A program made the position numbers and the translations under genes. Under the pieces are notes generated by a model. The model was given only the letters and a program-made list of their open reading frames with translations. It was not told the DNA's origin and made no database searches. Below, in pieces: positions 1 to 64,000 of a stretch of 64,000 nucleotides of DNA; within the stretch, counting starts at the first letter, position 1; every line of letters begins with the position of its first letter. Source of the DNA: Bradyrhizobium sp. 186 (GTDB lineage Bacteria; Pseudomonadota; Alphaproteobacteria; Rhizobiales; Xanthobacteraceae); NCBI RefSeq assembly GCF_023101685.1, contig NZ_CP082164.1:310001-374000 (forward strand). The letters are read 5' to 3'.

Positions 1-263
1 AGCGTCTCTCGATCCGCGATCAGTCCAGCCGCTGGGGCTCCTGCACCTCGGCGGGCTCGCTGTCGTTCTCCTGGCGCCTGATCCTCGCGCCCCCCTTCGT
101 GCTCGACTATCTCGCCGCGCACGAGGTCGCCCATCTCGTCGAGATGAACCACTCGGCGCGGTTCTGGCGGGTGTGCGGGAAGGCCTGCCCGTCAATGGAG
201 CGCGCCAAGAAGTGGCTCGATACGCACGGCAATGACCTGCACCGGTACGGGGCCGAGGATTAG
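1..263 (+). CDS. YgjP/DUF45-type zinc metallopeptidase, C-terminal part (5' end outside window)
   Basis: The window opens inside this gene; codons are in phase from base 3 and end at TAG 261-263. The visible 86 residues contain the family pattern SSRWGSC, then a WRLILAPP segment and the zinc-binding AHEVAH (HExxH type) followed by MNHSARFW. This arrangement is characteristic of the YgjP/SprT-like DUF45 metallopeptidases. Substrates of the family are poorly defined, so only the fold and the presumed zinc-dependent peptidase activity can be stated. The zinc-binding core is intact. The start, full length and upstream neighbours are not visible. Confidence 0.85.
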   Translation, partial: RLSIRDQSSRWGSCTSAGSLSFSWRLILAPPFVLDYLAAHEVAHLVEMNHSARFWRVCGKACPSMERAKKWLDTHGNDLHRYGAED

Positions 264-623
264 GACTCGGTGCTGATCGAGTAGACGCTGTCGTCGCCCG
301 GCTTGACCGGGCGACCCAGTACGTCGCAGCGGTCGTTGTGAATCTCGATGTCTCGGATACTGGATTCCCCGCCGGAGCCTGTCATCGGCCTCGCCGAAGG
401 CGAGACCCGGTGGCGGGGAATGACGGTTGAGGATAAGGACGTTTTCGCGTTTTCGCGCGACTTATCCCATACGCTGCGGTAATTGCGCGGCGTTCGTTAT
501 TTGCCCCGCCGCCTCAAAGCTTTCGTTCGATCCACCGCGCATCGCGCCGGCAATCACCGGCTACTGTGCATGGGGTTGTTTTCGCGTTTTTTGTTTTGAG
601 GCCATCAGGACCTCAGGCCGAAT
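264..623. repeat. Gene-free gap with two palindromes
   Basis: No credible gene is seen here. A perfect 9-bp stem (GTCGCCCGG / CCGGGCGAC, 5-base loop) lies at 293-315, just after the metallopeptidase stop. A second long palindrome runs from ATTCCCCGCC at 364 to GGCGGGGAAT ending at 421, with an inner CTCGCC/GGCGAG stem. They sit between convergent genes and probably act as bidirectional terminators or REP-like repeats. Bases 430-623 show nothing recognisable. Confidence 0.6.
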
Positions 624-2834
624 CTACCTGTTCCCGCCGAACAGCCGGTCCATCAACCAGCCATCGAGTCCTGCCGCGGCCTCCGGCCGCGCATTGGCGC
701 GCGTGGGGGGCGGGCGATAGCTGCCATTGTTGGCCGGCGCTGGCGCTGCCGGTGTCGGCGGCGACACTTGCGAGGCGGCTTGCGCGAGGTTCGACAGACC
801 CCAGCCGCCTTGCGAGCTCGGCAGGTTTGCGACCGGTACGCCGTCGTGCGCCGTGCGCATGAAGCGCGACCAGACCTCCACCGGCAGGCCGCCGCCGGTC
901 GCCTTCTTGGTCGGCGAGTTGTCGTCATTGCCGAGCCAGACGCCGGTGACGAGGTTGGCGGTGTAGCCGATGAACCAGGCGTCGCGGTAATCCTGGCTGG
1001 TGCCGGTCTTGCCGGCCGCCGGCCAGCCCGGGATCTCCGCCTTCTTCGCGGTGCCGGAGATCAGCGTCTCCCGCATCATCGTGTTCATCATCCCGACCAT
1101 GCGCGGATCGATCACCTGATTACGCTCGTCAGCCTGGCGCATGTAGAGCAGCTTGCCGTCGAGCGTCTTGATCCGTCTCACCACATGCGGCGCCACCGCG
1201 AAGCCGCCATTGGCGAACGGTGCATAGGCGCCGACGAGTTCGACGACCGAGACCTCGGAGGTGCCGAGCGCGATCGAGGCATTGGGCTCGAGCTTCGAGG
1301 AGATGCCGAGCCGGTGCGCGGTGCGCACCACGTTTTTTGGTCCGACCTCGAGGCCGAGGCGAATTGCGACGGTGTTGAGCGACATCGCGAGCGCCTGCGT
1401 CAGCGTCACGGCGCCGAAATATTCATGCGTGTAGTTCTCTGGCTTCCAGCCCTTGACCTCGATCGGCGCGTCCTGGCGGATCGTGTCCGGCGTCAGCCCC
1501 TGCTCGAGCGCGGTCAGATAGACGAACGGCTTGAAAGAGGAGCCCGGCTGGCGCTTGGCGGTGACCGCGCGATTGTATTGGCTGTCGGCATAATTGCGCC
1601 CGCCGACCATGGCCCGTACCGCGCCGTCCGGCGTCATCGCCACCAGTGCGCCCTGGCTGACATTGAACTTCACGCTCTTGGCCGCGAGCTCGTCGATGAT
1701 GGCGGCTTCTGCCACGCTCTGAAGCTTTGGGTCGATCGTGGTCTCGACTGTGATGCTCTGGTCGATCTGGCCGACGAGATCGTCCAGCACCTCGCCGATC
1801 CAGTCGGCGACGTAGTTCACCGTGCCGGCGCCGACAGGCTTCACGTTGTAGGAGGGATGGCCGATCGAGGCCTGCGCCTGCGCTTCGGTGATGAATTTTG
1901 CATCCGCCATCGCCGTGAGCACGATCCGCGCGCGCTGCTCGGCGCCTTCCGGATTGCGGTTCGGCGCGAGCCGCGAGGGCGATTTGACGAGGCCGGCTAG
2001 CATCGCGGCTTCGGCGACGGTGACGTTCTTGGCCGACTTGCCGAAATAGCGTTGTGCCGCAGCCTCGACGCCGTAGGCGCCGGAGCCGAAATAGACGCGG
2101 TTGAGATAGAGTTCGAGGATCTCGTTCTTGGAATGCTTGCGCTCCAGCCAGATCGCGAGCTCCGCCTCCTGCAGCTTGCGCTGCATGGTGCGTTCCTGGG
2201 TCAGGAACAGGTTCTTCGCGAGTTGCTGCGTCAGCGTCGAGCCGCCCTGCGATACGCCGCGATGGAGGACATTCGTAACGGCGGCGCGCAAAATGCCGAT
2301 CGGGTCGATGCCGAAATGCGAATAGAAGCGGCGGTCTTCGATCGCGATGAACGCCTTGGGCAAATAAGGCGGCAGGTCCTTCAGCGAAACGTTGGCGCCG
2401 GCCATCTCGCCGCGCTGCGCCAGCATACTGCCGTCGATGCCGACGATCTGGATTGTGGGCGGGCGTTTGGGGATCTCTAGCGACTGAATCGGCGGCAGAT
2501 GGGCGCCGACCCAGATTACGACGCCGATCACGGCGATTCCGCCCCAGAGACCCAGCACCGCGCCCCAATAGACCAGGCGGCCGATGCCGAAACCGCCGCG
2601 CGACTTCGACCGGTGCTTGGCGCCGCTGCGGCCGGCCGGCGCCTTCCGCTCACGCGGCGGCTCGCCGCCGGAATTCTCGCTCTTGCGCTTGGCGGACGAT
2701 TTCGCGGATTTTTTTGGCTTGTCGTCGGCGTTGGGGATGCGGTCCGCCACCGTCAGGCGCAGATCGGCGAGCGCCGCGGGCAAGCCGAATAGCGGCTCCT
2801 TCCGCCCGCCGCCCTTTTTCTTTCCCCACGCCAT
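624..2834 (-). CDS. Penicillin-binding protein 1A, bifunctional transglycosylase/transpeptidase
   Basis: Class A PBP of 736 residues that polymerises lipid II and cross-links peptidoglycan at the periplasmic face of the inner membrane. In order: a basic Lys/Arg/Ser-rich cytoplasmic tail (1-85), one membrane segment (about 86-110), a GT51 glycosyltransferase domain with EDRRFYSHFGID (catalytic Glu about 166) and GGSTLTQQLAKN, then a transpeptidase domain with SSFK (about 432-435), SLN (about 485-487) and KTGTS (about 609-613). The C-terminus is Pro/Ala-rich and probably disordered. All catalytic motifs are present. Length fits class A PBPs; the long charged N-terminal tail is the only notable variation. 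It is transcribed alone, away from the DUF1330 gene. Confidence 0.95.
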   Translation of the reverse strand: MAWGKKKGGGRKEPLFGLPAALADLRLTVADRIPNADDKPKKSAKSSAKRKSENSGGEPPRERKAPAGRSGAKHRSKSRGGFGIGRLVYWGAVLGLWGGIAVIGVVIWVGAHLPPIQSLEIPKRPPTIQIVGIDGSMLAQRGEMAGANVSLKDLPPYLPKAFIAIEDRRFYSHFGIDPIGILRAAVTNVLHRGVSQGGSTLTQQLAKNLFLTQERTMQRKLQEAELAIWLERKHSKNEILELYLNRVYFGSGAYGVEAAAQRYFGKSAKNVTVAEAAMLAGLVKSPSRLAPNRNPEGAEQRARIVLTAMADAKFITEAQAQASIGHPSYNVKPVGAGTVNYVADWIGEVLDDLVGQIDQSITVETTIDPKLQSVAEAAIIDELAAKSVKFNVSQGALVAMTPDGAVRAMVGGRNYADSQYNRAVTAKRQPGSSFKPFVYLTALEQGLTPDTIRQDAPIEVKGWKPENYTHEYFGAVTLTQALAMSLNTVAIRLGLEVGPKNVVRTAHRLGISSKLEPNASIALGTSEVSVVELVGAYAPFANGGFAVAPHVVRRIKTLDGKLLYMRQADERNQVIDPRMVGMMNTMMRETLISGTAKKAEIPGWPAAGKTGTSQDYRDAWFIGYTANLVTGVWLGNDDNSPTKKATGGGLPVEVWSRFMRTAHDGVPVANLPSSQGGWGLSNLAQAASQVSPPTPAAPAPANNGSYRPPPTRANARPEAAAGLDGWLMDRLFGGNR

Positions 2835-3000
2835 ACGAAAAACGCCCGGTCAGCCCGCCCCGCCGCACGCTAGCGGTCGCTGTTTAAGGCCCGGTTACCC
2901 GGAGCTTAACGCGCGATTAGGAGGTGCGGCATTCGTCCGCCGCAGTTCCGTTAGTGCGGCGGGGAAGCTAGGATCGGCGGCACAAAAAGAGGGAACCCGC

Positions 3001-3426
3001 ATGGGCCATATCGATCCGACCAAGGAGATTTTCGCGCAATTCCGGGAGAACGACCGCCCCGGCCCGATCCACATGCTCAACCTGGTACGGCTGCGCAAAG
3101 AGGCGGCCTATCCGGACGGCCGCAAGGCAAGCGGCGCGGAAGCCTATGCGGCCTATGGCCGCGAGAGCGGCCCGGTGTTCGAACGCCTCGGCGGCCGCAT
3201 CGTCTGGCAAGGCAAATTCGAGTTGATGCTGATCGGTCCGCAGGAAGAGCGCTGGGACCACTGCTTCATCGCCGAATATCCAAGCGTCAGCGCCTTCGTC
3301 GAGATGATCCGCGATTCCGTCTATCGCGAAGCGGTCAAGCATCGCCAAGCCGCGGTGGAGGATTCGCTGCTGATCCGGCACGCGGTGCTGCCGGTGGGGA
3401 AGAACTTTGGCGAGGTGCCGGATTGA
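3001..3426 (+). CDS. DUF1330 family protein
   Basis: A 141-residue small cytoplasmic protein starting at ATG 3001 (MGHIDPTKEIF). The same frame is open much further upstream, but that part overlaps the divergent PBP gene and has no coding character. The pattern MLNLVRLR near residue 24, followed by a single alpha/beta repeat with a conserved FIAEYPS segment, matches the DUF1330 dimeric alpha-beta barrel family. Function is not established; related folds are ligand-binding or small oxygenase-like proteins. It stands alone and is followed by a palindromic repeat that probably terminates both it and the convergent pseudogene. Confidence 0.8.
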   Translation: MGHIDPTKEIFAQFRENDRPGPIHMLNLVRLRKEAAYPDGRKASGAEAYAAYGRESGPVFERLGGRIVWQGKFELMLIGPQEERWDHCFIAEYPSVSAFVEMIRDSVYREAVKHRQAAVEDSLLIRHAVLPVGKNFGEVPD

Positions 3427-3431
3427 TTTCC

Positions 3432-3518
3432 CGTCATGGCCGGGCTTGACCCGGCCATCCACGCCCTTTCTTTGTCGGCCTAAGAACGTGGATGCCCGGG
3501 ACAAGCCCGGGCACGACG
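3432..3518. repeat. Palindromic intergenic repeat
   Basis: Inverted repeats GGCCGGGCTTGACCCGGCC and CCCGGGACAAGCCCGGG flank a second pair (CATCCACG / CGTGGATG). The structure lies between the convergent DUF1330 gene and the broken binding-protein gene, so a bidirectional terminator role is plausible. It belongs to the group of GTC-gacgac-ended repeats seen elsewhere in the window. Confidence 0.7.
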
Positions 3519-3542
3519 TCGTTGAGACACTCTTGCCTTTGA

Positions 3543-4769
3543 CTAACCCGCCGGACCTGCATCTTCCAGGATCGGGCCGAACAGCTCCCAGCGCTCGCCG
3601 TTGAACTTCATCATCTGAAGCTGCTTGTTGACGCGGTAGTCGGTCGGCGAGGTGTTGGCCTTGATGCCGGGCAGCGCGATGTCGCTGGTGACGTCCTTGA
3701 GCGAAGCGGCCTGCTTCATGACGTTTTCGCGCATCAAGTCGTCGCCACACTGCTTCAGGACGTGAGCGAGAAGCTGGGCGGTGCCATAGCCGTAGGTGTT
3801 GAAGTTCGAGTCCTTGTCGCCGTCCGGATAGTACTTCGCCATGAAGTCAAAATACTTCTTCAGGCCGGCGTCGTCCTTCCAGGTCGGATCGAGCGGGTCC
3901 TTGCCGTAGTTGACGCTGATGACGCCCTTGGCGGCATCGAGCCCTGCCGGCTTTATCACCGCGCCGACCGAGGTGGCATTGATGTCGACGATCTGCACCG
4001 GATGCCAGCCGATCTCGGCGATCTTCTTGATTGCCTGCGCGGCCTGCTTCGGCGTGGTGGCGCTGAAGAACAGATCGGCGCCGGCATCCTTGATCTTGAG
4101 GATCTGCGAGTCGATGGTCGGATCGGAGACCTCGTAGGAGGCTTCCGTGACGATCATCTTGGCAGCGTTGCCGCCAAGGCCGGCCTTGATGCCGTTCAGA
4201 TAGTCCTTGCCGAGATCGTCGTTCTGATAGATCACGCCGATCTTTGCGTTCGGATATTCCTTCAGGATGTACTGGCCGTAGATGCTGCCCTCGACGAAAT
4301 AGTTGGGGTTGTAGCCCATCGTCCACGGGAAATTCTTCGGGTTGGTGAACTTCGAGGCGCCGGTGGCCGCGAACAGCTGCGGCACCTTCTTGGAATTGAG
4401 ATATTTCTGCACGGCCGCGTTCGAAGGCGTGCCGATGATCTGGAAGGTCAGGAGCACCTCGTCGCTCTCGACCAGCTTGCGCACCTACTCCACCGCTTTC
4501 GGTGGCGAATAGGCGTCGTCATACTGGATCAAATTGATCTTGCGGCCGTTGATGCCGCCCTGGTCGTTAATCATCTTGAAGTAAGCGGCTTGGGTCTTGC
4601 CAATCGACGCATAGGCCGATGCCGGTCCCGAGAATGGCACAGTCTGGCCGACCTTGATCTCGGTATCGGTCGCACCCGGATCATATTTTTTCTGGGCATT
4701 GGCCGCAGAGAGCGACAGCGCCAAAGCCAGCGCCGTTCCCGTGACCAGATGCCGAATTCCATTCCTCAT
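3543..4769 (-). pseudogene. Branched-chain amino acid-type ABC substrate-binding protein, broken by an in-frame amber codon
   Basis: Translation begins at ATG 4767-4769 behind a GAGGA ribosome site and a signal peptide (LALALSLSAANAQ). The reading frame stops at TAG 4485-4487, after SPPKAVE, then continues in the same frame to 3543 with no further damage. The intact neighbouring paralogue has CAG (Gln) at this position (SPPKTVEQVRK), so a single C-to-T change explains the break. The remaining sequence is a typical periplasmic type I binding protein (DUF3359/LivK-like), about 408 residues if read through. It could be a recent pseudogene, a sequencing error, or a two-part relic; a working full-length product would need amber suppression. 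It lies downstream of, and in tandem with, its paralogue. Confidence 0.85.
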
Positions 4770-4938
4770 ACGCAGTTTCCTCGTTTTGTTTTTGTCGGTG
4801 ATCTGCCGGGCGCGCTGCTGCGCGTCCGGCGTCATCGCTGCTCGGGAGTGTGGAGGAGCCGTTGCTGCAACGCAAGGTGGGCGCGTGCCCGCAGTTCGTA
4901 GGGTGGGTTACGCTTCGCCAACCCACCCTACGAAGCAG

Positions 4939-6165
4939 CTAACCCGCCGGACCTGCGTCCTCGATGATCGGGCCGAACAGCTCCCAGCGTTCGCCGTTGA
5001 ACTTCATCATCTGCATCTGCTTGTTGACGCGATAATCGTTCGGGCCGGTGTTGATCTTGATGCCGGGCAGCGCGAAACTCGGCGTGAAATCTTTGATGTT
5101 GGCGACCTGCCTCATGACGTTCTCGCGCGTCAGGTCGTCGCCGCATTGCTTCAGCACCTGCGTCAGCAACTCGGCCACCGAATAGGCATAGGTGTTGACG
5201 GTGTTGAGCTTGTCACCCTCGGGGAAATACTTGTCCATGAAGGCGAAGAAGGCCTTCACGCCCGGATCGTCCTTCCACTGCGGATCGCTCGGCTCCTTGC
5301 CATATTGGGTCGAGATGATGCCCTTGGAGATGTCGAGGCCGGCCGGCTTCAGCGTCGCCGAGATCGGACTCGCATTGATGTCGAGGATGTGCACCGGCGT
5401 CCAGCCGAGCTCGGCCACCTTCTTGATTGCCTGCGCCGCGAACTTCGGTGTCGAGGCATCGTAGAAAAGATCGGCGCCCAGCGACTTCAGCTTGACCACC
5501 TGCGAGTCCACCGTCGGATCGGTGACCTCGTAGGAGACCTCGCCGACGATCATGCCGGCAGCCTTGTCGCCCAAACCGCTCTTCAGGCCCGCGAGATAGT
5601 CGCGGCCCATGTCGTCGTTCTGGTAGAGCACGCCGATCTTGGCGTTGGGGTGATTGGCGAGAATGTACTTTGCGTAGATGCGGCCCTCGGACACGTAGTT
5701 GGGATTATAAGCGATGGTCCAGGGATAGTTCTGCGGATCGTTGAAGCGCGCGGCGCCGGTGGAAGCCAGCAGCTGCGGCACCTTCTTGCCGTTGAGATAT
5801 TTTTGCACTGCGGCGTTCGCCGCGGTGCCGATGAGCTGGAAGGTGAAGAGCACCTCGTCGCCTTCGACCAGCTTGCGCACCTGCTCGACCGTCTTCGGCG
5901 GCGAGTAGGCGTCGTCATACTGGATCAGGTTGATCTTGCGGCCGTTGATGCCGCCCTGGTCGTTGATCATCTTGAAATAGGCGGCCTGGGTCTTGCCGAT
6001 ATTGGCGTAGACGGAGTAGGCGCCGGAGAACGGCACGGTCTGGCCGATCTTGATCTCGGTGTCGCTCGCACCGGTGTCGTATTTCTTCTGTGCGATGGCT
6101 TGGCTGGCGGAGAACGCGAAGGCGAGCGCCGCCGTGGCAGCGATGAAGGCTCTGCGATTGTTCAT
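4939..6165 (-). CDS. Branched-chain amino acid-type ABC transporter substrate-binding protein
   Basis: Periplasmic ligand-binding protein of 408 residues. The start is taken at ATG 6163-6165, preceded by AGGAGG with good spacing; the frame is open 19 codons further, but no ribosome site supports that. The N-terminus MNNRRAFIAATAALAFAF ending in AIAQ is a signal peptide with a Tat-like twin Arg. The mature protein (KKYDTGASDTEIKIGQTVPFSG) is a Periplasmic Binding Protein type I domain as in LivJ/LivK. No permease or ATPase genes are adjacent, so it is an orphan binding protein; the ligand cannot be deduced. The neighbour at 3543-4769 is a close tandem copy. Confidence 0.9.
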   Translation of the reverse strand: MNNRRAFIAATAALAFAFSASQAIAQKKYDTGASDTEIKIGQTVPFSGAYSVYANIGKTQAAYFKMINDQGGINGRKINLIQYDDAYSPPKTVEQVRKLVEGDEVLFTFQLIGTAANAAVQKYLNGKKVPQLLASTGAARFNDPQNYPWTIAYNPNYVSEGRIYAKYILANHPNAKIGVLYQNDDMGRDYLAGLKSGLGDKAAGMIVGEVSYEVTDPTVDSQVVKLKSLGADLFYDASTPKFAAQAIKKVAELGWTPVHILDINASPISATLKPAGLDISKGIISTQYGKEPSDPQWKDDPGVKAFFAFMDKYFPEGDKLNTVNTYAYSVAELLTQVLKQCGDDLTRENVMRQVANIKDFTPSFALPGIKINTGPNDYRVNKQMQMMKFNGERWELFGPIIEDAGPAG

Positions 6166-6298
6166 CTTGGGTTTTCCTCCTGACGGAATTTTCGGTCGAC
6201 GGTCTTTTTCCGTTGATTGCAACGGTCGCCATCGCTGCCGAAGATTGTGGAGGAAGGTCCGACGCCGCGCAAGGATCGCGACGCTGCGCCGTAGCGTC

Positions 6299-6676
6299 TC
6301 AGGCCAGGAACAGTGCTACCAGCGCGACCGCCGCCGGCAGGGCCTGGACGAGCAGGATGCGCGCGCTGACGGTTGCCGCGCCGTAAGCACCGGCGACGAT
6401 CACGCAGAGCAGGAAGAACGCCTTGATCTGGAACGCGAAGGCCGGGTTGCCGTGCATGAGGCCCCAGATCAGGCCGGCGGCGAGGAAGCCGTTATAGAGG
6501 CCCTGGTTGGCGGCCAGCACTTTTGTGATCTCGGCCTTCTCCGGCGTCTGGCGAAAGACCTTCAAGCCCAGCGGCTTGTCCCAGAGGAACATCTCGAGGA
6601 CGAGAAAGAAGACATGCAGGACGGCGACCAGCGCCACTGGGACATTGGCGATCAGAATCAAGTTGAGCTCCCCCAA
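6299..6676 (-). CDS. DUF1304 family membrane protein
   Basis: A 125-residue hydrophobic protein with four predicted membrane segments (about 8-28, 50-70, 78-98 and 104-124). It carries the DUF1304 pattern: HVFFLVLEMFLW near the N-terminus, and NQGLYNGFLAAGLIWG after the first loop. The family is found widely in bacteria as a small integral membrane protein without assigned function. It lies divergently from the alkyltransferase gene, with about 75 bases between them. Confidence 0.85.
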   Translation of the reverse strand: MGELNLILIANVPVALVAVLHVFFLVLEMFLWDKPLGLKVFRQTPEKAEITKVLAANQGLYNGFLAAGLIWGLMHGNPAFAFQIKAFFLLCVIVAGAYGAATVSARILLVQALPAAVALVALFLA

Positions 6677-6752
6677 AGCGTCAGCTTTCGGGTGGACGTT
6701 AGCATGCCCGGCATGGCAAGTGCGACACGTGTTTGGATGAAATGGTGTCGCA

Positions 6753-7283
6753 ATGGCCGGCCGATCAGCCTATCCGTCCGAAAGCTTTGACCTCGATCGG
6801 CTGGCGACGCCGATCGGGATCGCCCTGCTTGTCACCGATGCGGAAGGCGCGCTGCGCGCGCTCGACTGGGAGGACTACGAGCACCGGATGCGCGAGCTGC
6901 TGCGCCTGCATTATGGCGCGGTCGAGCTGCGCGAGCGTGCCGCGGCGGCTGCGGTGAAGGCCGCGCTGTCGGGCTATTTCGACGGCGATCTCGCGCAGCT
7001 TGCGTCGATCGCATGGCGCGTCGCCGGCACGCCGTTCCAGCGCAAGGTCTGGACCGCGCTGGCGCAAATTCCCGTTGGCACCACGCAAAGTTATGGCGCG
7101 CTCGCTGCCAGGCTCGACATGCCCAAAGCGGTTCGCGCCGTCGGCCATGCCAACGGCTCCAACCCGATCAGCGTCGTGCTGCCCTGTCACCGCCTGATCG
7201 GCGCAGATGGTTCGCTGGTGAAATATGGCGGCGGCCTGGAGCGCAAGCGCTGGCTGCTGCGGCATGAGGGCGTGGAGGTTTAG
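6753..7283 (+). CDS. ogt: Methylated-DNA--[protein]-cysteine S-methyltransferase
   Basis: A 176-residue suicide DNA-repair protein that moves the alkyl group from O6-alkylguanine onto its own cysteine. The C-terminal domain shows the helix-turn-helix stretch (TTQSYGALAARL), the Asn hinge (GHANGSNPISVVLPCHR) and the active-site PCHR, followed by GGLERKRWLLRHE. The N-terminal domain lacks the Cys cluster of Ada, so this is an Ogt-type stand-alone enzyme. The start at ATG 6753 has no strong ribosome site but fits family length. A palindromic repeat follows and separates it from convergent glnD. Confidence 0.92.
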   Translation: MAGRSAYPSESFDLDRLATPIGIALLVTDAEGALRALDWEDYEHRMRELLRLHYGAVELRERAAAAAVKAALSGYFDGDLAQLASIAWRVAGTPFQRKVWTALAQIPVGTTQSYGALAARLDMPKAVRAVGHANGSNPISVVLPCHRLIGADGSLVKYGGGLERKRWLLRHEGVEV

Positions 7284-7297
7284 CGTCTCTATCCCCT

Positions 7298-7403
7298 CGT
7301 CATTCCGGGGCGCGCGGAGCGCGAACCCGGAATCCATTCATCCACGTCATCGGTGGCGAGATGGATTCCGGGTTCGCCGCTGACGCGGCGCCCCGGAATG
7401 ACG
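7298..7403. repeat. Palindromic repeat between ogt and glnD
   Basis: The block opens with CGTCATTCCGGGGCGC and closes with GCGCCCCGGAATGACG. Inside it, AACCCGGAATCCAT is mirrored by ATGGATTCCGGGTT. It lies between two convergent genes and can fold on either strand, so it likely serves as a bidirectional terminator. A relative of the same family lies at 19146-19231. Confidence 0.75.
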
Positions 7404-7431
7404 AAAGGAGAGAGGCGCGCGCTTGCCGCCC

Positions 7432-10221
7432 TCACGCCACCGGCTGAACCGCCTTGTCGCCGGCCATCACATGGGTCAGCGCGCTCTTGATCGCGGCCTG
7501 GCGTGTCGGAGCACTGATCTGGGCGCCGAGGAGGTCGGTGACGTAGAACACGTCGCGGGCGCGCTCGCCGAAGGTCGCGACATGGGCGGACGCAATGTTG
7601 AGGTTGAGCTTCGAGATCGCGGTGGTCAGCTCGTAGAGCAGGCCGGGGCGGTCGAGGCCGGACACCTCGATCACGGTGTAGCGGTCCGACCATTGGTTGT
7701 TGATGGTCACTTCCGGCTCGATCACGAAAGGCCGCGCCTTGCTGCGCACGGTGCGCCGCGCCACCACTTCCGGAAGACGCAGCTTGCCTTCCAGCACGTC
7801 CTCGATCATCTCGCCGATCCGGGTGGCGCGCCTTCCCTCGTCCTCGTCGCGATCGTACTCGCGGGAGATCGATATCGTGTCCAGGGCACGGCCGTCGGTC
7901 GTGGTGTAGATCTGCGCGTCGACGATGTTGGCGCCGGCCGAGGCACAGGCGCCGGCGATGATCGAGAGTAGCCAGGGATGGTCGGCCGCGAAGATCGTGA
8001 GCTCGGTGACGCCACGCACCTCGTCGAAGCCGACATTGATCGCGAGCTTGTGGCCGGCCTGCTCGCTGGAGCGGACGAAGCGGGCGTGGCGGATCTTTCG
8101 CGGCAGCTCGACCTTGAGCCAGTAGGCCGGATAGTGCCGGCCGATATAGGCGTCGAGCTCCTCCTTTGGCCATTCGGCAAAGGCGATGCGGAATTCGGCG
8201 TGGGCGGCCGCCAGACGCTTGCCACGGTCCACTTCCGAGAAGCCGCCGGTCAACACCGGCTCGGTCTCGTAATAAAGCGAGCGCAGCAGCTGCGCCTTCC
8301 AGCCGTTCCATACGCCCGGGCCGACGCCGCGAATGTCGGCGGTGGTCAGGATCGTCAGCAGCTTCATCTGCTCGACGGACTGCACCACGGCGGCGAAATT
8401 CTCGATGGTCTTGCGGTCGGACAGGTCGCGCGACTGTGCGACCGTCGACATGGTCAGATGTTCCTCGATCAGCCACGCCACCAGCTCGGTGTCGGCGGGG
8501 CTGAAGCCGAGCCGCGGACAGAGCCGCCGCGCCACCTTGGCCCCCGCAATCGAATGGTCCTCCAGCCGGCCCTTGGCGATGTCGTGCAGCAGCGTCACGA
8601 TATAGATCACCGGCCGGTGCTCGGGCCGGATCTTGCGCATCAAGTCGCTCGCAAGCGTGAATTCCTCGACGCCGCCGCGCTCGATGTCCTGCAAGAAGCC
8701 GACGCAGCGGATCAGGTGCTCGTCGACGGTGTAGTGATGATACATGTTGAACTGCATCATCGAGACGATCTTGCCGAAGGCGCGGATGAACTGGCCGAGC
8801 ACGCCGGTCTCGTTCATCCTCCGCAGCACGGTCTCGGCATCGTTGGAGGTCAGAATCTCCATGAATAGCCGATTGGCCTCGGGATTTTCGCGAAGCTGCG
8901 CGTTGATCAGGCCGAGCGAGCGCGTCACGTCGCGCATCGCATCCGGGTGGAAGGCGAGGTTGTTCTTCTGCGCCAGGCGGAAGATGCGGATCAGATTGAC
9001 CGGATCGTGCTTGAACACGTCGGGCGCGGCGACGTTGATGCGGTTGTTGTCGACGATGAAGTCGTCGCTGTCGGGCACCCGCCGCTTCACGGCGGTGGGA
9101 CGCAGCCGCGCCATCATCCGGCTCAGCACCGGTGCGGGCTTGGCCTGTTGATCCTCGAGCTTGGCGCAGAGGATGGCGGTGAGATTGCCGACTTCCTTCG
9201 CGACCAGGAAGTAGTGCTTCATGAAGCGCTCGACGTCCTGCATGCCGGGATGCGAGGTGTAGCCGAGCCGGACCGCGATCTCGCGCTGGAGATCGAACGA
9301 CAGGCGCTCCTCAGGCCGCCCCGAATAGAAGTGCAGGTTGCAGCGCACCGACCAGAGGAAATCGGCGCAGCGGCGGAAGCTGCGGTATTCCTGCGCGTCG
9401 AACACGCCGCGCTCGACCAATTCGTCGGTGTCGCGGACGCGGTAGACGTATTTGGCGATCCAGAACAGCGTGTGCAGGTCGCGTAAGGCCCCCTTTCCGT
9501 CCTTGACGTTGGGCTCGACCAGATAGCGCGACTGGCCGCCGCGACGGTGGCGCTCCTCGCGCTCGGCGAGTTTTGCGGTGACGAATTCGGACGCGGTGCC
9601 TTGCACCACTTCCTTGTCGAAGCGCGCGACCAGTTCTTCATACAGCGGCTTGTCGCCGGTGAGGAAGCGCGTCTCCAGGATCGCGGTGCGGATGGTCATG
9701 TCGCCGCGCGCCTGGCGGATCGATTCATCCACCGAACGCGTGGCATGCCCGACCTTCAAGCCCATGTCCCACAGGCAATAGAGAATCGCCTCGGCCACCT
9801 GCTCGCCCCAGGCGGTCTGCTTGTAGGGCAGGATGAAGAGCAGATCGATGTCGGACTCGGGTGCCATCAAGCCGCGGCCATAGCCGCCGGTCGCCACCAC
9901 CGCCATGCGCTCGGCCCCGCTCGGAATCGGCGAGCGGTAGAGATGACGGGTCGCCGCCGAATACAGAATGCGAATGATCTCGTCTTGCACATGGCACAGC
10001 CGCTCGGCGCAGCGCCGGCCGTGACGGTCCTTGAGCAGGATTGCCTGCGCCGCGGCGCGCGCCGCCATCAGTTCGGCCTTGAGCAGTTGCGCAACCGCAG
10101 TGCGGAACGCGTCCTCGCGGCCCTGATGCTTTTCGGCAAGTGCGTCGACCGCGGCGGTGATCCGCGCGGTGTCGAAGCGATCATCCGCCTCTGCCTTGTG
10201 CTCAGTCGCGACGCTGTCCAT
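7432..10221 (-). CDS. glnD: [Protein-PII] uridylyltransferase / uridylyl-removing enzyme
   Basis: The 929-residue central nitrogen sensor. It uridylylates PII proteins when glutamine is low and removes the UMP when glutamine is high. In order: a nucleotidyltransferase domain with ATGGYGRGLMAPESDIDLLF (about 108-128), a helical linker, an HD hydrolase domain with LLHDIAKGRLEDHS (about 540), and two C-terminal ACT domains (about 740 and 850) that bind glutamine. Length matches the rhizobial enzymes and all catalytic motifs are present. It is a single-gene unit, convergent with ogt. Confidence 0.97.
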   Translation of the reverse strand: MDSVATEHKAEADDRFDTARITAAVDALAEKHQGREDAFRTAVAQLLKAELMAARAAAQAILLKDRHGRRCAERLCHVQDEIIRILYSAATRHLYRSPIPSGAERMAVVATGGYGRGLMAPESDIDLLFILPYKQTAWGEQVAEAILYCLWDMGLKVGHATRSVDESIRQARGDMTIRTAILETRFLTGDKPLYEELVARFDKEVVQGTASEFVTAKLAEREERHRRGGQSRYLVEPNVKDGKGALRDLHTLFWIAKYVYRVRDTDELVERGVFDAQEYRSFRRCADFLWSVRCNLHFYSGRPEERLSFDLQREIAVRLGYTSHPGMQDVERFMKHYFLVAKEVGNLTAILCAKLEDQQAKPAPVLSRMMARLRPTAVKRRVPDSDDFIVDNNRINVAAPDVFKHDPVNLIRIFRLAQKNNLAFHPDAMRDVTRSLGLINAQLRENPEANRLFMEILTSNDAETVLRRMNETGVLGQFIRAFGKIVSMMQFNMYHHYTVDEHLIRCVGFLQDIERGGVEEFTLASDLMRKIRPEHRPVIYIVTLLHDIAKGRLEDHSIAGAKVARRLCPRLGFSPADTELVAWLIEEHLTMSTVAQSRDLSDRKTIENFAAVVQSVEQMKLLTILTTADIRGVGPGVWNGWKAQLLRSLYYETEPVLTGGFSEVDRGKRLAAAHAEFRIAFAEWPKEELDAYIGRHYPAYWLKVELPRKIRHARFVRSSEQAGHKLAINVGFDEVRGVTELTIFAADHPWLLSIIAGACASAGANIVDAQIYTTTDGRALDTISISREYDRDEDEGRRATRIGEMIEDVLEGKLRLPEVVARRTVRSKARPFVIEPEVTINNQWSDRYTVIEVSGLDRPGLLYELTTAISKLNLNIASAHVATFGERARDVFYVTDLLGAQISAPTRQAAIKSALTHVMAGDKAVQPVA

Positions 10222-10408
10222 GTCTCACCGGATATAAGAGGGGACAGGCGCTGTCACCCGCCATTCTCTCGCAATAGTCGTTCCATGCTTGGAAAGGCTG
10301 GCTTTGGGCAAAGTTGTTCTCGGCCGACGTGCTTTCGGAACAGGGATTTTCTGGTTGACCTCTAGATATAACTCATTGAAAAACAATGAAGTTTTAGGAG
10401 GGCCGGGC

Positions 10409-11379
10409 ATGACCAAGATGACACGACGCATTCTGTTGGCGGGGGCCGTGGCTCTCGCTGTGACCCCTGCGGCAAGGGCGGCGGATCCGCTCAAGGAGAT
10501 CCGCATCGACTGGGCGACCTACAATCCGGTGTCGCTGGTCCTGAAGCAGAAGGGGCTCCTGGAAAAGGAGTTCGCCAAGGACGGCATCACCATCACCTGG
10601 GTGCAGTCGGCAGGCTCCAACAAGGCGCTCGAATTCCTCAATGCCGGCTCGATCGATTTCGGCTCGACCGCGGGCTCTGCCGCGCTGGTCGCCCGGATCA
10701 ACGGCAACCCGATCCAGTCGGTTTATGTCTATTCCCGCCCCGAATGGACGGCGCTTGTCACCGCCAAAGAGTCCAAGATCGCGAGCGTGGCTGATCTCAA
10801 GGGCAAGCGAGTTGCGGTGACGCGGGCACCGATCCGCACATCTTCCTGGTGCGTGCGCTGCTCGGTGCGGGCCTGACCGAAAAGGACATCACGCCGGTGC
10901 TGCTGCAGCACGCCGACGGCAAGACCGCGCTGATCCGCGGCGACGTCGACGCCTGGGCCGGGCTCGATCCGATGATGGCGCAGGCCGAGGTCGAAGAGGG
11001 CGCAAAACTGTTCTATCGCAAGGCCGACGCCAACACTTGGGGCATCCTCAATGTGCGCGAGCAGTTTCTAAAGGACAATCCGGACATCGTCCGCCGCGTG
11101 CTCGCTGTCTATGAAGACGCGCGAAAATATTCGCTGGCGAATTACGACGACCTGAAGAAGACCTTCATTGCCGTCACGAAGTTGCCGGAGCCGGTCGTCG
11201 ACAAGCAGCTCAAGGGGCGCACCGAGCTTACCCACAGCCGCATCGGCGCGCCGCAGCGCGAGTCGATCCTCGCCGCCGGTCTCGCGCTCCAGCAGGCCGG
11301 TGTGGTCGACGCCAAGGTCGATGTGAAGGCCACGCTCGATGCCCTGATTGACGATCAGGTCCCGCTGCCGACGAATTGA
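10409..11379 (+). pseudogene. SsuA/NitT-type ABC substrate-binding protein gene with a one-base frameshift
   Basis: The start at ATG 10409 has AGGAGG seven bases upstream, and a signal sequence with a Tat-like RR follows (MTRRILLAG to AARAADP). The frame reads as an aliphatic sulfonate/NitT-type periplasmic protein up to GKRVAVTR (about 10825). It then shifts: the next residues become nonsense, while the frame one base over resumes with TDPHIFLVRALL and runs cleanly to 11379. Adding one G to the GGG run at 10824-10826 restores a full-length protein of about 323 residues. The permease and ATPase downstream are intact, so this is either a very recent mutation or a homopolymer error. As written, the importer lacks its binding protein. 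Confidence 0.85.
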
Positions 11380-11388
11380 GGCGGACCC

Positions 11389-11470
11389 GTAGCCCGGATG
11401 GAGCGAAGCGAAATCCGGGATATCTTTGCGCGGCACGGCCCCGGATTGCGATGCGCTCTATCCGGGCTAC
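11389..11470. repeat. Palindromic repeat with GTAGCCCGGAT ends
   Basis: Begins GTAGCCCGGATGGAGCG and ends GCTCTATCCGGGCTAC, with an AAATCCGGG/CCCGGATT inner pair. A second copy of the same family lies at 30127-30214. It follows the stop of the binding-protein gene. Confidence 0.8.
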
Positions 11471-11509
11471 GCAGCTGGAGAGAGGCGCGCCGCCGCCACA
11501 AACACCGCC

Positions 11510-11658
11510 GTCGTCCCGGGGCTCGAAGCGAGCCCGGGACCCATAACCACAGGGAGTGGTTTGACGCGAAGGCGATAACTCCGAGTCCCCGTAATCACTC
11601 CTTCCTGTGGCTATGGGTCCCGGATCTGCGCTCGCTCCGCTCGCTTGTCCGGGACGAC
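11510..11658. repeat. Composite palindromic repeat with GTCGTCCCGG / CCGGGACGAC ends
   Basis: The outer arms GTCGTCCCGGG and TCCGGGACGAC enclose GGGACCCATAACCACAGG, mirrored by CCTGTGGCTATGGGTCCC. The same architecture is found at 23836-23954, 38816-38937 and 57093-57221, with half copies elsewhere. It occupies the gap between the binding-protein gene and the permease gene. Confidence 0.8.
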
Positions 11659-11707
11659 AGCGGAGACTGCCGCACGCCCTTGCATTCCCTGATCAGACGC
11701 GCTTGCT

Positions 11708-12550
11708 ATGGCCATGATCTCTGAAGCGCCAGTCCTGCAACAAACCTCGGAGCAAGCCGAGGTCGCGCCCGCGCCCTCGCGCTATGCGCGGCCGATGCTG
11801 GGACTGCTGCTGCCACTTGCTCTCGCGCTCGGCTGGGAACTCGTGGTCTGGCTTGGCTGGTCCAACGGCCGGTTGGTGCCGCCGCCCTCGCGGGTCTTCG
11901 CCACCATCTTGGAGCTCGCCCGTTCCGGCGAACTGATCCGCCACATCGCCGCGACGCTGTGGCGCGTCGGCCTCGGCTTTGCGTTCGGCGTGGTCGCGGG
12001 CACGCTGCTCGGCGCCATCTCCGGCTATTGGTCGCTCGCGCGCCGTCTGCTCGATCCGACCGTGCAGGCCCTGCGCGCGATCCCGTCGCTCGCCTGGGTG
12101 CCGCTGTTCATCCTCTGGCTCGGCATCTTCGAGACCTCGAAAATTGTGCTGATCGCGGTCGGCGTGTTCTTCCCGGTCTATCTCGGCGTCATGGGCGCGA
12201 TCCTCATCGTTGATCGCAAGATCGTCGAGGTCGGCCGCACCTTTCGTCTTTCCGGACCGGCCATGATCCGCCGCATCCTGCTGCCCGCGGTGCTGCCGGC
12301 CTATGTGGTGTCCTTGCGCGTCGGCCTCGGGCTTGGCTGGATGTTCGTAGTGGCGGCCGAATTGATCGGCGCTTCCGAAGGCCTCGGCTATCTCCTGCTC
12401 GACGGCCAGCAGCTCGGCAAGCCCGCGCAGATCCTGGCTGCGATCGTGATCTTCGCCATTCTCGGCAAGCTCACCGACTGGCTGATCGAGGTCGGGGCGG
12501 CGCCGTTCCTGCGCTGGCAGGACGCTTTCGGGCGCACGAAGGAAGCTTAG
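11708..12550 (+). CDS. ABC transporter permease, SsuC/NitT-TauT type
   Basis: A 280-residue inner-membrane subunit with about six membrane segments, starting in a hydrophobic stretch (residues 35-55). The cytoplasmic coupling loop (SGPAMIRRILLPAVLPAYVVSLR, about 180-202) has the EAA-type layout of BPD_transp_1 permeases. It precedes its ATPase gene by 2 bases and lies downstream of the frameshifted binding protein. The substrate is likely an aliphatic sulfonate, taurine, nitrate-like anion or related compound; the sequence does not decide which. A Pro/Ala/Glu-rich tail of about 30 residues precedes the first helix. Confidence 0.9.
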   Translation: MAMISEAPVLQQTSEQAEVAPAPSRYARPMLGLLLPLALALGWELVVWLGWSNGRLVPPPSRVFATILELARSGELIRHIAATLWRVGLGFAFGVVAGTLLGAISGYWSLARRLLDPTVQALRAIPSLAWVPLFILWLGIFETSKIVLIAVGVFFPVYLGVMGAILIVDRKIVEVGRTFRLSGPAMIRRILLPAVLPAYVVSLRVGLGLGWMFVVAAELIGASEGLGYLLLDGQQLGKPAQILAAIVIFAILGKLTDWLIEVGAAPFLRWQDAFGRTKEA

Positions 12551-12552
12551 TC

Positions 12553-13338
12553 ATGCTGGCGCTCGACCGGGTCAGCAAGACCTATCCAAACGGCGTGCAG
12601 GCGCTGGCGCGCTTCTCGGCCGAGATCAGGCAAGGCGAGATCGTCGCCATCATCGGTGGCTCCGGCTGCGGTAAGTCCACGCTGCTACGCGCGGTCGCCG
12701 GGCTCGATCGTGCGAGCTCCGGCACGGTGGCGCTCGACAACGAGGCGATCGCTTCGCCGCACGCCAAGATAGGCATCATCTTCCAGGAGCCGCGGCTGCT
12801 ACCCTGGCTCAGCGTCGCCGACAATATCGGTTTCGGCCTCGCCGGCCTGCCCGCAGCGGAACGGCGCGAGAAAGTGGCACGTGCGCTCGCGCGCGTTGGA
12901 CTTGCCGACAAGGCGGAGGCCTGGCCGCGCGAACTCTCAGGCGGGCAGGCGCAGCGCGTCGCGATCGCACGCGCGCTGGTGCCGCAGCCCGAGGTGCTCT
13001 TGCTCGACGAGCCCTTCTCCGCGCTCGACGCCTTCACCCGCCGCGACCTTCAGGACCATCTGCTCGACCTCTGGGCGGACACGCGCCCGACACTCATCCT
13101 CGTCACCCATGACGTCGACGAGGCCGTGGTGCTGGCCGATCGCGTGCTGGTGATGCGGCCGCGGCCGGGCCGGCTGTTCGACCAGATCGAAATCAATCTG
13201 GCGCGTCCGCGCGACCGCAATTCGCCGCTGTTCGAGAATTTCAAGCGCAGTGTGCTGACGTCGCTCGACCGTTCGCTCGACCGCAGCGTGCCTGACCGGG
13301 ACGCAACCCAGGGTCCCGGCCAGGCCATGTGGTGGTGA
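12553..13338 (+). CDS. ABC transporter ATP-binding protein, SsuB/TauB type
   Basis: A 261-residue ATPase subunit that powers the preceding permease. Walker A GGSGCGKST (about 36-44), Q-loop IIFQEPRLLPW, signature LSGGQAQRVAIARAL (about 124-138), Walker B VLLLDEPFSALD and the switch His (LVTHDVDEA) are all present. The C-terminal 30 residues are a charged extension typical of the NitT/TauT importers. It is translationally linked to the permease gene (2-base gap). Confidence 0.95.
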   Translation: MLALDRVSKTYPNGVQALARFSAEIRQGEIVAIIGGSGCGKSTLLRAVAGLDRASSGTVALDNEAIASPHAKIGIIFQEPRLLPWLSVADNIGFGLAGLPAAERREKVARALARVGLADKAEAWPRELSGGQAQRVAIARALVPQPEVLLLDEPFSALDAFTRRDLQDHLLDLWADTRPTLILVTHDVDEAVVLADRVLVMRPRPGRLFDQIEINLARPRDRNSPLFENFKRSVLTSLDRSLDRSVPDRDATQGPGQAMWW

Positions 13339-13392
13339 CAATTTCGCTCCAAGCCGGTACATCGAGGGGCAATTTTTCCGGGAGAGAACAAG

Positions 13393-13902
13393 ATGGACGC
13401 CGCAGAACTGCGCCAGATGCAGGCCCCGATCAAGGAACGCTACAAGACCGATCCCAAGACAGCGATGATCACGCTGAAGGCCAAGGGCTCGACGGACAGT
13501 GAAGGCATCGCCTGCAAGGTCGAGACCGGCCGCGCCATCGCAATGGCCGGCCTGCATCCGGCCACCGGCGGCTCCGGCCTCGAGCTCTGCTCGGGTGACA
13601 TGCTTCTGGAAGCGCTGGTCGCCTGCGCCGGCGTCACGATGAAGTCGGTCGCGACGGCGATCGAGGTGCCCTTGAAGACCGGCAACGTCTATGCCGAGGG
13701 TGATCTCGATTTCCGCGGCACGCTCGGCGTCGACAAGGAGACCCCGGTCGGCTTCGCCGAGATCCGCCTGCGCTTCGAGGTCGACACGGACGCGCCACAG
13801 GACAAGCTCGATCTGCTGCTGAAACTCACCGAGCGCTATTGCGTGGTCTACCAGACCATCAAGAACGGCCCGAAGGTCTCGGTGTCGATGCAGCGGATGT
13901 GA
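13393..13902 (+). CDS. OsmC family protein (thiol-based redox protein)
   Basis: A 169-residue protein with the OsmC fold. The conserved cysteines sit at LELCSGDMLLEALVACAGV (about residues 75-92), the arrangement used by OsmC/Ohr proteins to reduce organic hydroperoxides. The C-terminal half (KLDLLLKLTERYCVVYQTI) carries a third Cys at the usual position. It starts at ATG 13393 behind GGGAGA. Whether it acts on hydroperoxides or is a YhfA-like member cannot be told from sequence. It follows the ABC importer with a short gap but probably has its own start site. Confidence 0.88.
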   Translation: MDAAELRQMQAPIKERYKTDPKTAMITLKAKGSTDSEGIACKVETGRAIAMAGLHPATGGSGLELCSGDMLLEALVACAGVTMKSVATAIEVPLKTGNVYAEGDLDFRGTLGVDKETPVGFAEIRLRFEVDTDAPQDKLDLLLKLTERYCVVYQTIKNGPKVSVSMQRM

Positions 13903-13933
13903 GGCGAGGGCCGCAGCCCGACAATCGGTGTCG

Positions 13934-14062
13934 GTCTGGCGAAAGCCAGCACGCGTTACCCCCGACACCAATTGTTTTGCGAAGCTGGTAACCACCGCCG
14001 TCCAACACAGCGAAGCCTGTGGTTATGGATCCCGGATCGGCGCTTCGCTTGTCCGGGACGAC
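13934..14062. repeat. Composite palindromic repeat, partial copy
   Basis: The left part CTGGCGAAAGCCAG is a small hairpin. The right part (CCTGTGGTTATGGATCCCGG to TTGTCCGGGACGAC) is the conserved right half of the GTCGTCCCGG-type repeat. It ends 10 bases before the start of the next gene, so it must lie in that gene's leader. Confidence 0.7.
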
Positions 14063-14072
14063 AAAGAAAAAA

Positions 14073-14873
14073 ATGCCCCCCGAGCTCCACTTCATCCTCT
14101 TCCTCCTCCTGCGCATGGCGATCGCGGCGGCGTTCGTCGTGACGGCCTCGATCATCACCGAGCGCTCGGGCCCTGTGATCGGCGCGCTGGTCGCGACCTT
14201 GCCGGTCTCGGCCGGTCCGTCCTACGTCTTCCTCGCGCTCGACCATGACGCCGCCTTCATCGCGCAGGGCGCCCTGTCGAGTCTTCCGGTCAACGCGGCG
14301 ACGATCTTCATGTGCCTCACTTATGTCGTGCTGTCGCAGCGGCACAGACTTCTGGTGAGTTGCGGCAGCGCAGTCGCGGTCTGGATCGTGCTTGCATCCA
14401 TCATCCGTCAGTTCGACTGGACCTTGACGGCTGGGCTTGCCGTCAACCTGATCGCGTTCGGCATCTGCATTCCTCTCTTGGCGGGCTATCGCCATGTGAA
14501 GATGCCGCTGGTGGCACGCCGCTGGTACGACGTGCCGATGCGGGCTGCGCTGGTCGCAACCCTGGTCGCCATTGTCGTGTCGACCTCGGGCTGGGTCGGC
14601 CCCCGCATCAGCGGCATCATCGCGCTGTATCCCGTCGTCTTCACCAGCATGATGGTGATCCTGCATCCCCGCATCGCCGGTCCGCCGACCGCCGCGTTGC
14701 TCGCCAATTCCGCCTGGGGCCTGCTCGGCTTCGGCATGGCAATCGCGGTGGTTCACGTCGGCGCCGCCAACTTCGGCTCCACGATCGGCCTGAGCCTTGC
14801 GCTCGCCACCTGCATCGCCTGGAATTTGACGCTGTGGTGGAACGGACGTCGGAAGCGGCTGGCGGCGGCGTAA
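14073..14873 (+). CDS. Integral membrane protein of unknown function
   Basis: A 266-residue protein with eight or nine membrane segments spread over its whole length. No charged catalytic motif is visible. The start is placed at ATG 14073 (MPPELHFILFLLLRMAI); the frame is open upstream, but that stretch is repeat DNA. No Shine-Dalgarno is seen. I do not recognise the family with certainty; the arrangement of paired short helices with SGPVIGALVATLPVSAGPSYVF and SGIIALYPVVFTSMM is suggestive of a small transporter-like family. It is convergent with mutS, 3 bases apart. Confidence 0.75.
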   Translation: MPPELHFILFLLLRMAIAAAFVVTASIITERSGPVIGALVATLPVSAGPSYVFLALDHDAAFIAQGALSSLPVNAATIFMCLTYVVLSQRHRLLVSCGSAVAVWIVLASIIRQFDWTLTAGLAVNLIAFGICIPLLAGYRHVKMPLVARRWYDVPMRAALVATLVAIVVSTSGWVGPRISGIIALYPVVFTSMMVILHPRIAGPPTAALLANSAWGLLGFGMAIAVVHVGAANFGSTIGLSLALATCIAWNLTLWWNGRRKRLAAA

Positions 14874-14876
14874 TCG

Positions 14877-17615
14877 TTACCGTTTCGGCAGTTTTGCCTT
14901 CAACACATAAAGTGCGTCGAGCGCCTCGCGCGGCGACATCTCGTCGGGGTGCAGCGCCTTCACCGCGTCCATCAACAGCTCGGCTTCGCTCGGCGGCGCG
15001 GCTTCCGCGGCTGCGCGCGAGGGCACGGCGAACAGCGGCAGATCGTCGGCGAGCGCGCGCGCGGTCTGGCCGCGGTCCTGGGCTTCAAGTTTTGCCAGCA
15101 CCGATTTGGCGCGTGTGATCACGGCCGGTGGCAGGCCTGCGAGCTTGGCGACCTGGATGCCGTAGGAGCGGTCAGCCGAGCCCGGCAGCACCTCGTGCAG
15201 GAATACGACATTGCCCTGCCATTCCTTCACGCGCACCGTCGCGTTGAACATCCGCGGCAGTCTTGCGGAGAGCGCGGTCAGCTCGTGGTAGTGTGTAGCG
15301 AACAGCGTGCGGCAGCGGTTGCTCTCGTGCAAATGCTCGATCGCGGCCCAGGCGATCGAGAGACCGTCGAAGGTGGCGGTGCCGCGGCCGATCTCGTCGA
15401 GGATGACGAGCGAGCGCTCGCCGGCCTGATTGAGGATTGCAGCCGTTTCGACCATCTCCACCATGAAGGTGGAGCGGCCGCGGGCGAGATCGTCGGCGGC
15501 GCCAACGCGCGAGAACAGCCGGTCGATGATGCCGATCCGCGCGCGCGAGGCCGGCACGAAACTGCCGATCTGCGCGAGCAACGCAATCAGCGCGTTCTGG
15601 CGCAGAAAGGTCGATTTACCGGCCATGTTGGGACCGGTCAGCAGCCAGAGCTGGCCGGACTTTTGCCCGGGTGCCGGCGAGAGATCGGAGGCATTGGCAA
15701 TGAACGGCTCGCCGTTACGCTTCAAGGCCTGCTCGACCACGGGATGACGCCCGGCCTCGATTGCAAAGCCGAGTGAGGAGTCGACCTCGGGTCGCACGTA
15801 GTTCTCGTCGACCGCAAGCTTTGCCAGCGACGTTGCGACATCGAGCAATGCAAAGCCATGCGCCGCAGCACGCAAATCGTCGCTGATCGCCAGCGCCTTG
15901 GCGCACAGCCGCTCGAAGATCTCCAGCTCGAGCCCGAGTGCGCGGTCGCCGGCATTGGCGATCTTGGCCTCGATCTCGCCGAGCTCTGACGTCGTGAAGC
16001 GTACCTGGCCCGCCAGCGTCTGGCGATGGATGAAGGTCGCGTTGAGGGGCGGCGACATCAGCTTGTCGCCATGCTGCGCGGTCACCTCGACGAAATAGCC
16101 GAGCACGTTGTTGTGGCGGATCTTCAGGCCCTTGACGCCCGTGTTGTCGGCGTAGCGCGCCTGCATCGAGGCCACCACCAGGCGCGAGGCGTCGCGCAGG
16201 TTTCGCGTTTCGTCGAGCGCGGGCTCGTAACCGTGGCGGACGAAGCCGCCATCGCGCTTGATCAGCGGCAATTGCTCGTCGAGCGCACTGGCAAACTCTG
16301 CTGCGAGCTCTCGCGACGGCCGTTGCAGCGCCGCCATGACGGCAGCGATCTCTTGTGGCGGCTGGTCGATCTCGCCGAGCCGCGCCAGCGCCTGGTCGGC
16401 GGCCACGATGCCATCGCGAAGGCCGGCAAGGTCGCGCGGTCCGCCGCGGCCGACCGAGAGACGGGCCAGCGCTCGCGACATGTCCGGTGCGCCGCGCAAG
16501 ATGCTGCGAATGTCTTCGCGCGCGGCCGAATCCGCAACGAAGCTGCCGACGGCATCGAGCCGTCGCGCGATTGCTGCCGCATCGGTCAGCGGCGCAGCCA
16601 GTCGTTGCGCCAGCAAGCGCGAGCCTGCCGACGTCACCGTGCAGTCGATGGCATCGAGCAGCGAGCCGCGCCGTTCGCCGGCAAGCGTCCGCGTCAGTTC
16701 GAGATTGGCGCGCGTGGCCGGATCAATCGCCATGGTCGCACCGGAAGCCTCGCGCGCGGGCGGCGACAGCGGCGGATGCTTGCCGACCTGGGTGCGGTCG
16801 ACATAGGTGACGGCAGCGGCCGCTGCTGTGGCCTCTAACCGGGTCAGCTGTGCCAGCCCGTCCATGGTCGCGACCGCGAAATAATCGCACAGGCGCTTTT
16901 CGGCGGTGGCGCCGTCGAAGACGTCGCGGGTAAGCGGCGTCACGGCCGGCAGCTCGCGCAAGGTCGGCCCGAGCTCGCTGTCGTTATAGAGCGCGTCGGT
17001 GACGATCGCCTCGGTCGGATTGATGCGCGCCAGCGTGGCAGCGAGTTCGCCGCCCGAACATTCCGTCACCATGAACTCAGCGGTGGAGATGTCGATCCAG
17101 GCGAGCCCGAAGCGGTCGCCGCCGGCGGAGGAGCGGGCGCGCGCGATCGTCAGCAGATAGTTGTTGGCGCGCGCATCGAGCAGCGTGTCCTCGGTCAGCG
17201 TGCCCGGCGTGACCAGCCGCACCACGCCGCGGCGCACCACGCTCTTGTTGCCGCGCGCCTTGGCGGCGGCGGGATCCTCGGTCTGCTCACACACCGCGAC
17301 CCGGTGGCCGGCGGTGATCAGGCGGTGCAGATAATCCTCGGAGCGCTCGACCGGCACGCCGCACATCGGGATATCCATGCCCTGATGCTTGCCGCGCTTG
17401 GTCAGCACGATGCCGAGCGTCTTCGAGGCGATCTCGGCATCCTCGAAGAACAATTCGTAGAAATCGCCCATTCGGTAGAACAACAGCAGGCCCGGATGGG
17501 CCGCCTTGATCTCCAGATACTGTTCCATCATCGGCGTCACGCGCGCGGCAGCTTCGGCCTGCGGCGCTGGCGTGGGTTCAGGTTCTGGCGTGGGAATGGG
17601 CTGTTGCAGTGTCAT
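14877..17615 (-). CDS. mutS: DNA mismatch repair protein MutS
   Basis: The 912-residue mismatch-recognition ATPase. The N-terminal domain has the mismatch-contact motif ([14 protein letters not shown], about 39-52). The core and clamp domains follow. The C-terminal ATPase has Walker [10 protein letters not shown] (about 660) and [14 protein letters not shown]. The chosen start carries a Pro/Glu-rich lead of 28 residues ([11 protein letters not shown]). A second possible start (MMEQYLEIK, 17531) would remove it. The ATG at 17615 is three bases from a palindromic repeat and has no ribosome site. All functional motifs are intact. Confidence 0.96.
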
Positions 17616-17617
17616 CA

Positions 17618-17675
17618 GAGCGTTTTCGAGTGAAGTGGCACCGGTTCGCGTAAAGAAAACGCGTCAAAAATAAGA
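17618..17675. repeat. Palindromic repeat abutting the mutS start
   Basis: GCGTTTTC (17620-17627) pairs with GAAAACGC (17655-17662), with ACCGGTTCGCG between. I recognise this block as a dispersed repeat typical of Bradyrhizobium and relatives. It forms the entire proximal leader of mutS. Confidence 0.6.
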
Positions 17676-17677
17676 GA

Positions 17678-17707
17678 CTTGGAGTGCGGTTCTGACCGCG
17701 CTCCAAG
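17678..17707. repeat. Strong hairpin, 13-bp stem
   Basis: CTTGGAGTGCGGT pairs with ACCGCGCTCCAAG around a 4-base loop (TCTG); one T-G wobble is the only imperfection. It lies in the divergent gap between mutS and pcaF. The rest of that gap, 17708-17920, shows no gene or clear promoter. Confidence 0.6.
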
Positions 17708-17920
17708 CGGCGCAACCTACAAAATTTCGCTGCACGGTCCTATCGCTTTGGTCGGGGAGGGCGGGTTTTCCACGTTGTCCGCACCGCGGCATGCGTTGCC
17801 CGCGCGTGGGCCCCTCGGAACGTGCGCGAAACCGTCAATTGACCTGCCGCGGGCGCCCTCCTAAAACTCCGCCGTCATTGAAGAATTTTGGCCGAACCGC
17901 GGCATTCAGGGAGAACAGCG

Positions 17921-19129
17921 ATGCGTGACGTCTTTATCTGCGATGCCGTGCGGACCCCGATCGGCCGCTTCGGCGGCTCGCTCGCCAAGGTGCGGGCCGA
18001 CGACCTGGCCGCAGCGCCGATCAAGGCGCTGATGGCCAAGCATCCGAACCTCGACTGGTCGCAGGTCGACGAAGTCTTCTTCGGCTGCGCCAACCAGGCT
18101 GGCGAGGACAATCGCAACGTCGCGCGCATGGCGCTGCTGCTCGCGGGCCTGCCGGATTCGGTTCCCGGCCAGACCCTGAACCGGCTCTGCGCGTCCGGCC
18201 TCGATGCGGTCGGCGCCGCTGGCCGCGCCATTCGCTCCGGCGAGATCGAACTCGCCATTGCCGGCGGTGTCGAATCCATGACGCGCGCGCCCTTTGTGAT
18301 GGGCAAGGCGCAGGAAGCCTTCTCGCGTTCCGCCGAGATCTTTGACACCACCATCGGCTGGCGCTTCATCAATCCATTGCTGAAGGCGCAGTACGGCGTC
18401 GATCCGATGCCGGAGACCGGCGAGAACGTCGCCGAGGAATTCCAGGTCTCGCGCGCCGATCAGGACGCCTTCGCGATCCGCTCGCAGCAGCGCGCCGGTG
18501 CGGCGATCGCGGCAGGATATTTCGCGGAAGAGATCACGCCGATCACCATTCCTGGCGGCAAGGCCGGCCCGATCACCGTCGACAAGGACGAGCATCCGCG
18601 CCCCGAGACCACGCTCGAAGCCCTCACGAAACTGAGGCCGATCGTACGCAATCCCGGCACGGTCACCGCCGGCAATGCTTCCGGCGTCAATGACGGCGCC
18701 GCCGCGATGATCCTCGCATCCGAGCTAGCTGTGAAGAGGCACGGCCTGACGCCGCGCGCCCGCATCCTCGGTCTGGCCTCAGCCGGCGTGCCGCCGCGCA
18801 TCATGGGCATCGGTCCGGTGCCGGCGACCCGCAAGCTGATGGAGCGGCTCGGCAAGAAGATCAGCGATTTCGACCTGATCGAACTCAACGAAGCCTTCGC
18901 CTCGCAGGGCATCGCTTGCATGCGCCAGCTCGGCGTTGCCGACGATGCCGATTTCGTCAATCCGCACGGCGGCGCCATCGCGCTCGGTCATCCCCTCGGC
19001 ATGAGCGGCGCGCGTCTCGCGCTGACCGCCGTGCACGGCATGGAAAAGCGCGGCGGCAAGCTCGCGCTCGCCACCATGTGCGTCGGCGTCGGCCAGGGCG
19101 TCGCGGTCGCGATCGAGAAGTTGAATTGA
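17921..19129 (+). CDS. pcaF: 3-oxoadipyl-CoA thiolase (beta-ketoadipyl-CoA thiolase)
   Basis: A 402-residue thiolase. It starts at ATG 17921 after GGGAGAACAGCG; an upstream in-frame ATG-like codon is not supported. The nucleophilic Cys lies in TLNRLCASGLDAVG (about 90). The C-terminal pair is NPHGGAIALGHPLGMSGAR (His) and MCVGVGQGVA (second Cys). Length and the opening MRDVFICDAVRTPIGRFGGSL match PcaF/PaaJ rather than shorter acetoacetyl-CoA thiolases. It performs the last step of the beta-ketoadipate pathway, giving succinyl-CoA and acetyl-CoA. The neighbouring pcaHG supports this, though a palindromic repeat separates the two units. PaaJ of phenylacetate breakdown is the alternative. Confidence 0.85.
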   Translation: MRDVFICDAVRTPIGRFGGSLAKVRADDLAAAPIKALMAKHPNLDWSQVDEVFFGCANQAGEDNRNVARMALLLAGLPDSVPGQTLNRLCASGLDAVGAAGRAIRSGEIELAIAGGVESMTRAPFVMGKAQEAFSRSAEIFDTTIGWRFINPLLKAQYGVDPMPETGENVAEEFQVSRADQDAFAIRSQQRAGAAIAAGYFAEEITPITIPGGKAGPITVDKDEHPRPETTLEALTKLRPIVRNPGTVTAGNASGVNDGAAAMILASELAVKRHGLTPRARILGLASAGVPPRIMGIGPVPATRKLMERLGKKISDFDLIELNEAFASQGIACMRQLGVADDADFVNPHGGAIALGHPLGMSGARLALTAVHGMEKRGGKLALATMCVGVGQGVAVAIEKLN

Positions 19130-19145
19130 CGGGACGCGCAGCATC

Positions 19146-19231
19146 CCGTCATCCCGGAGCCGCCCTTAGGGCGGAATCCGGGATCTCGAGATTCCGGGTT
19201 CAGCCCTGTCGGGCTGCCCCGGCATGACAGG
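19146..19231. repeat. Palindromic repeat between pcaF and pcaH
   Basis: Runs from CCGTCATCCCGGAGCCG to GCCCCGGCATGACAGG, with an inner AATCCGGGATCTCGAGATTCCGGGTT. It is of the same type as 7298-7403. The hairpin likely ends pcaF transcription before pcaHG. Confidence 0.75.
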
Positions 19232-19248
19232 GAGCTTCCCCCGATTAG

Positions 19249-19261
19249 TTATATCCTATAA
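19249..19261. promoter_or_regulatory. Palindromic AT-rich motif upstream of pcaHG
   Basis: TTATA-TCC-TATAA forms a perfect 5-bp inverted repeat about 59 bases before the pcaH start, in a short AT-rich island within GC-rich DNA. It overlaps a TATAAT-like hexamer, so it may be the promoter -10 region, an operator of a LysR or IclR regulator, or both. No regulator gene is adjacent. Confidence 0.35.
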
Positions 19262-19319
19262 TGATTGGCGGAAGTGTAGACGACCGGCCGGACCAAAATG
19301 GCCGGGGAGGAGTTCGCCA

Positions 19320-20021
19320 ATGACATTCATCTATCCCGTCGACAGCAACAAGGCGCATCCGCTGCCGCTGTCGCCTGAGTACAAGAGCTCGATCAAGCGC
19401 GCCCCGAACAAGCCCTTGATCCCGATGCGCCATACGTTGTCGGAGCTGACCGGCCCGGTCTACGGTCACGAGACCGTGCGCGAGGGTGACAACGACCTGA
19501 CCACCCAGCACACCGGCGAGCCGCTCGGCGAGCGCATCATCGTGCACGGCCATGTGCGCGACGAGGACGGCCGCGGCGTGCCGAACTCGCTGGTCGAGAT
19601 CTGGCAGGCCAATTCTTGCGGCCGCTACGTCCATGTCCGCGACCAGCATCCCGCGCCGCTCGATCCGAATTTTACCGGCGCCGGCCGCACGCAAAGCGAT
19701 GCCGCGGGCTACTACCGCTTCGTCACCATCAAGCCCGGCGCTTATCCCTGGGGCAATCACCACAATGCCTGGCGGCCGGCCCACATCCATCTCTCGGTGT
19801 TCGGCCACTCCTTCGTCACGCGGCTGGTGACGCAGATGTATTTCCCGAATGATCCCTTGTTCCCGTTCGACCCGATCTTCAACTCGGTGCCGGACGAGAA
19901 GGCGCGCGCGCGGATGGTCTCGTCGTTCGATCTCGAGAACACCAAGCCCGAATGGGCGCTGTGCTACCGCTTTGACATCGTGCTGCGCGGCAAAAACGCC
20001 ACGCCAATGGAGAACCACTAA
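19320..20021 (+). CDS. pcaH: Protocatechuate 3,4-dioxygenase beta subunit
   Basis: The 233-residue catalytic subunit of the intradiol dioxygenase that cleaves protocatechuate to 3-carboxymuconate with non-haem Fe(III). Start ATG 19320 follows GGGGAGGAG. Iron ligands of the family are visible: Tyr in SCGRYVHV, Tyr in AGYYRF, and the two His of RPAHIHLSVFG. WGNHHNAW is the family signature before them. The pcaG start lies 1 base past this stop, so the two subunits are co-translated. Upstream there is an AT-rich inverted repeat that may be a promoter or operator. Confidence 0.96.
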   Translation: MTFIYPVDSNKAHPLPLSPEYKSSIKRAPNKPLIPMRHTLSELTGPVYGHETVREGDNDLTTQHTGEPLGERIIVHGHVRDEDGRGVPNSLVEIWQANSCGRYVHVRDQHPAPLDPNFTGAGRTQSDAAGYYRFVTIKPGAYPWGNHHNAWRPAHIHLSVFGHSFVTRLVTQMYFPNDPLFPFDPIFNSVPDEKARARMVSSFDLENTKPEWALCYRFDIVLRGKNATPMENH

Positions 20022-20022
20022 G

Positions 20023-20625
20023 GTGCAGGATAATTTGAAGGACAACGGGATCACACCATCGCAGACCGTCGGTCCGTTCTTCAAGTACGGTCTGACGCCG
20101 AACGGCGACTACGCCTGGAACGACGCATTCACCAACTCCACGCTCACGCCTGACGTCACCGGCGACCGAATCCGCGTCGAGGGCCGCGTGTTCGACGGCG
20201 ACGGCGTCGCCGTGCCGGATTGCATGCTCGAGATCTGGCAGGCGGACGCGCAAGGCCGCTTTGCCGATCCGCAGGACAAGCGTGCGCTGCCCAACGCAAG
20301 CTTCCGCGGCTTCGCCCGCTGCGGCACCGACAAGGACGGCAACTATTCCTTCGAGACCATCAGGCCGGGCGCGGTGCCGGATCCGGACGGCAAGCCGCAG
20401 GCGCCGCATATCCTCCTTGCCGTGTTCGGCCGGGGCATGCTGCGGCATCTCTACACCCGCATCTATTTCAGCGACGAGGCCGGCAACGCCGCCGATCCCG
20501 TGCTGGCGGTGGTGCCCGCCGACCGCCGTGCCACGCTGATCGCGGTGCGAGAGGCCGGCAAGCCGGTCTATCGCCTCGACCTGCGGCTCCAGGGCGGCGA
20601 CGAGACGGTATTCTTCGACGTATGA
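20023..20625 (+). CDS. pcaG: Protocatechuate 3,4-dioxygenase alpha subunit
   Basis: A 200-residue partner of PcaH. The start is GTG 20023, one base after the pcaH stop, giving VQDNLKDNGITPSQTVGPFF; this length equals the classical PcaG. The fold is the same as PcaH but the iron ligands are lacking, as is usual for the alpha subunit. Conserved segments are SQTVGPFF, LEIWQADAQGRF, APHILLAVFGRGM and the closing GGDETVFFDV. No further pca genes follow, so decarboxylase and lactonase steps must be encoded elsewhere. Confidence 0.95.
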   Translation: MQDNLKDNGITPSQTVGPFFKYGLTPNGDYAWNDAFTNSTLTPDVTGDRIRVEGRVFDGDGVAVPDCMLEIWQADAQGRFADPQDKRALPNASFRGFARCGTDKDGNYSFETIRPGAVPDPDGKPQAPHILLAVFGRGMLRHLYTRIYFSDEAGNAADPVLAVVPADRRATLIAVREAGKPVYRLDLRLQGGDETVFFDV

Positions 20626-20866
20626 TGCAACGCGTGTCGGCGATATCCAGTCGTCGGCACGGGCTTCTCATCCAGCGCAATTGAGCTCGTGCTACCTGCA
20701 CCAGGCCTGAACTGATCCTCTTTCATGTTTGTGCGTCAGTCTGGCTGACCCAAAACCGATTGTTTGACGCCTCATCCCCGTAGTCTTGCGGTGTTTGCGC
20801 GATACAATTTCCGCGCGAGGCAATCCCGTATTTACCGTAACGAGCTAGGATCAGCGAATCTGACGC

Positions 20867-22576
20867 GTGGCCCTGGATCTCTCCATGAAAATTCGCCTGT
20901 CGTTGTCCTCCGCGATCATCGCGTTCGGGATCGTTCTCGCCATCGGCTTTACCGCCGTGGTCTCCACCAGCCTGTACGCATTGAAAGAGCTCAAGGTCGG
21001 CGGCCCGCTTTATTCCGACATCAAGCTGGGCAACGACCTCATCGCCGACATCCTGCCGCCGCCGGAATACGTGATCGAAGCCTACCTTGAGGCTACGCTT
21101 GCGATGCGCGAGCCGGACCAGCTGGCGGCTCATGGCGAGCGCCTGATCCAGCTCCGCAAGGATTATGACGAGCGCAAGGCGTTCTGGATCGCCTCGAGCC
21201 TGTCGGCCGACCTGAAGACTGCGCTGGTGTCGAAATCCGATGCCGAGGTACAGAAGTTCTGGAAGCTCCTGTCCGACCAGCTCCTGCCGGCCCTCAAGGC
21301 CAAGGACACCGCCGCTTCCGAGCGCGCCTATGCGCAGCTCAAGGACGCCTACACCGCACATCGCGCCGTCATCGACGGTATCGTCGAGAGCGCCAACAAG
21401 CAGAATGCCGACATGGAGAAGCTGGCTGCGGACCGCGACAGCTCCATGCTCTACATCCTCCTGGGCGTTTCCGCCGCCGTCCTGGCCTTCATTGCCGCGG
21501 GCCTGCTCGGCGTCGCGCTTGGCGTGGTGCGGCCGATCGTGCGCATGACGGATACGATGCAGAAGCTTGCGACCGGCGATCTCGCCGCTGACATCCCCTT
21601 CGCACAGCGCCAGGACGAAGTCGGGTCGATGGCGGGCGCCCTGCTCGTGTTCAAGCAAGCGGCGGTCGACAATGCCCGGCTGCGCGAGGAACAGCTCCAG
21701 ACGGAGCAGGAGGCGGCGCTCGCCAAGCGCGGCGCCCTGCACCAGATGGCCGAGACGGTCGAACGGGAAACCGGCCGCTCGGTCGACACCGCGAGCGCCG
21801 CGACCCAAGGCGTGGAACGGGCCGCCTCCAGCCTGTCCGAGATCGCCCGGTCGTTGTCCACGGAGTCGCAGGCGGTCGCTTCGGCGTCCACCCAGGCCCT
21901 GAGCAGCTCGCAAACCGTCTCAGCCGCGGCCGAAGAGCTGAGCGCCTCGATCCGGGAGATCGCCACCCAGGTCGCACGCACCAGCACTGTCACCAAATCG
22001 GCGGTCGCCGGCCGCGAGCAGGCGCGCTCGACCATCCAGGCGCTGGCCGGATCGGTGAAGAAGATCGCCGAGGTCACCGACCTGATTGGCGGCATCGCCG
22101 GCCAGACCAACCTCTTGGCGCTCAACGCCACGATCGAGGCGGCGCGCGCCGGCGAGGCCGGCCGCGGCTTTGCGGTGGTCGCAGCCGAAGTGAAATCGTT
22201 GTCCGACCAGACCGCCAAATCGACCGAGGAGATCGCGCGCCTCATCGCCGAAATCCAGGCCTCGACGCAGGCCGCGGTCGATGCCGTCGAGACCATGGGA
22301 GGCCACATCGTCGAGATCGACGGCGTCGCGACCTCGGTTGCCGTGGCGATGGAGGAGCAGGACGCCGCGACACGGGAGATCGCACGGTCGATTTCCGAAT
22401 CGGCCTCCGCCGCAAAGGAAGTCTCGACCAAAATCGCAAATGTCAGCCGCGACGCCGGTTCGGTGAACGAGCGCGCCGCGGAAGTCAGGCAGGCGATCGC
22501 CGGCATGGCGGCCAATCTCGAAGCGCTGCGGTCGGTCGTGGTCCGGACCGTGCGCGACTCGACGGCGGCGGCTTAG
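20867..22576 (+). CDS. Methyl-accepting chemotaxis protein
   Basis: A 569-residue receptor. A first membrane helix (about 10-33) is followed by a helical periplasmic sensor region (about 35-195), a second helix (about 198-222), a HAMP domain (about 222-275) and a long coiled-coil signalling domain. The hairpin tip [20 protein letters not shown] is well conserved. The C-terminus lacks an NWETF-type CheR tether. The GTG at 20867 is given; ATG 20885 (MKIRLSLSS) is equally possible, since neither has a clear ribosome site. It is a single-gene unit followed by two hairpins. The ligand is unknown. Confidence 0.93.
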
Positions 22577-22624
22577 AGCATGATCCGGAAAAGTGCGAAG
22601 CGGTTTTCCGAAAAGATCATGCTC
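22576..22624. repeat. Palindromic repeat GAGCATGATC / GATCATGCTC
   Basis: A perfect 10-bp outer stem with an inner CGGAAAA/TTTTCCG pair, starting on the last base of the chemotaxis gene. I recognise this as a common dispersed element of Bradyrhizobium and relatives. Confidence 0.7.
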
Positions 22625-22634
22625 AAACAACAAC

Positions 22635-22677
22635 CTAAAGCGCGATGATGATTCATCCTCATCTCATCGCGCTTTAG
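22635..22677. terminator. Hairpin with a perfect 14-bp stem
   Basis: CTAAAGCGCGATGA (22635-22648) pairs with TCATCGCGCTTTAG (22664-22677) across a 15-base spacer. It follows the chemotaxis gene and precedes the kinase gene, so it most likely terminates transcription. There is no T-run, so it may instead act as a repeat or mRNA stabiliser. Confidence 0.55.
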
Positions 22678-22753
22678 CCGGCCATTCCAAGGCCGCTGGC
22701 GCCCGACAGGGTGGTTGTGCAGAATGGAGCAACGCGACGGGGGGCGGGCTCTC

Positions 22754-23818
22754 ATGACAGGTTCACGATTGCCGGAGGTGGCGGACGCGGCACGCCTCAC
22801 CGCGGCGCTGCGCAAGGCCGGCGCGCTGGACGCCGGGGCCGTGCGCGAGGTGAAGGTGCTGCACGAGCGCGATACGGTCGTGTCGCACATCACCCGGCTC
22901 GGCCTGCGCTATGTCGGGGAATCCGCCGGCTCGCCGCAGTCTCTGATTCTCAAGACGCCGCATGCCGCATTGGCCAAGCCGCTGGCGAACGCCGGCCGCC
23001 AAGAGGTGGCCTACTACACGCAGCTTGCAGCCAGAATGCCGGCGCTGCTGGTGCCGCGCTGCTTCGACGGGAATTTCGACGAGGAGAGCCTCGCCTGGCA
23101 TCTCCTGCTGGAGGATCTCACCGACAGTCACGAGATCGCAACCGCTTGGCCGCTGCCGCCATCGCGCGGTCAGGCGATGGCGATCGCCACGGCGCTCGCA
23201 CGCTGGCACGCAGCGTGGTGGGACAATGGCAGCCTCGGCGAGACCGTCGGGACCTGGGCCAGCGCCGACGACACAGCGGGCCAGATGGAGACGTTCGCCT
23301 CCCATTACGACCGCTTCGCCGATCAGCTCGGCGATCGCCTCAGCGAAGAGCGCCGCACACTCTACCGCCGCTTTATCAATCAGTCGGACCGGCTGTCACG
23401 GCGCTACCATTCGCGCCGCCACGTCACCGTCACCCATGGCGATGCCCATATCTGGAATTTTCTGCTGCCGCGTGCCGGCGTGGCCGATACCGTGCGCATC
23501 TTCGATTTCGACCAGTGGCATATCGACGTGCCGACCGGCGACCTCGCCTACATGATGGCGATGCATTGGTATCCGGAGCGCAGGCAGGCGCTCGAACGTC
23601 TTCTGCTCAACCATTACCACGACACGCTGATCGCGCACGGCGTCAACGGCTATACGCGCGGGGCGCTCGACCAGGATTATCGCTGGTCAGTGCTCTGGCA
23701 CATCACCAAGCCGGTCTGGCAGTGGAGCCTCAACATTCCGCAGGTGATCTGGTGGAATAATCTGGAGCGCGTGATGCTCGCGGTCGACGATCTCGGCTGC
23801 GAAGAGTTTTTGGGTTAG
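22754..23818 (+). CDS. Aminoglycoside phosphotransferase / CHK-kinase-like protein
   Basis: A protein of about 354 residues in the kinase-like APH fold. The catalytic loop is HGDAHIWNFLL (about 230), where the Asp is the presumed base and the Asn a metal ligand. The following IFDFDQWHIDVPTGDLAYM gives the metal-binding Asp. An Ala-rich loop stands where the Gly-rich loop would be. The family includes small-molecule kinases (ecdysteroid kinase-like, choline-like) and not only antibiotic resistance enzymes, so the substrate is open. Start ATG 22754 is preferred because of the purine-rich stretch upstream; ATG 22724 is possible. It is a single gene. Confidence 0.75.
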   Translation: MTGSRLPEVADAARLTAALRKAGALDAGAVREVKVLHERDTVVSHITRLGLRYVGESAGSPQSLILKTPHAALAKPLANAGRQEVAYYTQLAARMPALLVPRCFDGNFDEESLAWHLLLEDLTDSHEIATAWPLPPSRGQAMAIATALARWHAAWWDNGSLGETVGTWASADDTAGQMETFASHYDRFADQLGDRLSEERRTLYRRFINQSDRLSRRYHSRRHVTVTHGDAHIWNFLLPRAGVADTVRIFDFDQWHIDVPTGDLAYMMAMHWYPERRQALERLLLNHYHDTLIAHGVNGYTRGALDQDYRWSVLWHITKPVWQWSLNIPQVIWWNNLERVMLAVDDLGCEEFLG

Positions 23819-23835
23819 GCGGCGGCATATTCAGT

Positions 23836-23954
23836 GTCGTCCCGGCGAAGGCCGGGACCCATAATCCCAGGGAGACGTTGTAACGCGAGCTGTTAACCCC
23901 GAGTCTTCACCAAACCAAATCCTGTGGTTGGGTCCCGGCCTTCGCCGGGACGAC
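23836..23954. repeat. Composite palindromic repeat, full copy
   Basis: GTCGTCCCGGCGAAGGCCGG and CCGGCCTTCGCCGGGACGAC form long terminal arms, with GGGACCCATAATCCCAGG mirrored by TCCTGTGGTTGGGTCCC. It sits between convergent genes. Confidence 0.8.
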
Positions 23955-23972
23955 GGCGGAGGTTGGAGCTCT

Positions 23973-25529
23973 CTACTCCATCACCGCATGTTCCGGCCCG
24001 GCCGCCTGCTTGCGCAGCGTGGCCTTGGTCGAGCCGATCAACAAAGCGAGCGGGATGGTGCAGAGGATGAAGACCATCACGAGTTGGTAGTCATGCGCAA
24101 AGGCGATGATCTGCGCCTGCACGCTGACCATTCTGTCGGCCATGGCGCGGCCGGCGTCGGTGGAGAGATTGATCATGCCGCTGACGTCGGGCATCTGGAG
24201 CGCGTGGTTGAACGGATTGACGTGCTCGGAGAGGATCGCATAGGTCCGCCGCGTGCCCTGCGTCAGCTGGGCGATCACGACCGAAATGCCGACTGAGCTC
24301 GCGACGTTGCGCATCAGGGTCAGCATCGCGGTGCCGTCGGTGCGCAGTTGGTTCGGCAGGGTCAGGAACGCCACCGTCGAGAGCGGCACGAAGACGAGGC
24401 CGAAGCCAAAGCCCTGGATGATGCTGACGGTCACGATCTCCGGCACCTGGGTCAGGTCGGTCCAGCCGGTCATCTGGAACAGCGAGCCCGCGGTCAGCGT
24501 CAGGCCTGTGATGATCAGCGTACGCGCCTCGAAATAGCGCATCATGCGGCCGACCAGCATCATGGCGAAGAAGGTGCCGAAGCCGCGGCTCGCCAGCAAC
24601 AGGCCCGCCGTGATGATGGGATAGCCGATCACATTCTGCATATAGGGCGAGGCCAGCGCCATGGTCGAGAACAGCACGAGCCCCATCACGACCATGAACA
24701 TGCAGCCGGTGACGAAATTACGATCCTTGAACAGCGCGAAGCGGATGAAGGGCGTCGAGGTCGTGAAGGAGTGCGCGACGAAGAAATAGAAGGCGACGGC
24801 CGAGACGATGAACTCTGCGATGATCTCGCCGGATTCGAGCCAGCCCAATTGCTCGCCGCGGTCGAGTGCGAGCTGAAGCGAGCCGATCGCGATCGCCAGC
24901 GCCGCGAAGCCGAACCAGTCGAATTTGAGGCTGATATCCTTCCTGGTTTCGTCCATGAAGACGATCAACCCGAGCACGGTGATGGCGCCGAACGGCAAAT
25001 TGACGAAGAACACCCAGTGCCAGGAATAGGTCTCTGTGAGCCAGGCGCCGAGCGAGGGTCCCATGATCGGCCCCATCATCACGCCCATGCCCCAGATCGA
25101 CATCGCCTTGGCGCGTTCCTGGAGCGTGTAATAGTCGAGCATGACAGATTGCGACAGCGGCACCAGGGCGGCGCCGAACACGCCTTGCAGCAGACGGAAC
25201 AGCACCATCTGGTTGATGTCCTGCGCAAGCCCGCACAGCACGGACGCGAAGGTGAATCCGGCCGAGCAGATGATGAAGATGCGCTTGCGGCCGAAGCGAT
25301 TGGCGATCCAGCCCACCGGCGCCGTCATGATCGCTGCGGCGACGATGTAGGAGGTCAGCACCCAGTTGATCTGGTCCTGCGAGGCCGACAGCGTGCCCTG
25401 CATGTAGGGCAGGGCGACGTTGGCGATGGTGGTGTCCAACGCCTGCATGATGGTCGCGGTCATGGCGCAGATCGTCACCATGTTCCGGCGCAGGCCGGGG
25501 ACCATCAGGCTGGCATTGGGGCCGGACAT
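23973..25529 (-). CDS. EmrB/QacA-type MFS drug efflux transporter (DHA2, 14 membrane helices)
   Basis: A 518-residue inner-membrane antiporter. The start is taken at ATG 25527-25529 (MSGPNASLMVPGLRRN), four bases after the emrA-like stop; a longer frame exists but overlaps that gene. The motif A-like GWIANRFGRKR (about 70-80) and motif C-like MMGPIMGPSLGAWL are typical of DHA2 exporters. The opening MQALDTTIANVALPYMQGTLSAS is the family hallmark. With the membrane-fusion protein upstream it should form an EmrAB-type pump working with a TolC-like outer channel. It is the third gene of marR-emrA-emrB. Confidence 0.93.
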   Translation of the reverse strand: MSGPNASLMVPGLRRNMVTICAMTATIMQALDTTIANVALPYMQGTLSASQDQINWVLTSYIVAAAIMTAPVGWIANRFGRKRIFIICSAGFTFASVLCGLAQDINQMVLFRLLQGVFGAALVPLSQSVMLDYYTLQERAKAMSIWGMGVMMGPIMGPSLGAWLTETYSWHWVFFVNLPFGAITVLGLIVFMDETRKDISLKFDWFGFAALAIAIGSLQLALDRGEQLGWLESGEIIAEFIVSAVAFYFFVAHSFTTSTPFIRFALFKDRNFVTGCMFMVVMGLVLFSTMALASPYMQNVIGYPIITAGLLLASRGFGTFFAMMLVGRMMRYFEARTLIITGLTLTAGSLFQMTGWTDLTQVPEIVTVSIIQGFGFGLVFVPLSTVAFLTLPNQLRTDGTAMLTLMRNVASSVGISVVIAQLTQGTRRTYAILSEHVNPFNHALQMPDVSGMINLSTDAGRAMADRMVSVQAQIIAFAHDYQLVMVFILCTIPLALLIGSTKATLRKQAAGPEHAVME

Positions 25530-25533
25530 CGGA

Positions 25534-26697
25534 TCAGTCCTTGTCCTGGTTCGCGGTCGCCGACAATCCGAACAGGCCGGCGAGCGAGCGCCGATGGCCG
25601 GTGTCGATGGTGGCGTAGACACTCATGCCGGCCTTCAGCTTCCTCACATATTTGTCGGTCTCGTCGAAATAGATCCGGATCGGCACGCGCTGCACCACCT
25701 TGACGAAATTGCCGGTGGCATTCTGCGGCGGCAGGATCGCGAATTGCGCCCCCGTGCCGGGCGAGAGCGAGCCGATCTTGCCCTTGAAGACATGGTTCGG
25801 GAACGCGTCGACCTCGAGCGTGACGGGCTGTCCTTCGATGACGTAGGTGAGGTCGCTCTCCTTCGGGTTGGCGTCGACCCAGGGGTGGGCGACGTCGATG
25901 ATGGAGAATACCGGCGTGCCGGCGGCGACATAGCGGCCGAGCTGGATCTGTTCGACCTGCGTCGCCACGCCGCCCATCGGCGCGCGCACCACCGCGTGGT
26001 CGAGATTGCGCTCGGCGTTGTCGAGCTTGGACTTGGCCTGCGCGTAGGGCGGGAATTTCTCCAGCGGGAGGTCGGTATCGCCGAGCAGCTGCGTCTTGGC
26101 CGTCGAGATCTGCTGCTTGACGTATTGCGCGATGGAGCCGGACGTCACCAGCGCGTTCGCCGCGTTGTCGAGATCGAGCTGCGAGCCGTAGCTGTTCTTG
26201 ACCAGCGCCTGCTTGCGCTCGACGTCGCGCTGTTTCAGGTCGACGCCCCGCTGGGCAAGATCGAGCATGTCACCATAGATCTTGATGTTGGCACGGAGGT
26301 TGTCGTAGGTCGACTGCGCCTGCGCGAGCTGCGCCTTGGCCTCGTCCACCGCGAGGCGGAACGGCACGGGATCGATCTCGAACAGCTCGTCGCCCTGTTT
26401 GACGAGCTGACCTTCTTTCACGACGACCTTTTCGATCTTGCCGGAGATGTCGGGCGTCACCAGCACCTTCTGCGCGCCGACATAGGCGTCATCGGTGCCG
26501 ACATAGCGGCCGCCATTGAGATAGAAGGTGAAGCCGGCAACGGCGACAACGGCCGGCAGCACGACCAGAAGCAGGAAACGGCGATAGCGGCGCAAGGCGG
26601 CCACCAGGCGGCGGCGCGGATCGGTGCCGGCCTTCTTTGTCGGTTTGCCGCCGTCGGCCTTCTGCTCGGGCTGGAATTTGAGCACCTGATCAGCCAT
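25534..26697 (-). CDS. HlyD/EmrA-type membrane fusion protein
   Basis: A 387-residue periplasmic adaptor. It starts at ATG 26695-26697 with AAGGAG upstream, and the start overlaps the marR stop by eight bases. Residues about 42-65 form the single membrane anchor. The biotinyl-lipoyl-like half (VTPDISGKIEKVVVKEGQLVKQGD) and its return segment (APMGGVATQVEQIQLGRYV) flank a long coiled-coil hairpin (about 125-225). The C-terminal beta-barrel ends in SVYATIDTGHRR. It links the MFS pump to the outer-membrane channel. Confidence 0.93.
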   Translation of the reverse strand: MADQVLKFQPEQKADGGKPTKKAGTDPRRRLVAALRRYRRFLLLVVLPAVVAVAGFTFYLNGGRYVGTDDAYVGAQKVLVTPDISGKIEKVVVKEGQLVKQGDELFEIDPVPFRLAVDEAKAQLAQAQSTYDNLRANIKIYGDMLDLAQRGVDLKQRDVERKQALVKNSYGSQLDLDNAANALVTSGSIAQYVKQQISTAKTQLLGDTDLPLEKFPPYAQAKSKLDNAERNLDHAVVRAPMGGVATQVEQIQLGRYVAAGTPVFSIIDVAHPWVDANPKESDLTYVIEGQPVTLEVDAFPNHVFKGKIGSLSPGTGAQFAILPPQNATGNFVKVVQRVPIRIYFDETDKYVRKLKAGMSVYATIDTGHRRSLAGLFGLSATANQDKD

Positions 26698-27172
26698 AGC
26701 GCTGCTCCTTACGCGCTTGTTCCGCTCCAGATGTCTGGATGGCGTCACGCACGTTTTCCTTGATGGTTTCGAGTTGGGTGAGGAGACGGTGGGCGTCCGC
26801 GGGGTTGATGCCTTCGAGCGCGTTCGCTGTGAGTTCGGACTTCAGGCCGCTCATCTTGCCGAGCAACGTCCGGCCGGCCTTCCTGAGGTGCAAGCGTTTG
26901 ACGCGGCGGTCCGTGGCATCGCTGCGGCGCTCGATCCAGTCGTTGTCGCAGAGCTTGTCGATCAGGCGAGTCAGCGTGATCGGCTGCATCTCCAGGAGCT
27001 CGGCGAGTTCCGATTGCTTCATGCCCTCGCTGCGTTCGACCTTGGCCAGCACCGCCCATTGCGCGCGGGTAATGCCGAAGCGAGACGCTTCCTTGTCGGC
27101 ATACACGCGCAGCAGGCGGTAGAGTTCGCCGAGCGTAAACAGGAAGTTCTGGTCCACGGACCCGCGGCTCAT
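26690..27172 (-). CDS. MarR family transcriptional regulator
   Basis: A 160-residue winged-helix repressor. The ATG at 27170-27172 has GGAG at a good distance and is preferred over an in-frame TTG at 27187. The domain shows ITRAQWAVLAKVERSEGMKQ, then the recognition helix (QSELAELLEMQPITLTRLIDKL) and the wing (ERRSDATDRRVKRLHL). Its stop overlaps the start of the fusion-protein gene, so it is the first gene of the pump operon and the likely autorepressor. A perfect inverted repeat lies 15 bases upstream. Confidence 0.93.
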   Translation of the reverse strand: MSRGSVDQNFLFTLGELYRLLRVYADKEASRFGITRAQWAVLAKVERSEGMKQSELAELLEMQPITLTRLIDKLCDNDWIERRSDATDRRVKRLHLRKAGRTLLGKMSGLKSELTANALEGINPADAHRLLTQLETIKENVRDAIQTSGAEQARKEQRYG

Positions 27173-27186
27173 AAGCTTTGTCTCCA

Positions 27187-27215
27187 ATAAGCTTGAATAT
27201 AATAAGCAAGCTTAT
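27187..27215. promoter_or_regulatory. Probable MarR operator upstream of the efflux operon
   Basis: ATAAGCTTG (27187-27195) and CAAGCTTAT (27207-27215) form a perfect 9-bp inverted repeat with an 11-base AT-rich spacer. A third ATAAGCTT copy overlaps the marR start codon. The centres of the arms are about two helical turns apart, as for MarR-type binding. The site covers where the operon promoter or leader must lie. Confidence 0.6.
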
Positions 27216-27327
27216 GATTATTTCATGGCGGGTTAACGGGACGCTGTCCCGCTACAAAAGCATGGCTGACAGCCGTTCGTCGGTCGCGCTTTGGGTTCCC
27301 CGGCTGAAATGCTAGAACGCAGCTCAC

Positions 27328-27822
27328 ATGACCCTCGCAAAGCCGGCATTTCCGACGCCTGACCACGATCACGGCCGCTGCACTGCGGACGCGCTGTCAC
27401 ATGCCGAGGCGGTTTGCGAGCAGCGCGCCCAAAAATTCACGCCGATTCGACGTCAAGTGCTCCAGGCGCTCCTCTCGAGCCACCGCCCGCTCGGCGCCTA
27501 TGAGGTCATCGACGAATTGGCGAAGGCGATGCCGCGGCCGGCGCCGATCACGGTCTACCGTGCTCTCGATTTTTTGATGACGAACGGCCTCGTGCACCGC
27601 ATCGAAAGCCGCAACGCCTATCTCGCCTGCGCCGCCCACGACCACGACGCGACCTCGGCGGTGGCGTTCCTGATCTGCGAGCGCTGTGGCCTGGTCGGCG
27701 AAATTCCGTCGGCGTCGTTCGCCAAGGATATCAATGCCGCCGCGCGCGCCTCGGGCTTTGCGCCGAAATTGTCCGTGGTCGAGATCGCGGGCATCTGTAC
27801 CCATTGTCAGAAAACATCTTGA
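27328..27822 (+). CDS. zur: Zinc uptake regulator, Fur family
   Basis: A 164-residue metalloregulator. The N-terminal winged helix includes FTPIRRQVLQALLSSHRPLGAYE and the recognition helix ITVYRALDFLMTNGLVHRIES. The structural zinc site has the two CxxC pairs ICERCG (about 114) and ICTHCQ (about 158). A His/Asp-rich tract (AAHDHDATS) fits the regulatory site. These features indicate Zur rather than Fur or Irr. Start ATG 27328. It should repress zinc-uptake genes when zinc is ample. No zinc transporter gene is adjacent. Confidence 0.85.
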   Translation: MTLAKPAFPTPDHDHGRCTADALSHAEAVCEQRAQKFTPIRRQVLQALLSSHRPLGAYEVIDELAKAMPRPAPITVYRALDFLMTNGLVHRIESRNAYLACAAHDHDATSAVAFLICERCGLVGEIPSASFAKDINAAARASGFAPKLSVVEIAGICTHCQKTS

Positions 27823-27857
27823 AGCAACAACGGCACGAAGCCGGTTTTCGGGAAGAA

Positions 27858-28811
27858 ATGTCCTCACCTCAAGCAATACCCTCCGCCGGGCGTCCTCTGA
27901 GTGCCGGCGCCATCGCTCTGATGCTCATGCTGTGCCTGACCTGGGGTTTCAACCAGATCGCGGTGAAGCTGGTACTGCCCGACATCCCGCCGATGCTCCA
28001 GGCGATGATCCGCTCGATGGGCGCGCTGCCGGTGCTGTTCATCGTCGGCACCCTGCGCGGCGTCAAATTCTTCGAGCGCGACGGCACATGGAAGGCGGGC
28101 CTCGTTGCCGGGCTGATGTTCGGCATCGAATTCGTGCTGATCTTCCAGGGGCTGCGCCTCACCCCCGCCTCGCGCGCGGTCGTGTTCCTCTACACCGCGC
28201 CGTTTTTCGTCGCGCTCGGCTCCTATCAGGTGCTCGGTGAGCGGCTTGGCGCCCCGCAATGGCTGGGGCTCGCCGTAAGCTTTGCCGGCGTCGCGCTCGC
28301 GATCGGTGTGCCGCAGCCGAATGTCGATTCGCACGTCCTGCTCGGCGATCTCATGATCGTCGGCGGCGCCGCACTGTGGGCCGCCACCACGCTGGTTGCG
28401 AAGAGCACGCGGCTGCGCTTCGCCGCGCCGGAGAAGGCGCTGGGCTATCAGGTTGCGATCTCGATCCCGATCCTGGGCATTGCCGCCTGGCTGTTCGGCG
28501 AATCCATCACCCACACGCCGGCGCCGCTGTCGCTCGGCCTGATGGCCTTCCAGGCGATCTGGGTGGTGGGAACCACGTTCACGCTTTGGTTCGCGCTGGT
28601 GAAGACCTATTCGGCCAGCAAATTGTCGGCTTTTACCTTCATCACCCCTTTGTTTGGCGTGGTGGGTAGCTATTTCATCATGCACGACAGCTTGAGCCTG
28701 GCTTTCGGAGCGGCTGCTCTCCTTGTAATTGCTGGGCTTTTTCTGGTTAACCGTCCGAGCCAAATGGCTGCGGCGCCGCGCGATGCATTGCTGAACGTCA
28801 CCAAAACCTGA
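27858..28811 (+). CDS. EamA/DMT-superfamily transporter
   Basis: A 317-residue inner-membrane protein with ten membrane segments from two EamA repeats (about 20-150 and 165-295). It opens with LMLMLCLTWGFNQIAVK, the common first-helix pattern of this family. The start is ATG 27858 (MSSPQAIPSAG) behind GGAAG. The frame extends upstream through the end of zur only from a TTG codon. Substrate is unknown; family members move amino acids, nucleosides or other small metabolites. It follows zur by 35 bases in the same direction and could share its transcript. Confidence 0.9.
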   Translation: MSSPQAIPSAGRPLSAGAIALMLMLCLTWGFNQIAVKLVLPDIPPMLQAMIRSMGALPVLFIVGTLRGVKFFERDGTWKAGLVAGLMFGIEFVLIFQGLRLTPASRAVVFLYTAPFFVALGSYQVLGERLGAPQWLGLAVSFAGVALAIGVPQPNVDSHVLLGDLMIVGGAALWAATTLVAKSTRLRFAAPEKALGYQVAISIPILGIAAWLFGESITHTPAPLSLGLMAFQAIWVVGTTFTLWFALVKTYSASKLSAFTFITPLFGVVGSYFIMHDSLSLAFGAAALLVIAGLFLVNRPSQMAAAPRDALLNVTKT

Positions 28812-28823
28812 TATTTGGACCCC

Positions 28824-30107
28824 ATGAACAAGCTCGAAAACAACATCGATTCAGACGTCGCAGGCCCTGCGCCCCGGAACCAGACCACCCGGGTCAAGGT
28901 CGGCGACGTCGCCGTCGGCGGCGGTGCGCCGATCGTGGTGCAGTCGATGACCAACACCGACACCGCCGATATCGACGGCACCATCGCCCAGGTCGCAGCG
29001 CTCGCGCGCGCCGGCTCCGAGCTGGTCCGCATCACCGTCGACCGCGAGGAAGCTGCCGCTGCCGTCCCGCACATCCGCGACGGCCTGCGCAAGCGCGGCC
29101 TCACCACGCCGCTGATCGGCGACTTCCACTATATCGGCCACAAGCTGCTGGCCGCTTATCCGGCCTGTGCCGAGGCGCTCGACAAATACCGCATCAATCC
29201 CGGCAATGTCGGCTTCAAGGACAAGCGCGACACCCAGTTCGCCGACATCATCGAGATCGCCAACAAGAACAACAAGCCGGTGCGCATCGGCGCCAACTGG
29301 GGTTCGCTCGACCAGGAGCTGCTCACCAAGCTGATGGACGAGAACGCCGCGTCGTCCAATCCGCGCGACGTGCGCGCGGTGACGCGCGAAGCGATGGTGC
29401 AGTCGGCCCTGCTCTCGGCCGCGCGCGCCCAGGAACTTGGCATGTCCAAGGATCGCATCATCCTGTCGGCCAAGGTCTCGGCCGTGCAGGATTTGATCGC
29501 AGTCTACCAGGATCTCGCGTCTCGCTCGGATTACGCCATCCATCTCGGCCTCACCGAGGCCGGCATGGGCACCAAGGGCATCGTCGCCTCCTCCGCCGCG
29601 CTCGGCATCCTGCTTCAGCAGGGCATCGGCGACACCATCCGCATCTCGCTGACGCCCGAGCCCGGTGGCGACCGCACCCGCGAAGTGCAGGTTGGCCAGG
29701 AACTGTTGCAGACCATGGGCTTCCGCACCTTCGTGCCGCTGGTTGCGGCGTGCCCCGGCTGCGGCCGCACCACCTCGACCACGTTCCAGGAGCTGGCCAG
29801 CTCGATCCAGGGTTTCATCCGCGACGAGATGCCGAACTGGAAGACGAAATATCCGGGCGTTGAAGAGCTCAACGTCGCGGTGATGGGCTGTATCGTCAAC
29901 GGCCCCGGCGAATCCAAGCACGCCAATATCGGCATCTCCTTGCCTGGCACCGGCGAAGCCCCGGCCGCGCCCGTGTTCGTCGACGGCAAGAAGTTCCGCA
30001 CCCTGCGTGGCCCGACCATCTCGGCCGACTTCAAGGCGCTGGTGATCGACTACATCGAGCAGCGCTACGGCCAGGGCGCCAAGGTGCCGGTGACGGCGGC
30101 GGAGTAG
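28824..30107 (+). CDS. ispG: 4-hydroxy-3-methylbut-2-en-1-yl diphosphate synthase (flavodoxin)
   Basis: The 427-residue iron-sulfur enzyme of the MEP isoprenoid pathway. It reduces 2-C-methyl-D-erythritol 2,4-cyclodiphosphate to HMBPP. The TIM-barrel part opens with [20 protein letters not shown]. The three [4Fe-4S] cysteines are visible in CPGCGRTTS (two) and [10 protein letters not shown] (one), all in the C-terminal reductase-like domain. Start at ATG 28824. Ten bases separate it from the transporter gene, so co-transcription is possible. The polyprenyl synthase at 39642-40565 works further down the same pathway. Confidence 0.97.
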
Positions 30108-30126
30108 TTCTACTCCGCTGTCGCGT

Positions 30127-30214
30127 GTAGCCCGGATGAAGCGAAGCGAAATCCGGGGCCTTCTCGCAAGCTGACGGGCTGGTCCCGGATTGCGCTTCGC
30201 TCCATCCGGGCTAC
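30127..30214. repeat. Palindromic repeat with GTAGCCCGGAT ends, second copy
   Basis: Opens GTAGCCCGGATGAAGCGAAG and closes CTTCGCTCCATCCGGGCTAC. It is a relative of 11389-11470 and follows the ispG stop. Confidence 0.8.
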
Positions 30215-30250
30215 GATGCCTCCAATCAATAACGATTGGGAGCAACACCG

Positions 30251-31147
30251 ATGAGCTCGCTCGCCGGCAAGCAGGGTCCGCGCTACCGCCACACGTCGGA
30301 GGACGGCGCACCGTATGAGACTATCGCGGTAGAGAAACTCACCCCGATCATCGGCGCAGAGATCTCAGGCGTCGACATCGGCAAGCTCGTCTCGGACGAC
30401 GCCCGCTCCAACCGCCAGATGGACGAGATCCACCGCGCGCTCGCCGAAAACCTCGTGATCTTCTTCCGTGACCAGCACATCACGCCACAACAGCATCTCG
30501 CCTTTGGCCGCAAGTTCGGCGAGCTGCATTTCCATCCCGCCGCCCCGCATGAGAATGAAGATCCGGCGCTGATGAAGATCTATGCGGATGCGAACTCGCC
30601 GCGGGCCAATGGCGAGGGCTGGCATTCCGACGTCTCCTGCGACCTCGAGCCGCCGATGGGCTCGATCCTCTACATCAAGCAGTGCCCGCCGCGCGGCGGC
30701 GACACGCTGTTCGCCAACATGTACGCGGCCTACGAGGCGCTGTCCGACCGCATGAAGGCCTATCTCGATGGGCTGACCGCGTTGCATGACGGCGAGCCGA
30801 TCTATCGCGGGCTCTATGCGAATTACGGCGTTGCCGACCGTCCCTCCTATCCCCATGCGGAGCACCCCGTCGTGCGCACGCACCCGGTCACGGGCAAGAA
30901 GGCGCTCTACGTCAATCGCGGCTTCACCCGCCACATCAACGGCGTCCCCCGCGACGAAAGCGACGCGATCCTCGCCTATCTCTACCAGCACGCCGAAAAT
31001 CCGCTGTTCCAGTGCCGCTTCCGCTGGACCGAGAACGCCATCGCGTTCTGGGACAACCGCTGCACCCAGCACCGCGCGATGTGGGACTACTGGCCGCATA
31101 CGCGGTCGGGGACACGCGTGACGGTGAAGGGGGAGCGGCCGGTGTGA
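30251..31147 (+). CDS. TauD/TfdA family Fe(II)/2-oxoglutarate dioxygenase
   Basis: A 298-residue enzyme. The facial triad is visible: EGWHSDVSCD supplies His and Asp (about 125-127) and CTQHRAMWDYW the distal His (about 275). The Arg that binds 2-oxoglutarate is in the closing TRSGTRVTVKGERPV stretch. The N-terminus has the TauD-type IGAEISGVDIG. Substrate is not determinable: taurine, alkyl sulfates and other organic acids are all seen in the family. Start ATG 30251 follows GGGAG. The stop TGA overlaps the GTG start of the amidase, which implies translational coupling. Confidence 0.92.
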   Translation: MSSLAGKQGPRYRHTSEDGAPYETIAVEKLTPIIGAEISGVDIGKLVSDDARSNRQMDEIHRALAENLVIFFRDQHITPQQHLAFGRKFGELHFHPAAPHENEDPALMKIYADANSPRANGEGWHSDVSCDLEPPMGSILYIKQCPPRGGDTLFANMYAAYEALSDRMKAYLDGLTALHDGEPIYRGLYANYGVADRPSYPHAEHPVVRTHPVTGKKALYVNRGFTRHINGVPRDESDAILAYLYQHAENPLFQCRFRWTENAIAFWDNRCTQHRAMWDYWPHTRSGTRVTVKGERPV

Positions 31148-31950
31148 AGCGCCCATGGTGCTCCATCTTCGCCATTGCCGTTTCACTGTTTGCATTTTCG
31201 CCAATGAACTTTAGCCAGGCGGCTGGTATCCGTAAGTTCGCTAAAGCCAGAGCCAAGCCGCCCGCGACGGAGAAATGCGAGCCGCGCAAATTCCGGATCA
31301 TCCTCGATGTCGGGCACACCTCCGAGTCGCAAGGCGCGACGAGCGCGCGCAATGACCCGGAGTTCGGCTTCAACCTTCACTTGGCGAAGCTCATCGGCGA
31401 GAGACTGAAGTCGGCAGGCTTTGCCGCGACCCGTGTGCTCGTGACCGAAGGCAAGGCGAAGGCGAGCCTGCTCAAGCGCGTCGGCACCGCCAATGACGCG
31501 CATGCGGATTTCTTCTTGTCTATCCACCACGACTCCGTGCCGGACAAGATGCTCGAGGAATGGGAGTTCGAAGGCGCCAAGAGCTTCTTCAGCGACCGTT
31601 TCGGCGGCCATTCGCTGTTCGTGTCCGAGCGCAATCCGAGGTTCGGCGCAAGCCTCGCTTTTGCCCGGCTGCTCGGCAAGGAGCTGAAGGACCGCGGCCT
31701 GCAATATGCCAGCCAGTACACCTTGCCGCTGATGGGCCGCTACCGGCACCAGCTGCTCGACAAGGATGTCGGCGTCTACCGCTATGACGGGCTCGTCGTG
31801 CTGTCGCGAACGAGAAGCGCCGCGGTGCTGCTCGAGGCCGGCTCGCTCATCAACCGCGGCGAGGAGATGGCGATGAACTCGCCGGAGCGGCAGGAGATGA
31901 TTGCTGTGGCCGTAACGGCGGCGACGAGGGGGTTTTGCGAGAAGCGGTAG
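31144..31950 (+). CDS. N-acetylmuramoyl-L-alanine amidase (Amidase_3 family), secreted
   Basis: A 268-residue zinc hydrolase that cuts the muramyl-L-alanine bond of peptidoglycan. GTG at 31144 overlaps the previous stop as GTGA. A signal sequence (about 1-28) ends near FSQAAG. The zinc site reads ILDVGHTSES (His), a Glu in the following strand (NDPEFGFN), SIHHDS (His), and LLEAGSLIN carries the catalytic Glu. The domain lacks an AMIN module, so it is shorter than AmiC. Coupling to a dioxygenase gene is unusual and probably not functional. Confidence 0.85.
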   Translation: MKRPWCSIFAIAVSLFAFSPMNFSQAAGIRKFAKARAKPPATEKCEPRKFRIILDVGHTSESQGATSARNDPEFGFNLHLAKLIGERLKSAGFAATRVLVTEGKAKASLLKRVGTANDAHADFFLSIHHDSVPDKMLEEWEFEGAKSFFSDRFGGHSLFVSERNPRFGASLAFARLLGKELKDRGLQYASQYTLPLMGRYRHQLLDKDVGVYRYDGLVVLSRTRSAAVLLEAGSLINRGEEMAMNSPERQEMIAVAVTAATRGFCEKR

Positions 31951-32019
31951 ACGATCGCGGGCCTGTGACAAACGTTGTGGCTTTCGCACACAAACAATCA
32001 AGCCTGTTGCGCGACGGCC

Positions 32020-32075
32020 GTCCACATATGGGTCCGGGATCAGCGCTCCGCTTCGCTGCGCTTGTCCGGGACGAC
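32020..32075. repeat. Right half of the GACGAC-ended repeat
   Basis: CCACATATGGGTCCGGGAT followed by GCGCTCCGCTTCGCTGCGC and TTGTCCGGGACGAC matches the right arm of the composite repeats. It lies between the convergent amidase and antiporter genes. Confidence 0.6.
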
Positions 32076-32080
32076 GGTGC

Positions 32081-33688
32081 CTACAACGGCGCCCCCTGAT
32101 ACTCCCGGTTCGCCAGGCTCGCCTCCTCAAGATCGAGATCGCGCTCGATCCGCCGCCGGGTCTCGTCGGTGATCTGGCCGTCGCGCAGGAGCTCGTGGAT
32201 GAACTTGCGCTCGGCGGCGATCAGCTCGCGTGTGAGCGCGGTGCCGGCGGCGGAGACGTCGTGGCGGCCGGGGTCGAGCGAGTCCGGAAGCTGGTTGGCG
32301 CGGATCTCGTGCCGCGCGCGCAAGAGCCTCATCACTTCCTCTGAAACCTCTTTCTCCTCCGTCAGCGCGTCGAGCGATTTCAGCGCGGCGTCGAGCGCCT
32401 GACGCCGCGCGGCAATTTCCGCCTCGTGCTCGAGTGCATGCTCGTGGCGACCGGCATCTGCGATGCCGAGCCAGCGGACCACCGGCGGCAGGGCGAGGCC
32501 GACGCCGATTAGTGTGATGAAGATGACGCCGAAGGCGACGAACAGGATCAGGTCGCGGTACGGAAAGGCCTCGCCGCCCGGCAGCGTGAACGGCAGCGCC
32601 AGCGCCGCTGCGAGCGACACCGCGCCACGCACACCCGTAAAGGCGAGCGTGAAGGCCCATTGCCAGGGCGGCGACGGATCGCGCTCGCGCAGACTTTTGC
32701 TCAATACTCGCGGCAGATAGGTCGCGGGAAAGAGCCAGGCAAAGCGCGCGATGATGATGATCACCACGACCACGGCGGTCGCGATCATGATGTCGTCGAG
32801 CGGGAACGCCTTCGATTTTTCGTAGAGCGCCCGCATCTGGAAGCCGGTGAGCAGGAACAGCAGGCCCTCGATCAAATAGACCACGAGGTCCCAGAAGAAG
32901 ATGCCCTGCAGGCGTGTCGCCGATGAGATCAGCAGCGGGCCGTTCCAGCTCACATAGAGGCCGCAGGCCACCGTGGCGATCACGCCGGAGCCGCCGACAT
33001 GCTCGGGCAGCCAGAAGGAAACGTACGGCGTGATCAGCGACAGCGTGAGCTCGACCTGCGGATCCCTGGACCAATTGCGGGCGCGCAGGGAGAGCCAGCC
33101 GACGCCGATGCCGAAGGCGATCTCGCCGGCGACGATCAGAGAGAACTCGCCTGCCGCCAGCGGCAGCGAGAAATGCCCGACCATGATCGCGGCCACCGCA
33201 AAACGGTAGAGGATCAGCGCGGTGGCGTCGTTGACGAGGCCTTCGCCCTCGAGCACGATCAGGATCCGGCGCGGCATGTGCAGCCGGCGCGCGATCGCGA
33301 GCGGCGCCACCACGTCGGGCGGCGCCACGATGGCCCCGAGCAGGAAGCCGATGGCCCAAGGCAGGCCGATCAGATAGTGCGTGGCGGTCGCCACCATCGC
33401 CGCGGTGAAGATCACCGCGCCGACCGCGAGCAGCACGATCGGGCGAAGATTCTTTCGGAACTCGCGCCAGCTCATGGCGACGCTAGCCGAATAGATCAGC
33501 GGCGGCAGCACCATCAGCAGCACCAGTTGCGGCGGCAGCTCGACCGCCGGCATGCCCGGCACGAAGGCGAGGCCGACGCCGGCCAGCATCAGGAGAATGG
33601 CGGGCGCGACGTTGAAGCGGCGCGCGGCAAGCGCCACACCCGCCAGCACGGCAAGCAGGATGAGAAAGATCTGAAACTTCGCTTCCAT
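32081..33688 (-). CDS. CPA1-family Na+/H+ antiporter
   Basis: A 535-residue exchanger with a membrane domain of about twelve segments (5-420) and a charged cytoplasmic tail (about 425-535) that is helical and rich in Glu and Arg. The core motifs are VAPPDVVAPLAIARR (about 122-136) and LEGEGLVNDATALI (about 146-159), the substrate-site Asp region of CPA1 exchangers. It probably exports Na+ or K+ for pH and osmotic control. It is a single gene. Confidence 0.92.
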   Translation of the reverse strand: MEAKFQIFLILLAVLAGVALAARRFNVAPAILLMLAGVGLAFVPGMPAVELPPQLVLLMVLPPLIYSASVAMSWREFRKNLRPIVLLAVGAVIFTAAMVATATHYLIGLPWAIGFLLGAIVAPPDVVAPLAIARRLHMPRRILIVLEGEGLVNDATALILYRFAVAAIMVGHFSLPLAAGEFSLIVAGEIAFGIGVGWLSLRARNWSRDPQVELTLSLITPYVSFWLPEHVGGSGVIATVACGLYVSWNGPLLISSATRLQGIFFWDLVVYLIEGLLFLLTGFQMRALYEKSKAFPLDDIMIATAVVVVIIIIARFAWLFPATYLPRVLSKSLRERDPSPPWQWAFTLAFTGVRGAVSLAAALALPFTLPGGEAFPYRDLILFVAFGVIFITLIGVGLALPPVVRWLGIADAGRHEHALEHEAEIAARRQALDAALKSLDALTEEKEVSEEVMRLLRARHEIRANQLPDSLDPGRHDVSAAGTALTRELIAAERKFIHELLRDGQITDETRRRIERDLDLEEASLANREYQGAPL

Positions 33689-33736
33689 GATGGCCTGTCT
33701 TCGCCCGGAAGCGGGCGCGAGGTCAATGCGGTGCTC

Positions 33737-33921
33737 TTAGACCAGCCGTTCGGCCACCATGTGCCCGATGCGCGCGAATACGGCCTCGATCTGCGCGGCG
33801 CTCGGCGTGCTGCCCTGGGTATAGGCCGCGATCAGGATCGGCGTATCGGGCCTGGGCCGAGCGCGGGGCCGGCGGCCATCCAGCAGAGTGAGGCGAGGAG
33901 GAAGCGGCGGTCGAGCGACAT
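33737..33921 (-). pseudogene. Remnant of a small secreted protein
   Basis: A signal-peptide-like start (ATG 33919-33921, MSLDRRFLLASLCWMAAGPA) breaks off after about 29 codons at a stop. Another frame then gives ILIAAYTQGSTPSAAQIEAVF and a stop at 33737. A one-base loss or two-base gain near 33855 would join them into about 61 residues. It has no ribosome site and I do not recognise a family. It may be a decayed gene fragment or chance coding. Bases 33922-33980 show nothing else. Confidence 0.3.
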
Positions 33922-33980
33922 GGAGAGACCTTAGGAGGAAACGGAGATGGGGATGCAGCGGACAGTTTATCCGCACCGCT

Positions 33981-34036
33981 ATTGCGAGCGTAGCGAAGCA
34001 ATCCAGTCTGCCTCCGCGGAGAGATTCTGGATTGCT
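33981..34036. repeat. Left part of a palindromic repeat interrupted by the IS element
   Basis: ATTGCGAGCGTAGCGAAGCA followed by ATCCAG, then a TCTGGATTGCT return arm. The mirror right end (TTCGCTGCGCTCGCAATGA) is found after the IS at 35808-35830. The palindrome is therefore complete only if the intervening DNA is removed. Confidence 0.6.
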
Positions 34037-34039
34037 CAC

Positions 34040-34550
34040 ATGGGGAATGTGTATGTCAAGGATGAGCAGTCACCTTTTTGTTCGACTGCAGCCACCTCTT
34101 CGTCCCGACCGCGGGTTCTGCAGGATGGCGCGCGCAGATCAAGTCAAGGCCGGCCTGTTAGGGCCGCCGCGAAGCGGCTTGGCCTTGAGTTGAGCGAGCA
34201 CGCCATCATGCTTGGTGCGTTGGGCCGATAGGAGCTCCTCGCGTTGGCGGTTCTGTCAGGGCATCTGCCATCCTCGCATTTGCGATCCAAGGGTCGAGCC
34301 GGTTCGACGATCTGGGTTGCTTGCCAGATCAAACTCACATTCGGTCGTCGCACAAGGCGACTGCACCACGATTCCGCTTGCGGCGGGCAGGCTCGAGAGG
34401 ACGAGGCCATTCTTCGTTGCGGCGTTTGAAGCCATGCAATCCATCGGTTCGTCCACCCGGATCTTCCGAGACTGATCGGGCCTCGGCAGATGGGTTATGG
34501 TTCTTTCGTTGCGCGCGGGCGGCGAAGCACGCCGCTTGGTGCGGTCCGGA
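34040..34550 (-). other. Non-coding right end of the IS, candidate bridge-RNA region
   Basis: No convincing coding sequence is found in these 510 bases. Position after the transposase stop matches the location of guide RNA in IS1111-type elements. I cannot fold it reliably by eye, so the RNA itself is not demonstrated. The region is longer than usual for the group and may contain extra inserted DNA. Confidence 0.35.
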
Positions 34551-35732
34551 TCAGGCGGCGGGCTTCATCACGGCCCCCTCGATGGTCTCGCCCGCGGTGA
34601 CATACTTCCACAAGGTCACGAGAAGCTTGCGCGCCAGCGCCACGATCGCGCGCTTGCGGCCTTGCGGGCTTCGCTCCTTGAACCAGCGCGTCAGGGCCGA
34701 CTGCGGCTGGTGACGTATCCACAGCCAGGCGAGCTGGATCATTGTGGTCCGCAGCCTGGGATTGCCGGCCTTCGACACGCCCTGCTCGTGCCGGATGCCT
34801 CCGCTTTGCCACGGCGTCGCCGCAAGCCCCGCATAGGCGGCGACCTGGCGGCGGTTGGAGAACTGCCGGTAGAACGCCTCCGACCAGAGCACGGCCGCAA
34901 AGTTGGCGCCGAGCCCTTTCAAGGCCAGCAGCATCGCCACCGGATCCGGCGCGACCTTGTCTGCAGCGTTCTTGTCTGCAGGCTTCCGGGCTGCGGCCAG
35001 CAGAGCATCTCGCGCGGCCTCGACCGCCTTGATCTGTTCCAGAAGCAGTTCGACCCGATCGAGCTCGCGGCCGATCTGCGCCTTCAAATGCGAAGGCAGC
35101 TCCCGCCCGTCGCCCGTGCGCAAGGCCTCAAGCCGCGCCCGCCGATTGCGCCGCAGCGGCACGTAGTCGGATATCCCCTGCGCGAACAGAAGACCCTTGA
35201 TCCGGTTCACATGCGTGATGCGCTCGGCGATCAGCGTCGCTCGTTCGCGACACAGCCTGCGCCGGTCCTCCTCTTCAGGCGAGGGCGCAACCACCATCGC
35301 ACAGACCCGCGGCTCGCCGCGCTTGTAGGCCAGAAGCGCCCGCAACAGCGCCTCGCCATCGAGCCTGTCAGTCTTGGCCCGCCGCCGCCGTCGCGACGTC
35401 GCAATCGAGGCGGGATCGACCACGTGGCTCTCAATGCCGTTCTGTTGCAGAACACGGTGCAGCCAGAACCCGTCCAGCCCAGCTTCCTGGATCGTGATGA
35501 TCGGATAGCTCTCGCGGGTCCTGGCCTCCGCCTTGCGCCTGAGTTCCGCAAACAGCTTCATCAGCTCAGCCGTATCGCCGGCCGTGACGCTGTGCCTGGA
35601 CATCTTCTCGCCCGTACCAGGCGAAAGTGACGTAATCACCCACGTCGAACGGCTCAGTTCCAAAGACACAAAAATTGCGCCAAACTGCGTGCGGATAGCG
35701 GTCGGTCCGTCGGAAGGATGATCGAGCAACAT
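34551..35732 (-). CDS. IS110/IS1111-family DEDD transposase
   Basis: A 393-residue recombinase. The N-terminal RuvC-like DEDD domain shows FVSLELSRSTW, IQEAGLDGFWLHR and KTDRLDGEALLR, where acidic residues of the site fall. A Glu in the first motif (SLELS) stands where many members have Asp, as in several rhizobial copies. A coiled-coil linker is followed by the C-terminal transposase_20 domain with LKGLGANFAAVLWSEAF and the conserved Ser region GGIRHEQGVSKAGNPRLR. It appears full-length and undamaged, so the element could be active. Confidence 0.92.
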   Translation of the reverse strand: MLLDHPSDGPTAIRTQFGAIFVSLELSRSTWVITSLSPGTGEKMSRHSVTAGDTAELMKLFAELRRKAEARTRESYPIITIQEAGLDGFWLHRVLQQNGIESHVVDPASIATSRRRRRAKTDRLDGEALLRALLAYKRGEPRVCAMVVAPSPEEEDRRRLCRERATLIAERITHVNRIKGLLFAQGISDYVPLRRNRRARLEALRTGDGRELPSHLKAQIGRELDRVELLLEQIKAVEAARDALLAAARKPADKNAADKVAPDPVAMLLALKGLGANFAAVLWSEAFYRQFSNRRQVAAYAGLAATPWQSGGIRHEQGVSKAGNPRLRTTMIQLAWLWIRHQPQSALTRWFKERSPQGRKRAIVALARKLLVTLWKYVTAGETIEGAVMKPAA

Positions 35733-35807
35733 CGTCGTCTCCAGGTTGAGGGGGTCAGCAACCTCAGTCTGGCCTCAGACCTGGTCGCTATCCACTCCCC
35801 ATGGAAT

Positions 35808-35830
35808 CTTCGCTGCGCTCGCAATGACGG
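35808..35830. repeat. Right part of the palindromic repeat after the IS
   Basis: CTTCGCTGCGCTCGCAATGA mirrors ATTGCGAGCGTAGCGAAGC at 33981. The two parts bracket the insertion sequence. Confidence 0.55.
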
Positions 35831-35880
35831 AGAATGGGAGGCGAGCGCGCCCAATTTCGGGCAGCGGAAGGCCGAGCCCC

Positions 35881-36255
35881 TCACTCCCTCAGATCATACC
35901 GGTACGACTTCGACACGATCTGCCAACCGTCGCCGAGCTTCATCGCCACCAGATAGTCGGTGAAATAGCGCGGCGGCAGCTGGCATTTGACCTTGATGAA
36001 GGCGGTGTTGTCATCCGAACGGTCGATGGTGACGACGAAATCCTCGCGCGGCTTGCCTTCGGCTTTGGCGGACGCGCGCTTGCGCACACGGTCGAGCCAG
36101 TCGGGCACGGTCAGCACCTGCAATTCGCCCTTCTCGACCCAGCGCAAATCGGCGGAGGGATGGAATATCGCGCCGAGCTTTTCTGCGTCGCCTTCGTAAA
36201 GTCCGTCAAAATAACTTTGCACGACGGCTTCGACGCTTGAACGATTCTGGCTCAT
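35881..36255 (-). CDS. Putative lumazine-binding / SnoaL-like protein (NTF2 fold)
   Basis: A 124-residue single-domain protein. The helix-rich start (VEAVVQSYFDGLYEGDAEKL), followed by IFHPSADLRWVEKGEL and a closing GDGWQIVSKSYRYD, fits the Lumazine_bd_2 branch of the NTF2-like superfamily. Members are small ligand-binding or enzyme-like proteins without a general function. Starts at ATG 36255. It is divergent from the GFA gene. Confidence 0.8.
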   Translation of the reverse strand: MSQNRSSVEAVVQSYFDGLYEGDAEKLGAIFHPSADLRWVEKGELQVLTVPDWLDRVRKRASAKAEGKPREDFVVTIDRSDDNTAFIKVKCQLPPRYFTDYLVAMKLGDGWQIVSKSYRYDLRE

Positions 36256-36349
36256 GGGTCATCCCTTTGAATGATGGCTCGGAAGGAACTTAGTCGTACA
36301 GACCAAATTGCGCTATGGCTGTCTCCCGCCACTCGCGCGAGGCACTGTG

Positions 36350-36778
36350 ATGACCGGATCAGAAAAATCGAACGCTCGTATCCTGATCGGCGAATGCTAC
36401 TGCCGCGCGGTGCGCTACGAGGTGGCGGACGAGTTCTCCTACGCGATGAACTGTCACTGCTCGAACTGCCGCCGCACCACCGGTTCTGCCTTCAAGCCGT
36501 TCGCCGGGATCGAACAGACCAAGCTCCGCATCGTCCGGGGCGAGGACCAACGGACCATTTTCGGCGACGACACGACCCATGACGCGCACTGCGCCCGCTG
36601 CGGCTCGCTGCTTTATTCCCGGGTCCGTGAAGGAAAATGGGTCCATGTCGCCATGGGAACCCTGGTCGATGCCCCCTCCATTCGGCCGAGTGCCCACATT
36701 TTTGTGGGCTCCAAGGCGCCGTGGTACGAAATTACGGACAATCTGCCGCAATATCGGGGGCACATCGGGGATGCCTAG
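36350..36778 (+). CDS. GFA family protein (CENP-V/glutathione-dependent formaldehyde-activating enzyme fold)
   Basis: A 142-residue zinc protein. Zinc ligands are seen as GECYCRAVRY (two Cys), NCHCSNCRRTTGSAF (three Cys) and HCARCGSLLYS (two Cys), the standard GFA pattern. It begins at ATG 36350 (MTGSEKSNARILIGECYC). The family is named for Gfa, but most members have no demonstrated formaldehyde role, so the name should be taken as fold only. A single gene. Confidence 0.88.
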   Translation: MTGSEKSNARILIGECYCRAVRYEVADEFSYAMNCHCSNCRRTTGSAFKPFAGIEQTKLRIVRGEDQRTIFGDDTTHDAHCARCGSLLYSRVREGKWVHVAMGTLVDAPSIRPSAHIFVGSKAPWYEITDNLPQYRGHIGDA

Positions 36779-36960
36779 GGGGAATCCGGCCCCGCACGTG
36801 TCCGGCAGCGAACCGCCACCGCGCTGGCGCGACAAACAAAAGGGGGCTTTCGGCCTGTCGTCGGCGTCGCCTTCGTGACCTCCATCACAAGCGCCAATGG
36901 TGGGACTTGCTAAAGCGATGTCAAAGGGCCTCGAACTGCCCGGAACTCGGAAGCCGTGTC

Positions 36961-38793
36961 ATGCGCAACCTGCTCAGACTTTGCCCGCTTCTCTTCGCTT
37001 TCGCGCTGCTGGTTGGCGCCGAACCCGCTTTCGCCGGGAAGCGCGTAGCATTGGTGCTTGCCAATTCCGCATATCAGCACGCGCCCTCGCTTGCGAACCC
37101 CGTCAACGACGGCTCGGTCATGGCCAGGACGCTGAAGGAGGCCGGATTTGACGTCGTCGATTCCCGCCACGACCTCTCGGCGCTCGACACGCGACGCGCG
37201 CTGCGCGACTTCGCCGATGCGACCCGCGATGCCGACATCGCGGTGGTCTACTACGCCGGCCACGGCATCGAGGTCGAGGGATCGAACTATCTGATCCCGG
37301 TCGACGCCAAGCTCGAGCGCGATACCGACGTCTATGACGAAGCGCTGTCGCTCGACCGCGTCCTGGTTGCGGTCGAGCCCGCAAAACAGCTTCGCCTGGT
37401 GATCCTCGACGCCTGCCGCGACAATACGTTCGGCAAGACCATGAGGCGCACGGTCGCTTCGCGCAGCATCGGCCGCGGCCTGGCCCAGGTCGAGCCCACC
37501 AGCCCCAACACGCTGGTCGCCTATTCGGCCAAGGCCGGTTTCACGGCGCAGGACGGCGACGGCGCTAACAGCCCGTTCACCGTCGCGCTGTCGAAGCATC
37601 TGACCACTCCGGGCCTCGATGTCCGCCGCGCCTTCGGCTTCGTGCGCGACGACGTGCTCAAGTCGACCGCCAACAAGCAGGAGCCCTTCGTGTATGGCTC
37701 GCTCGGCGGCGAGGATGTGCCGCTGGTGCCGGTCAAGGTGACGGCCGCGACCGCGGCGGCGCCCGCGCCGAATCCGCAGGCCGACATGCGTCGCGACTAC
37801 GAGCTCGCGCTCCAGGTCGGCAACAGGCCGGCATGGGACGCGTTCCTCGCCCAGCACCCCGACGGCTTCTATGCGAGCCTCGCCAAGCTCCAGCTCGAGA
37901 AGATCGGGGCCGAGCAGGCCCATGCGGCGGCGACCGAAAAGGCCAAGCAGGCCGAGGCCGAGCGTGATCGTCTCGCCGCTCTCGGCGCGCAGAAGGATAC
38001 TCAGGCCAAGGCCGCTGCCGATGCGAAAGCGGCCGAGCAGGTGCAGCTCGCCGCGCAGAAGGCCAAGGAGCAGGCGCAGCAGCAGGCGGCCGCTGCCGAG
38101 CAGCAGCGCGTCAACCTCGCCGCCGCGGCGCCGAGCGCCGCGCCGGCAAGCACAGCGAGCCCGGCCGGTACCGCAGTGGCCTCATTGACGCCAGCGACCA
38201 CGCCGGCCGATCTCAACCGCTCGGTGCAGACCGAGCTCGGCCGCGTCGGCTGCTTCGCAGGACAAGCCGATGGCAATTGGAGCACGTCTTCGCAGCGCTC
38301 GCTGTCGCAGTTCAACCGCTACGCCGGCACCAAGCTCGACGTGAAATTGGCGAGCACCGACGCGCTCGATACCGTCAAGGCCAAGCCGTCGCGCGTCTGC
38401 CCGCTGGTCTGCGAGCACGGCTTCAAGGTCGATGGTGAAAAATGCACCAAGATCGTCTGCGGCGACGGCTATGCGCTGAACGACGACAATGAATGCGAGA
38501 AGAAGCGTGCCGCAAAACCCGCGCCGTCGAAGCCCGCGACCTCGCGGCGCGACGACAGCGAGGACCGGCCGGCGCGGCAGCGTCGTCCGCAGATGGGCTC
38601 TGCGGGCGGCATGGGCGGATATGGCGGCGCTGCCGCCGGCATCGCGGCGGGCTCGGGCCGCGCCTCAGGCGGCGGCAGTGGTCAGATCTATTGCGACAAC
38701 AGCACCTGCCGCCAAGTCAACCGCGGCTGCCACCTGGAATATCGCGGCGGCGGCGGCCCGGGCAATGCGGCCAATGCCGAGGTGTGTAACTAG
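36961..38793 (+). CDS. Secreted caspase-fold (peptidase C14) protein with Cys-rich C-terminus
   Basis: A 610-residue protein starting at ATG 36961. A signal peptide (about 1-24) precedes a metacaspase-like domain (about 25-255). The dyad is visible: His in VVYYAGHGIEVEG (about 101) and Cys in LVILDACRDNTFG (about 153). A Lys/Glu/Gln/Ala-rich coiled coil follows (about 305-395). A short peptidoglycan-binding-like segment (SVQTELGRVGCFAGQADGNW) comes next. The last 150 residues carry paired cysteines (RVCPLVCEHGF, CTKIVCGDGYAL) and a Gly-rich tail. The catalytic dyad is intact, so it may be an active periplasmic cysteine protease, but no substrate is known. It is a single gene. Confidence 0.85.
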   Translation: MRNLLRLCPLLFAFALLVGAEPAFAGKRVALVLANSAYQHAPSLANPVNDGSVMARTLKEAGFDVVDSRHDLSALDTRRALRDFADATRDADIAVVYYAGHGIEVEGSNYLIPVDAKLERDTDVYDEALSLDRVLVAVEPAKQLRLVILDACRDNTFGKTMRRTVASRSIGRGLAQVEPTSPNTLVAYSAKAGFTAQDGDGANSPFTVALSKHLTTPGLDVRRAFGFVRDDVLKSTANKQEPFVYGSLGGEDVPLVPVKVTAATAAAPAPNPQADMRRDYELALQVGNRPAWDAFLAQHPDGFYASLAKLQLEKIGAEQAHAAATEKAKQAEAERDRLAALGAQKDTQAKAAADAKAAEQVQLAAQKAKEQAQQQAAAAEQQRVNLAAAAPSAAPASTASPAGTAVASLTPATTPADLNRSVQTELGRVGCFAGQADGNWSTSSQRSLSQFNRYAGTKLDVKLASTDALDTVKAKPSRVCPLVCEHGFKVDGEKCTKIVCGDGYALNDDNECEKKRAAKPAPSKPATSRRDDSEDRPARQRRPQMGSAGGMGGYGGAAAGIAAGSGRASGGGSGQIYCDNSTCRQVNRGCHLEYRGGGGPGNAANAEVCN

Positions 38794-38815
38794 GGCGAGT
38801 TAGTGCCTCTCCACA

Positions 38816-38937
38816 TTCGTCCTGGTGAAAGCCAGGACCCGTAACCACCGGCCCTGGTTTTGCGAAGACTCTTGGTTGGCAATTGAGCGCCGCAACTTCT
38901 TCCTGGGGTAATGGGTCCTGGCTTTCGCCAGGACGAC
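38816..38937. repeat. Composite palindromic repeat, full copy
   Basis: TTCGTCCTGGTGAAAGCCAG and CTGGCTTTCGCCAGGACGAC are the terminal arms, and GGACCCGTAACCACCGG is partly mirrored by CTGGGGTAATGGGTCC. It separates the convergent caspase-like and DUF1345 genes. Confidence 0.75.
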
Positions 38938-38944
38938 ACGGAGT

Positions 38945-39634
38945 TTACGTCGCAATCGCACTCGCCGCGATGTTCACCGTCAGCGCCAGCAACGCCGTAT
39001 TGTAGATGAACGACACGATGCCGTGCGCGGTGGCGGTGCGGCGGATGGTCTTGTCGGTGATGCCGACGTCGGAGACCTGCGCGGTCATGCCGATCACGAA
39101 GGAGAAATAGACGAAGTCCCAATAGTCGGCGTGATCTTCCTTGTCGCCGCTCGGGAACTGCAACCCGCCGGGCTCGGCTTGGCGGTAATAGTCATATGCG
39201 TAGTGCAGCGCGAATGTCGTGTGCACCGCGGCCCAGGATAGCGCGATGGTAGCGATCGCGATGGTCAGCTCCGCCGCGCCGCGATGGGTGCCGAGCTCGG
39301 CGACGATCGCCGCGATGCTCGCGAACGCGCCCACCGCCGTCACCAGCAGAATGACGAAACGACCGTCGTCCTGCATCGCGGCAGCGCGGCGGATGTGCTG
39401 GTGATCGTTGCACAGCATCATTGCGTAGACCAGCATCAGATAGACCGCGATCAGCGCGTCCCAGCCGAGCACGAGCCGCGTCACCGGCCGCTGCACGCCC
39501 GGCACCAGCAGGCAGACGAGAATGCCGACACCCAGCGAGATGAACGTCCGCGGCCGCGCATACACCAGCCGCACCGGGCGCGACATCTTGCGGAAGCGAG
39601 CGAGGACGGGATCTTCCTTGCTGCCGCCCGCCAT
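38945..39634 (-). CDS. DUF1345 family membrane protein
   Basis: A 229-residue protein with about six membrane segments. The N-terminal cytoplasmic stretch (MAGGSKEDPVLARFRKM) leads into RTFISLGVGILVCLL. Conserved DUF1345 segments are HTTFALHYAYDYYR and DFVYFSFVIGMTAQVSDVGI. The start at ATG 39632-39634 is 7 bases past the synthase stop, so the two are probably one unit. Function is unknown. Confidence 0.87.
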   Translation of the reverse strand: MAGGSKEDPVLARFRKMSRPVRLVYARPRTFISLGVGILVCLLVPGVQRPVTRLVLGWDALIAVYLMLVYAMMLCNDHQHIRRAAAMQDDGRFVILLVTAVGAFASIAAIVAELGTHRGAAELTIAIATIALSWAAVHTTFALHYAYDYYRQAEPGGLQFPSGDKEDHADYWDFVYFSFVIGMTAQVSDVGITDKTIRRTATAHGIVSFIYNTALLALTVNIAASAIAT

Positions 39635-39641
39635 CGCTTGG

Positions 39642-40565
39642 CTAGCTCTTCCGCTCGGCGACAAACCGCGCGGCGGCCTGCAGCACGGCGGCGCGATCGC
39701 CGAAGATCGAGACCGCACTGTCGGCCCGCGCGAGCAGGTCGCGCACACGCTGTTTGGCGCCTTCGATGCCGAGCTGGGTGACAAAGGTGGTCTTGCCCAT
39801 TGCTGCGTCCTGGCCCGAGGGCTTACCGAGCGCGGCCGCATCGCCCTCGACGTCGAGCAAATCGTCGGCGATCTGGAAGGCTTCGCCCAGCGCGCGGCCG
39901 TAATCGTCGAGCGCCTGATATTCCTTGGCCGTGGCCTGTCCGAGGATCGCGCCGGCGATGCAGCCATAGCGCAACAGCGCGCCGGTCTTCATCTGCTGGA
40001 GACGGGCGACGTCGACCGGCTCGCGGTCGCCGAAGCGGCCTTCGCCGGCGAGATCGAGCATCTGGCCGCCGACCATGCCGCCGATGCCGGCGCAGCGCGC
40101 CAACGCGCGCGTCAGGAGCAGCCGCACATTGGCATCACGATGAACCTCGTCGCGGGTGATGATGTCGAAGGCGAGCGTCAACAGGCCGTCGCCGGCGAGG
40201 ATCGCGGTGGCATCGTCGGTCTTCTTGTGCAGGGTCGGGCGGCCGCGTCGCAGGTCTGAATTGTCCATCGCTGGCAGATCGTCATGGATCAGCGAGTAGC
40301 AGTGGATGCATTCGAGCGCCGCACCGGCGAGCAGCGCAGCCTCGCGGGGGACATCGAACACGGCCGCGCTCTCGGCCACCAGGAACGGCCGCAGGCGCTT
40401 GCCGCCGTTGAGGCTCGAATAGCGCATTGCGTCCATCAGCCGCTTGGGACGGGCGATTTCATCGGGCAGGATGTCGTCCGCCAAGAGGCGCCCGAGCAGG
40501 GCTTCGGTGTCATCAGCGGTCTTGTCCAGACGTTTGGCGAAATCGGACGGGGACGTGCCGGTCAT
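39642..40565 (-). CDS. ispA: Short-chain polyprenyl (farnesyl/geranylgeranyl) diphosphate synthase
   Basis: A 307-residue trans-isoprenyl diphosphate synthase. The first Asp-rich motif is [18 protein letters not shown] (about 100-117) and the second is [14 protein letters not shown] (about 235-248); both are intact. The residues before the first motif (ECIHCYSLI) suggest C15 specificity. Start ATG 40563-40565 ([13 protein letters not shown]) with GGAG upstream. It supplies farnesyl diphosphate for sterol-like lipids, quinones and undecaprenyl precursors. Confidence 0.9.
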
Positions 40566-40726
40566 CAAGAAAGGCTCCAGAACTAAAATTCGGCGGGACA
40601 ATCCTTTATGCGCCCGCCTCAGTCAATCGTTTGGAAGGCCTAAAAAGTGCTGGAAAAGGCCCGAATTATCACAGACTTAATGGCTGGGCCGATGGCCGCG
40701 TTTCATTTTGCGCCGGAAAGGTCGAT

Positions 40727-41401
40727 TTGCGCATCGTCAAAATCCTGCTGGTGATGCTCGCGGTCGCAGCTCTCGCGCCCTATGTGATCGCGCCGTTCTA
40801 CCGCACCGGCCATCCCGTTTCGACGCTGATGGCCTGGCGCTTGCTCCGGGGCGCGCCGATGCAGCGGCAATGGATCGATCTGGCGGCGATGTCGCCCTCT
40901 TTGCCGCGTGCGGTGGTGGCGGCTGAGGATGCCCATTTCTGCAAGCATCACGGCATCGACTGGGGCGCGCTGCGGGAGGCGATCGACGACGCGCAGGAGG
41001 ACGGCACGCCTTTCCGTGGCGCCTCCACCATTACCCAGCAGGTGGCCAAGAACCTGTTCCTCTGGCAGGGGCGGGACTTCGTCCGCAAGGCGCTGGAATT
41101 CCCATTGGCACTGTGGATCGATCTGGTCCTGCCCAAGGCGCGGATCCTGGAAATTTACTTCAACATCGCCGAGCTCGGGCCCCAGGGGCAGTTTGGCGTC
41201 GAGGCGGCCAGCGCCTATGCCTTCGGCAAGTCCGCCGCCAGCCTTTCCCCCCGGGAGGCGGCGCTGCTGGCCTCGATCCTGCCGAATCCGGTCAAACGCA
41301 GCGCCAGGACCCCGGGCCCGGGCGTCCGGCGGCTGGCCGGGACCTATGTGGCAAGGGCGCAGGCCAGCTCGCTTTTGACCTGCTGGCGGGAAAATCGCTG
41401 A
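40727..41401 (+). CDS. mtgA: Monofunctional biosynthetic peptidoglycan transglycosylase
   Basis: A 224-residue single-domain GT51 enzyme that polymerises lipid II without cross-linking. The N-terminal membrane anchor (about 3-22) precedes the catalytic domain with [15 protein letters not shown] (catalytic Glu) and [16 protein letters not shown]. The start is uncommon: TTG 40727 ([11 protein letters not shown]) is used because GGAAAGG lies just upstream and the family length fits, while other in-frame options are far upstream. It is divergent from the diphosphate synthase gene. Confidence 0.9.
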
Positions 41402-41568
41402 TTGTGGGCCCTTTTCGGGCGCATTTTGCGGTCCAGAACCCTAGCTTTGCGGCCAGCCTTCCTCTATAAGCCCGGCCTTGATCGGCATTCAGCTCGCCTC
41501 CTGTTGGGGTGCTGAGCAGTTCCCCGCGGACGATGCCCGGACAACACCAATCCCTAGAGGATATTGAA

Positions 41569-41751
41569 ATGGCCGTTCCGAGAAGAAAAACCTCGCCGTC
41601 GCGCCGCGGCATGCGCCGCTCGGCGGACGCCATCAAGAAGCCGACCTATGTCGAGGACAAGGACTCCGGCGAGCTCCGTCGTCCGCACCATCTCGACCTC
41701 AAGACCGGCATGTACAAGGGCCGGCAGGTCCTGAAGAAGAAAGAGTCCTGA
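41569..41751 (+). CDS. rpmF: 50S ribosomal protein L32
   Basis: A 60-residue basic ribosomal protein. [18 protein letters not shown] is the family signature. The start at ATG 41569 follows AGAGGA. The zinc-binding Cys motif of other L32 forms is absent, as usual for alphaproteobacteria. It is 167 bases downstream of mtgA; both on the same strand. Confidence 0.97.
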
Positions 41752-41906
41752 GGCAGGACTCTTTAACTCAGGCAGCACGACGTGACTTCGACGTGATCTG
41801 CCTGATTTCGGCCAAACCTTGAGATATGACGGTGACGGCGGCGGAGCGAATGCTTCGCCGCCGCATTGTCCTGCCCGGACATCTTGATCGAGAAGGCATT
41901 TCGCCG

Positions 41907-42560
41907 ATGGTCGGTTTCCCGCTGCTTCTGATCCCGCTCGCGGTCTACAACATCATCGCCTTCCTGATGCCCAGCGTGTCCTTCACGGACGTGCTGTTCA
42001 AGGTGCCGATGATCACGGGCGAGACCTGGCCGGTCACACTCGCCGACGTGATGCTCGCGCTCGGCGTGGTGCTGCTGTTGCTCGAGGTGGTCAAGGGTGC
42101 GCGGCCCGGCTCGAAATTCCTGATGGATCATTTGCTGTCGCTGATCGTGTTCGGCGCGGCAGCGGCCGAATTCGTGATGTGGCCCAAATTCGGTAACTCC
42201 ACTTATTTCCTGCTGGTGCTGCTCGCGATGGCCGATTTCCTCGGCGGTATCGCCCAGCGCACGCGCCGCCGCGCTACCTATGCCGCCGAGGCGGCGCCGG
42301 CGCCGCGCAAGGGTAAACGCCAAGCCGAAGCACCGGCGGATGAAGCTGCGCCCGAGCACAAGTTCGAGCCGGTGTCCGCGCCGCAAGCAGCACCGGTGGC
42401 ACCACCCGCGCCCTCGGCGCAATCGGTCGCCGAATCCGTACTGATGGATCCCCCCGCGCCGAAACCCGCGCAGAGCATCACGCCGTCGCCGGAAATCCCC
42501 TCGCCGCATTTGCAGCCGGGCAACGGCACGCCGTCCTCGCCCGATGTGCCACCGCGCTAA
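41907..42560 (+). CDS. Membrane protein with Pro/Ala-rich cytoplasmic tail, unknown function
   Basis: A 217-residue protein. Four hydrophobic segments lie in the first 115 residues (starting MVGFPLLLIPLAVYNIIAF), followed by a disordered tail rich in Pro, Ala and Glu (about 120-217). The ATG at 41907 places the first helix directly at the N-terminus; a start at 41826 is less likely. The sequence looks conserved in rhizobia, but I do not recognise a named domain. Confidence 0.7.
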   Translation: MVGFPLLLIPLAVYNIIAFLMPSVSFTDVLFKVPMITGETWPVTLADVMLALGVVLLLLEVVKGARPGSKFLMDHLLSLIVFGAAAAEFVMWPKFGNSTYFLLVLLAMADFLGGIAQRTRRRATYAAEAAPAPRKGKRQAEAPADEAAPEHKFEPVSAPQAAPVAPPAPSAQSVAESVLMDPPAPKPAQSITPSPEIPSPHLQPGNGTPSSPDVPPR

Positions 42561-42566
42561 TCGACC

Positions 42567-42827
42567 TCAAGCCACCTGCCGCGTGCGGGCGGTAACGCTC
42601 GGCAGCGGGCGCTTGCTGCCATAGGCCATCCGCGCATCCTCGGAAGAAGCGCGGCGGAGCCGGCTGGCTTGGGGCAGGTGCTCGGCATTGGCCATGAGCT
42701 GGGTGACGAAGCTCGGATCGGGGCGCGGCAGCGGCGCCTTGTGGGCCCACGCAAGCGTCGGCATCAGCGACACCAGGGCCGTTCCCGTGCCGCTTTCCGC
42801 TTCGTCCGATCGATCGGTACTCAACAT
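42567..42827 (-). CDS. Small hypothetical protein
   Basis: A protein of 86 residues starting at ATG 42825-42827 (MLSTDRSDEAESGTGTALV). It has a basic C-terminal half (EDARMAYGSKRPLPSVTART) and no membrane segment. It is convergent with the membrane-protein gene, 6 bases apart. The amino acid composition looks like real coding, but nothing in it points to a family. Bases 42828-43005 hold no gene. Confidence 0.5.
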   Translation of the reverse strand: MLSTDRSDEAESGTGTALVSLMPTLAWAHKAPLPRPDPSFVTQLMANAEHLPQASRLRRASSEDARMAYGSKRPLPSVTARTRQVA

Positions 42828-43005
42828 CGCAATCACCGTTGATCCGGCCAACTGTTGCGTTTCGGGACGCTGGTGCCGGTGCGTGTCATGTACTCGCAAG
42901 GCCTATGCCGGCCGGGCCGATTTGGTTCCCAAGCCGCCTTGGAACGTGGTTTCCAATTTGTTTATGAACTTTGCCTAGGTTCAAGGGCGAATCTGGCCCT
43001 ATTCT

Positions 43006-44742
43006 GTGCCGGCTCAGGACTCCCTGCTGTCCCGAAACGAGGCGATTTTGACTCCCGCATTGCCGCAAGCCTCCGAAATCCTTGCCGCCCTCGGCCAAGC
43101 CGTGTTCGTCTGGGATATCGCCAGTGACGCCATCGTCTGGGGCGAGCAGATCGATGCCGTCTTCTCCGGCATCCCCGCCGCGCGGCTTGCGACCGGCGCC
43201 GAGTTCGCCAAGCTGATTGAGCCCGCGCAATCATTGCGGACCGCCGCGCTGGCGCAGACCTCCGCGGTCCACGGCGCCGACGGCACGCCCTACCGCGTCG
43301 AGTACGGCGTGCGCATGAGCGCCTCCGATCCCGTGGTCTGGATCGAGGAGACCGGCCGGTGGTTCGCCGGCCCCGACGGCCGCCCGGTGCGCGCGATGGG
43401 CTCCATCCGCATCAACAATGAGCGACACGCCCGCGACGAGGAGCTGACAAGGCTCGCCCGGCTCGATCCCCTGACCGGCGAACTCAACCGCTCCCATTTG
43501 ATCGCGGCGCTGGCCGAGGCGATCGAGGAGACGACCCGTTTCCGCTCGACCGCGGCCTTCATGCTGGTCGGCATCGATCGTCTCGCGCGTGTCAACGACG
43601 CCTTCGGTTTCGATGTCGCGGATGCCGTGATCCTCGATGTCGCAAAACGCATCCGCCCGCGGTTGCGCGGCGGCGATGTGCTGGGCCGCTTCTCCGGCAA
43701 CAAGTTCGGCCTGATCCTGAAGAACTGCACCGTCGACGACATGAACGTCGCCGCCGAGCGCTTCCTCGCCGGCATTCGCGACGAGGTGGTGCCGACCAAA
43801 TCCGGCCCGGTGTCGGTCACTGCCTCGATCGGTGCCGTCAGCCTGCCGCGCTATGCCCGCAGCACCGATGAGGCGGTCAACCGCGCCCACGAAACGTTGG
43901 ACGCCGCAAAGCGCCGCCGCGCCGGCTCGTTCGCGGCGTGGCGGCCGAATGCCGAGCGCGACGCGCAGCGCCGCGTGAACATTCGCGTCACCGACGAGAT
44001 CGTCACCGCGCTGAACGAGCGCCGCATCAGGCTCGCCTATGAGCCGGTGGTATCGGCCGCCTCGCGCGAGGGCGCGTTCCACGAATGCCTGGTGCGGATG
44101 GATCAGGGCGACGGCCAGGTGCTGCTCGCGCCCGACATCGTGCCGGTGGCTGAGCGGCTCGGTCTCATCCGCCTGGTCGATCATCGCGTGCTCGAGCTCG
44201 TGGTTGCCGAGCTCGCGGCCGCGCCCGACATCCGGCTCAGCCTCAACATCTCGCCGGACACCACCATGGACCCGGACTGGTGGGCGGGAATCGAGTCGCT
44301 CATGCAGGCGCATCCCGGCGTCGCCGAGCGGCTGATCGTCGAGATCACCGAGACGGTCGCGATCCAGGACATCGACGACGTGCGCGGCTTCGTCACGCGG
44401 CTGAAGAATTTCGGCAGCCGCATCGCCATCGACGATTTCGGCGCCGGTTACACCTCGTTCCGCAATCTGCGCAAGCTCGGCGTGGACATCGTCAAGATCG
44501 ACGGCGCGTTCGTGCAGAACATCACCCGCTCCGCCGACGACCGTGCTTTCGTGCAGACCCTGATCGACCTCGCCCGCCGCCTCGACATCAAGACAGTCGC
44601 CGAATGGGTGCAGGACGAAGAGGCGGCAAGCATGCTGCGCGACTGGGGTTGCGACTATATCCAGGGCCGGTTGATCGGGCTGGCGTCAGCCGACCGCCCG
44701 TGGGGTGTGCCGACGGACAGCGCGCTGCCGGCGGCGGGGTAG
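43006..44742 (+). CDS. GGDEF/EAL protein with a degenerate GGDEF site
   Basis: A 578-residue putative cyclic-di-GMP protein. A PAS-like sensor segment (about 20-140) is followed by a GGDEF domain whose catalytic loop reads RFSGNKFGLIL instead of GGDEF, so cyclase activity is not expected. The EAL domain (about 345-570) keeps the acidic ligands: FHECLVRM holds the Glu (ECL for EAL), LNISPD the Asn, VEITET the Glu, AIDDFGAG two Asp, VKIDGAF the Lys. Phosphodiesterase activity is therefore plausible. The start is uncertain: GTG 43006 is given and TTG 43048 is possible. Confidence 0.85.
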   Translation: MPAQDSLLSRNEAILTPALPQASEILAALGQAVFVWDIASDAIVWGEQIDAVFSGIPAARLATGAEFAKLIEPAQSLRTAALAQTSAVHGADGTPYRVEYGVRMSASDPVVWIEETGRWFAGPDGRPVRAMGSIRINNERHARDEELTRLARLDPLTGELNRSHLIAALAEAIEETTRFRSTAAFMLVGIDRLARVNDAFGFDVADAVILDVAKRIRPRLRGGDVLGRFSGNKFGLILKNCTVDDMNVAAERFLAGIRDEVVPTKSGPVSVTASIGAVSLPRYARSTDEAVNRAHETLDAAKRRRAGSFAAWRPNAERDAQRRVNIRVTDEIVTALNERRIRLAYEPVVSAASREGAFHECLVRMDQGDGQVLLAPDIVPVAERLGLIRLVDHRVLELVVAELAAAPDIRLSLNISPDTTMDPDWWAGIESLMQAHPGVAERLIVEITETVAIQDIDDVRGFVTRLKNFGSRIAIDDFGAGYTSFRNLRKLGVDIVKIDGAFVQNITRSADDRAFVQTLIDLARRLDIKTVAEWVQDEEAASMLRDWGCDYIQGRLIGLASADRPWGVPTDSALPAAG

Positions 44743-44794
44743 GGCATTCCCCAACGTCATGGCCGGGCTTGACGAGTGAGAGTGTGGAGAGACC

Positions 44795-47662
44795 TCACGC
44801 CACCCGCCGGACCGCGTTGAGGCGCTCGATCGTGTGGCCGACCTCGGCCGCCGGGCACGGCCTGCCGAAATAATACCCTTGCACCGCGGTGCAGCCGCAT
44901 TCGCGTACGAAGTCGAGCTGCTCGATCGTCTCCACGCCCTCCGCAGTGGTCTCGACGCCGAGCACTGAGCCGAGGCTCGCGATGGTGCGGACGATGGCGA
45001 TGCTCTCCGGGCTTTCGCCGAGCGTGCCGACGAAGGAGCGGTCGATCTTGATGCGGTCGAACGGAAACTTGCGCAAATAGCTCAGCGAGGAATACCCGAC
45101 ACCGAAATCGTCGAGGCTGACGCGCACGCCAAGCGAACGGAGCTGATGCAGGATCTCGATTGTCGCCTCGCTGTCGTCGAGCAGTGCCGTCTCGGTGACC
45201 TCGAGCTCGAGCCGCCGCGGCTGCAGACCGGCCTCGGCGAGCGCGCTCGTGACCATCGCCACCAGCCCGCGCGAGCGGAACTGTACTGGGGACAGGTTGA
45301 CCGCGACGGTGAAGTCAGGCCAGGACGCAGCGGTCGCGCAGGCGGTGCGCAGCACCCATTCGCCGATCGGAACGATGAGGCCGGTCTCCTCGGCGATCGG
45401 AATGAACTCGGCCGGCGAGACCATGCCGCGTGACGGATGCTTCCAGCGCAGCAGCGCCTCGAAGCCGGTGAGCTCGGACGTGTCGAGCCGCACCTGCGGC
45501 TGGAACACCAGGTGGAATTCGTTGGCTTCCAGTGCGCCGCGCAGATCGTGCTCCAGCGCGTGCCGGCTGCGTGCATGTTCCTCCATCTCTGGCTCGAACA
45601 GCTGATAGGCGCCGCGGCCTTTGGCCTTGGCTTGGTAGAGCGCGAGATCGGCGCATTTCATCAACTCGTCGGCGTCGAGCCCGTGATCGGGTGCGATCGC
45701 GATGCCGACGGAGACGCCGATATGGATCGACTGGCTTTCCAGCGGCGGCGGACGGCCGATGATCTCGACCAGGCGGCGCGCGAGCCGCTCGGCCGATTGC
45801 GGCTGCGGACCGCGCTGGAGAACGGCGAACTCGTCGCCGCCGAGTCGCGCAACGGTGTCGTGCTCGCCGACATTCTCCTTCAGCCGCGCCGCGACCCAGC
45901 GCAGCAGCCTGTCGCCGGCGGCGTGTCCGAGCCTGTCGTTGACGGTCTTAAAATTGTCGAGGTCGAAGCACAGCACGGCCATGGCGCCGCCGGCGATGGC
46001 GACCTGGTTCAGCCCCTCGCTCATCTTCTCGCGGAACAGCGTGCGGTTGGGCAGATCGGTGAGCGAATCGTGCCGCGCCATATGCGCGACGCGAGCCTGG
46101 GCCTTGTGGCGCTCGGTGACGTCCTCGTAGGTGACGACCCAGCCGCCGTGTTCCATCCGCTTGTGGTTGAGCTTGATGATGCGGCCGTCGCTCAAATGGC
46201 GGTGCAGGGTGTGCTCGCCCTCGCGCAGCCGCTCGACATAGTCGGCATAGAGCTTGACCGCCGTGGTGTTCGGATGAATGCCGAGGGCGCAGCTATGCTC
46301 CATGATCTCCCGCATCGAGACGCCGGGCTTCACGATGTCCGGCGACAGGCCATACATCTCGATGTAGCGGCGGTTGCAGACGATCACGCGCAGAACGGAG
46401 TCGAGCATGCACAGGCCCTGGCCCATGTTGTTCAGCGCCGCGTCGAAGCGACGATATTGCTCGCTCAACTCCTCGACTGCACGCTCGCGCTCGCTGATAT
46501 CCTCGTAGGTGGCGACAAACCCACCGTCGGGCAGCGCGCAGTAGCGCACCGAGATCACGGTGCCGTTCGACATGCTCCGCCGCATCGGCGAGGAATCGCG
46601 GCTCGCGATCCGCGCGCTGGCCACTTCGAGAAGCTGCTGCGGGCTGTACTCCGAGGCGAAGGCGCCGTTCGTCATCGAGCGTTCGATCAGCTCGGAGAGA
46701 TGCGTGCCGGGCCTGGTCTCCTCCGGCGATAGCAGATAGATCTTCCGGTAGGTGGTGTTGCAGACGCGAAGGCGCATTTCGCTGTCGTAGAACGCGAGCC
46801 CGTGCGCCATGTTCTCCAGCGCCGCATCAAGGATGAAGTTCTGCTGCCTCAGGGTCTCTTCGTATTGCAGCCGCTCGGTGACGTCCTCGTGCACGGTCAC
46901 CCAGCCGCCGTCGGGCAGGAAGCGGGACACTGCCTGCACCATCCGCCCATCGTAACGCATCACGAGCAGGGTTTTCGCCTTCCTGGCTCGCACATCGTCC
47001 AGTCTGGTGTCGTGGAACTCGTCACCCGACATGCCCGGCAGGTTTCCGCGCGACATCCAGTGATCGATCACCGTGCAGTGCGGGACGCCCGGCTTCACGA
47101 CGTCGGCGTCGAGGTTGTAGAGGCGCAGGAAGCGCTCGTTGCAGACGACGACGCGGCTGTCGGCATCGTACATGATGAGGCCGTGCGACATGTTGGAAAG
47201 CGCATGCTGGCTGCGCTCGGTCTGGAGGCGCAATTCCACCTCGAGCCGGGCGAGGCGGCTGACGTCGTCGCAGATCGTCATCCAGCCGCCGCCGGGGAGC
47301 GGCTTCAGCTCGAGCGCCATGACGAGGCCGCTTGCAAGCCGCTGTTCGGTGCGGAACGGCTCGCCGGTCGCGATCTGCTTGACGCGCGTGGTGTAGAGCG
47401 CGTCGAGCTCGCTCACCGGGAAGTTGCCGAGCGATGCGCTGTGGGTGAGCACGTCGCGATAGCTCGTGCCGACGTGCACGATCTCGGCCGACATGTTGAA
47501 CAGCGTGAGATAGCGCTGATTGACCAGCACGATCCGGTTGGCGGCGTCGTAGACGCAGACGCCCTGCTCCATGTGGTCGAGCGCAAGCTGGCTCAGCGCG
47601 ACCAGGGCCTCCGGGCCCTGCTCGCGGCGTGCACCAAGCTCGTTGTTACGGGTCGACATCAT
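44795..47662 (-). CDS. Multi-PAS GGDEF-EAL cyclic-di-GMP protein
   Basis: A 955-residue cytoplasmic signalling protein. Four PAS-type domains occupy about residues 20-520 (each with an HxxGVCVYDA- or MxxGL-like start). A canonical GGDEF domain (about 525-695) has ARLGGDEFAVLQ, and an EAL domain (about 705-950) has GFEALLRWKHP and DDFGVGYSS. Both sites look intact. No membrane segment is evident. Start ATG 47660-47662; the second ATG in MMSTRNN is three bases on. It is convergent with the degenerate homologue at 43006-44742. Confidence 0.93.
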   Translation of the reverse strand: MMSTRNNELGARREQGPEALVALSQLALDHMEQGVCVYDAANRIVLVNQRYLTLFNMSAEIVHVGTSYRDVLTHSASLGNFPVSELDALYTTRVKQIATGEPFRTEQRLASGLVMALELKPLPGGGWMTICDDVSRLARLEVELRLQTERSQHALSNMSHGLIMYDADSRVVVCNERFLRLYNLDADVVKPGVPHCTVIDHWMSRGNLPGMSGDEFHDTRLDDVRARKAKTLLVMRYDGRMVQAVSRFLPDGGWVTVHEDVTERLQYEETLRQQNFILDAALENMAHGLAFYDSEMRLRVCNTTYRKIYLLSPEETRPGTHLSELIERSMTNGAFASEYSPQQLLEVASARIASRDSSPMRRSMSNGTVISVRYCALPDGGFVATYEDISERERAVEELSEQYRRFDAALNNMGQGLCMLDSVLRVIVCNRRYIEMYGLSPDIVKPGVSMREIMEHSCALGIHPNTTAVKLYADYVERLREGEHTLHRHLSDGRIIKLNHKRMEHGGWVVTYEDVTERHKAQARVAHMARHDSLTDLPNRTLFREKMSEGLNQVAIAGGAMAVLCFDLDNFKTVNDRLGHAAGDRLLRWVAARLKENVGEHDTVARLGGDEFAVLQRGPQPQSAERLARRLVEIIGRPPPLESQSIHIGVSVGIAIAPDHGLDADELMKCADLALYQAKAKGRGAYQLFEPEMEEHARSRHALEHDLRGALEANEFHLVFQPQVRLDTSELTGFEALLRWKHPSRGMVSPAEFIPIAEETGLIVPIGEWVLRTACATAASWPDFTVAVNLSPVQFRSRGLVAMVTSALAEAGLQPRRLELEVTETALLDDSEATIEILHQLRSLGVRVSLDDFGVGYSSLSYLRKFPFDRIKIDRSFVGTLGESPESIAIVRTIASLGSVLGVETTAEGVETIEQLDFVRECGCTAVQGYYFGRPCPAAEVGHTIERLNAVRRVA

Positions 47663-47877
47663 CGGATCGGGACGGTCTCGGCGGGCAATTGACCTAACGC
47701 AAACGTAATTCAGCTGCCGAGGGTAGCGAAGAGGCGGGAAAATTCCCTTAAGCGCCGTAGTTTACGGAGGGTGACTGACGGTATGGAGTGCGCGTGTATC
47801 TCGGGCGCGCGACTGCGAGGTGTGGGAGCGCGCAATAAATGCCTTCGCCGGGACGACAGCGGGTGTGTGATGCGTCC

Positions 47878-48753
47878 TTAAGGCCCGTACAGCACGAGCT
47901 CGGTATCCGTCAGATCGGCCAGGCGCGGGCGGTGCGGGCCCTTGAAATATTTGCGGCCGCGCCGTTCGGTGTAGACGCCGACGAGGCCGGGGATCGGGCC
48001 GTTGGAATCGACGATCACCGAGATCTTGCCGAGCCGCAGCAGCAGCCGGCCGATGCGGCCGGCGCAGGCGGTGTATTCGGCGGCGCTGCGGCAATAGATC
48101 AGTTGCATCGCGGGCGGGGCGATGAAACCGCGCCGGATGCGTACCGCTTGCAGGATGAAGGGGAAAGTGCCCTGCGGGGTGCGGCAGACCAGGCTGAGGC
48201 AATTGTAGCGCGCGTGCCGCGTCAGGAGCTCGGTCTCGGCTTCGGAGAGACCTTCGATCTGCTTGGTGTGCGGCGAGATCACCTCGATCTTGCTCCAGCG
48301 CGAGGCGCGCGACAGCGCCGGCACCGAGAAGAACAGGCCGCGGCAATAGGGGCGGAAGCCCTGCGTCTCGATGATCGGCCAGGTCCACACAGCAGGGCTG
48401 ATGTTGAGATAGGTCACGTGCTTGTGCCGCTGTGCGATCTTGGTCAGCAGCGGGGCATAGTTGCGGTAGGCCGGCTCGACATACCAGCTCGACAGGTTGC
48501 ACTGGATGGCGGTGTCTTCGCCGTCCTTCCGCGTCGTGTAGATCAGCAGCAGCACCCCGACCGGCGTGCCGTCATCGTCGAGCATGTAGCCGAAACGCGG
48601 ATAGCCTTCCGGTACCGGTCGGAAGGCCTGCCGACGCAGGCCCTGGATCCAGTAGTTGCGCGAGCGGCCGACGAAGCCGCGCGTCAGCAAGTCCGCGATG
48701 GCTTCAACATCGGACTCGGTGATCTCGCGGCATCGGACCTTGGTATGAATCAC
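47878..48753 (-). CDS. GNAT-like protein of the amino acid:carrier protein cluster
   Basis: A 291-residue protein of which only the first half resembles a GNAT acyltransferase (VRCREITESDVEAIADLLTRGF, then VGVLLLIYTTR and SSWYVEPAYRNYAPLL). The second half has no recognised domain. Start GTG 48753 (VIHTKVRCREI) lies 37 bases past the ligase stop; ATG 48810 is possible and would overlap the ligase gene. By position it is the third gene in the flavoprotein-ligase unit. In my reading it would transfer the carrier-bound aminoacyl group to an unknown acceptor. That is inference. Confidence 0.65.
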   Translation of the reverse strand: MIHTKVRCREITESDVEAIADLLTRGFVGRSRNYWIQGLRRQAFRPVPEGYPRFGYMLDDDGTPVGVLLLIYTTRKDGEDTAIQCNLSSWYVEPAYRNYAPLLTKIAQRHKHVTYLNISPAVWTWPIIETQGFRPYCRGLFFSVPALSRASRWSKIEVISPHTKQIEGLSEAETELLTRHARYNCLSLVCRTPQGTFPFILQAVRIRRGFIAPPAMQLIYCRSAAEYTACAGRIGRLLLRLGKISVIVDSNGPIPGLVGVYTERRGRKYFKGPHRPRLADLTDTELVLYGP

Positions 48754-48790
48754 GCTCGTCTTGCCCGTGGAAATGATAGGCCTCGTTCCG

Positions 48791-49771
48791 TTAGCGCCAG
48801 CCTTCGCCATGGGCGTCGGCCGCGACCTGCGGCTGCATGCCCAGGATGTCTCGCACCTTGGCGGGCCAGGCGGAGAGATCGGTGCCATGGGTGTGGAACA
48901 TCGCGACGGCCAGGCGATCCATGCCGAAGGCGACGCAGCCGGTATGGGCCGGTTCACCATTGGCGTCCTGGATGTCCCAGGTCGTGCCGAAATGTTCGCG
49001 GTGATAGTTGAAGCTCATGCAGGCGGTCGGCTGCTCCTCGGAGCGCAGCGGGATCAGCAGCTCGAACTTGAGCTGCTGCTGCTTCTGGCTCACCGCCTTC
49101 ATCTGGCCGACGCGCCCGAAGAAGGGGTCGCTGGCGTAGTCGACGCGGAAACTCAGGCCGAGATCGATCGCGATTGCCTGCGCACGCACCATCCAGCGCT
49201 CGCGGAAATCGGCGACGTCGTCGGGAGTGCCGATGCAGACATATTCCCGCATCCGGAACGATTGCAGCCGGTCAAGATGCTTCGACGGCTCGCGGCGGAA
49301 GCAGTCGGCGGCGACGTCGAAGCGCAAGCCGCCCTTGGGCAGCTGGCCGCGGCTCGCCGCGATCGGGTAGACGGGGTAGCAGGCGGCCGGCGACAGCACG
49401 AGATCGGCCGGCGAGAGCGAGGTGGTCCAGTCGCCGCCGGCATCAAAACGGCTCACCGCGGCGTTGATTTCGCGCTCGGTGCCGTGCAGGCCGCAGACGC
49501 AGCCGAGCAGGTTCGGAAAGCTCTTCAGGTAGCCGGACTTTTCGAGCTGGACGCGGCTCATCACCGGCGGAAAGCGCATCACTTCGGTGCCCGCTTCACG
49601 GTGCCGGGTGATCAGCGCGGCGAGCCGCTCGACTATGCCTTCATAGATCGCGGTGCGGGCGTATACGCCATCCGCGCCCATGCGGTGGAACAGCGTGTCG
49701 GCGAGATGATCGAGCGGATCGACGGCCTGCGGCGCGGTTTCGGGCGAATTGGGGAGAACAGCAATGTTCAT
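48791..49771 (-). CDS. Amino acid:[carrier protein] ligase, class II aaRS-like
   Basis: A 326-residue homologue of a SerRS-type catalytic core that lacks the tRNA-binding arm. It activates a small amino acid with ATP and loads it onto the phosphopantetheine of a carrier protein. The catalytic zinc ligands fall at Cys131 (SPAACYPVY), Glu176 (FRMREYVCI) and Cys279 (AHTGCVAFG). These positions and the length equal what I recall for Bll0957 of B. japonicum. Class II motif 2 (VAADCFRREPSKHLDRLQSF) and motif 3 (GCVAFGMDRLAVAMF) are intact. ATG 49771 has AGGAAG upstream. The flavoprotein gene lies upstream, the acyltransferase downstream; the carrier is divergent at 51447. Confidence 0.9.
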   Translation of the reverse strand: MNIAVLPNSPETAPQAVDPLDHLADTLFHRMGADGVYARTAIYEGIVERLAALITRHREAGTEVMRFPPVMSRVQLEKSGYLKSFPNLLGCVCGLHGTEREINAAVSRFDAGGDWTTSLSPADLVLSPAACYPVYPIAASRGQLPKGGLRFDVAADCFRREPSKHLDRLQSFRMREYVCIGTPDDVADFRERWMVRAQAIAIDLGLSFRVDYASDPFFGRVGQMKAVSQKQQQLKFELLIPLRSEEQPTACMSFNYHREHFGTTWDIQDANGEPAHTGCVAFGMDRLAVAMFHTHGTDLSAWPAKVRDILGMQPQVAADAHGEGWR

Positions 49772-49829
49772 GTTCGACTTCCTGCTATCTGAAATTATTC
49801 TTGTTGGTCGCCAAGGCTGGTTAATCTTG

Positions 49830-49896
49830 GAGGCTCGTCAATCCTGAAGGCACGTCAGTCTCGAAGGCTTGTCAGTCACGAAGGCTTGCCGGCACG
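49830..49896. repeat. 17-bp tandem repeats, about four copies
   Basis: Units GAGGCTCGTCAATCCTG (49830), AAGGCACGTCAGTCTCG (49847), AAGGCTTGTCAGTCACG (49864) and AAGGCTTGCCGGCACG (49881) stand head to tail. The array starts in the gap and covers the last codons of the flavoprotein gene. Confidence 0.7.
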
Positions 49897-51089
49897 CCGC
49901 TCATCAGCGTCGATGTTGCGGCATTGGCCAGAATGCGGTCGTTGTTGATCATGATCGGCGACGACAGCACGTCGCGCAGGTGGCGGCCCATGGTGAACTC
50001 GCCGTCATTGCGATAGCCGGAGAGGCCGGCCGTACGCATCGCATGCATCACGGTCTCGACCGCGAGCTCGGAGGCCTGGACTTTCAGAAGCGTGATCGAC
50101 GACTGGAAGTCGAGCGAGCTCAGCGCGCGCTCATCGTGCTCGGCGCGGGCGAAAGCATCGAGATTGGCCGCAATCAGCGCGCGAAGCTTTGCCAGCGACA
50201 TCTTCGCGGCGGTGAAATGCGCGGCGGCCGGCGGCATCTGCCCGCCGGAGCTGCGGGCCGCCTTACGGACGAAGGCCTGCGCGCGGGTCACGGCCGCAGC
50301 CGCAATGCCGGCCCAGGTCGACGACCAGCATAGATGCGCGAACGGTGTCATCGTCTGCGCATGGATCTTGTCGTAGGACTCAGGGAAGACGCGATCGGCG
50401 GGGCAGTCCACCCTGAGCTCGAACCCGGTCGAGCAGGTGCCGCGCATGCCGAGCGTTTCCCAGCCCAGCGTCCGCTTCAGCGAATAATCGTCCTTGGCAA
50501 GTGCCAGCAGCACCTGGTCGGACGCAGAAGCGTCGGTGGCGCGGCGGGCGATGGTGACGAGGCCGTCGGCCTCGGCGCCGTAGGAGATCACCGTGGCGTC
50601 CCGCACGAGCGAGACGGTATCGCCGGCGTGGTCGACGGCGGCCGCGCTGGCGCGGATATTGCCGCCGTTCTGGCCTTCGGTGGTGGAGGAGGCGAGCAGC
50701 CACTGGTCGCGGGCGACTCGGCGCATCATGGTTTCCATCCACGGAATGCCGTGGCCGTGCCTGATGACGCAGGCGACCTTGGTCTGGTGCATCGCGTAGA
50801 TCATCGCGGTGGAGGCGCAGGCGCGTCCGAGCGCGTAGCAGATGTCGGTGACATCGTGGATCGAGGCACCGAGCCCGCCGAACTCGACGGGGATCATGAC
50901 GCCGAGCAGCTTTTGCTCGCGCGCGGCTTCGAAAGCCTTATGCGGAAAGCGGGCATCGCGATCGACGCCGTCGGCGTCGGCGGCGGCCGCAGTGGCGGTT
51001 CGCGCCGCGCGCTCGACCAAGGAGGGACCCTGTTCGAGGAGGCTCGCCTGCGTTTCGTCGACAGTAAGGATCGCTTCACGCACGTTCAT
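49872..51089 (-). CDS. Acyl-CoA-dehydrogenase-family flavoprotein
   Basis: A 405-residue FAD enzyme with the acyl-CoA dehydrogenase fold: an N-terminal helical domain (about 25-135), a middle beta domain (about 138-245) with GWETLGMRGTCSTGFELR, and a C-terminal helical domain (about 255-400). The usual catalytic Glu is not clearly visible. Its place beside the ligase and carrier genes suggests a carrier-bound aminoacyl thioester as substrate rather than acyl-CoA; flavoproteins of this family oxidise aminoacyl-carrier thioesters in other pathways. That substrate is inference. Start ATG 51087-51089. The stop lies 100 bases before the ligase start, with tandem repeats between. Confidence 0.8.
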   Translation of the reverse strand: MNVREAILTVDETQASLLEQGPSLVERAARTATAAAADADGVDRDARFPHKAFEAAREQKLLGVMIPVEFGGLGASIHDVTDICYALGRACASTAMIYAMHQTKVACVIRHGHGIPWMETMMRRVARDQWLLASSTTEGQNGGNIRASAAAVDHAGDTVSLVRDATVISYGAEADGLVTIARRATDASASDQVLLALAKDDYSLKRTLGWETLGMRGTCSTGFELRVDCPADRVFPESYDKIHAQTMTPFAHLCWSSTWAGIAAAAVTRAQAFVRKAARSSGGQMPPAAAHFTAAKMSLAKLRALIAANLDAFARAEHDERALSSLDFQSSITLLKVQASELAVETVMHAMRTAGLSGYRNDGEFTMGRHLRDVLSSPIMINNDRILANAATSTLMSGVPASLRD

Positions 51090-51446
51090 GCTCGTCCGCC
51101 TCCGGTTCGCCGTTCAGGATCGCCGGCATCACTCGCGATGCCGTGCAGCGATCCTCCGGCCATCTTTGCTTGTGAGGTGAGGCTACGGATTTAATTCAAA
51201 TTCGTCGATGAAATAGAGGGTAAACGAACTGCAATTCCCAATGAACAGTTAAGGTCGGGTTGTTGGCGTCGCCGAAATTCCCGGTGTCGCGTTAGCGATT
51301 TGGAAGAAGCATGAAGTTTAGTCAATCTGAGTCATCGTTTACTAAGAAACGCGAAGTAATGGTGCCGCCCATTGCGGGATCGGCTGGCCGTGCCCATCGT
51401 AGCTGGCAATCCGGTCCGACCTCGATAGACAGATGGGAATTTGCCG
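51090..51446. promoter_or_regulatory. Divergent promoter region between flavoprotein and carrier genes
   Basis: This 357-base gap is AT-richer than its surroundings, especially 51187-51350 (ATTTAATTCAAATTCGTCGA, and a CGTTT/AAACG inverted repeat near 51337). It holds no gene and must contain promoters for both directions. No consensus hexamers are confident by eye. Confidence 0.4.
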
Positions 51447-51719
51447 ATGCAGGCCTTCGATACCGACGTGCGCAATCGCATCATCAAGCTGGTGAAGGGC
51501 ATTCTCGAACAGAATTCGCTCGCGGCTGATGTCGCGCCGGCGGCGAAGCTCGTCGACGCCGGCCTGACCTCGATGGACATGGTCAATCTGATGTTGGGCG
51601 TGGAAGCCGAGTTCGATTTCACCATCCCGCAGTCCGAGATCACGCCTGAGAATTTCCAGTCGGTCGAGACGCTGGAGCGCATGGTGGCGAGCCAGTTGCA
51701 GCCGGCAACGGCGGCTTAA
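51447..51719 (+). CDS. Discrete acyl/aminoacyl carrier protein
   Basis: A 90-residue small acidic carrier. The phosphopantetheine site is the Ser of DAGLTSMDMVNLMLG (about residue 42), where DSL is replaced by LTS-M. Four-helix carrier-domain layout. Start ATG 51447 after GGGAA; a TTG two codons earlier is less likely. It is divergent from the flavoprotein-ligase unit and is its likely substrate. Length is slightly more than FAS-type ACP and the sequence is clearly not that of the housekeeping ACP. Confidence 0.88.
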   Translation: MQAFDTDVRNRIIKLVKGILEQNSLAADVAPAAKLVDAGLTSMDMVNLMLGVEAEFDFTIPQSEITPENFQSVETLERMVASQLQPATAA

Positions 51720-51743
51720 TTAGACGCACGATTTCCTCCCCGG

Positions 51744-51769
51744 GTCGTCCTGGCGAAAGCCAGGACGAC
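51744..51769. terminator. GNRA-loop hairpin after the carrier gene
   Basis: GTCGTCCTGGC pairs perfectly with GCCAGGACGAC around a GAAA loop. It is a half copy of the dispersed GACGAC repeat and lies just beyond the carrier protein stop. Confidence 0.6.
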
Positions 51770-51895
51770 ACCGAATGTTTGGCGCGGCGTGTCCTTCTCC
51801 TGACGACACCCAACCCACGACCCCCGTTCCAAAACCCCCGCAAAACTGGCATAGCTTCTCCACGGGATCGCGCGGCGCGAACGGGTGGAGCAGGC

Positions 51896-52771
51896 ATGAC
51901 GCAGGCGGTATTGGGCATCATCGGCGGCTCCGGCATCTACGATCTGCCGGGACTCGAGGGCGCGCAGGAAGAGGTGATCAGCAGTCCCTGGGGCGAGCCA
52001 TCGGCGCCGCTGCGGCGCGGGACTATCGCAGGGTTGCCGATTGTGTTCCTGCCGCGCCACGACAAGGGCCACCGGCTATCGCCCTCCGACATCAACTATC
52101 GCGCCAATATCGACGTGTTGAAGCGCGCCGGCGTCACCGATCTGATCTCGCTCTCGGCTTGCGGCTCCTTCAAGGAGGAGATGCCGCCCGGAACCTTCGT
52201 CCTGGTCGACCAGTTCGTCGATCGCACCTACAAGCGCGAGAGCTCGTTCTTCGGCAGAGGCTGCGTCGCGCATGTGTCGATGGCACATCCGGTTTCGCCG
52301 CGGCTGCGCATCCATCTGGCCGCAGCGGCCGAAGCCGAGGGCATCGCGGTCGCGCGGGGCGGCACCTATGTCTGCATGGAGGGACCGCAATTCTCCACCT
52401 ATGCGGAGAGCATGACCTACAAGACTCTTGGCTATTCCGTGATCGGCATGACCAACATGCCCGAGGCAAAGCTCGCTCGCGAGGCGGAGATTTGCTACGC
52501 CACGGTCGCGATGGTGACGGATTTCGACTGCTGGCATCCCGATCACGACGCCGTCACTGTTCAGGACATCATCCGCGTGCTGAGCTCGAACGCCGACAAG
52601 GCCAAGACACTGGTGGCGCGGCTGGCCAAGGAGTTTCCGCGCGAGCATGAGCCGTGCCCGATCGGCTCGGATCGCGCGCTCGACACCGCGCTGATCACGG
52701 CGCCCGAGGCGCGCGATCCGGAACTGTTGAAGAAGCTCGATGCGGTGGCGGGGCGCGTGTTGCGCGGCTGA
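51896..52771 (+). CDS. mtnP: S-methyl-5'-thioadenosine phosphorylase
   Basis: A 291-residue purine phosphorylase that splits methylthioadenosine into adenine and methylthioribose-1-phosphate. The start at ATG 51896 gives MTQAVLGIIGGSGIYDLPG. Phosphate- and base-binding segments RHDKGHRLSPSDINYRAN, CMEGPQFSTYAES and MTNMPEAKLAREAEI are those of MtnP. The next enzyme in the pathway, MtnA, follows after 18 bases, so this is a methionine-salvage operon. Confidence 0.95.
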   Translation: MTQAVLGIIGGSGIYDLPGLEGAQEEVISSPWGEPSAPLRRGTIAGLPIVFLPRHDKGHRLSPSDINYRANIDVLKRAGVTDLISLSACGSFKEEMPPGTFVLVDQFVDRTYKRESSFFGRGCVAHVSMAHPVSPRLRIHLAAAAEAEGIAVARGGTYVCMEGPQFSTYAESMTYKTLGYSVIGMTNMPEAKLAREAEICYATVAMVTDFDCWHPDHDAVTVQDIIRVLSSNADKAKTLVARLAKEFPREHEPCPIGSDRALDTALITAPEARDPELLKKLDAVAGRVLRG

Positions 52772-52789
52772 GACGAAAGGCAGAATGCC

Positions 52790-53899
52790 ATGAAAGTCGA
52801 CGGCAAGCATTTTCGCAGCATCTGGCGCGAGCGCGACGGCTGGTCGGTCGGCGCGATCGACCAGCGCAGGCTGCCGCATGAGTTCGTCGTCGCGCGGCTC
52901 ATCTCGTGCGAGGACGCCGCCACCGCGATCCGCGACATGCTCGTGCGCGGCGCGCCGCTGATCGGCGCGACGGCGGCCTACGGCATGGCGCTCGCCATGC
53001 GCGAGGACAGTTCCGATGCCGGCCTGAAGCGCGCCTACGAGACGCTTGTCGTGGCGCGGCCGACCGCGATCAATCTGAAATGGGCGCTGAACGAGATGCG
53101 CGCGACGCTTGCACCGATCGATCCGCTGGAGCGGGCCGAGGCTGCCTACGCGCGCGCCGACGAGATCGTCGAGCAGGACGTCGAGATCAACCGCGGCATT
53201 GCCGGCAACGGCTTGCGGCTGATCGAGGCGATCGCGGGCAAGAAGGAGCCGGGTGAGGTGGTCAACGTGCTGACCCATTGCAATGCCGGCTGGCTCGCGA
53301 CCGTCGACTGGGGCACCGCGACTGCGCCGATCTATCTCGCGCATGAGCGTGGCCTCAAGGTCCATGTCTGGGTCGACGAGACCCGCCCGCGCAACCAGGG
53401 CGCCTCGCTCACCGCCTGGGAGCTCGGTCATCACGGCGTGCCGCATACCGTGATTGCCGACAATACCGGCGGACATCTGATGCAGCATGGCATGGTCGAC
53501 CTTGCCATCGTCGGCACCGACCGTGTCGCGGCCAATGGCGACGTCTGCAACAAGATCGGTACGTATCTGAAGGCGCTTGCCGCGTACGACAACGGCGTGC
53601 CGTTCTACGTCGCGCTGCCGTCGCCGACGATCGATTTTGCAGTGAATGACGGTATCAAGGATATTCCGATCGAGCAGCGCAGCGGCACGGAGGTCACCGA
53701 CATGACCGGGCGCACCGCGGACGGCCGGCTCGAGACCGTGCGCATCGTGCCGGAGGGCTCACCGGTCGCGAACTATGCCTTCGACGTGACGCCGGCGCGC
53801 CTCGTCACCGGGCTCATCACCGAGCGCGGCGTCCTGAAGCCGGATCGCGCGTCGCTTGCGGCAGCCTTCCCCGACCGGATCGCGGCCGCGACGGAGTAG
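52790..53899 (+). CDS. mtnA: S-methyl-5-thioribose-1-phosphate isomerase
   Basis: A 369-residue isomerase, eIF2B-fold family, converting methylthioribose-1-phosphate to methylthioribulose-1-phosphate. The catalytic Cys is in [11 protein letters not shown] (about 162) and the Asp in [18 protein letters not shown] (about 243). [18 protein letters not shown] is conserved near the N-terminus. Start ATG 52790. It is paired with mtnP; the later salvage genes are not in the window. Confidence 0.95.
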
Positions 53900-53905
53900 T
53901 TGGTG

Positions 53906-54541
53906 CTAGCTCAGCTTCAATCCCGTCGCCGCCTCGAGCTCGGCGACCGCTTGCGCGCCACTGGCCACCTTGATCGTGGTCATGCCCATCTCGCGCGCGG
54001 GCTTCAAATTGACGCCGAGATCGTCGAGATAGACGCAATTGCTGGGATCGACCTTCAGTATCTCGACCATCATCCGGTAGATGCGCGGGTCGGGCTTGCG
54101 CAGGCCGATCTTGGCGGATTCAATCACGTGGTCGAACAGCGCCATCACCTCGGCGACATAGAGCGTGCGTCCGGTCAGGCTGCCGATCGCGTTGGCCGGA
54201 AGGTTGTTGGTGATACAGCCGGTCTTGAATTGCGCATTGATACGCTTCAGGGCCTCGACCATCTCGGGGCGCAGATCTCCTTGAAGCAGCGGCAGCACGT
54301 CACGCCCACGCACTTCCGCGCCAAGCGCGAGCGATTCGACAGCGAACAGCTTGTCGAACGTGTCGATGTCGACCTCGGCGCGCTCGAACTTGGCCCAGGC
54401 GTTTTCAAGATGGTTGGCGGCATTGGTGCGCCGGATGATGTCGATGGGCAGGCCGCGCTCCGTCTCGAACCGCGCAAACGCCTCGAACGGCGAGGTCGTC
54501 AACACGCCGCCAAAATCAAAGATCACAGCCTCGATTGCCAA
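53906..54541 (-). CDS. HAD-superfamily hydrolase
   Basis: A 211-residue HAD-IA protein. Motif I reads IFDFGGVLTTSP: the nucleophile Asp8 is present, and the +2 position is Gly instead of Asp, as in several phosphatase/dehalogenase-like members. Motif II Thr/Asn is TGCITNNLPAN; motif III Lys is KIGLRKPDPRIY; motif IV YLDDLGVN. The epoxide-hydrolase-like N-terminal cap fits. Substrate unknown. It is convergent with mtnA, 6 bases apart. Confidence 0.88.
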   Translation of the reverse strand: MAIEAVIFDFGGVLTTSPFEAFARFETERGLPIDIIRRTNAANHLENAWAKFERAEVDIDTFDKLFAVESLALGAEVRGRDVLPLLQGDLRPEMVEALKRINAQFKTGCITNNLPANAIGSLTGRTLYVAEVMALFDHVIESAKIGLRKPDPRIYRMMVEILKVDPSNCVYLDDLGVNLKPAREMGMTTIKVASGAQAVAELEAATGLKLS

Positions 54542-54651
54542 TGTTCCGCCCTCGTCAATTCTCTGCCAAAACGGCTAGCATGCGCTATGGACAAGGGCCA
54601 GTCCGAAGCCATCCCAAGCCCTCATCGCTTCGATCGATAAGACGCATTCCC

Positions 54652-55410
54652 ATGCCAAAGTCTGCCACACTCATCGCAGCCGCGCTGCTGCTCGCCACAC
54701 CCGCCCATGCCGTCGTCGGTGGCGGCACGCCGCAGGCTGATGGTGTCGCACGCGCGGTCGTCACCATTGTCGGCTCGCGCGGCAATTTCTGCACGGGTAG
54801 CCTGATCGCGCCAAAGCTGGTGCTCACCGTTGCCCACTGCGTGCAGCCCGGCGCCGACTACAAGATCGTCGACTACGGCGCCGATGGTAAGCCGCAATTG
54901 CTGAATGTCCGTACCCTCGCGATCCATCCGAACTTCAACATGCAGGCGATGCAGGGGCATCGCGCCACCGCCGACGTGGCGCTCTTGCAACTGGAAATTC
55001 CACTGAAAGGAAAATCGACGGTGCCGGTCGGCGCGCCGAATATTCCAATTCAGGTCGGCAGCCGCTTCACCATCGCCGGTATCGGCGTGACAGTGCGCGG
55101 TGACGGCAAGAGCGGCGGTGCGACGCGCGTAGCCGCGCTTGTTGCCACCGGTCAACCCGGCACGCTCCAAATTCGGCTGGTCGATCCCGTAACCAACGGT
55201 GTTCGCGACGGAATCGGCGCCTGCACCGGCGATTCCGGCGGCCCGGTGTTGGAGGACAAGCCGAGCGGTCCCGTGCTCGTCGGCGTCATCAGCTGGTCGA
55301 CCGGGCCGAACGGCGCCGCCGGCTGCGGCGGATTGACGGGGGTCACGCCGCTCACGCTCTATCGCGACTGGATCTTGCAGACCGCGCGGAGCTGGGGTGC
55401 GGCGCTGTGA
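54652..55410 (+). CDS. Secreted trypsin-like serine protease
   Basis: A 252-residue S1 peptidase. Signal peptide MPKSATLIAAALLLATPAHA is followed by VVGGGTPQ, resembling the activation site. The triad is clear: LTVAHC (His), TADVALLQLE (Asp), CTGDSGGPVL (Ser). Two Cys pairs could form the standard disulfides. Start ATG 54652. Whether it needs activation is unclear; the N-terminal VVGGG suggests it does not carry a long propeptide. Confidence 0.9.
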   Translation: MPKSATLIAAALLLATPAHAVVGGGTPQADGVARAVVTIVGSRGNFCTGSLIAPKLVLTVAHCVQPGADYKIVDYGADGKPQLLNVRTLAIHPNFNMQAMQGHRATADVALLQLEIPLKGKSTVPVGAPNIPIQVGSRFTIAGIGVTVRGDGKSGGATRVAALVATGQPGTLQIRLVDPVTNGVRDGIGACTGDSGGPVLEDKPSGPVLVGVISWSTGPNGAAGCGGLTGVTPLTLYRDWILQTARSWGAAL

Positions 55411-55535
55411 TTTGACCGCGGCTTGATCTATGTCATTTTGAAGTGGAAGCGCGATCGGCGACCATGCCCGTCGCGGAGGAAACGCGCCGTCCGGTCAAGG
55501 ACGGCCATAAAAACAAGCAAGGCATAGAAGCAACA

Positions 55536-57038
55536 ATGAATGTCGCTGTTCGCAGTCACGCCACGACCAAACAGGCCTCAGAGCATTTCGACGTGCTGAT
55601 CGTCGGTGCCGGCATTTCCGGCATCGGCAGCGCCTATCATCTGACAAAGCAGCTTCCCGGCACCAGCTTCGTCATCCTGGAGACGCAGGCGACGTTCGGC
55701 GGCACCTGGACCACGCATCGCTATCCCGGCATCCGATCGGACAGCGATCTCCACACCTTCGGCTATAGCTTCAAGCCCTGGGTCGGTCCGCCCATCGCAA
55801 CCGCCGAGAAGATCCTCGCCTACATGAACGAGGTGATCGACCAAAACGAAATCGCCACGCATATCCGCTACAAGCACAAGATCAATTCAGCGAGCTGGTC
55901 GAGCGCGCAAAATCTCTGGACCATCGAGGCGGTAACGACCGATACCGGCGAGGCGAAGACATTCACCGCCAACTTCCTCTGGATGTGCCAGGGCTACTAT
56001 CGCCATTCGGAAGGCTACACGCCGGAATGGAAGGGCATGGACCGCTTCAAGGGCCGCGTCGTCCATCCGCAGACCTGGCCGGATGATATCGATCTCGCGG
56101 CTAAGAAGGTGGTCGTGATCGGCTCGGGCGCGACCGCGGCGACGCTGGTGCCGAACATCGCGGACCACTGCGCGCATGTCACCATGCTCCAGCGTTCGCC
56201 GACCTATTTCCGGCTCGGCCGCAACGCCATCGAGATCGCAGAGGAGTTGCGCAGGCTCCAGGTCGAGGAGACCTGGATCCACGAGATCGTCCGCCGAAAG
56301 ATATTGTTCGAGCAGGATGCGTTCACGAAGCTCTGCGTGAGCAAGCCCGAGCAAGTGAAGAAGGATTTGATCGGCCAGATCAGCGCGGTCCTCGGGCCGG
56401 ACTACGACGTCGAGACGCACTTCACGCCAACATATCGGCCGTGGCGGCAGCGCATTGCCTTCGTGCCCGATGCCGACCTGTTCAAGGGCATTGCGAGCGG
56501 CAAAGCCTCCGTCGTGACTGACGAGATCGAGTGTTTCGTCGAGAACGGCATTCAGCTCAAATCGGGCGAGCTGCTCGATGCCGACATCATCGTCACCGCG
56601 ACCGGCTTCAACCTCGCCGCACTCGGCGACATTGCCTTCGAGATCGACGGCAAGCCGCTCGCCTTCGGCGATACCGTCACCTATCGCGGCATGATGTTCA
56701 CGGGCGTGCCGAACATGGTCTGGGTCTTCGGCTATTTCCGCGCGAGCTGGACGCTGCGCGTCGACCTCGTCGCCGATTTCGTCTGCCGTCTGCTCGGACA
56801 TATGAAGGAGAAAGGCGCGAACAAGGTCGAGGTCGAGTTGCGTCCCGAGGATCACAACATGCCGATCCTGCCCTGGATCGATCCGGAAAACTTCAACCCC
56901 GGCTACATGATGCGCAACATGGACCTGTTGCCCAGGCGTGGTGACAAGCCGGAATGGCAGCACAGCCAGGATTACTGGACCGAGAAGGACGAGATCCCGA
57001 AGACGGATCTGGACGACAGGGCGTTCGTGTATAGGTAA
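55536..57038 (+). CDS. FAD-dependent Baeyer-Villiger-type monooxygenase
   Basis: A 500-residue flavin monooxygenase. FAD motif VLIVGAGISGIGSAYHL (about 20-36) and the second Rossmann motif KVVVIGSGATAATLVP (about 190-205) flank the fingerprint FKGRVVHPQTWPDD (about 173-186), which fits FxGxxxHxxxW(P/D) of Baeyer-Villiger enzymes. The N-terminal extension before the FAD domain is short. Start at ATG 55536. It should use NADPH and O2 on a ketone; the actual substrate is unknown. A single gene. Confidence 0.9.
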   Translation: MNVAVRSHATTKQASEHFDVLIVGAGISGIGSAYHLTKQLPGTSFVILETQATFGGTWTTHRYPGIRSDSDLHTFGYSFKPWVGPPIATAEKILAYMNEVIDQNEIATHIRYKHKINSASWSSAQNLWTIEAVTTDTGEAKTFTANFLWMCQGYYRHSEGYTPEWKGMDRFKGRVVHPQTWPDDIDLAAKKVVVIGSGATAATLVPNIADHCAHVTMLQRSPTYFRLGRNAIEIAEELRRLQVEETWIHEIVRRKILFEQDAFTKLCVSKPEQVKKDLIGQISAVLGPDYDVETHFTPTYRPWRQRIAFVPDADLFKGIASGKASVVTDEIECFVENGIQLKSGELLDADIIVTATGFNLAALGDIAFEIDGKPLAFGDTVTYRGMMFTGVPNMVWVFGYFRASWTLRVDLVADFVCRLLGHMKEKGANKVEVELRPEDHNMPILPWIDPENFNPGYMMRNMDLLPRRGDKPEWQHSQDYWTEKDEIPKTDLDDRAFVYR

Positions 57039-57092
57039 GGGGGGCTATTCTTGTACATGTGAGGGGCGGATACGGTCGCCACACACTTCGCT

Positions 57093-57221
57093 GTCGTCCC
57101 GGCGAAGGCCAGGACCCATACCGCGGAATCTATCGGTCCCGATGGTGGCAGTCCCACGATGACGGGTCGTCGCCAAACTTCTCCCTGTGGTTGATGGGGT
57201 CCCGGCCTTCGCCGGGACGAC
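57093..57221. repeat. Composite palindromic repeat, full copy
   Basis: GTCGTCCCGGCGAAGGCCAG and GGGGTCCCGGCCTTCGCCGG-GACGAC are the arms. The middle has ACCCATACCGCGG and TCCCTGTGGTTGATGGGGTC. It lies between convergent genes. Confidence 0.75.
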
Positions 57222-57265
57222 ACTGTTTGTTTGGCGGGTAGTAGCTCAACTCATTCGCAGCAAGG

Positions 57266-58186
57266 CTACGAATTCCTCCGCGTCGCAATCGCCGCCGCCG
57301 CAGTCCTGTTCTCCACGCCGAGCTTGGAGTAGATCTGCTCGAGATGCTTGTCGACCGTGCGCGGGCTCAGTCCCAGGATCTGCGCGATGTCGCGGTTGGT
57401 CTTGCCCTTGGAGAGCCAGCCCAGCACCTCGCCTTCGCGGGTGGTGAGGCCGAGCTCGCTGGTGAATTCGGGCGGCAGCGTGGTGCCGGCCTCCCTGGAG
57501 AGCCGCAGCAGGAACTCGTTCGGCGCGGTTTCGCCCACGTAGTAGAGCCGGAGTTGCGCATTGTCGGGCAGGGAGGCCGCCTGCGACTTCGAGCTGCCCT
57601 TGCCTTTTGCCTGCTCCAGCCATTGCAGCAGAGATGGCGGCAGGACGAAGTCGTCATCGGCCTGCGCGCCTTGATGATCGGCAAGCAGCTTCTGCGCCTG
57701 CGGCGTGGCCCAGAGAACCTTGCCCTGCTGGTTGACCGCGAACAGGAAGCGCCCGGAGACATCGAGCGCGGCACGTGCGCTCTGGGTCAGCCGTGCATTG
57801 CCGAGATGGACGCGGATACGCGCCAGCATCTCCTCGATCACGATCGGCTTGGCGACATAGTCGACGCCGCCGGCTTCTAGTCCGCGCACGATATGCTCGG
57901 TTTCGGCCAAACCCGTCATGAAGATCACGGGCACATTGGCGAGCCCCGCATCGCGCTTCAGGCGCCGGCAGGTCTCGAACCCGTCTATGCCTGGCATCAC
58001 GGCGTCGAGCAGCACGATGTCGGGCGTGATCTGTTCTACGATGCGCATTGCGGCCGCGCCGTCGAGCGCGACCATGACCGTCATCCCTGCGCCGTCGAGC
58101 GCGTCGGTGAGCAGCCGCAGCGTCTCCGGGGAGTCGTCGACGACCAGCGCGACGTCGCGCTTTTTCGGCTCAGTGTTCATACGCAT
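57266..58186 (-). CDS. LuxR-type response regulator
   Basis: A 306-residue regulator with a receiver domain (about 10-130, phospho-Asp in IVLLDAVMPGIDGFE, Lys in DYVAKPI), a central PAS-like segment (about 135-225) and a C-terminal LuxR helix-turn-helix (SELGLTTREGEVLGWLSKGK and SPRTVDKHLEQIYSKLGV). The start overlaps the end of the sensor fusion gene by 17 bases (or 11 if the second ATG, 58180, is used). It is the cognate regulator of the kinase. Its target is probably the urea import operon on the other side. Confidence 0.92.
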   Translation of the reverse strand: MRMNTEPKKRDVALVVDDSPETLRLLTDALDGAGMTVMVALDGAAAMRIVEQITPDIVLLDAVMPGIDGFETCRRLKRDAGLANVPVIFMTGLAETEHIVRGLEAGGVDYVAKPIVIEEMLARIRVHLGNARLTQSARAALDVSGRFLFAVNQQGKVLWATPQAQKLLADHQGAQADDDFVLPPSLLQWLEQAKGKGSSKSQAASLPDNAQLRLYYVGETAPNEFLLRLSREAGTTLPPEFTSELGLTTREGEVLGWLSKGKTNRDIAQILGLSPRTVDKHLEQIYSKLGVENRTAAAAIATRRNS

Positions 58187-61100
58187 GCAATGTCTTCAAT
58201 GTGGCCATATACTGGTCGAGGTCGAAGCGATCGACCAGCGATTGCATCTGCGCGACGAAGTCGGCGTGCTCCGGATACTCGCTGCCGATCTCGTCCAGCT
58301 TCAATTGGATGGCCTTGACGTAGCCGATCTGACCGAGCCCGATCAGCGCCTCGACGTGCCGCACCGGCGGCCGTGAACCGCTTTCCGGCTGCCACAGTGG
58401 CACGACGATCTCGTCGGAGCCGTATTGCCATTCGATCTTGAGAAGCTGGCGGATAGCTTCCAGGAGCCGCGGGATGTCGATCGGCTTCATCAGATAGCCG
58501 TCGTGGAAGGGCTGCGCCAGCGGCGTGCCGTGGGCCTCCAGCGCGCTCGCCGACACCATCAGGATGCGCGCCTGGTGATGTCCGCTCGCGCGCAGCGACT
58601 CCGCCACGGTCCAGCCGTCCATGCCCGGCATCGAGATGTCGAGCAGGAACAGATCGGGCCGGCAATGCTGCGCCAGCGCGAGGCAGCCCGGGCCGTCGGC
58701 GGCGCTGAGCAGGATGAAGCCGAGCGGCGTCAGCACCTCGCGCAGGAGGTCGCGATGGACGGGATCGTCGTCGGTGATGAGGATGGTCTTGCGCGCACCG
58801 TGATAGCCCGAGACCGGGGCCTCCACCGGCGCAATACGCCGGGGATTGGTGACCTCCGAGAGCAGGATCTTGACCTTGAACGTGCTGCCGATACCGACTG
58901 TGCTCGTCACCCTGATGTCGCCGCCCATCACGCCGGCCAGCAGCCGGCTGATGGTCAGGCCGAGCCCGGTGCCGCTGTGCGGTTGCGAGACCCCGAGCGC
59001 ACCGCGCTCGAAGGGAGCGAAGATGCGTTCGAGATCGTCGCTTCGGATGCCGGGACCGGTGTCGATCACCTCGAACTCGGCGACCGGGCTGCGGTAGTGC
59101 ACCACGAACTGCACGCTGCCGCTTTGGGTGAACTTGATCGCGTTGGAGAGCAGATTGATCAGCACCTGACGCAGCCGCTTCTCGTCGGCATACACCACGG
59201 TCGGCAATGTTGCCGGACGCCTGAACACGAAGTCGATGCCTTTGGCCGCGGCCTGAAGGCGGAACATGCCGACGAGCTGATCCAGAAACTCGCTAAGCCG
59301 CACCTCGTCGCGTGACAGATAGAGCCGTCCCGCCTCGATCTTGGAAATATCCAGAATGCCGTCGATCAGGCCGGAGAGGTGATCGGCGCTGCGGCGGACG
59401 ACGCGGACCTGGCCGCGCGGCTTGGCGTGCAGCGTCGTATCCTGCTCGAGGAGCTGAGCATAACCGCTGATCGCGTTCAGCGGCGAGCGCAGCTCATGGC
59501 TCAGGCCCACCACATAGCGGCTCTTGGCAAGGTTGGCGGATTCGGCGACCTCCTTGGCGCGCTGAAGCTTGGCGTCGGTGCGCTTGTGGGCGTCGATCTC
59601 CTGGATCAGCAGCGTCGTCTGTCGTTTAGTTTCGGCCTCCGCCGCGCGGCGGCTCTGCTGCGCCAGCACGAACAGCCAGGCCACCACGCCGATGATGATG
59701 CTGAGCGAGAAGAACACCTTCCAGAGCACGTTGGAGACGAGCACGTTCTCGCCGTGCACGCTGGCCAAGGTCTGGAGATAGATCAGTCCAAGCACCAGCG
59801 CGACGAGGCCGGCGGAGACGACGAACACGCCGATGTAATGGCCGAACTGCGAGTTGATCCGCTGATAGATCGCCTGCGGCAGGATCTTGCCAAGCGCGTC
59901 CGAGAATTGCACCTGCGCGCGCGCGTGCGGCTTGCAGAGGTCGTGGCAGCGAGCGTCGAGGGAGCAGCACAGCGAGCAGATGGGGCCGGCATAGGCGGGG
60001 CAGGACGTCATGTCCTCGGGTTCGAAATTGTGCTCGCAGATGCAGCACTGGATCGACTCGATGTTGGCCCAGCTCCGCTTCGGCTTGCGCGCGATGTAGA
60101 ACTTCCCGTCGGTGAGCCAGGCGATGACCGGTGCGGTGACAAAGGCAACCGTCAGCGCGACGAAGGCGGCAAGCGCCTTCATGGTCGGGCCGAACAGGCC
60201 GTAGAACGCCGCAATTGAGACGATGATCGCGAGCGTCATCGCGCCGACACCGACCGGGTTGATGTCGTAGAGATGCGCGCGCTTGAACTCCATTTGCGGC
60301 GGACGCAGGCCGAGTGGCTTGTTGACCACGAGATCGGACACCAGAGCGCCGACCCAGGCAATCGCGACGTTGGAGTAGAGCGCAAGCGTCTGCTCAAGTG
60401 CTTTATAAACGCCGATCTCCATCAAGAGCAGCGCCACCATCACGTTGAATACCAGCCAAACGACGCGCCCGGGATGGCTGTGCGTCAGGCGCGAGAAGAA
60501 GTTCGACCAGGCGATCGATCCGGCATAGGCGTTGGTGACGTTGATCTTGAGCTGCGACAGGATCACGAACGTGCCGGTCAACGCCAGAGCGAGGTCCGGG
60601 TCCGACAGCACGTATCGAAATGCCACGAGATACATATGCGCGGGCTCGGCGGCCTCTTCCGGCGGCACGCCGTGGCTGAGCGCAAAGAAGGCGAGGAACG
60701 AGCCGGCCAGAAGTTTTAGCGCGCCGAGCACGATCCAGCCCGGTCCTGCGCTCATCAGCGCAATCCACCACGACGTCCTGGAGGTGCGGCGGTCGCGTGG
60801 CAAAAAGCGCAGGAAGTCGACCTGCTCGCCGATCTGCGCCACCAGCGAGAACACCACCGAGGAGGCGACGCCAAACAGCAACAGATCGAAATGTCCGCCG
60901 AGGTCGCCGTGCTCGCCGGCGAATTTGTGCCATTCCGCAAAGGAGTGGGGGTTAGCCCATGCAATCGCGGTAAAAGGCAGGATGTGCAGGATGACCCAGA
61001 GCGGCTGCGTCCAGAGCTGGAAGCGGCTGATCAGCGTGATGCCGTAGGTCACGAGCGGGATGATCGCGACCGCGCTGATGAGGTAGCCGATCGGACGCGG

Positions 61101-61541
61101 TATGCCCAGGCACATCTCCAGCGCGGTCGCCAAGATTACTGCCTCGACCGCGAAGAAGATGAACGTGAAGGAGGCGTAGATCAGCGACGTAATGGTCGAA
61201 CCGATATAGCCGAAGCCGGCGCCGCGGGTGAGGAGGTCAATGTCGATGCCGCATTTGGCGGCATAATAGGCAATCGGTACGCCGCAGCAGAAGATGATGG
61301 CCGAGACGACGAGGATCGCGGCAGCGGCGTTGGTGACGCCGTAATTGAGGGTGATGGTGCCGCCGATCGCTTCAAGCACCAGGAATGAGATCGCGCCGAT
61401 GGCAGTGTTGGCGACGCGGGCGGCGGACCAGCGGCGCGCGCTCTTGGCGGTGAAGCGCAGCGCGTAGTCTTCCAGCGTCTGGTTGGCGACCCATTGATTG
61501 TACTGGCGCCTGACGCGGTCTATTCGCTGCCGCCCTGCCAC
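58170..61541 (-). CDS. NCS1-type permease fused to a Cys-rich module, hybrid histidine kinase and receiver
   Basis: An unusual 1123-residue sensor. Residues about 20-480 are a full purine-cytosine permease-like membrane domain (about twelve segments; RWSAARVANTAIGAISFLVL near the start). About 500-540 form a Cys-rich module (CCICEHNF, CPAY, CSLCCSLDARCHDLC). Two further membrane segments (about 565-640) precede a linker and a DHp helix with GLSHELRSPLNAISGY (His about 679). The HATPase has NLLSNAIKF, GPGIRSDD and GTGLGLTISR. A receiver follows (LFLLDISMPGMDGW, Asp about 967). About 80 residues end the protein. GTG 61541 is the start. It is divergent from urtA and overlaps the response-regulator gene. 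Confidence 0.92.
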   Translation of the reverse strand: MAGRQRIDRVRRQYNQWVANQTLEDYALRFTAKSARRWSAARVANTAIGAISFLVLEAIGGTITLNYGVTNAAAAILVVSAIIFCCGVPIAYYAAKCGIDIDLLTRGAGFGYIGSTITSLIYASFTFIFFAVEAVILATALEMCLGIPRPIGYLISAVAIIPLVTYGITLISRFQLWTQPLWVILHILPFTAIAWANPHSFAEWHKFAGEHGDLGGHFDLLLFGVASSVVFSLVAQIGEQVDFLRFLPRDRRTSRTSWWIALMSAGPGWIVLGALKLLAGSFLAFFALSHGVPPEEAAEPAHMYLVAFRYVLSDPDLALALTGTFVILSQLKINVTNAYAGSIAWSNFFSRLTHSHPGRVVWLVFNVMVALLLMEIGVYKALEQTLALYSNVAIAWVGALVSDLVVNKPLGLRPPQMEFKRAHLYDINPVGVGAMTLAIIVSIAAFYGLFGPTMKALAAFVALTVAFVTAPVIAWLTDGKFYIARKPKRSWANIESIQCCICEHNFEPEDMTSCPAYAGPICSLCCSLDARCHDLCKPHARAQVQFSDALGKILPQAIYQRINSQFGHYIGVFVVSAGLVALVLGLIYLQTLASVHGENVLVSNVLWKVFFSLSIIIGVVAWLFVLAQQSRRAAEAETKRQTTLLIQEIDAHKRTDAKLQRAKEVAESANLAKSRYVVGLSHELRSPLNAISGYAQLLEQDTTLHAKPRGQVRVVRRSADHLSGLIDGILDISKIEAGRLYLSRDEVRLSEFLDQLVGMFRLQAAAKGIDFVFRRPATLPTVVYADEKRLRQVLINLLSNAIKFTQSGSVQFVVHYRSPVAEFEVIDTGPGIRSDDLERIFAPFERGALGVSQPHSGTGLGLTISRLLAGVMGGDIRVTSTVGIGSTFKVKILLSEVTNPRRIAPVEAPVSGYHGARKTILITDDDPVHRDLLREVLTPLGFILLSAADGPGCLALAQHCRPDLFLLDISMPGMDGWTVAESLRASGHHQARILMVSASALEAHGTPLAQPFHDGYLMKPIDIPRLLEAIRQLLKIEWQYGSDEIVVPLWQPESGSRPPVRHVEALIGLGQIGYVKAIQLKLDEIGSEYPEHADFVAQMQSLVDRFDLDQYMATLKTLHAYEH

Positions 61542-61708
61542 TTAACCCCACTCCCGAAGTCGTCCGGTCCCTCGCAAATCCCGTACCAAAAGCCTACGTC
61601 GGTATTTTGCGGTGCAGTATACGCGATCTTGCGTATGCTTGCAGTGCACAAATTCGAGCCATCCTCATGGCACCAATCGCGTGTCCTCGAACAAAAAGTG
61701 GGGTGCTC

Positions 61709-62968
61709 ATGTCAGACGAAGCAAACAAAGGCCTGTTGTCGCCGCTCCGGCGAAAACTGTTGATGGGGATGGCGGCATTGCCGGCCATCACGATGCTGCC
61801 GCGGCCGTCGCTGGCACAGTCGCCGGCGACCTCGGCGGTCAACACCACGGGTCTTGCGGTCACCGACACCGAGGTGACGGTCGGCATCCTGCATTCGGCG
61901 ACTGGCACCATGGCCATCTCCGAGACCGGCTCGATCGAGGCCGAGAAACTTGCCATCGAGCAGATCAACGCCGCCGGCGGCGTGCTCGGGCGCAAGATCA
62001 AGTTCATCCAGGAAGACGGCGCCAGCGACTGGCCGACTTTCGCGGAGAAGGCCAAGAAGCTGCTCGTCAACGACAAGGTCGCGGCGATCATGGGCTGCTG
62101 GACCTCGGCCTCGCGCAAGGCCGTGCTGCCGGTGGTCGAGCAGTATAACGGCATGCTCTATTACCCGACCTTCTACGAAGGCCTCGAGCAGTCCAAGAAC
62201 GTGATCTACACCGGCCAGGAGGCGACCCAGCAGATTCTCGCCGGCCTGAACTGGATCGCGAAGGAAAAGGGCGCGAAGTCGTTCTTCTTCATCGGATCCG
62301 ACTACATCTGGCCGCGCACCTCGAACAAGATCGCGCGCAAGCACGTCGAAAACGTGTTGAAGGGCAAGGTCGTCGGCGAGGAGTATTATCCGCTCGGCAA
62401 CACCCAGTTCAATTCGGTGATCAACAAGATCAAGCTGACCAAGCCCGACGTGATCTTCACCGACGTTGTCGGCGGCTCGAATGTCGCGTTCTACAAGCAG
62501 CTCAAGGCGGCCGGCATCGACCTCTCCAAGCAGGCGCTGCTGACGATCTCGGTGACCGAAGACGAAATCGACGGCATTGGCGGCGAGAACATTGCGGGCG
62601 CCTATGCCTGCATGAAGTACTTCCAGTCGCTCGACAATCCGAACAACAAGGCCTTCGTGCCCGCGTTCAAGAAGATGTGGGGCGAGAAGACGGTCATCGG
62701 AGACGTCACCCAGGCTGCCTATCTCGGCCCGTGGCTGTGGAAGTTGACGGTGGAGAAGGCGGGCTCCTTCGACGTCGACAAGATCGCGGCGGCTTCGCCG
62801 GGCATCGAGTTCAAGGGCGCTCCGGAAGGCTATGTGCGTATCCACGAAAATCATCACCTCTGGTCGAAGACCCGGGTGGGACGCGCCAAGCTCGATGGCC
62901 AGTTCGAGCTGATCTACGAGACCGCCGATCTGGTCGAGCCGGATCCGTTCCCCAAGGGCTACCAGTAA
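61709..62968 (+). CDS. urtA: Urea ABC transporter substrate-binding protein
   Basis: A 419-residue periplasmic protein. The start ATG 61709 follows GGGG. A signal sequence with Tat-like RRKLLMGMAALPAITM ends near SLAQ. The domain is type I binding protein with GILHSATGTMAISETG, FIQEDGASDWPTFAEKAKK and ATQQILAGLNW, all typical of UrtA/FmdD-like urea or amide binders. urtB is downstream after two hairpins, so the operon is urtAB... The divergent NCS1-kinase and its regulator are natural partners. Confidence 0.9.
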   Translation: MSDEANKGLLSPLRRKLLMGMAALPAITMLPRPSLAQSPATSAVNTTGLAVTDTEVTVGILHSATGTMAISETGSIEAEKLAIEQINAAGGVLGRKIKFIQEDGASDWPTFAEKAKKLLVNDKVAAIMGCWTSASRKAVLPVVEQYNGMLYYPTFYEGLEQSKNVIYTGQEATQQILAGLNWIAKEKGAKSFFFIGSDYIWPRTSNKIARKHVENVLKGKVVGEEYYPLGNTQFNSVINKIKLTKPDVIFTDVVGGSNVAFYKQLKAAGIDLSKQALLTISVTEDEIDGIGGENIAGAYACMKYFQSLDNPNNKAFVPAFKKMWGEKTVIGDVTQAAYLGPWLWKLTVEKAGSFDVDKIAAASPGIEFKGAPEGYVRIHENHHLWSKTRVGRAKLDGQFELIYETADLVEPDPFPKGYQ

Positions 62969-63025
62969 GACGCGGGCGAAGTCGCGGCGTTTGCCGCGGT
63001 TTTCCTCAAGATCAAGCCTCTCCCT

Positions 63026-63048
63026 GGCGTGGATCGCAAGTCCACGCC
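63026..63048 (+). other. Intergenic hairpin 1 between urtA and urtB
   Basis: GGCGTGGA pairs with TCCACGCC around TCGCAAG. It follows urtA and, with hairpin 2, forms a barrier that may stabilise urtA mRNA or lower expression of urtB. Confidence 0.55.
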
Positions 63049-63055
63049 CAAGACC

Positions 63056-63085
63056 CCCGCGTCGCGAACCTGCTCGCGACGCGGG
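63056..63085 (+). other. Intergenic hairpin 2 between urtA and urtB
   Basis: CCCGCGTCGCGA pairs perfectly with TCGCGACGCGGG (12 bp) around ACCTGC. It lies 26 bases before the urtB start. Confidence 0.65.
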
Positions 63086-63111
63086 ACCCTATCCCCCGAC
63101 GGAGGACATCG

Positions 63112-64000
63112 ATGTTCGGCGACTACTCGCTTGGTGACCTTGGCTCCATCTTCGTCATGCAGGGTTTTGCAGGACTGATCCTGTTCTCGGTCTACGTCCT
63201 GATGGCGCTGGGGCTTGCGATCATCTTCGGCCAGATGGGCGTCATCAACATGGCCCATGGCGAGTTCATGATTCTCGGGGCCTACGTCACCTGGATGACC
63301 TCGAATTTCTTCCAGTCCTATTTGCCAAGCCTGTTCAGCGGCTACTTCTTCCTCGCGATGATCCTGGCCTTCATCGCCTCCGGCGCATTGGGAATGCTGG
63401 TGGAATGGGTGCTGATACGGCATCTCTACAAGCGACCGCTCGACACGCTGCTTGCCACCTGGGGCCTCAGCCTGATGCTCCAGCAGGCCTATCGTTCCGT
63501 GTTCGGCGCGCGCGAGGTCGGCGTCGAGCTGCCGCAGTGGATGCTCGGGTCGCTGCACGTGACCGACAGCATCGAAGTGCCGATCAACGGCGTCTTCGTG
63601 ATGTGCCTCACCGTCCTGATCACCGTCTGCGTCGCCTACGTGATGTACAAATCGCGCTGGGGCCGCCAGGTGCGCGCGGTGGTGCAGAACCGCATCATGG
63701 CCGGCGCCGTCGGCATCAACACCGAAAAAGTCGATCGCTATACCTACGGCCTCGGTTGCGGGATCGCCGGCGTCGCCGGCAGCGCCTTCACGATGATCGG
63801 CTCCACCGGTCCCACGTCCGGACAGCTCTACATCGTCGATACATTCCTGGTGGTCGTGTTCGGCGGTGCCGCGAGCCTGCTCGGCACCATCGCTTCGGCC
63901 TTCTCGATCTCGCAGACCCAATCCACCCTCGAGTTCTTCTTGTCGGGTTCGATGGCCAAGGTGCTGACACTGCTTGCCGTTGTCGGAATCCTGATGCTGC
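63112..64000 (+). CDS. urtB: Urea ABC transporter permease UrtB, N-terminal part (3' end outside window)
   Basis: The gene runs off the end of the window; 296 codons are visible with no stop. ATG 63112 follows GGAGGACATC, a strong ribosome site. The protein is a LivH-like permease with about eight membrane segments. Conserved stretches are LGLAIIFGQMGVINMAHGEF (first conserved loop), YKRPLDTLLATWGLSLMLQQ, FGAREVGVELP and NRIMAGAVGINTEKVDR. It pairs with urtA; the remaining urtCDE lie beyond. Confidence 0.9.
   Translation, partial: MFGDYSLGDLGSIFVMQGFAGLILFSVYVLMALGLAIIFGQMGVINMAHGEFMILGAYVTWMTSNFFQSYLPSLFSGYFFLAMILAFIASGALGMLVEWVLIRHLYKRPLDTLLATWGLSLMLQQAYRSVFGAREVGVELPQWMLGSLHVTDSIEVPINGVFVMCLTVLITVCVAYVMYKSRWGRQVRAVVQNRIMAGAVGINTEKVDRYTYGLGCGIAGVAGSAFTMIGSTGPTSGQLYIVDTFLVVVFGGAASLLGTIASAFSISQTQSTLEFFLSGSMAKVLTLLAVVGILML

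What the first reader, a model, noticed from the sequence alone, without database searches (positions are those of the whole stretch)
47878..51719. Carrier-protein-based amino acid pathway of unknown product
A discrete carrier protein, an amino acid:[carrier protein] ligase with intact zinc ligands (Cys131, Glu176, Cys279), an acyl-CoA-dehydrogenase-like flavoprotein and a GNAT-like protein sit together. From established work I recall that ligases of this type load glycine or alanine onto carriers, but the fate of the loaded amino acid is, as far as I know, undescribed. The gene set suggests charge, oxidise, transfer. The product could be a modified amino acid or a tailored small molecule. This is the most likely undescribed system in the window.
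Basis: partly seen in the sequence, partly recalled or inferred. Interest (0 to 1): 0.78.

Follow-up and report, generated by a model that had tools for sequence, protein, structure and literature searches.

The report
Carrier-bound amino acid oxidation-and-transfer operon
Four neighbouring genes in a soil bacterium appear to load an amino acid onto a small carrier protein, oxidise it there and hand it to another molecule; the loading step is known from close relatives, the end product is not.

The parts
51447..51719 (+). aminoacyl carrier protein, 90 aa, attachment Ser42 (motif GLTSMDM)
   Evidence: match to 'Aminoacyl carrier protein 1' (4h2s chain C) over all 90 residues, 165.9 bits; PF00550 above cut-off; Ser in 27 of 27 carriers aligned
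48791..49771 (-). amino acid:[carrier protein] ligase, 326 aa, class II synthetase core
   Evidence: match to Bll0957 structures (3mey and others) over residues 1-326, 715.5 bits; NF005479 485 bits, cut-off 357; Cys131, Glu176, Cys279 in 41 of 41
49872..51089 (-). acyl-CoA-dehydrogenase-fold flavoprotein, 405 aa, lacking both canonical catalytic Glu positions; probable oxygenase of the carrier-bound amino acid
   Evidence: PF02771/PF00441; residues; same 64 of 297 genomes as the ligase
47878..48753 (-). GNAT-fold protein, 291 aa, probable acyltransferase taking the aminoacyl group off the carrier
51090..51446 (.). intergenic region between the divergent flavoprotein/ligase/GNAT genes (-) and the carrier gene (+)
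   Evidence: sequence; no sigma-70-like site in 47700-51800; no repeats in 51080-51450

Best explanation
A discrete aminoacyl-thioester pathway. Known for the orthologous Bradyrhizobium proteins (recalled from Mocibob 2010/2013, as cited in PMC9437257; not tested here): the ligase activates a small amino acid, glycine or alanine, and loads it on the holo-carrier. Inferred: the ACAD-fold flavoprotein oxidises the amino acid while it sits on the carrier, most likely by oxygenating its amino group (N-hydroxy, possibly oxime or nitroso level), as proposed for AlnG/AlaD in alanosine biosynthesis. Inferred: the GNAT takes the modified aminoacyl group from the carrier and joins it to an amine (or hydroxyl) acceptor, in the slot that a CcbD-like cysteine aminoacyltransferase (DUF1839) fills in most other species of the order that have the ligase. 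There the genes tend to lie among polysaccharide genes, so the acceptor is plausibly an amino sugar; in Bradyrhizobium the acceptor is unknown.
Against: No activity was tested. AlnG's N-hydroxylation is itself described as hypothesised. The best PDB profile hits of the flavoprotein are acyl-CoA dehydrogenases; DnmZ is fourth. No glycan gene was recognised beside the Bradyrhizobium locus. In the four other families with the GNAT type it lies 2.5 kb or more from the ligase, or on another contig (G042, G147, G196, G218), often with a second carrier, AMP ligase and SDR, so it may serve that carrier. The 64 genomes are related, so counts are not independent; one search scored at most 6 candidates per genome. 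Two plasmids carry type-B genes behind nif genes, and bll0957/bll0958 rise in a phaR mutant at 0.5% O2: low-oxygen settings suit an oxygenase poorly.
Confidence: 0.5

Rival explanations
1. The flavoprotein is a dehydrogenase after all, using another base, and turns glycyl- or alanyl-carrier into an imino- or 2-oxoacyl-carrier that is transferred or hydrolysed.
For: ACAD domains PF02771/PF00441; prolyl-carrier dehydrogenases of the same fold appear among the hits (NF045652; 4irn); the best PDB hit 7p98 is named an acyl-CoA dehydrogenase.
Against: Both canonical Glu positions lost in 23 of 23 rows and in 5 of 5 further relatives; an RxxFG stretch (recalled FAD motif) is absent from the window protein and found in only 1 of 23 rows.
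Confidence: 0.25
2. The GNAT belongs to a separate second-carrier module and is only an operon neighbour in Bradyrhizobium; the amino acid on the first carrier goes elsewhere or is released.
For: GNAT relatives sit with a second carrier, AMP ligase and SDR, without the ligase in the stretch, in L161, L163, L164 and L170, and with second carrier and AMP ligases in L165; genome G188 has the GNAT without the ligase.
Against: 16 of 16 against 1 of 48 exchange with DUF1839; GNAT 38-121 bases behind the ligase in 80 of 80 loci by tblastn ends; no second carrier seen in the four Bradyrhizobium loci mapped (L138, L146, L157, L158).
Confidence: 0.2
3. The set feeds a larger non-ribosomal peptide system as a loading step.
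For: Original suggestion of the ligase's discoverers as cited in PMC2922099; relatives of carrier plus flavoprotein lie beside NRPS genes on Streptomyces and Rhodococcus plasmids.
Against: No ORF over 955 aa between 44 and 56 kb; the genome shows 8 PF00550 places at E <= 0.001, two of them in one 2157-aa frame about 7.9 Mb away by coordinate.
Confidence: 0.05

Closest known systems
Amino acid:[carrier protein] ligase Bll0957 and aminoacyl carrier protein 1 (PDB 3mey, 4h2s)
   Different: The published work I could see cited stops at loading; the role was still called unknown in a 2022 review (PMC9437257, passages)
Carrier, redox enzyme, ligase, uncharacterised ORF and glycosidase system predicted by Iyer and Aravind 2010 (PMC2922099, note added in proof, passages)
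   Same: Same charging and oxidising core; same idea of modification and amide transfer
   Different: The window genome has no DUF1839 match and a GNAT instead; the carrier gene is divergent; no glycosidase noticed next to it
Lincosamide condensing enzymes CcbD/LmbD; CtaG; AziU2-U3
   Same: Fold of DUF1839, the enzyme that the GNAT appears to replace; CcbD moves a carrier-bound amino acid to an amine
   Different: Cysteine acyltransferases; the window's protein has a different fold
GNATs SbzC/SbzI (altemicidin, SB-203208) and FeeM
   Same: GNAT family, acyl donor on a carrier protein (PMC6331615, passages)
   Different: SbzC and SbzI donors are charged by adenylation enzymes; no sequence kinship shown (profile A3 finds no PDB chain at E <= 1)
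AlnG/AlaD of L-alanosine biosynthesis; nitrososynthases such as DnmZ
   Same: ACAD-like protein used, or proposed to be used, to oxidise an amine
   Different: Other substrates; the AlnG sequence was not compared here, only an alanosine-like Streptomyces cluster

Membership tests
amino acid:[carrier protein] ligase (NF005479) | score above curated cut-off | tested here: met
   485 bits, cut-off 357
amino acid:[carrier protein] ligase (NF005479) | zinc ligands Cys131, Glu176, Cys279 | tested here: met
   41 of 41 ligases aligned
amino acid:[carrier protein] ligase (NF005479) | loads an amino acid on the carrier, not on tRNA | not testable with these tools
   inferred from orthology to Bll0957
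partner carrier PRK07081 (NF005480) | score above curated cut-off | tested here: not met
   52.3 bits, cut-off 72; yet orthologous to the carrier in 4h2s
phosphopantetheine carrier (PF00550) | cut-off and attachment Ser | tested here: met
   26.5 bits, cut-off 20.8; Ser42 in 27 of 27 aligned
acyl-CoA dehydrogenase (dehydrogenating enzyme) | ACAD domains | tested here: met
   PF02771 and PF00441 above cut-off
acyl-CoA dehydrogenase (dehydrogenating enzyme) | catalytic Glu at the C-terminal (YEG) or helix-G position (positions recalled) | tested here: not met
   Ile381 in 23 of 23; Ala/Ser/Thr251 in 23 of 23
ACAD-fold N-oxygenase (AlnG, DnmZ type) | oxygenates an amine | not testable with these tools
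   inferred from the lost Glu, DnmZ similarity and the carrier plus SbnA/SbnB-like context of a relative
GNAT | Pfam acetyltransferase cut-off | tested here: not met
   PF13527 12 bits, cut-off 25
GNAT | GNAT fold | tested here: met
GNAT using a carrier-bound donor | acyl donor on a carrier protein | tested here: inconclusive
   context only: carrier in the same cluster in at least 9 of 15 regions
DUF1839 system (Iyer and Aravind) | DUF1839 beside the ligase | tested here: not met
   no PF08893 match in G000

The most novel reading that the evidence does not exclude
Amino acid:[carrier protein] ligases head a family of modular decoration systems in which one charging-and-N-oxidising core (carrier, ACAD-fold N-oxygenase, ligase) is fitted with exchangeable transferases (GNAT in Bradyrhizobium and Methylocystis, CcbD-like DUF1839 in other rhizobia, Azospirillum and Mycetohabitans) and, with more distant ligases without the flavoprotein, an MBOAT or single GNAT, putting an N-oxidised glycine or alanine residue on amines of surface sugars or small molecules.
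Probability: 0.3. Interest if true: 0.75.

Novelty: new variant of a known kind. Interest (0 to 1): 0.55.

Why it matters
What becomes of the amino acid loaded by these synthetase-like ligases has been open since they were described in 2010; a 2022 review still calls the role unknown (PMC9437257, passages). The genomes give a concrete, testable answer: a strictly linked oxidising enzyme and one of two transferase types. If true, it links aminoacyl-tRNA-synthetase evolution to the tailoring of sugars or metabolites, perhaps in plant symbionts: two rhizobial plasmids carry the DUF1839 version directly behind nif genes.

Tried and rejected
Own genome: one ligase place at E <= 0.001, so no second ligase of this family was seen there. 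The promoter scan found no site, the terminator scan one against 2.9 expected by shuffling, the repeat scan none. The A3 GNAT profile found no PDB sequence at E <= 1. That the genes are merely syntenic was rejected by the 64 of 64 and the 16 of 16 against 1 of 48 patterns. A paper giving the product was sought in ten searches and not found; the library lacks most subscription journals, and Mocibob 2010 and the alanosine paper PMC7176540 are not held. My first translation of the GNAT, was out of frame; it was redone, and the GNAT rows are void. Gene calls are my own codon-usage calls; they missed DUF1839 in L120 and L125, where one search finds it.

Results that weigh against the tidy picture: 13 of 48 DUF1839 genomes also have a GNAT relative at E <= 1e-14 or so (12 of them weak, 5e-15 to 3e-22), and G255 has both DUF1839 and a GNAT at 2e-52. 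The Pfam neighbour counts rest on random samples (120 of 143 and 120 of 217 eligible proteins from 17 loci and 17 controls; three further control stretches were fetched and not used). For R. johnstonii 3841 the gene table lists carrier and flavoprotein but no ligase; that table is incomplete by design.

Full report
WHAT IS THERE. The window lies in a genome of 10.77 Mb in two contigs; the nearest relatives of the locus are Bradyrhizobium. Four genes occupy 47878-51719: the carrier on the + strand and, on the other strand, flavoprotein, ligase and GNAT in that order. The ligase aligns over all 326 residues with Bll0957 (3mey; 715.5 bits) and the carrier over its 90 residues with the aminoacyl carrier crystallised with that ligase (4h2s chain C; 165.9 bits). 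The loading step is thus known by orthology; I did not test it. [quoted passage not shown]). In B. diazoefficiens bll0957 and bll0958, the ligase and flavoprotein genes, are both listed as up at transcript and protein level in a phaR mutant at 0.5% O2 (PMC10888616, one table passage).

CONSERVATION. Of 80 fetched loci (the best 80 of 148 places found with the flavoprotein), 80 hold all four genes in the same order and relative strands. In 297 genomes drawn from the order, the ligase exceeds its curated cut-off in 64; 6 further genomes match below it. A profile of the flavoprotein clade at E <= 1e-70 hits the same 64, with hit ends -4 to 107 bases from the ligase's; that search scored at most 6 candidates per genome, so a stray copy elsewhere could be missed. 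DUF1839 is found in 48, all among the 64, with hit starts 932-1390 bp from the ligase's. The remaining 16 (six Bradyrhizobium, ten others) all have a GNAT homologue at E <= 1e-30; so do 1 of the 48 and 1 of the 233 genomes without a ligase over cut-off. Twelve more of the 48 have weak GNAT relatives (5e-15 to 3e-22). Kinship inflates such counts, but families f16, f28 and f42 contain both types. In a ligase tree of 41 rows the DUF1839 type is one side of a branch (99/100); the GNAT type lies beside it and is one side of a branch in 56% of bootstrap trees. Outside Bradyrhizobium the GNAT is 2.5 kb or more from the ligase (L129, L130, L131, L134), 19 kb away in G272, or on another contig (G042, G147, G196, G218), so there the link is looser.

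THE OXIDISING STEP. The flavoprotein has ACAD domains, but the residue in line with the C-terminal Glu (YEG motif) is Ile in 23 of 23 rows, and that in line with the helix-G Glu is Ser, Ala or Thr; the motif positions are recalled. Five further relatives agree (Ile or Val; Ser, Ala or Thr), and His252, Trp255 and Trp259 are invariant in all 28. In the PDB its profile ranks acyl-CoA dehydrogenases first and the nitrososynthase-type DnmZ fourth. On a Streptomyces anulatus plasmid a relative (37% identity over 389 columns) lies behind a carrier gene and before SbnA (TIGR03945 above cut-off), an SbnB-like frame that I judged by eye, and an adenylation domain. That resembles alanosine biosynthesis, where an ACAD-like protein, AlnG/AlaD, is hypothesised to N-hydroxylate diaminopropionate (PMC7347517 and PMC11705231, passages). 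I therefore favour N-oxygenation of the carrier-bound amino acid over dehydrogenation.

CONTEXT. Type-B (DUF1839) clusters usually continue with a GH2-like gene (19 of 20 type-B loci) and tend to lie among polysaccharide genes: of 120 proteins sampled from 143 eligible neighbours in 17 loci, 12 match Glycos_transf_1, and Wzz, Wzy_C, Bac_transf and WecG 2-3 each; of 120 sampled from 217 in control stretches of the same 17 genomes each of these has at most one member. I chose the control positions at round coordinates. I recognised no such gene beside the Bradyrhizobium locus. More distant ligases, below the family cut-off and without the flavoprotein in 10 of 10 loci, sit with an MBOAT (PF03062 in L154, its cluster relatives in L155 and L156; a carrier in L154 and L156) or with polysaccharide deacetylase, carrier and GNAT (L150).

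PRIOR WORK. Iyer and Aravind (PMC2922099, note added in proof; [quoted passage not shown] My results agree with that prediction and add structural support. What I did not find in print is the GNAT version, the exchange of transferases, the CcbD-like fold of DUF1839 and the loss of the dehydrogenase bases; I did not search for each of these separately.

VERDICT. It is a GNAT-type variant of a predicted but, as far as I found, untested aminoacyl-decoration system. Loading is known by orthology; oxidation and transfer are inferred; product and acceptor are unknown.

Noticed in passing
L194 (Rhizobium gallicum pRgalIE4872c) and L198 (R. acidisoli pRapFH23a), 8633-11953: The carrier-flavoprotein-ligase-DUF1839 genes lie directly behind nifHDKENX-fdxB on conjugative plasmids of bean-nodule strains: 2 of the 7 rhizobial plasmid regions looked at (59 plasmid records match in all). 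In R. gallicum an ACC deaminase gene follows, in R. acidisoli an annotated exopolysaccharide repressor gene precedes.
   Followed up: partly
L154, L155, L156 around the distant ligase: Distant ligases beside an MBOAT acyltransferase (PF03062 in L154, cluster relatives in L155 and L156) and, in L154 and L156, a carrier: an arrangement like the Dlt D-alanylation system with a synthetase-like ligase in place of DltA.
   Followed up: partly
L150:6772-10293: Polysaccharide deacetylase, distant ligase, carrier and single GNAT in a row, as if a sugar amine were freed and then aminoacylated.
   Followed up: no
L129, L131, L160, L164, L170: GNAT relatives cluster with a thiamine-diphosphate enzyme and, in varying combinations, a class IV aminotransferase, second carrier, AMP ligase and SDR; the GNAT of L131 is identical to one named Methylocystis. 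This looks like a larger unexplained pathway.
   Followed up: partly
L197:8645-11678 (R. johnstonii 3841 pRL10): Carrier and flavoprotein are listed, but no ligase or DUF1839 follows in the gene table; the locus may be decayed, or the table incomplete.
   Followed up: no
L201:5556-8382 (Rhizobium sp. NLR16a p3): Elongation factor P, EpmA and a lysine-2,3-aminomutase-like gene stand directly before the carrier operon: two synthetase-like ligase systems side by side.
   Followed up: no
window 44795-47662 (-): 955-aa protein downstream of the GNAT with GGDEF- and EAL-like stretches (recalled motifs, not scanned); a relative follows the GNAT in 4 of 4 Bradyrhizobium loci mapped (cluster c5).
   Followed up: no
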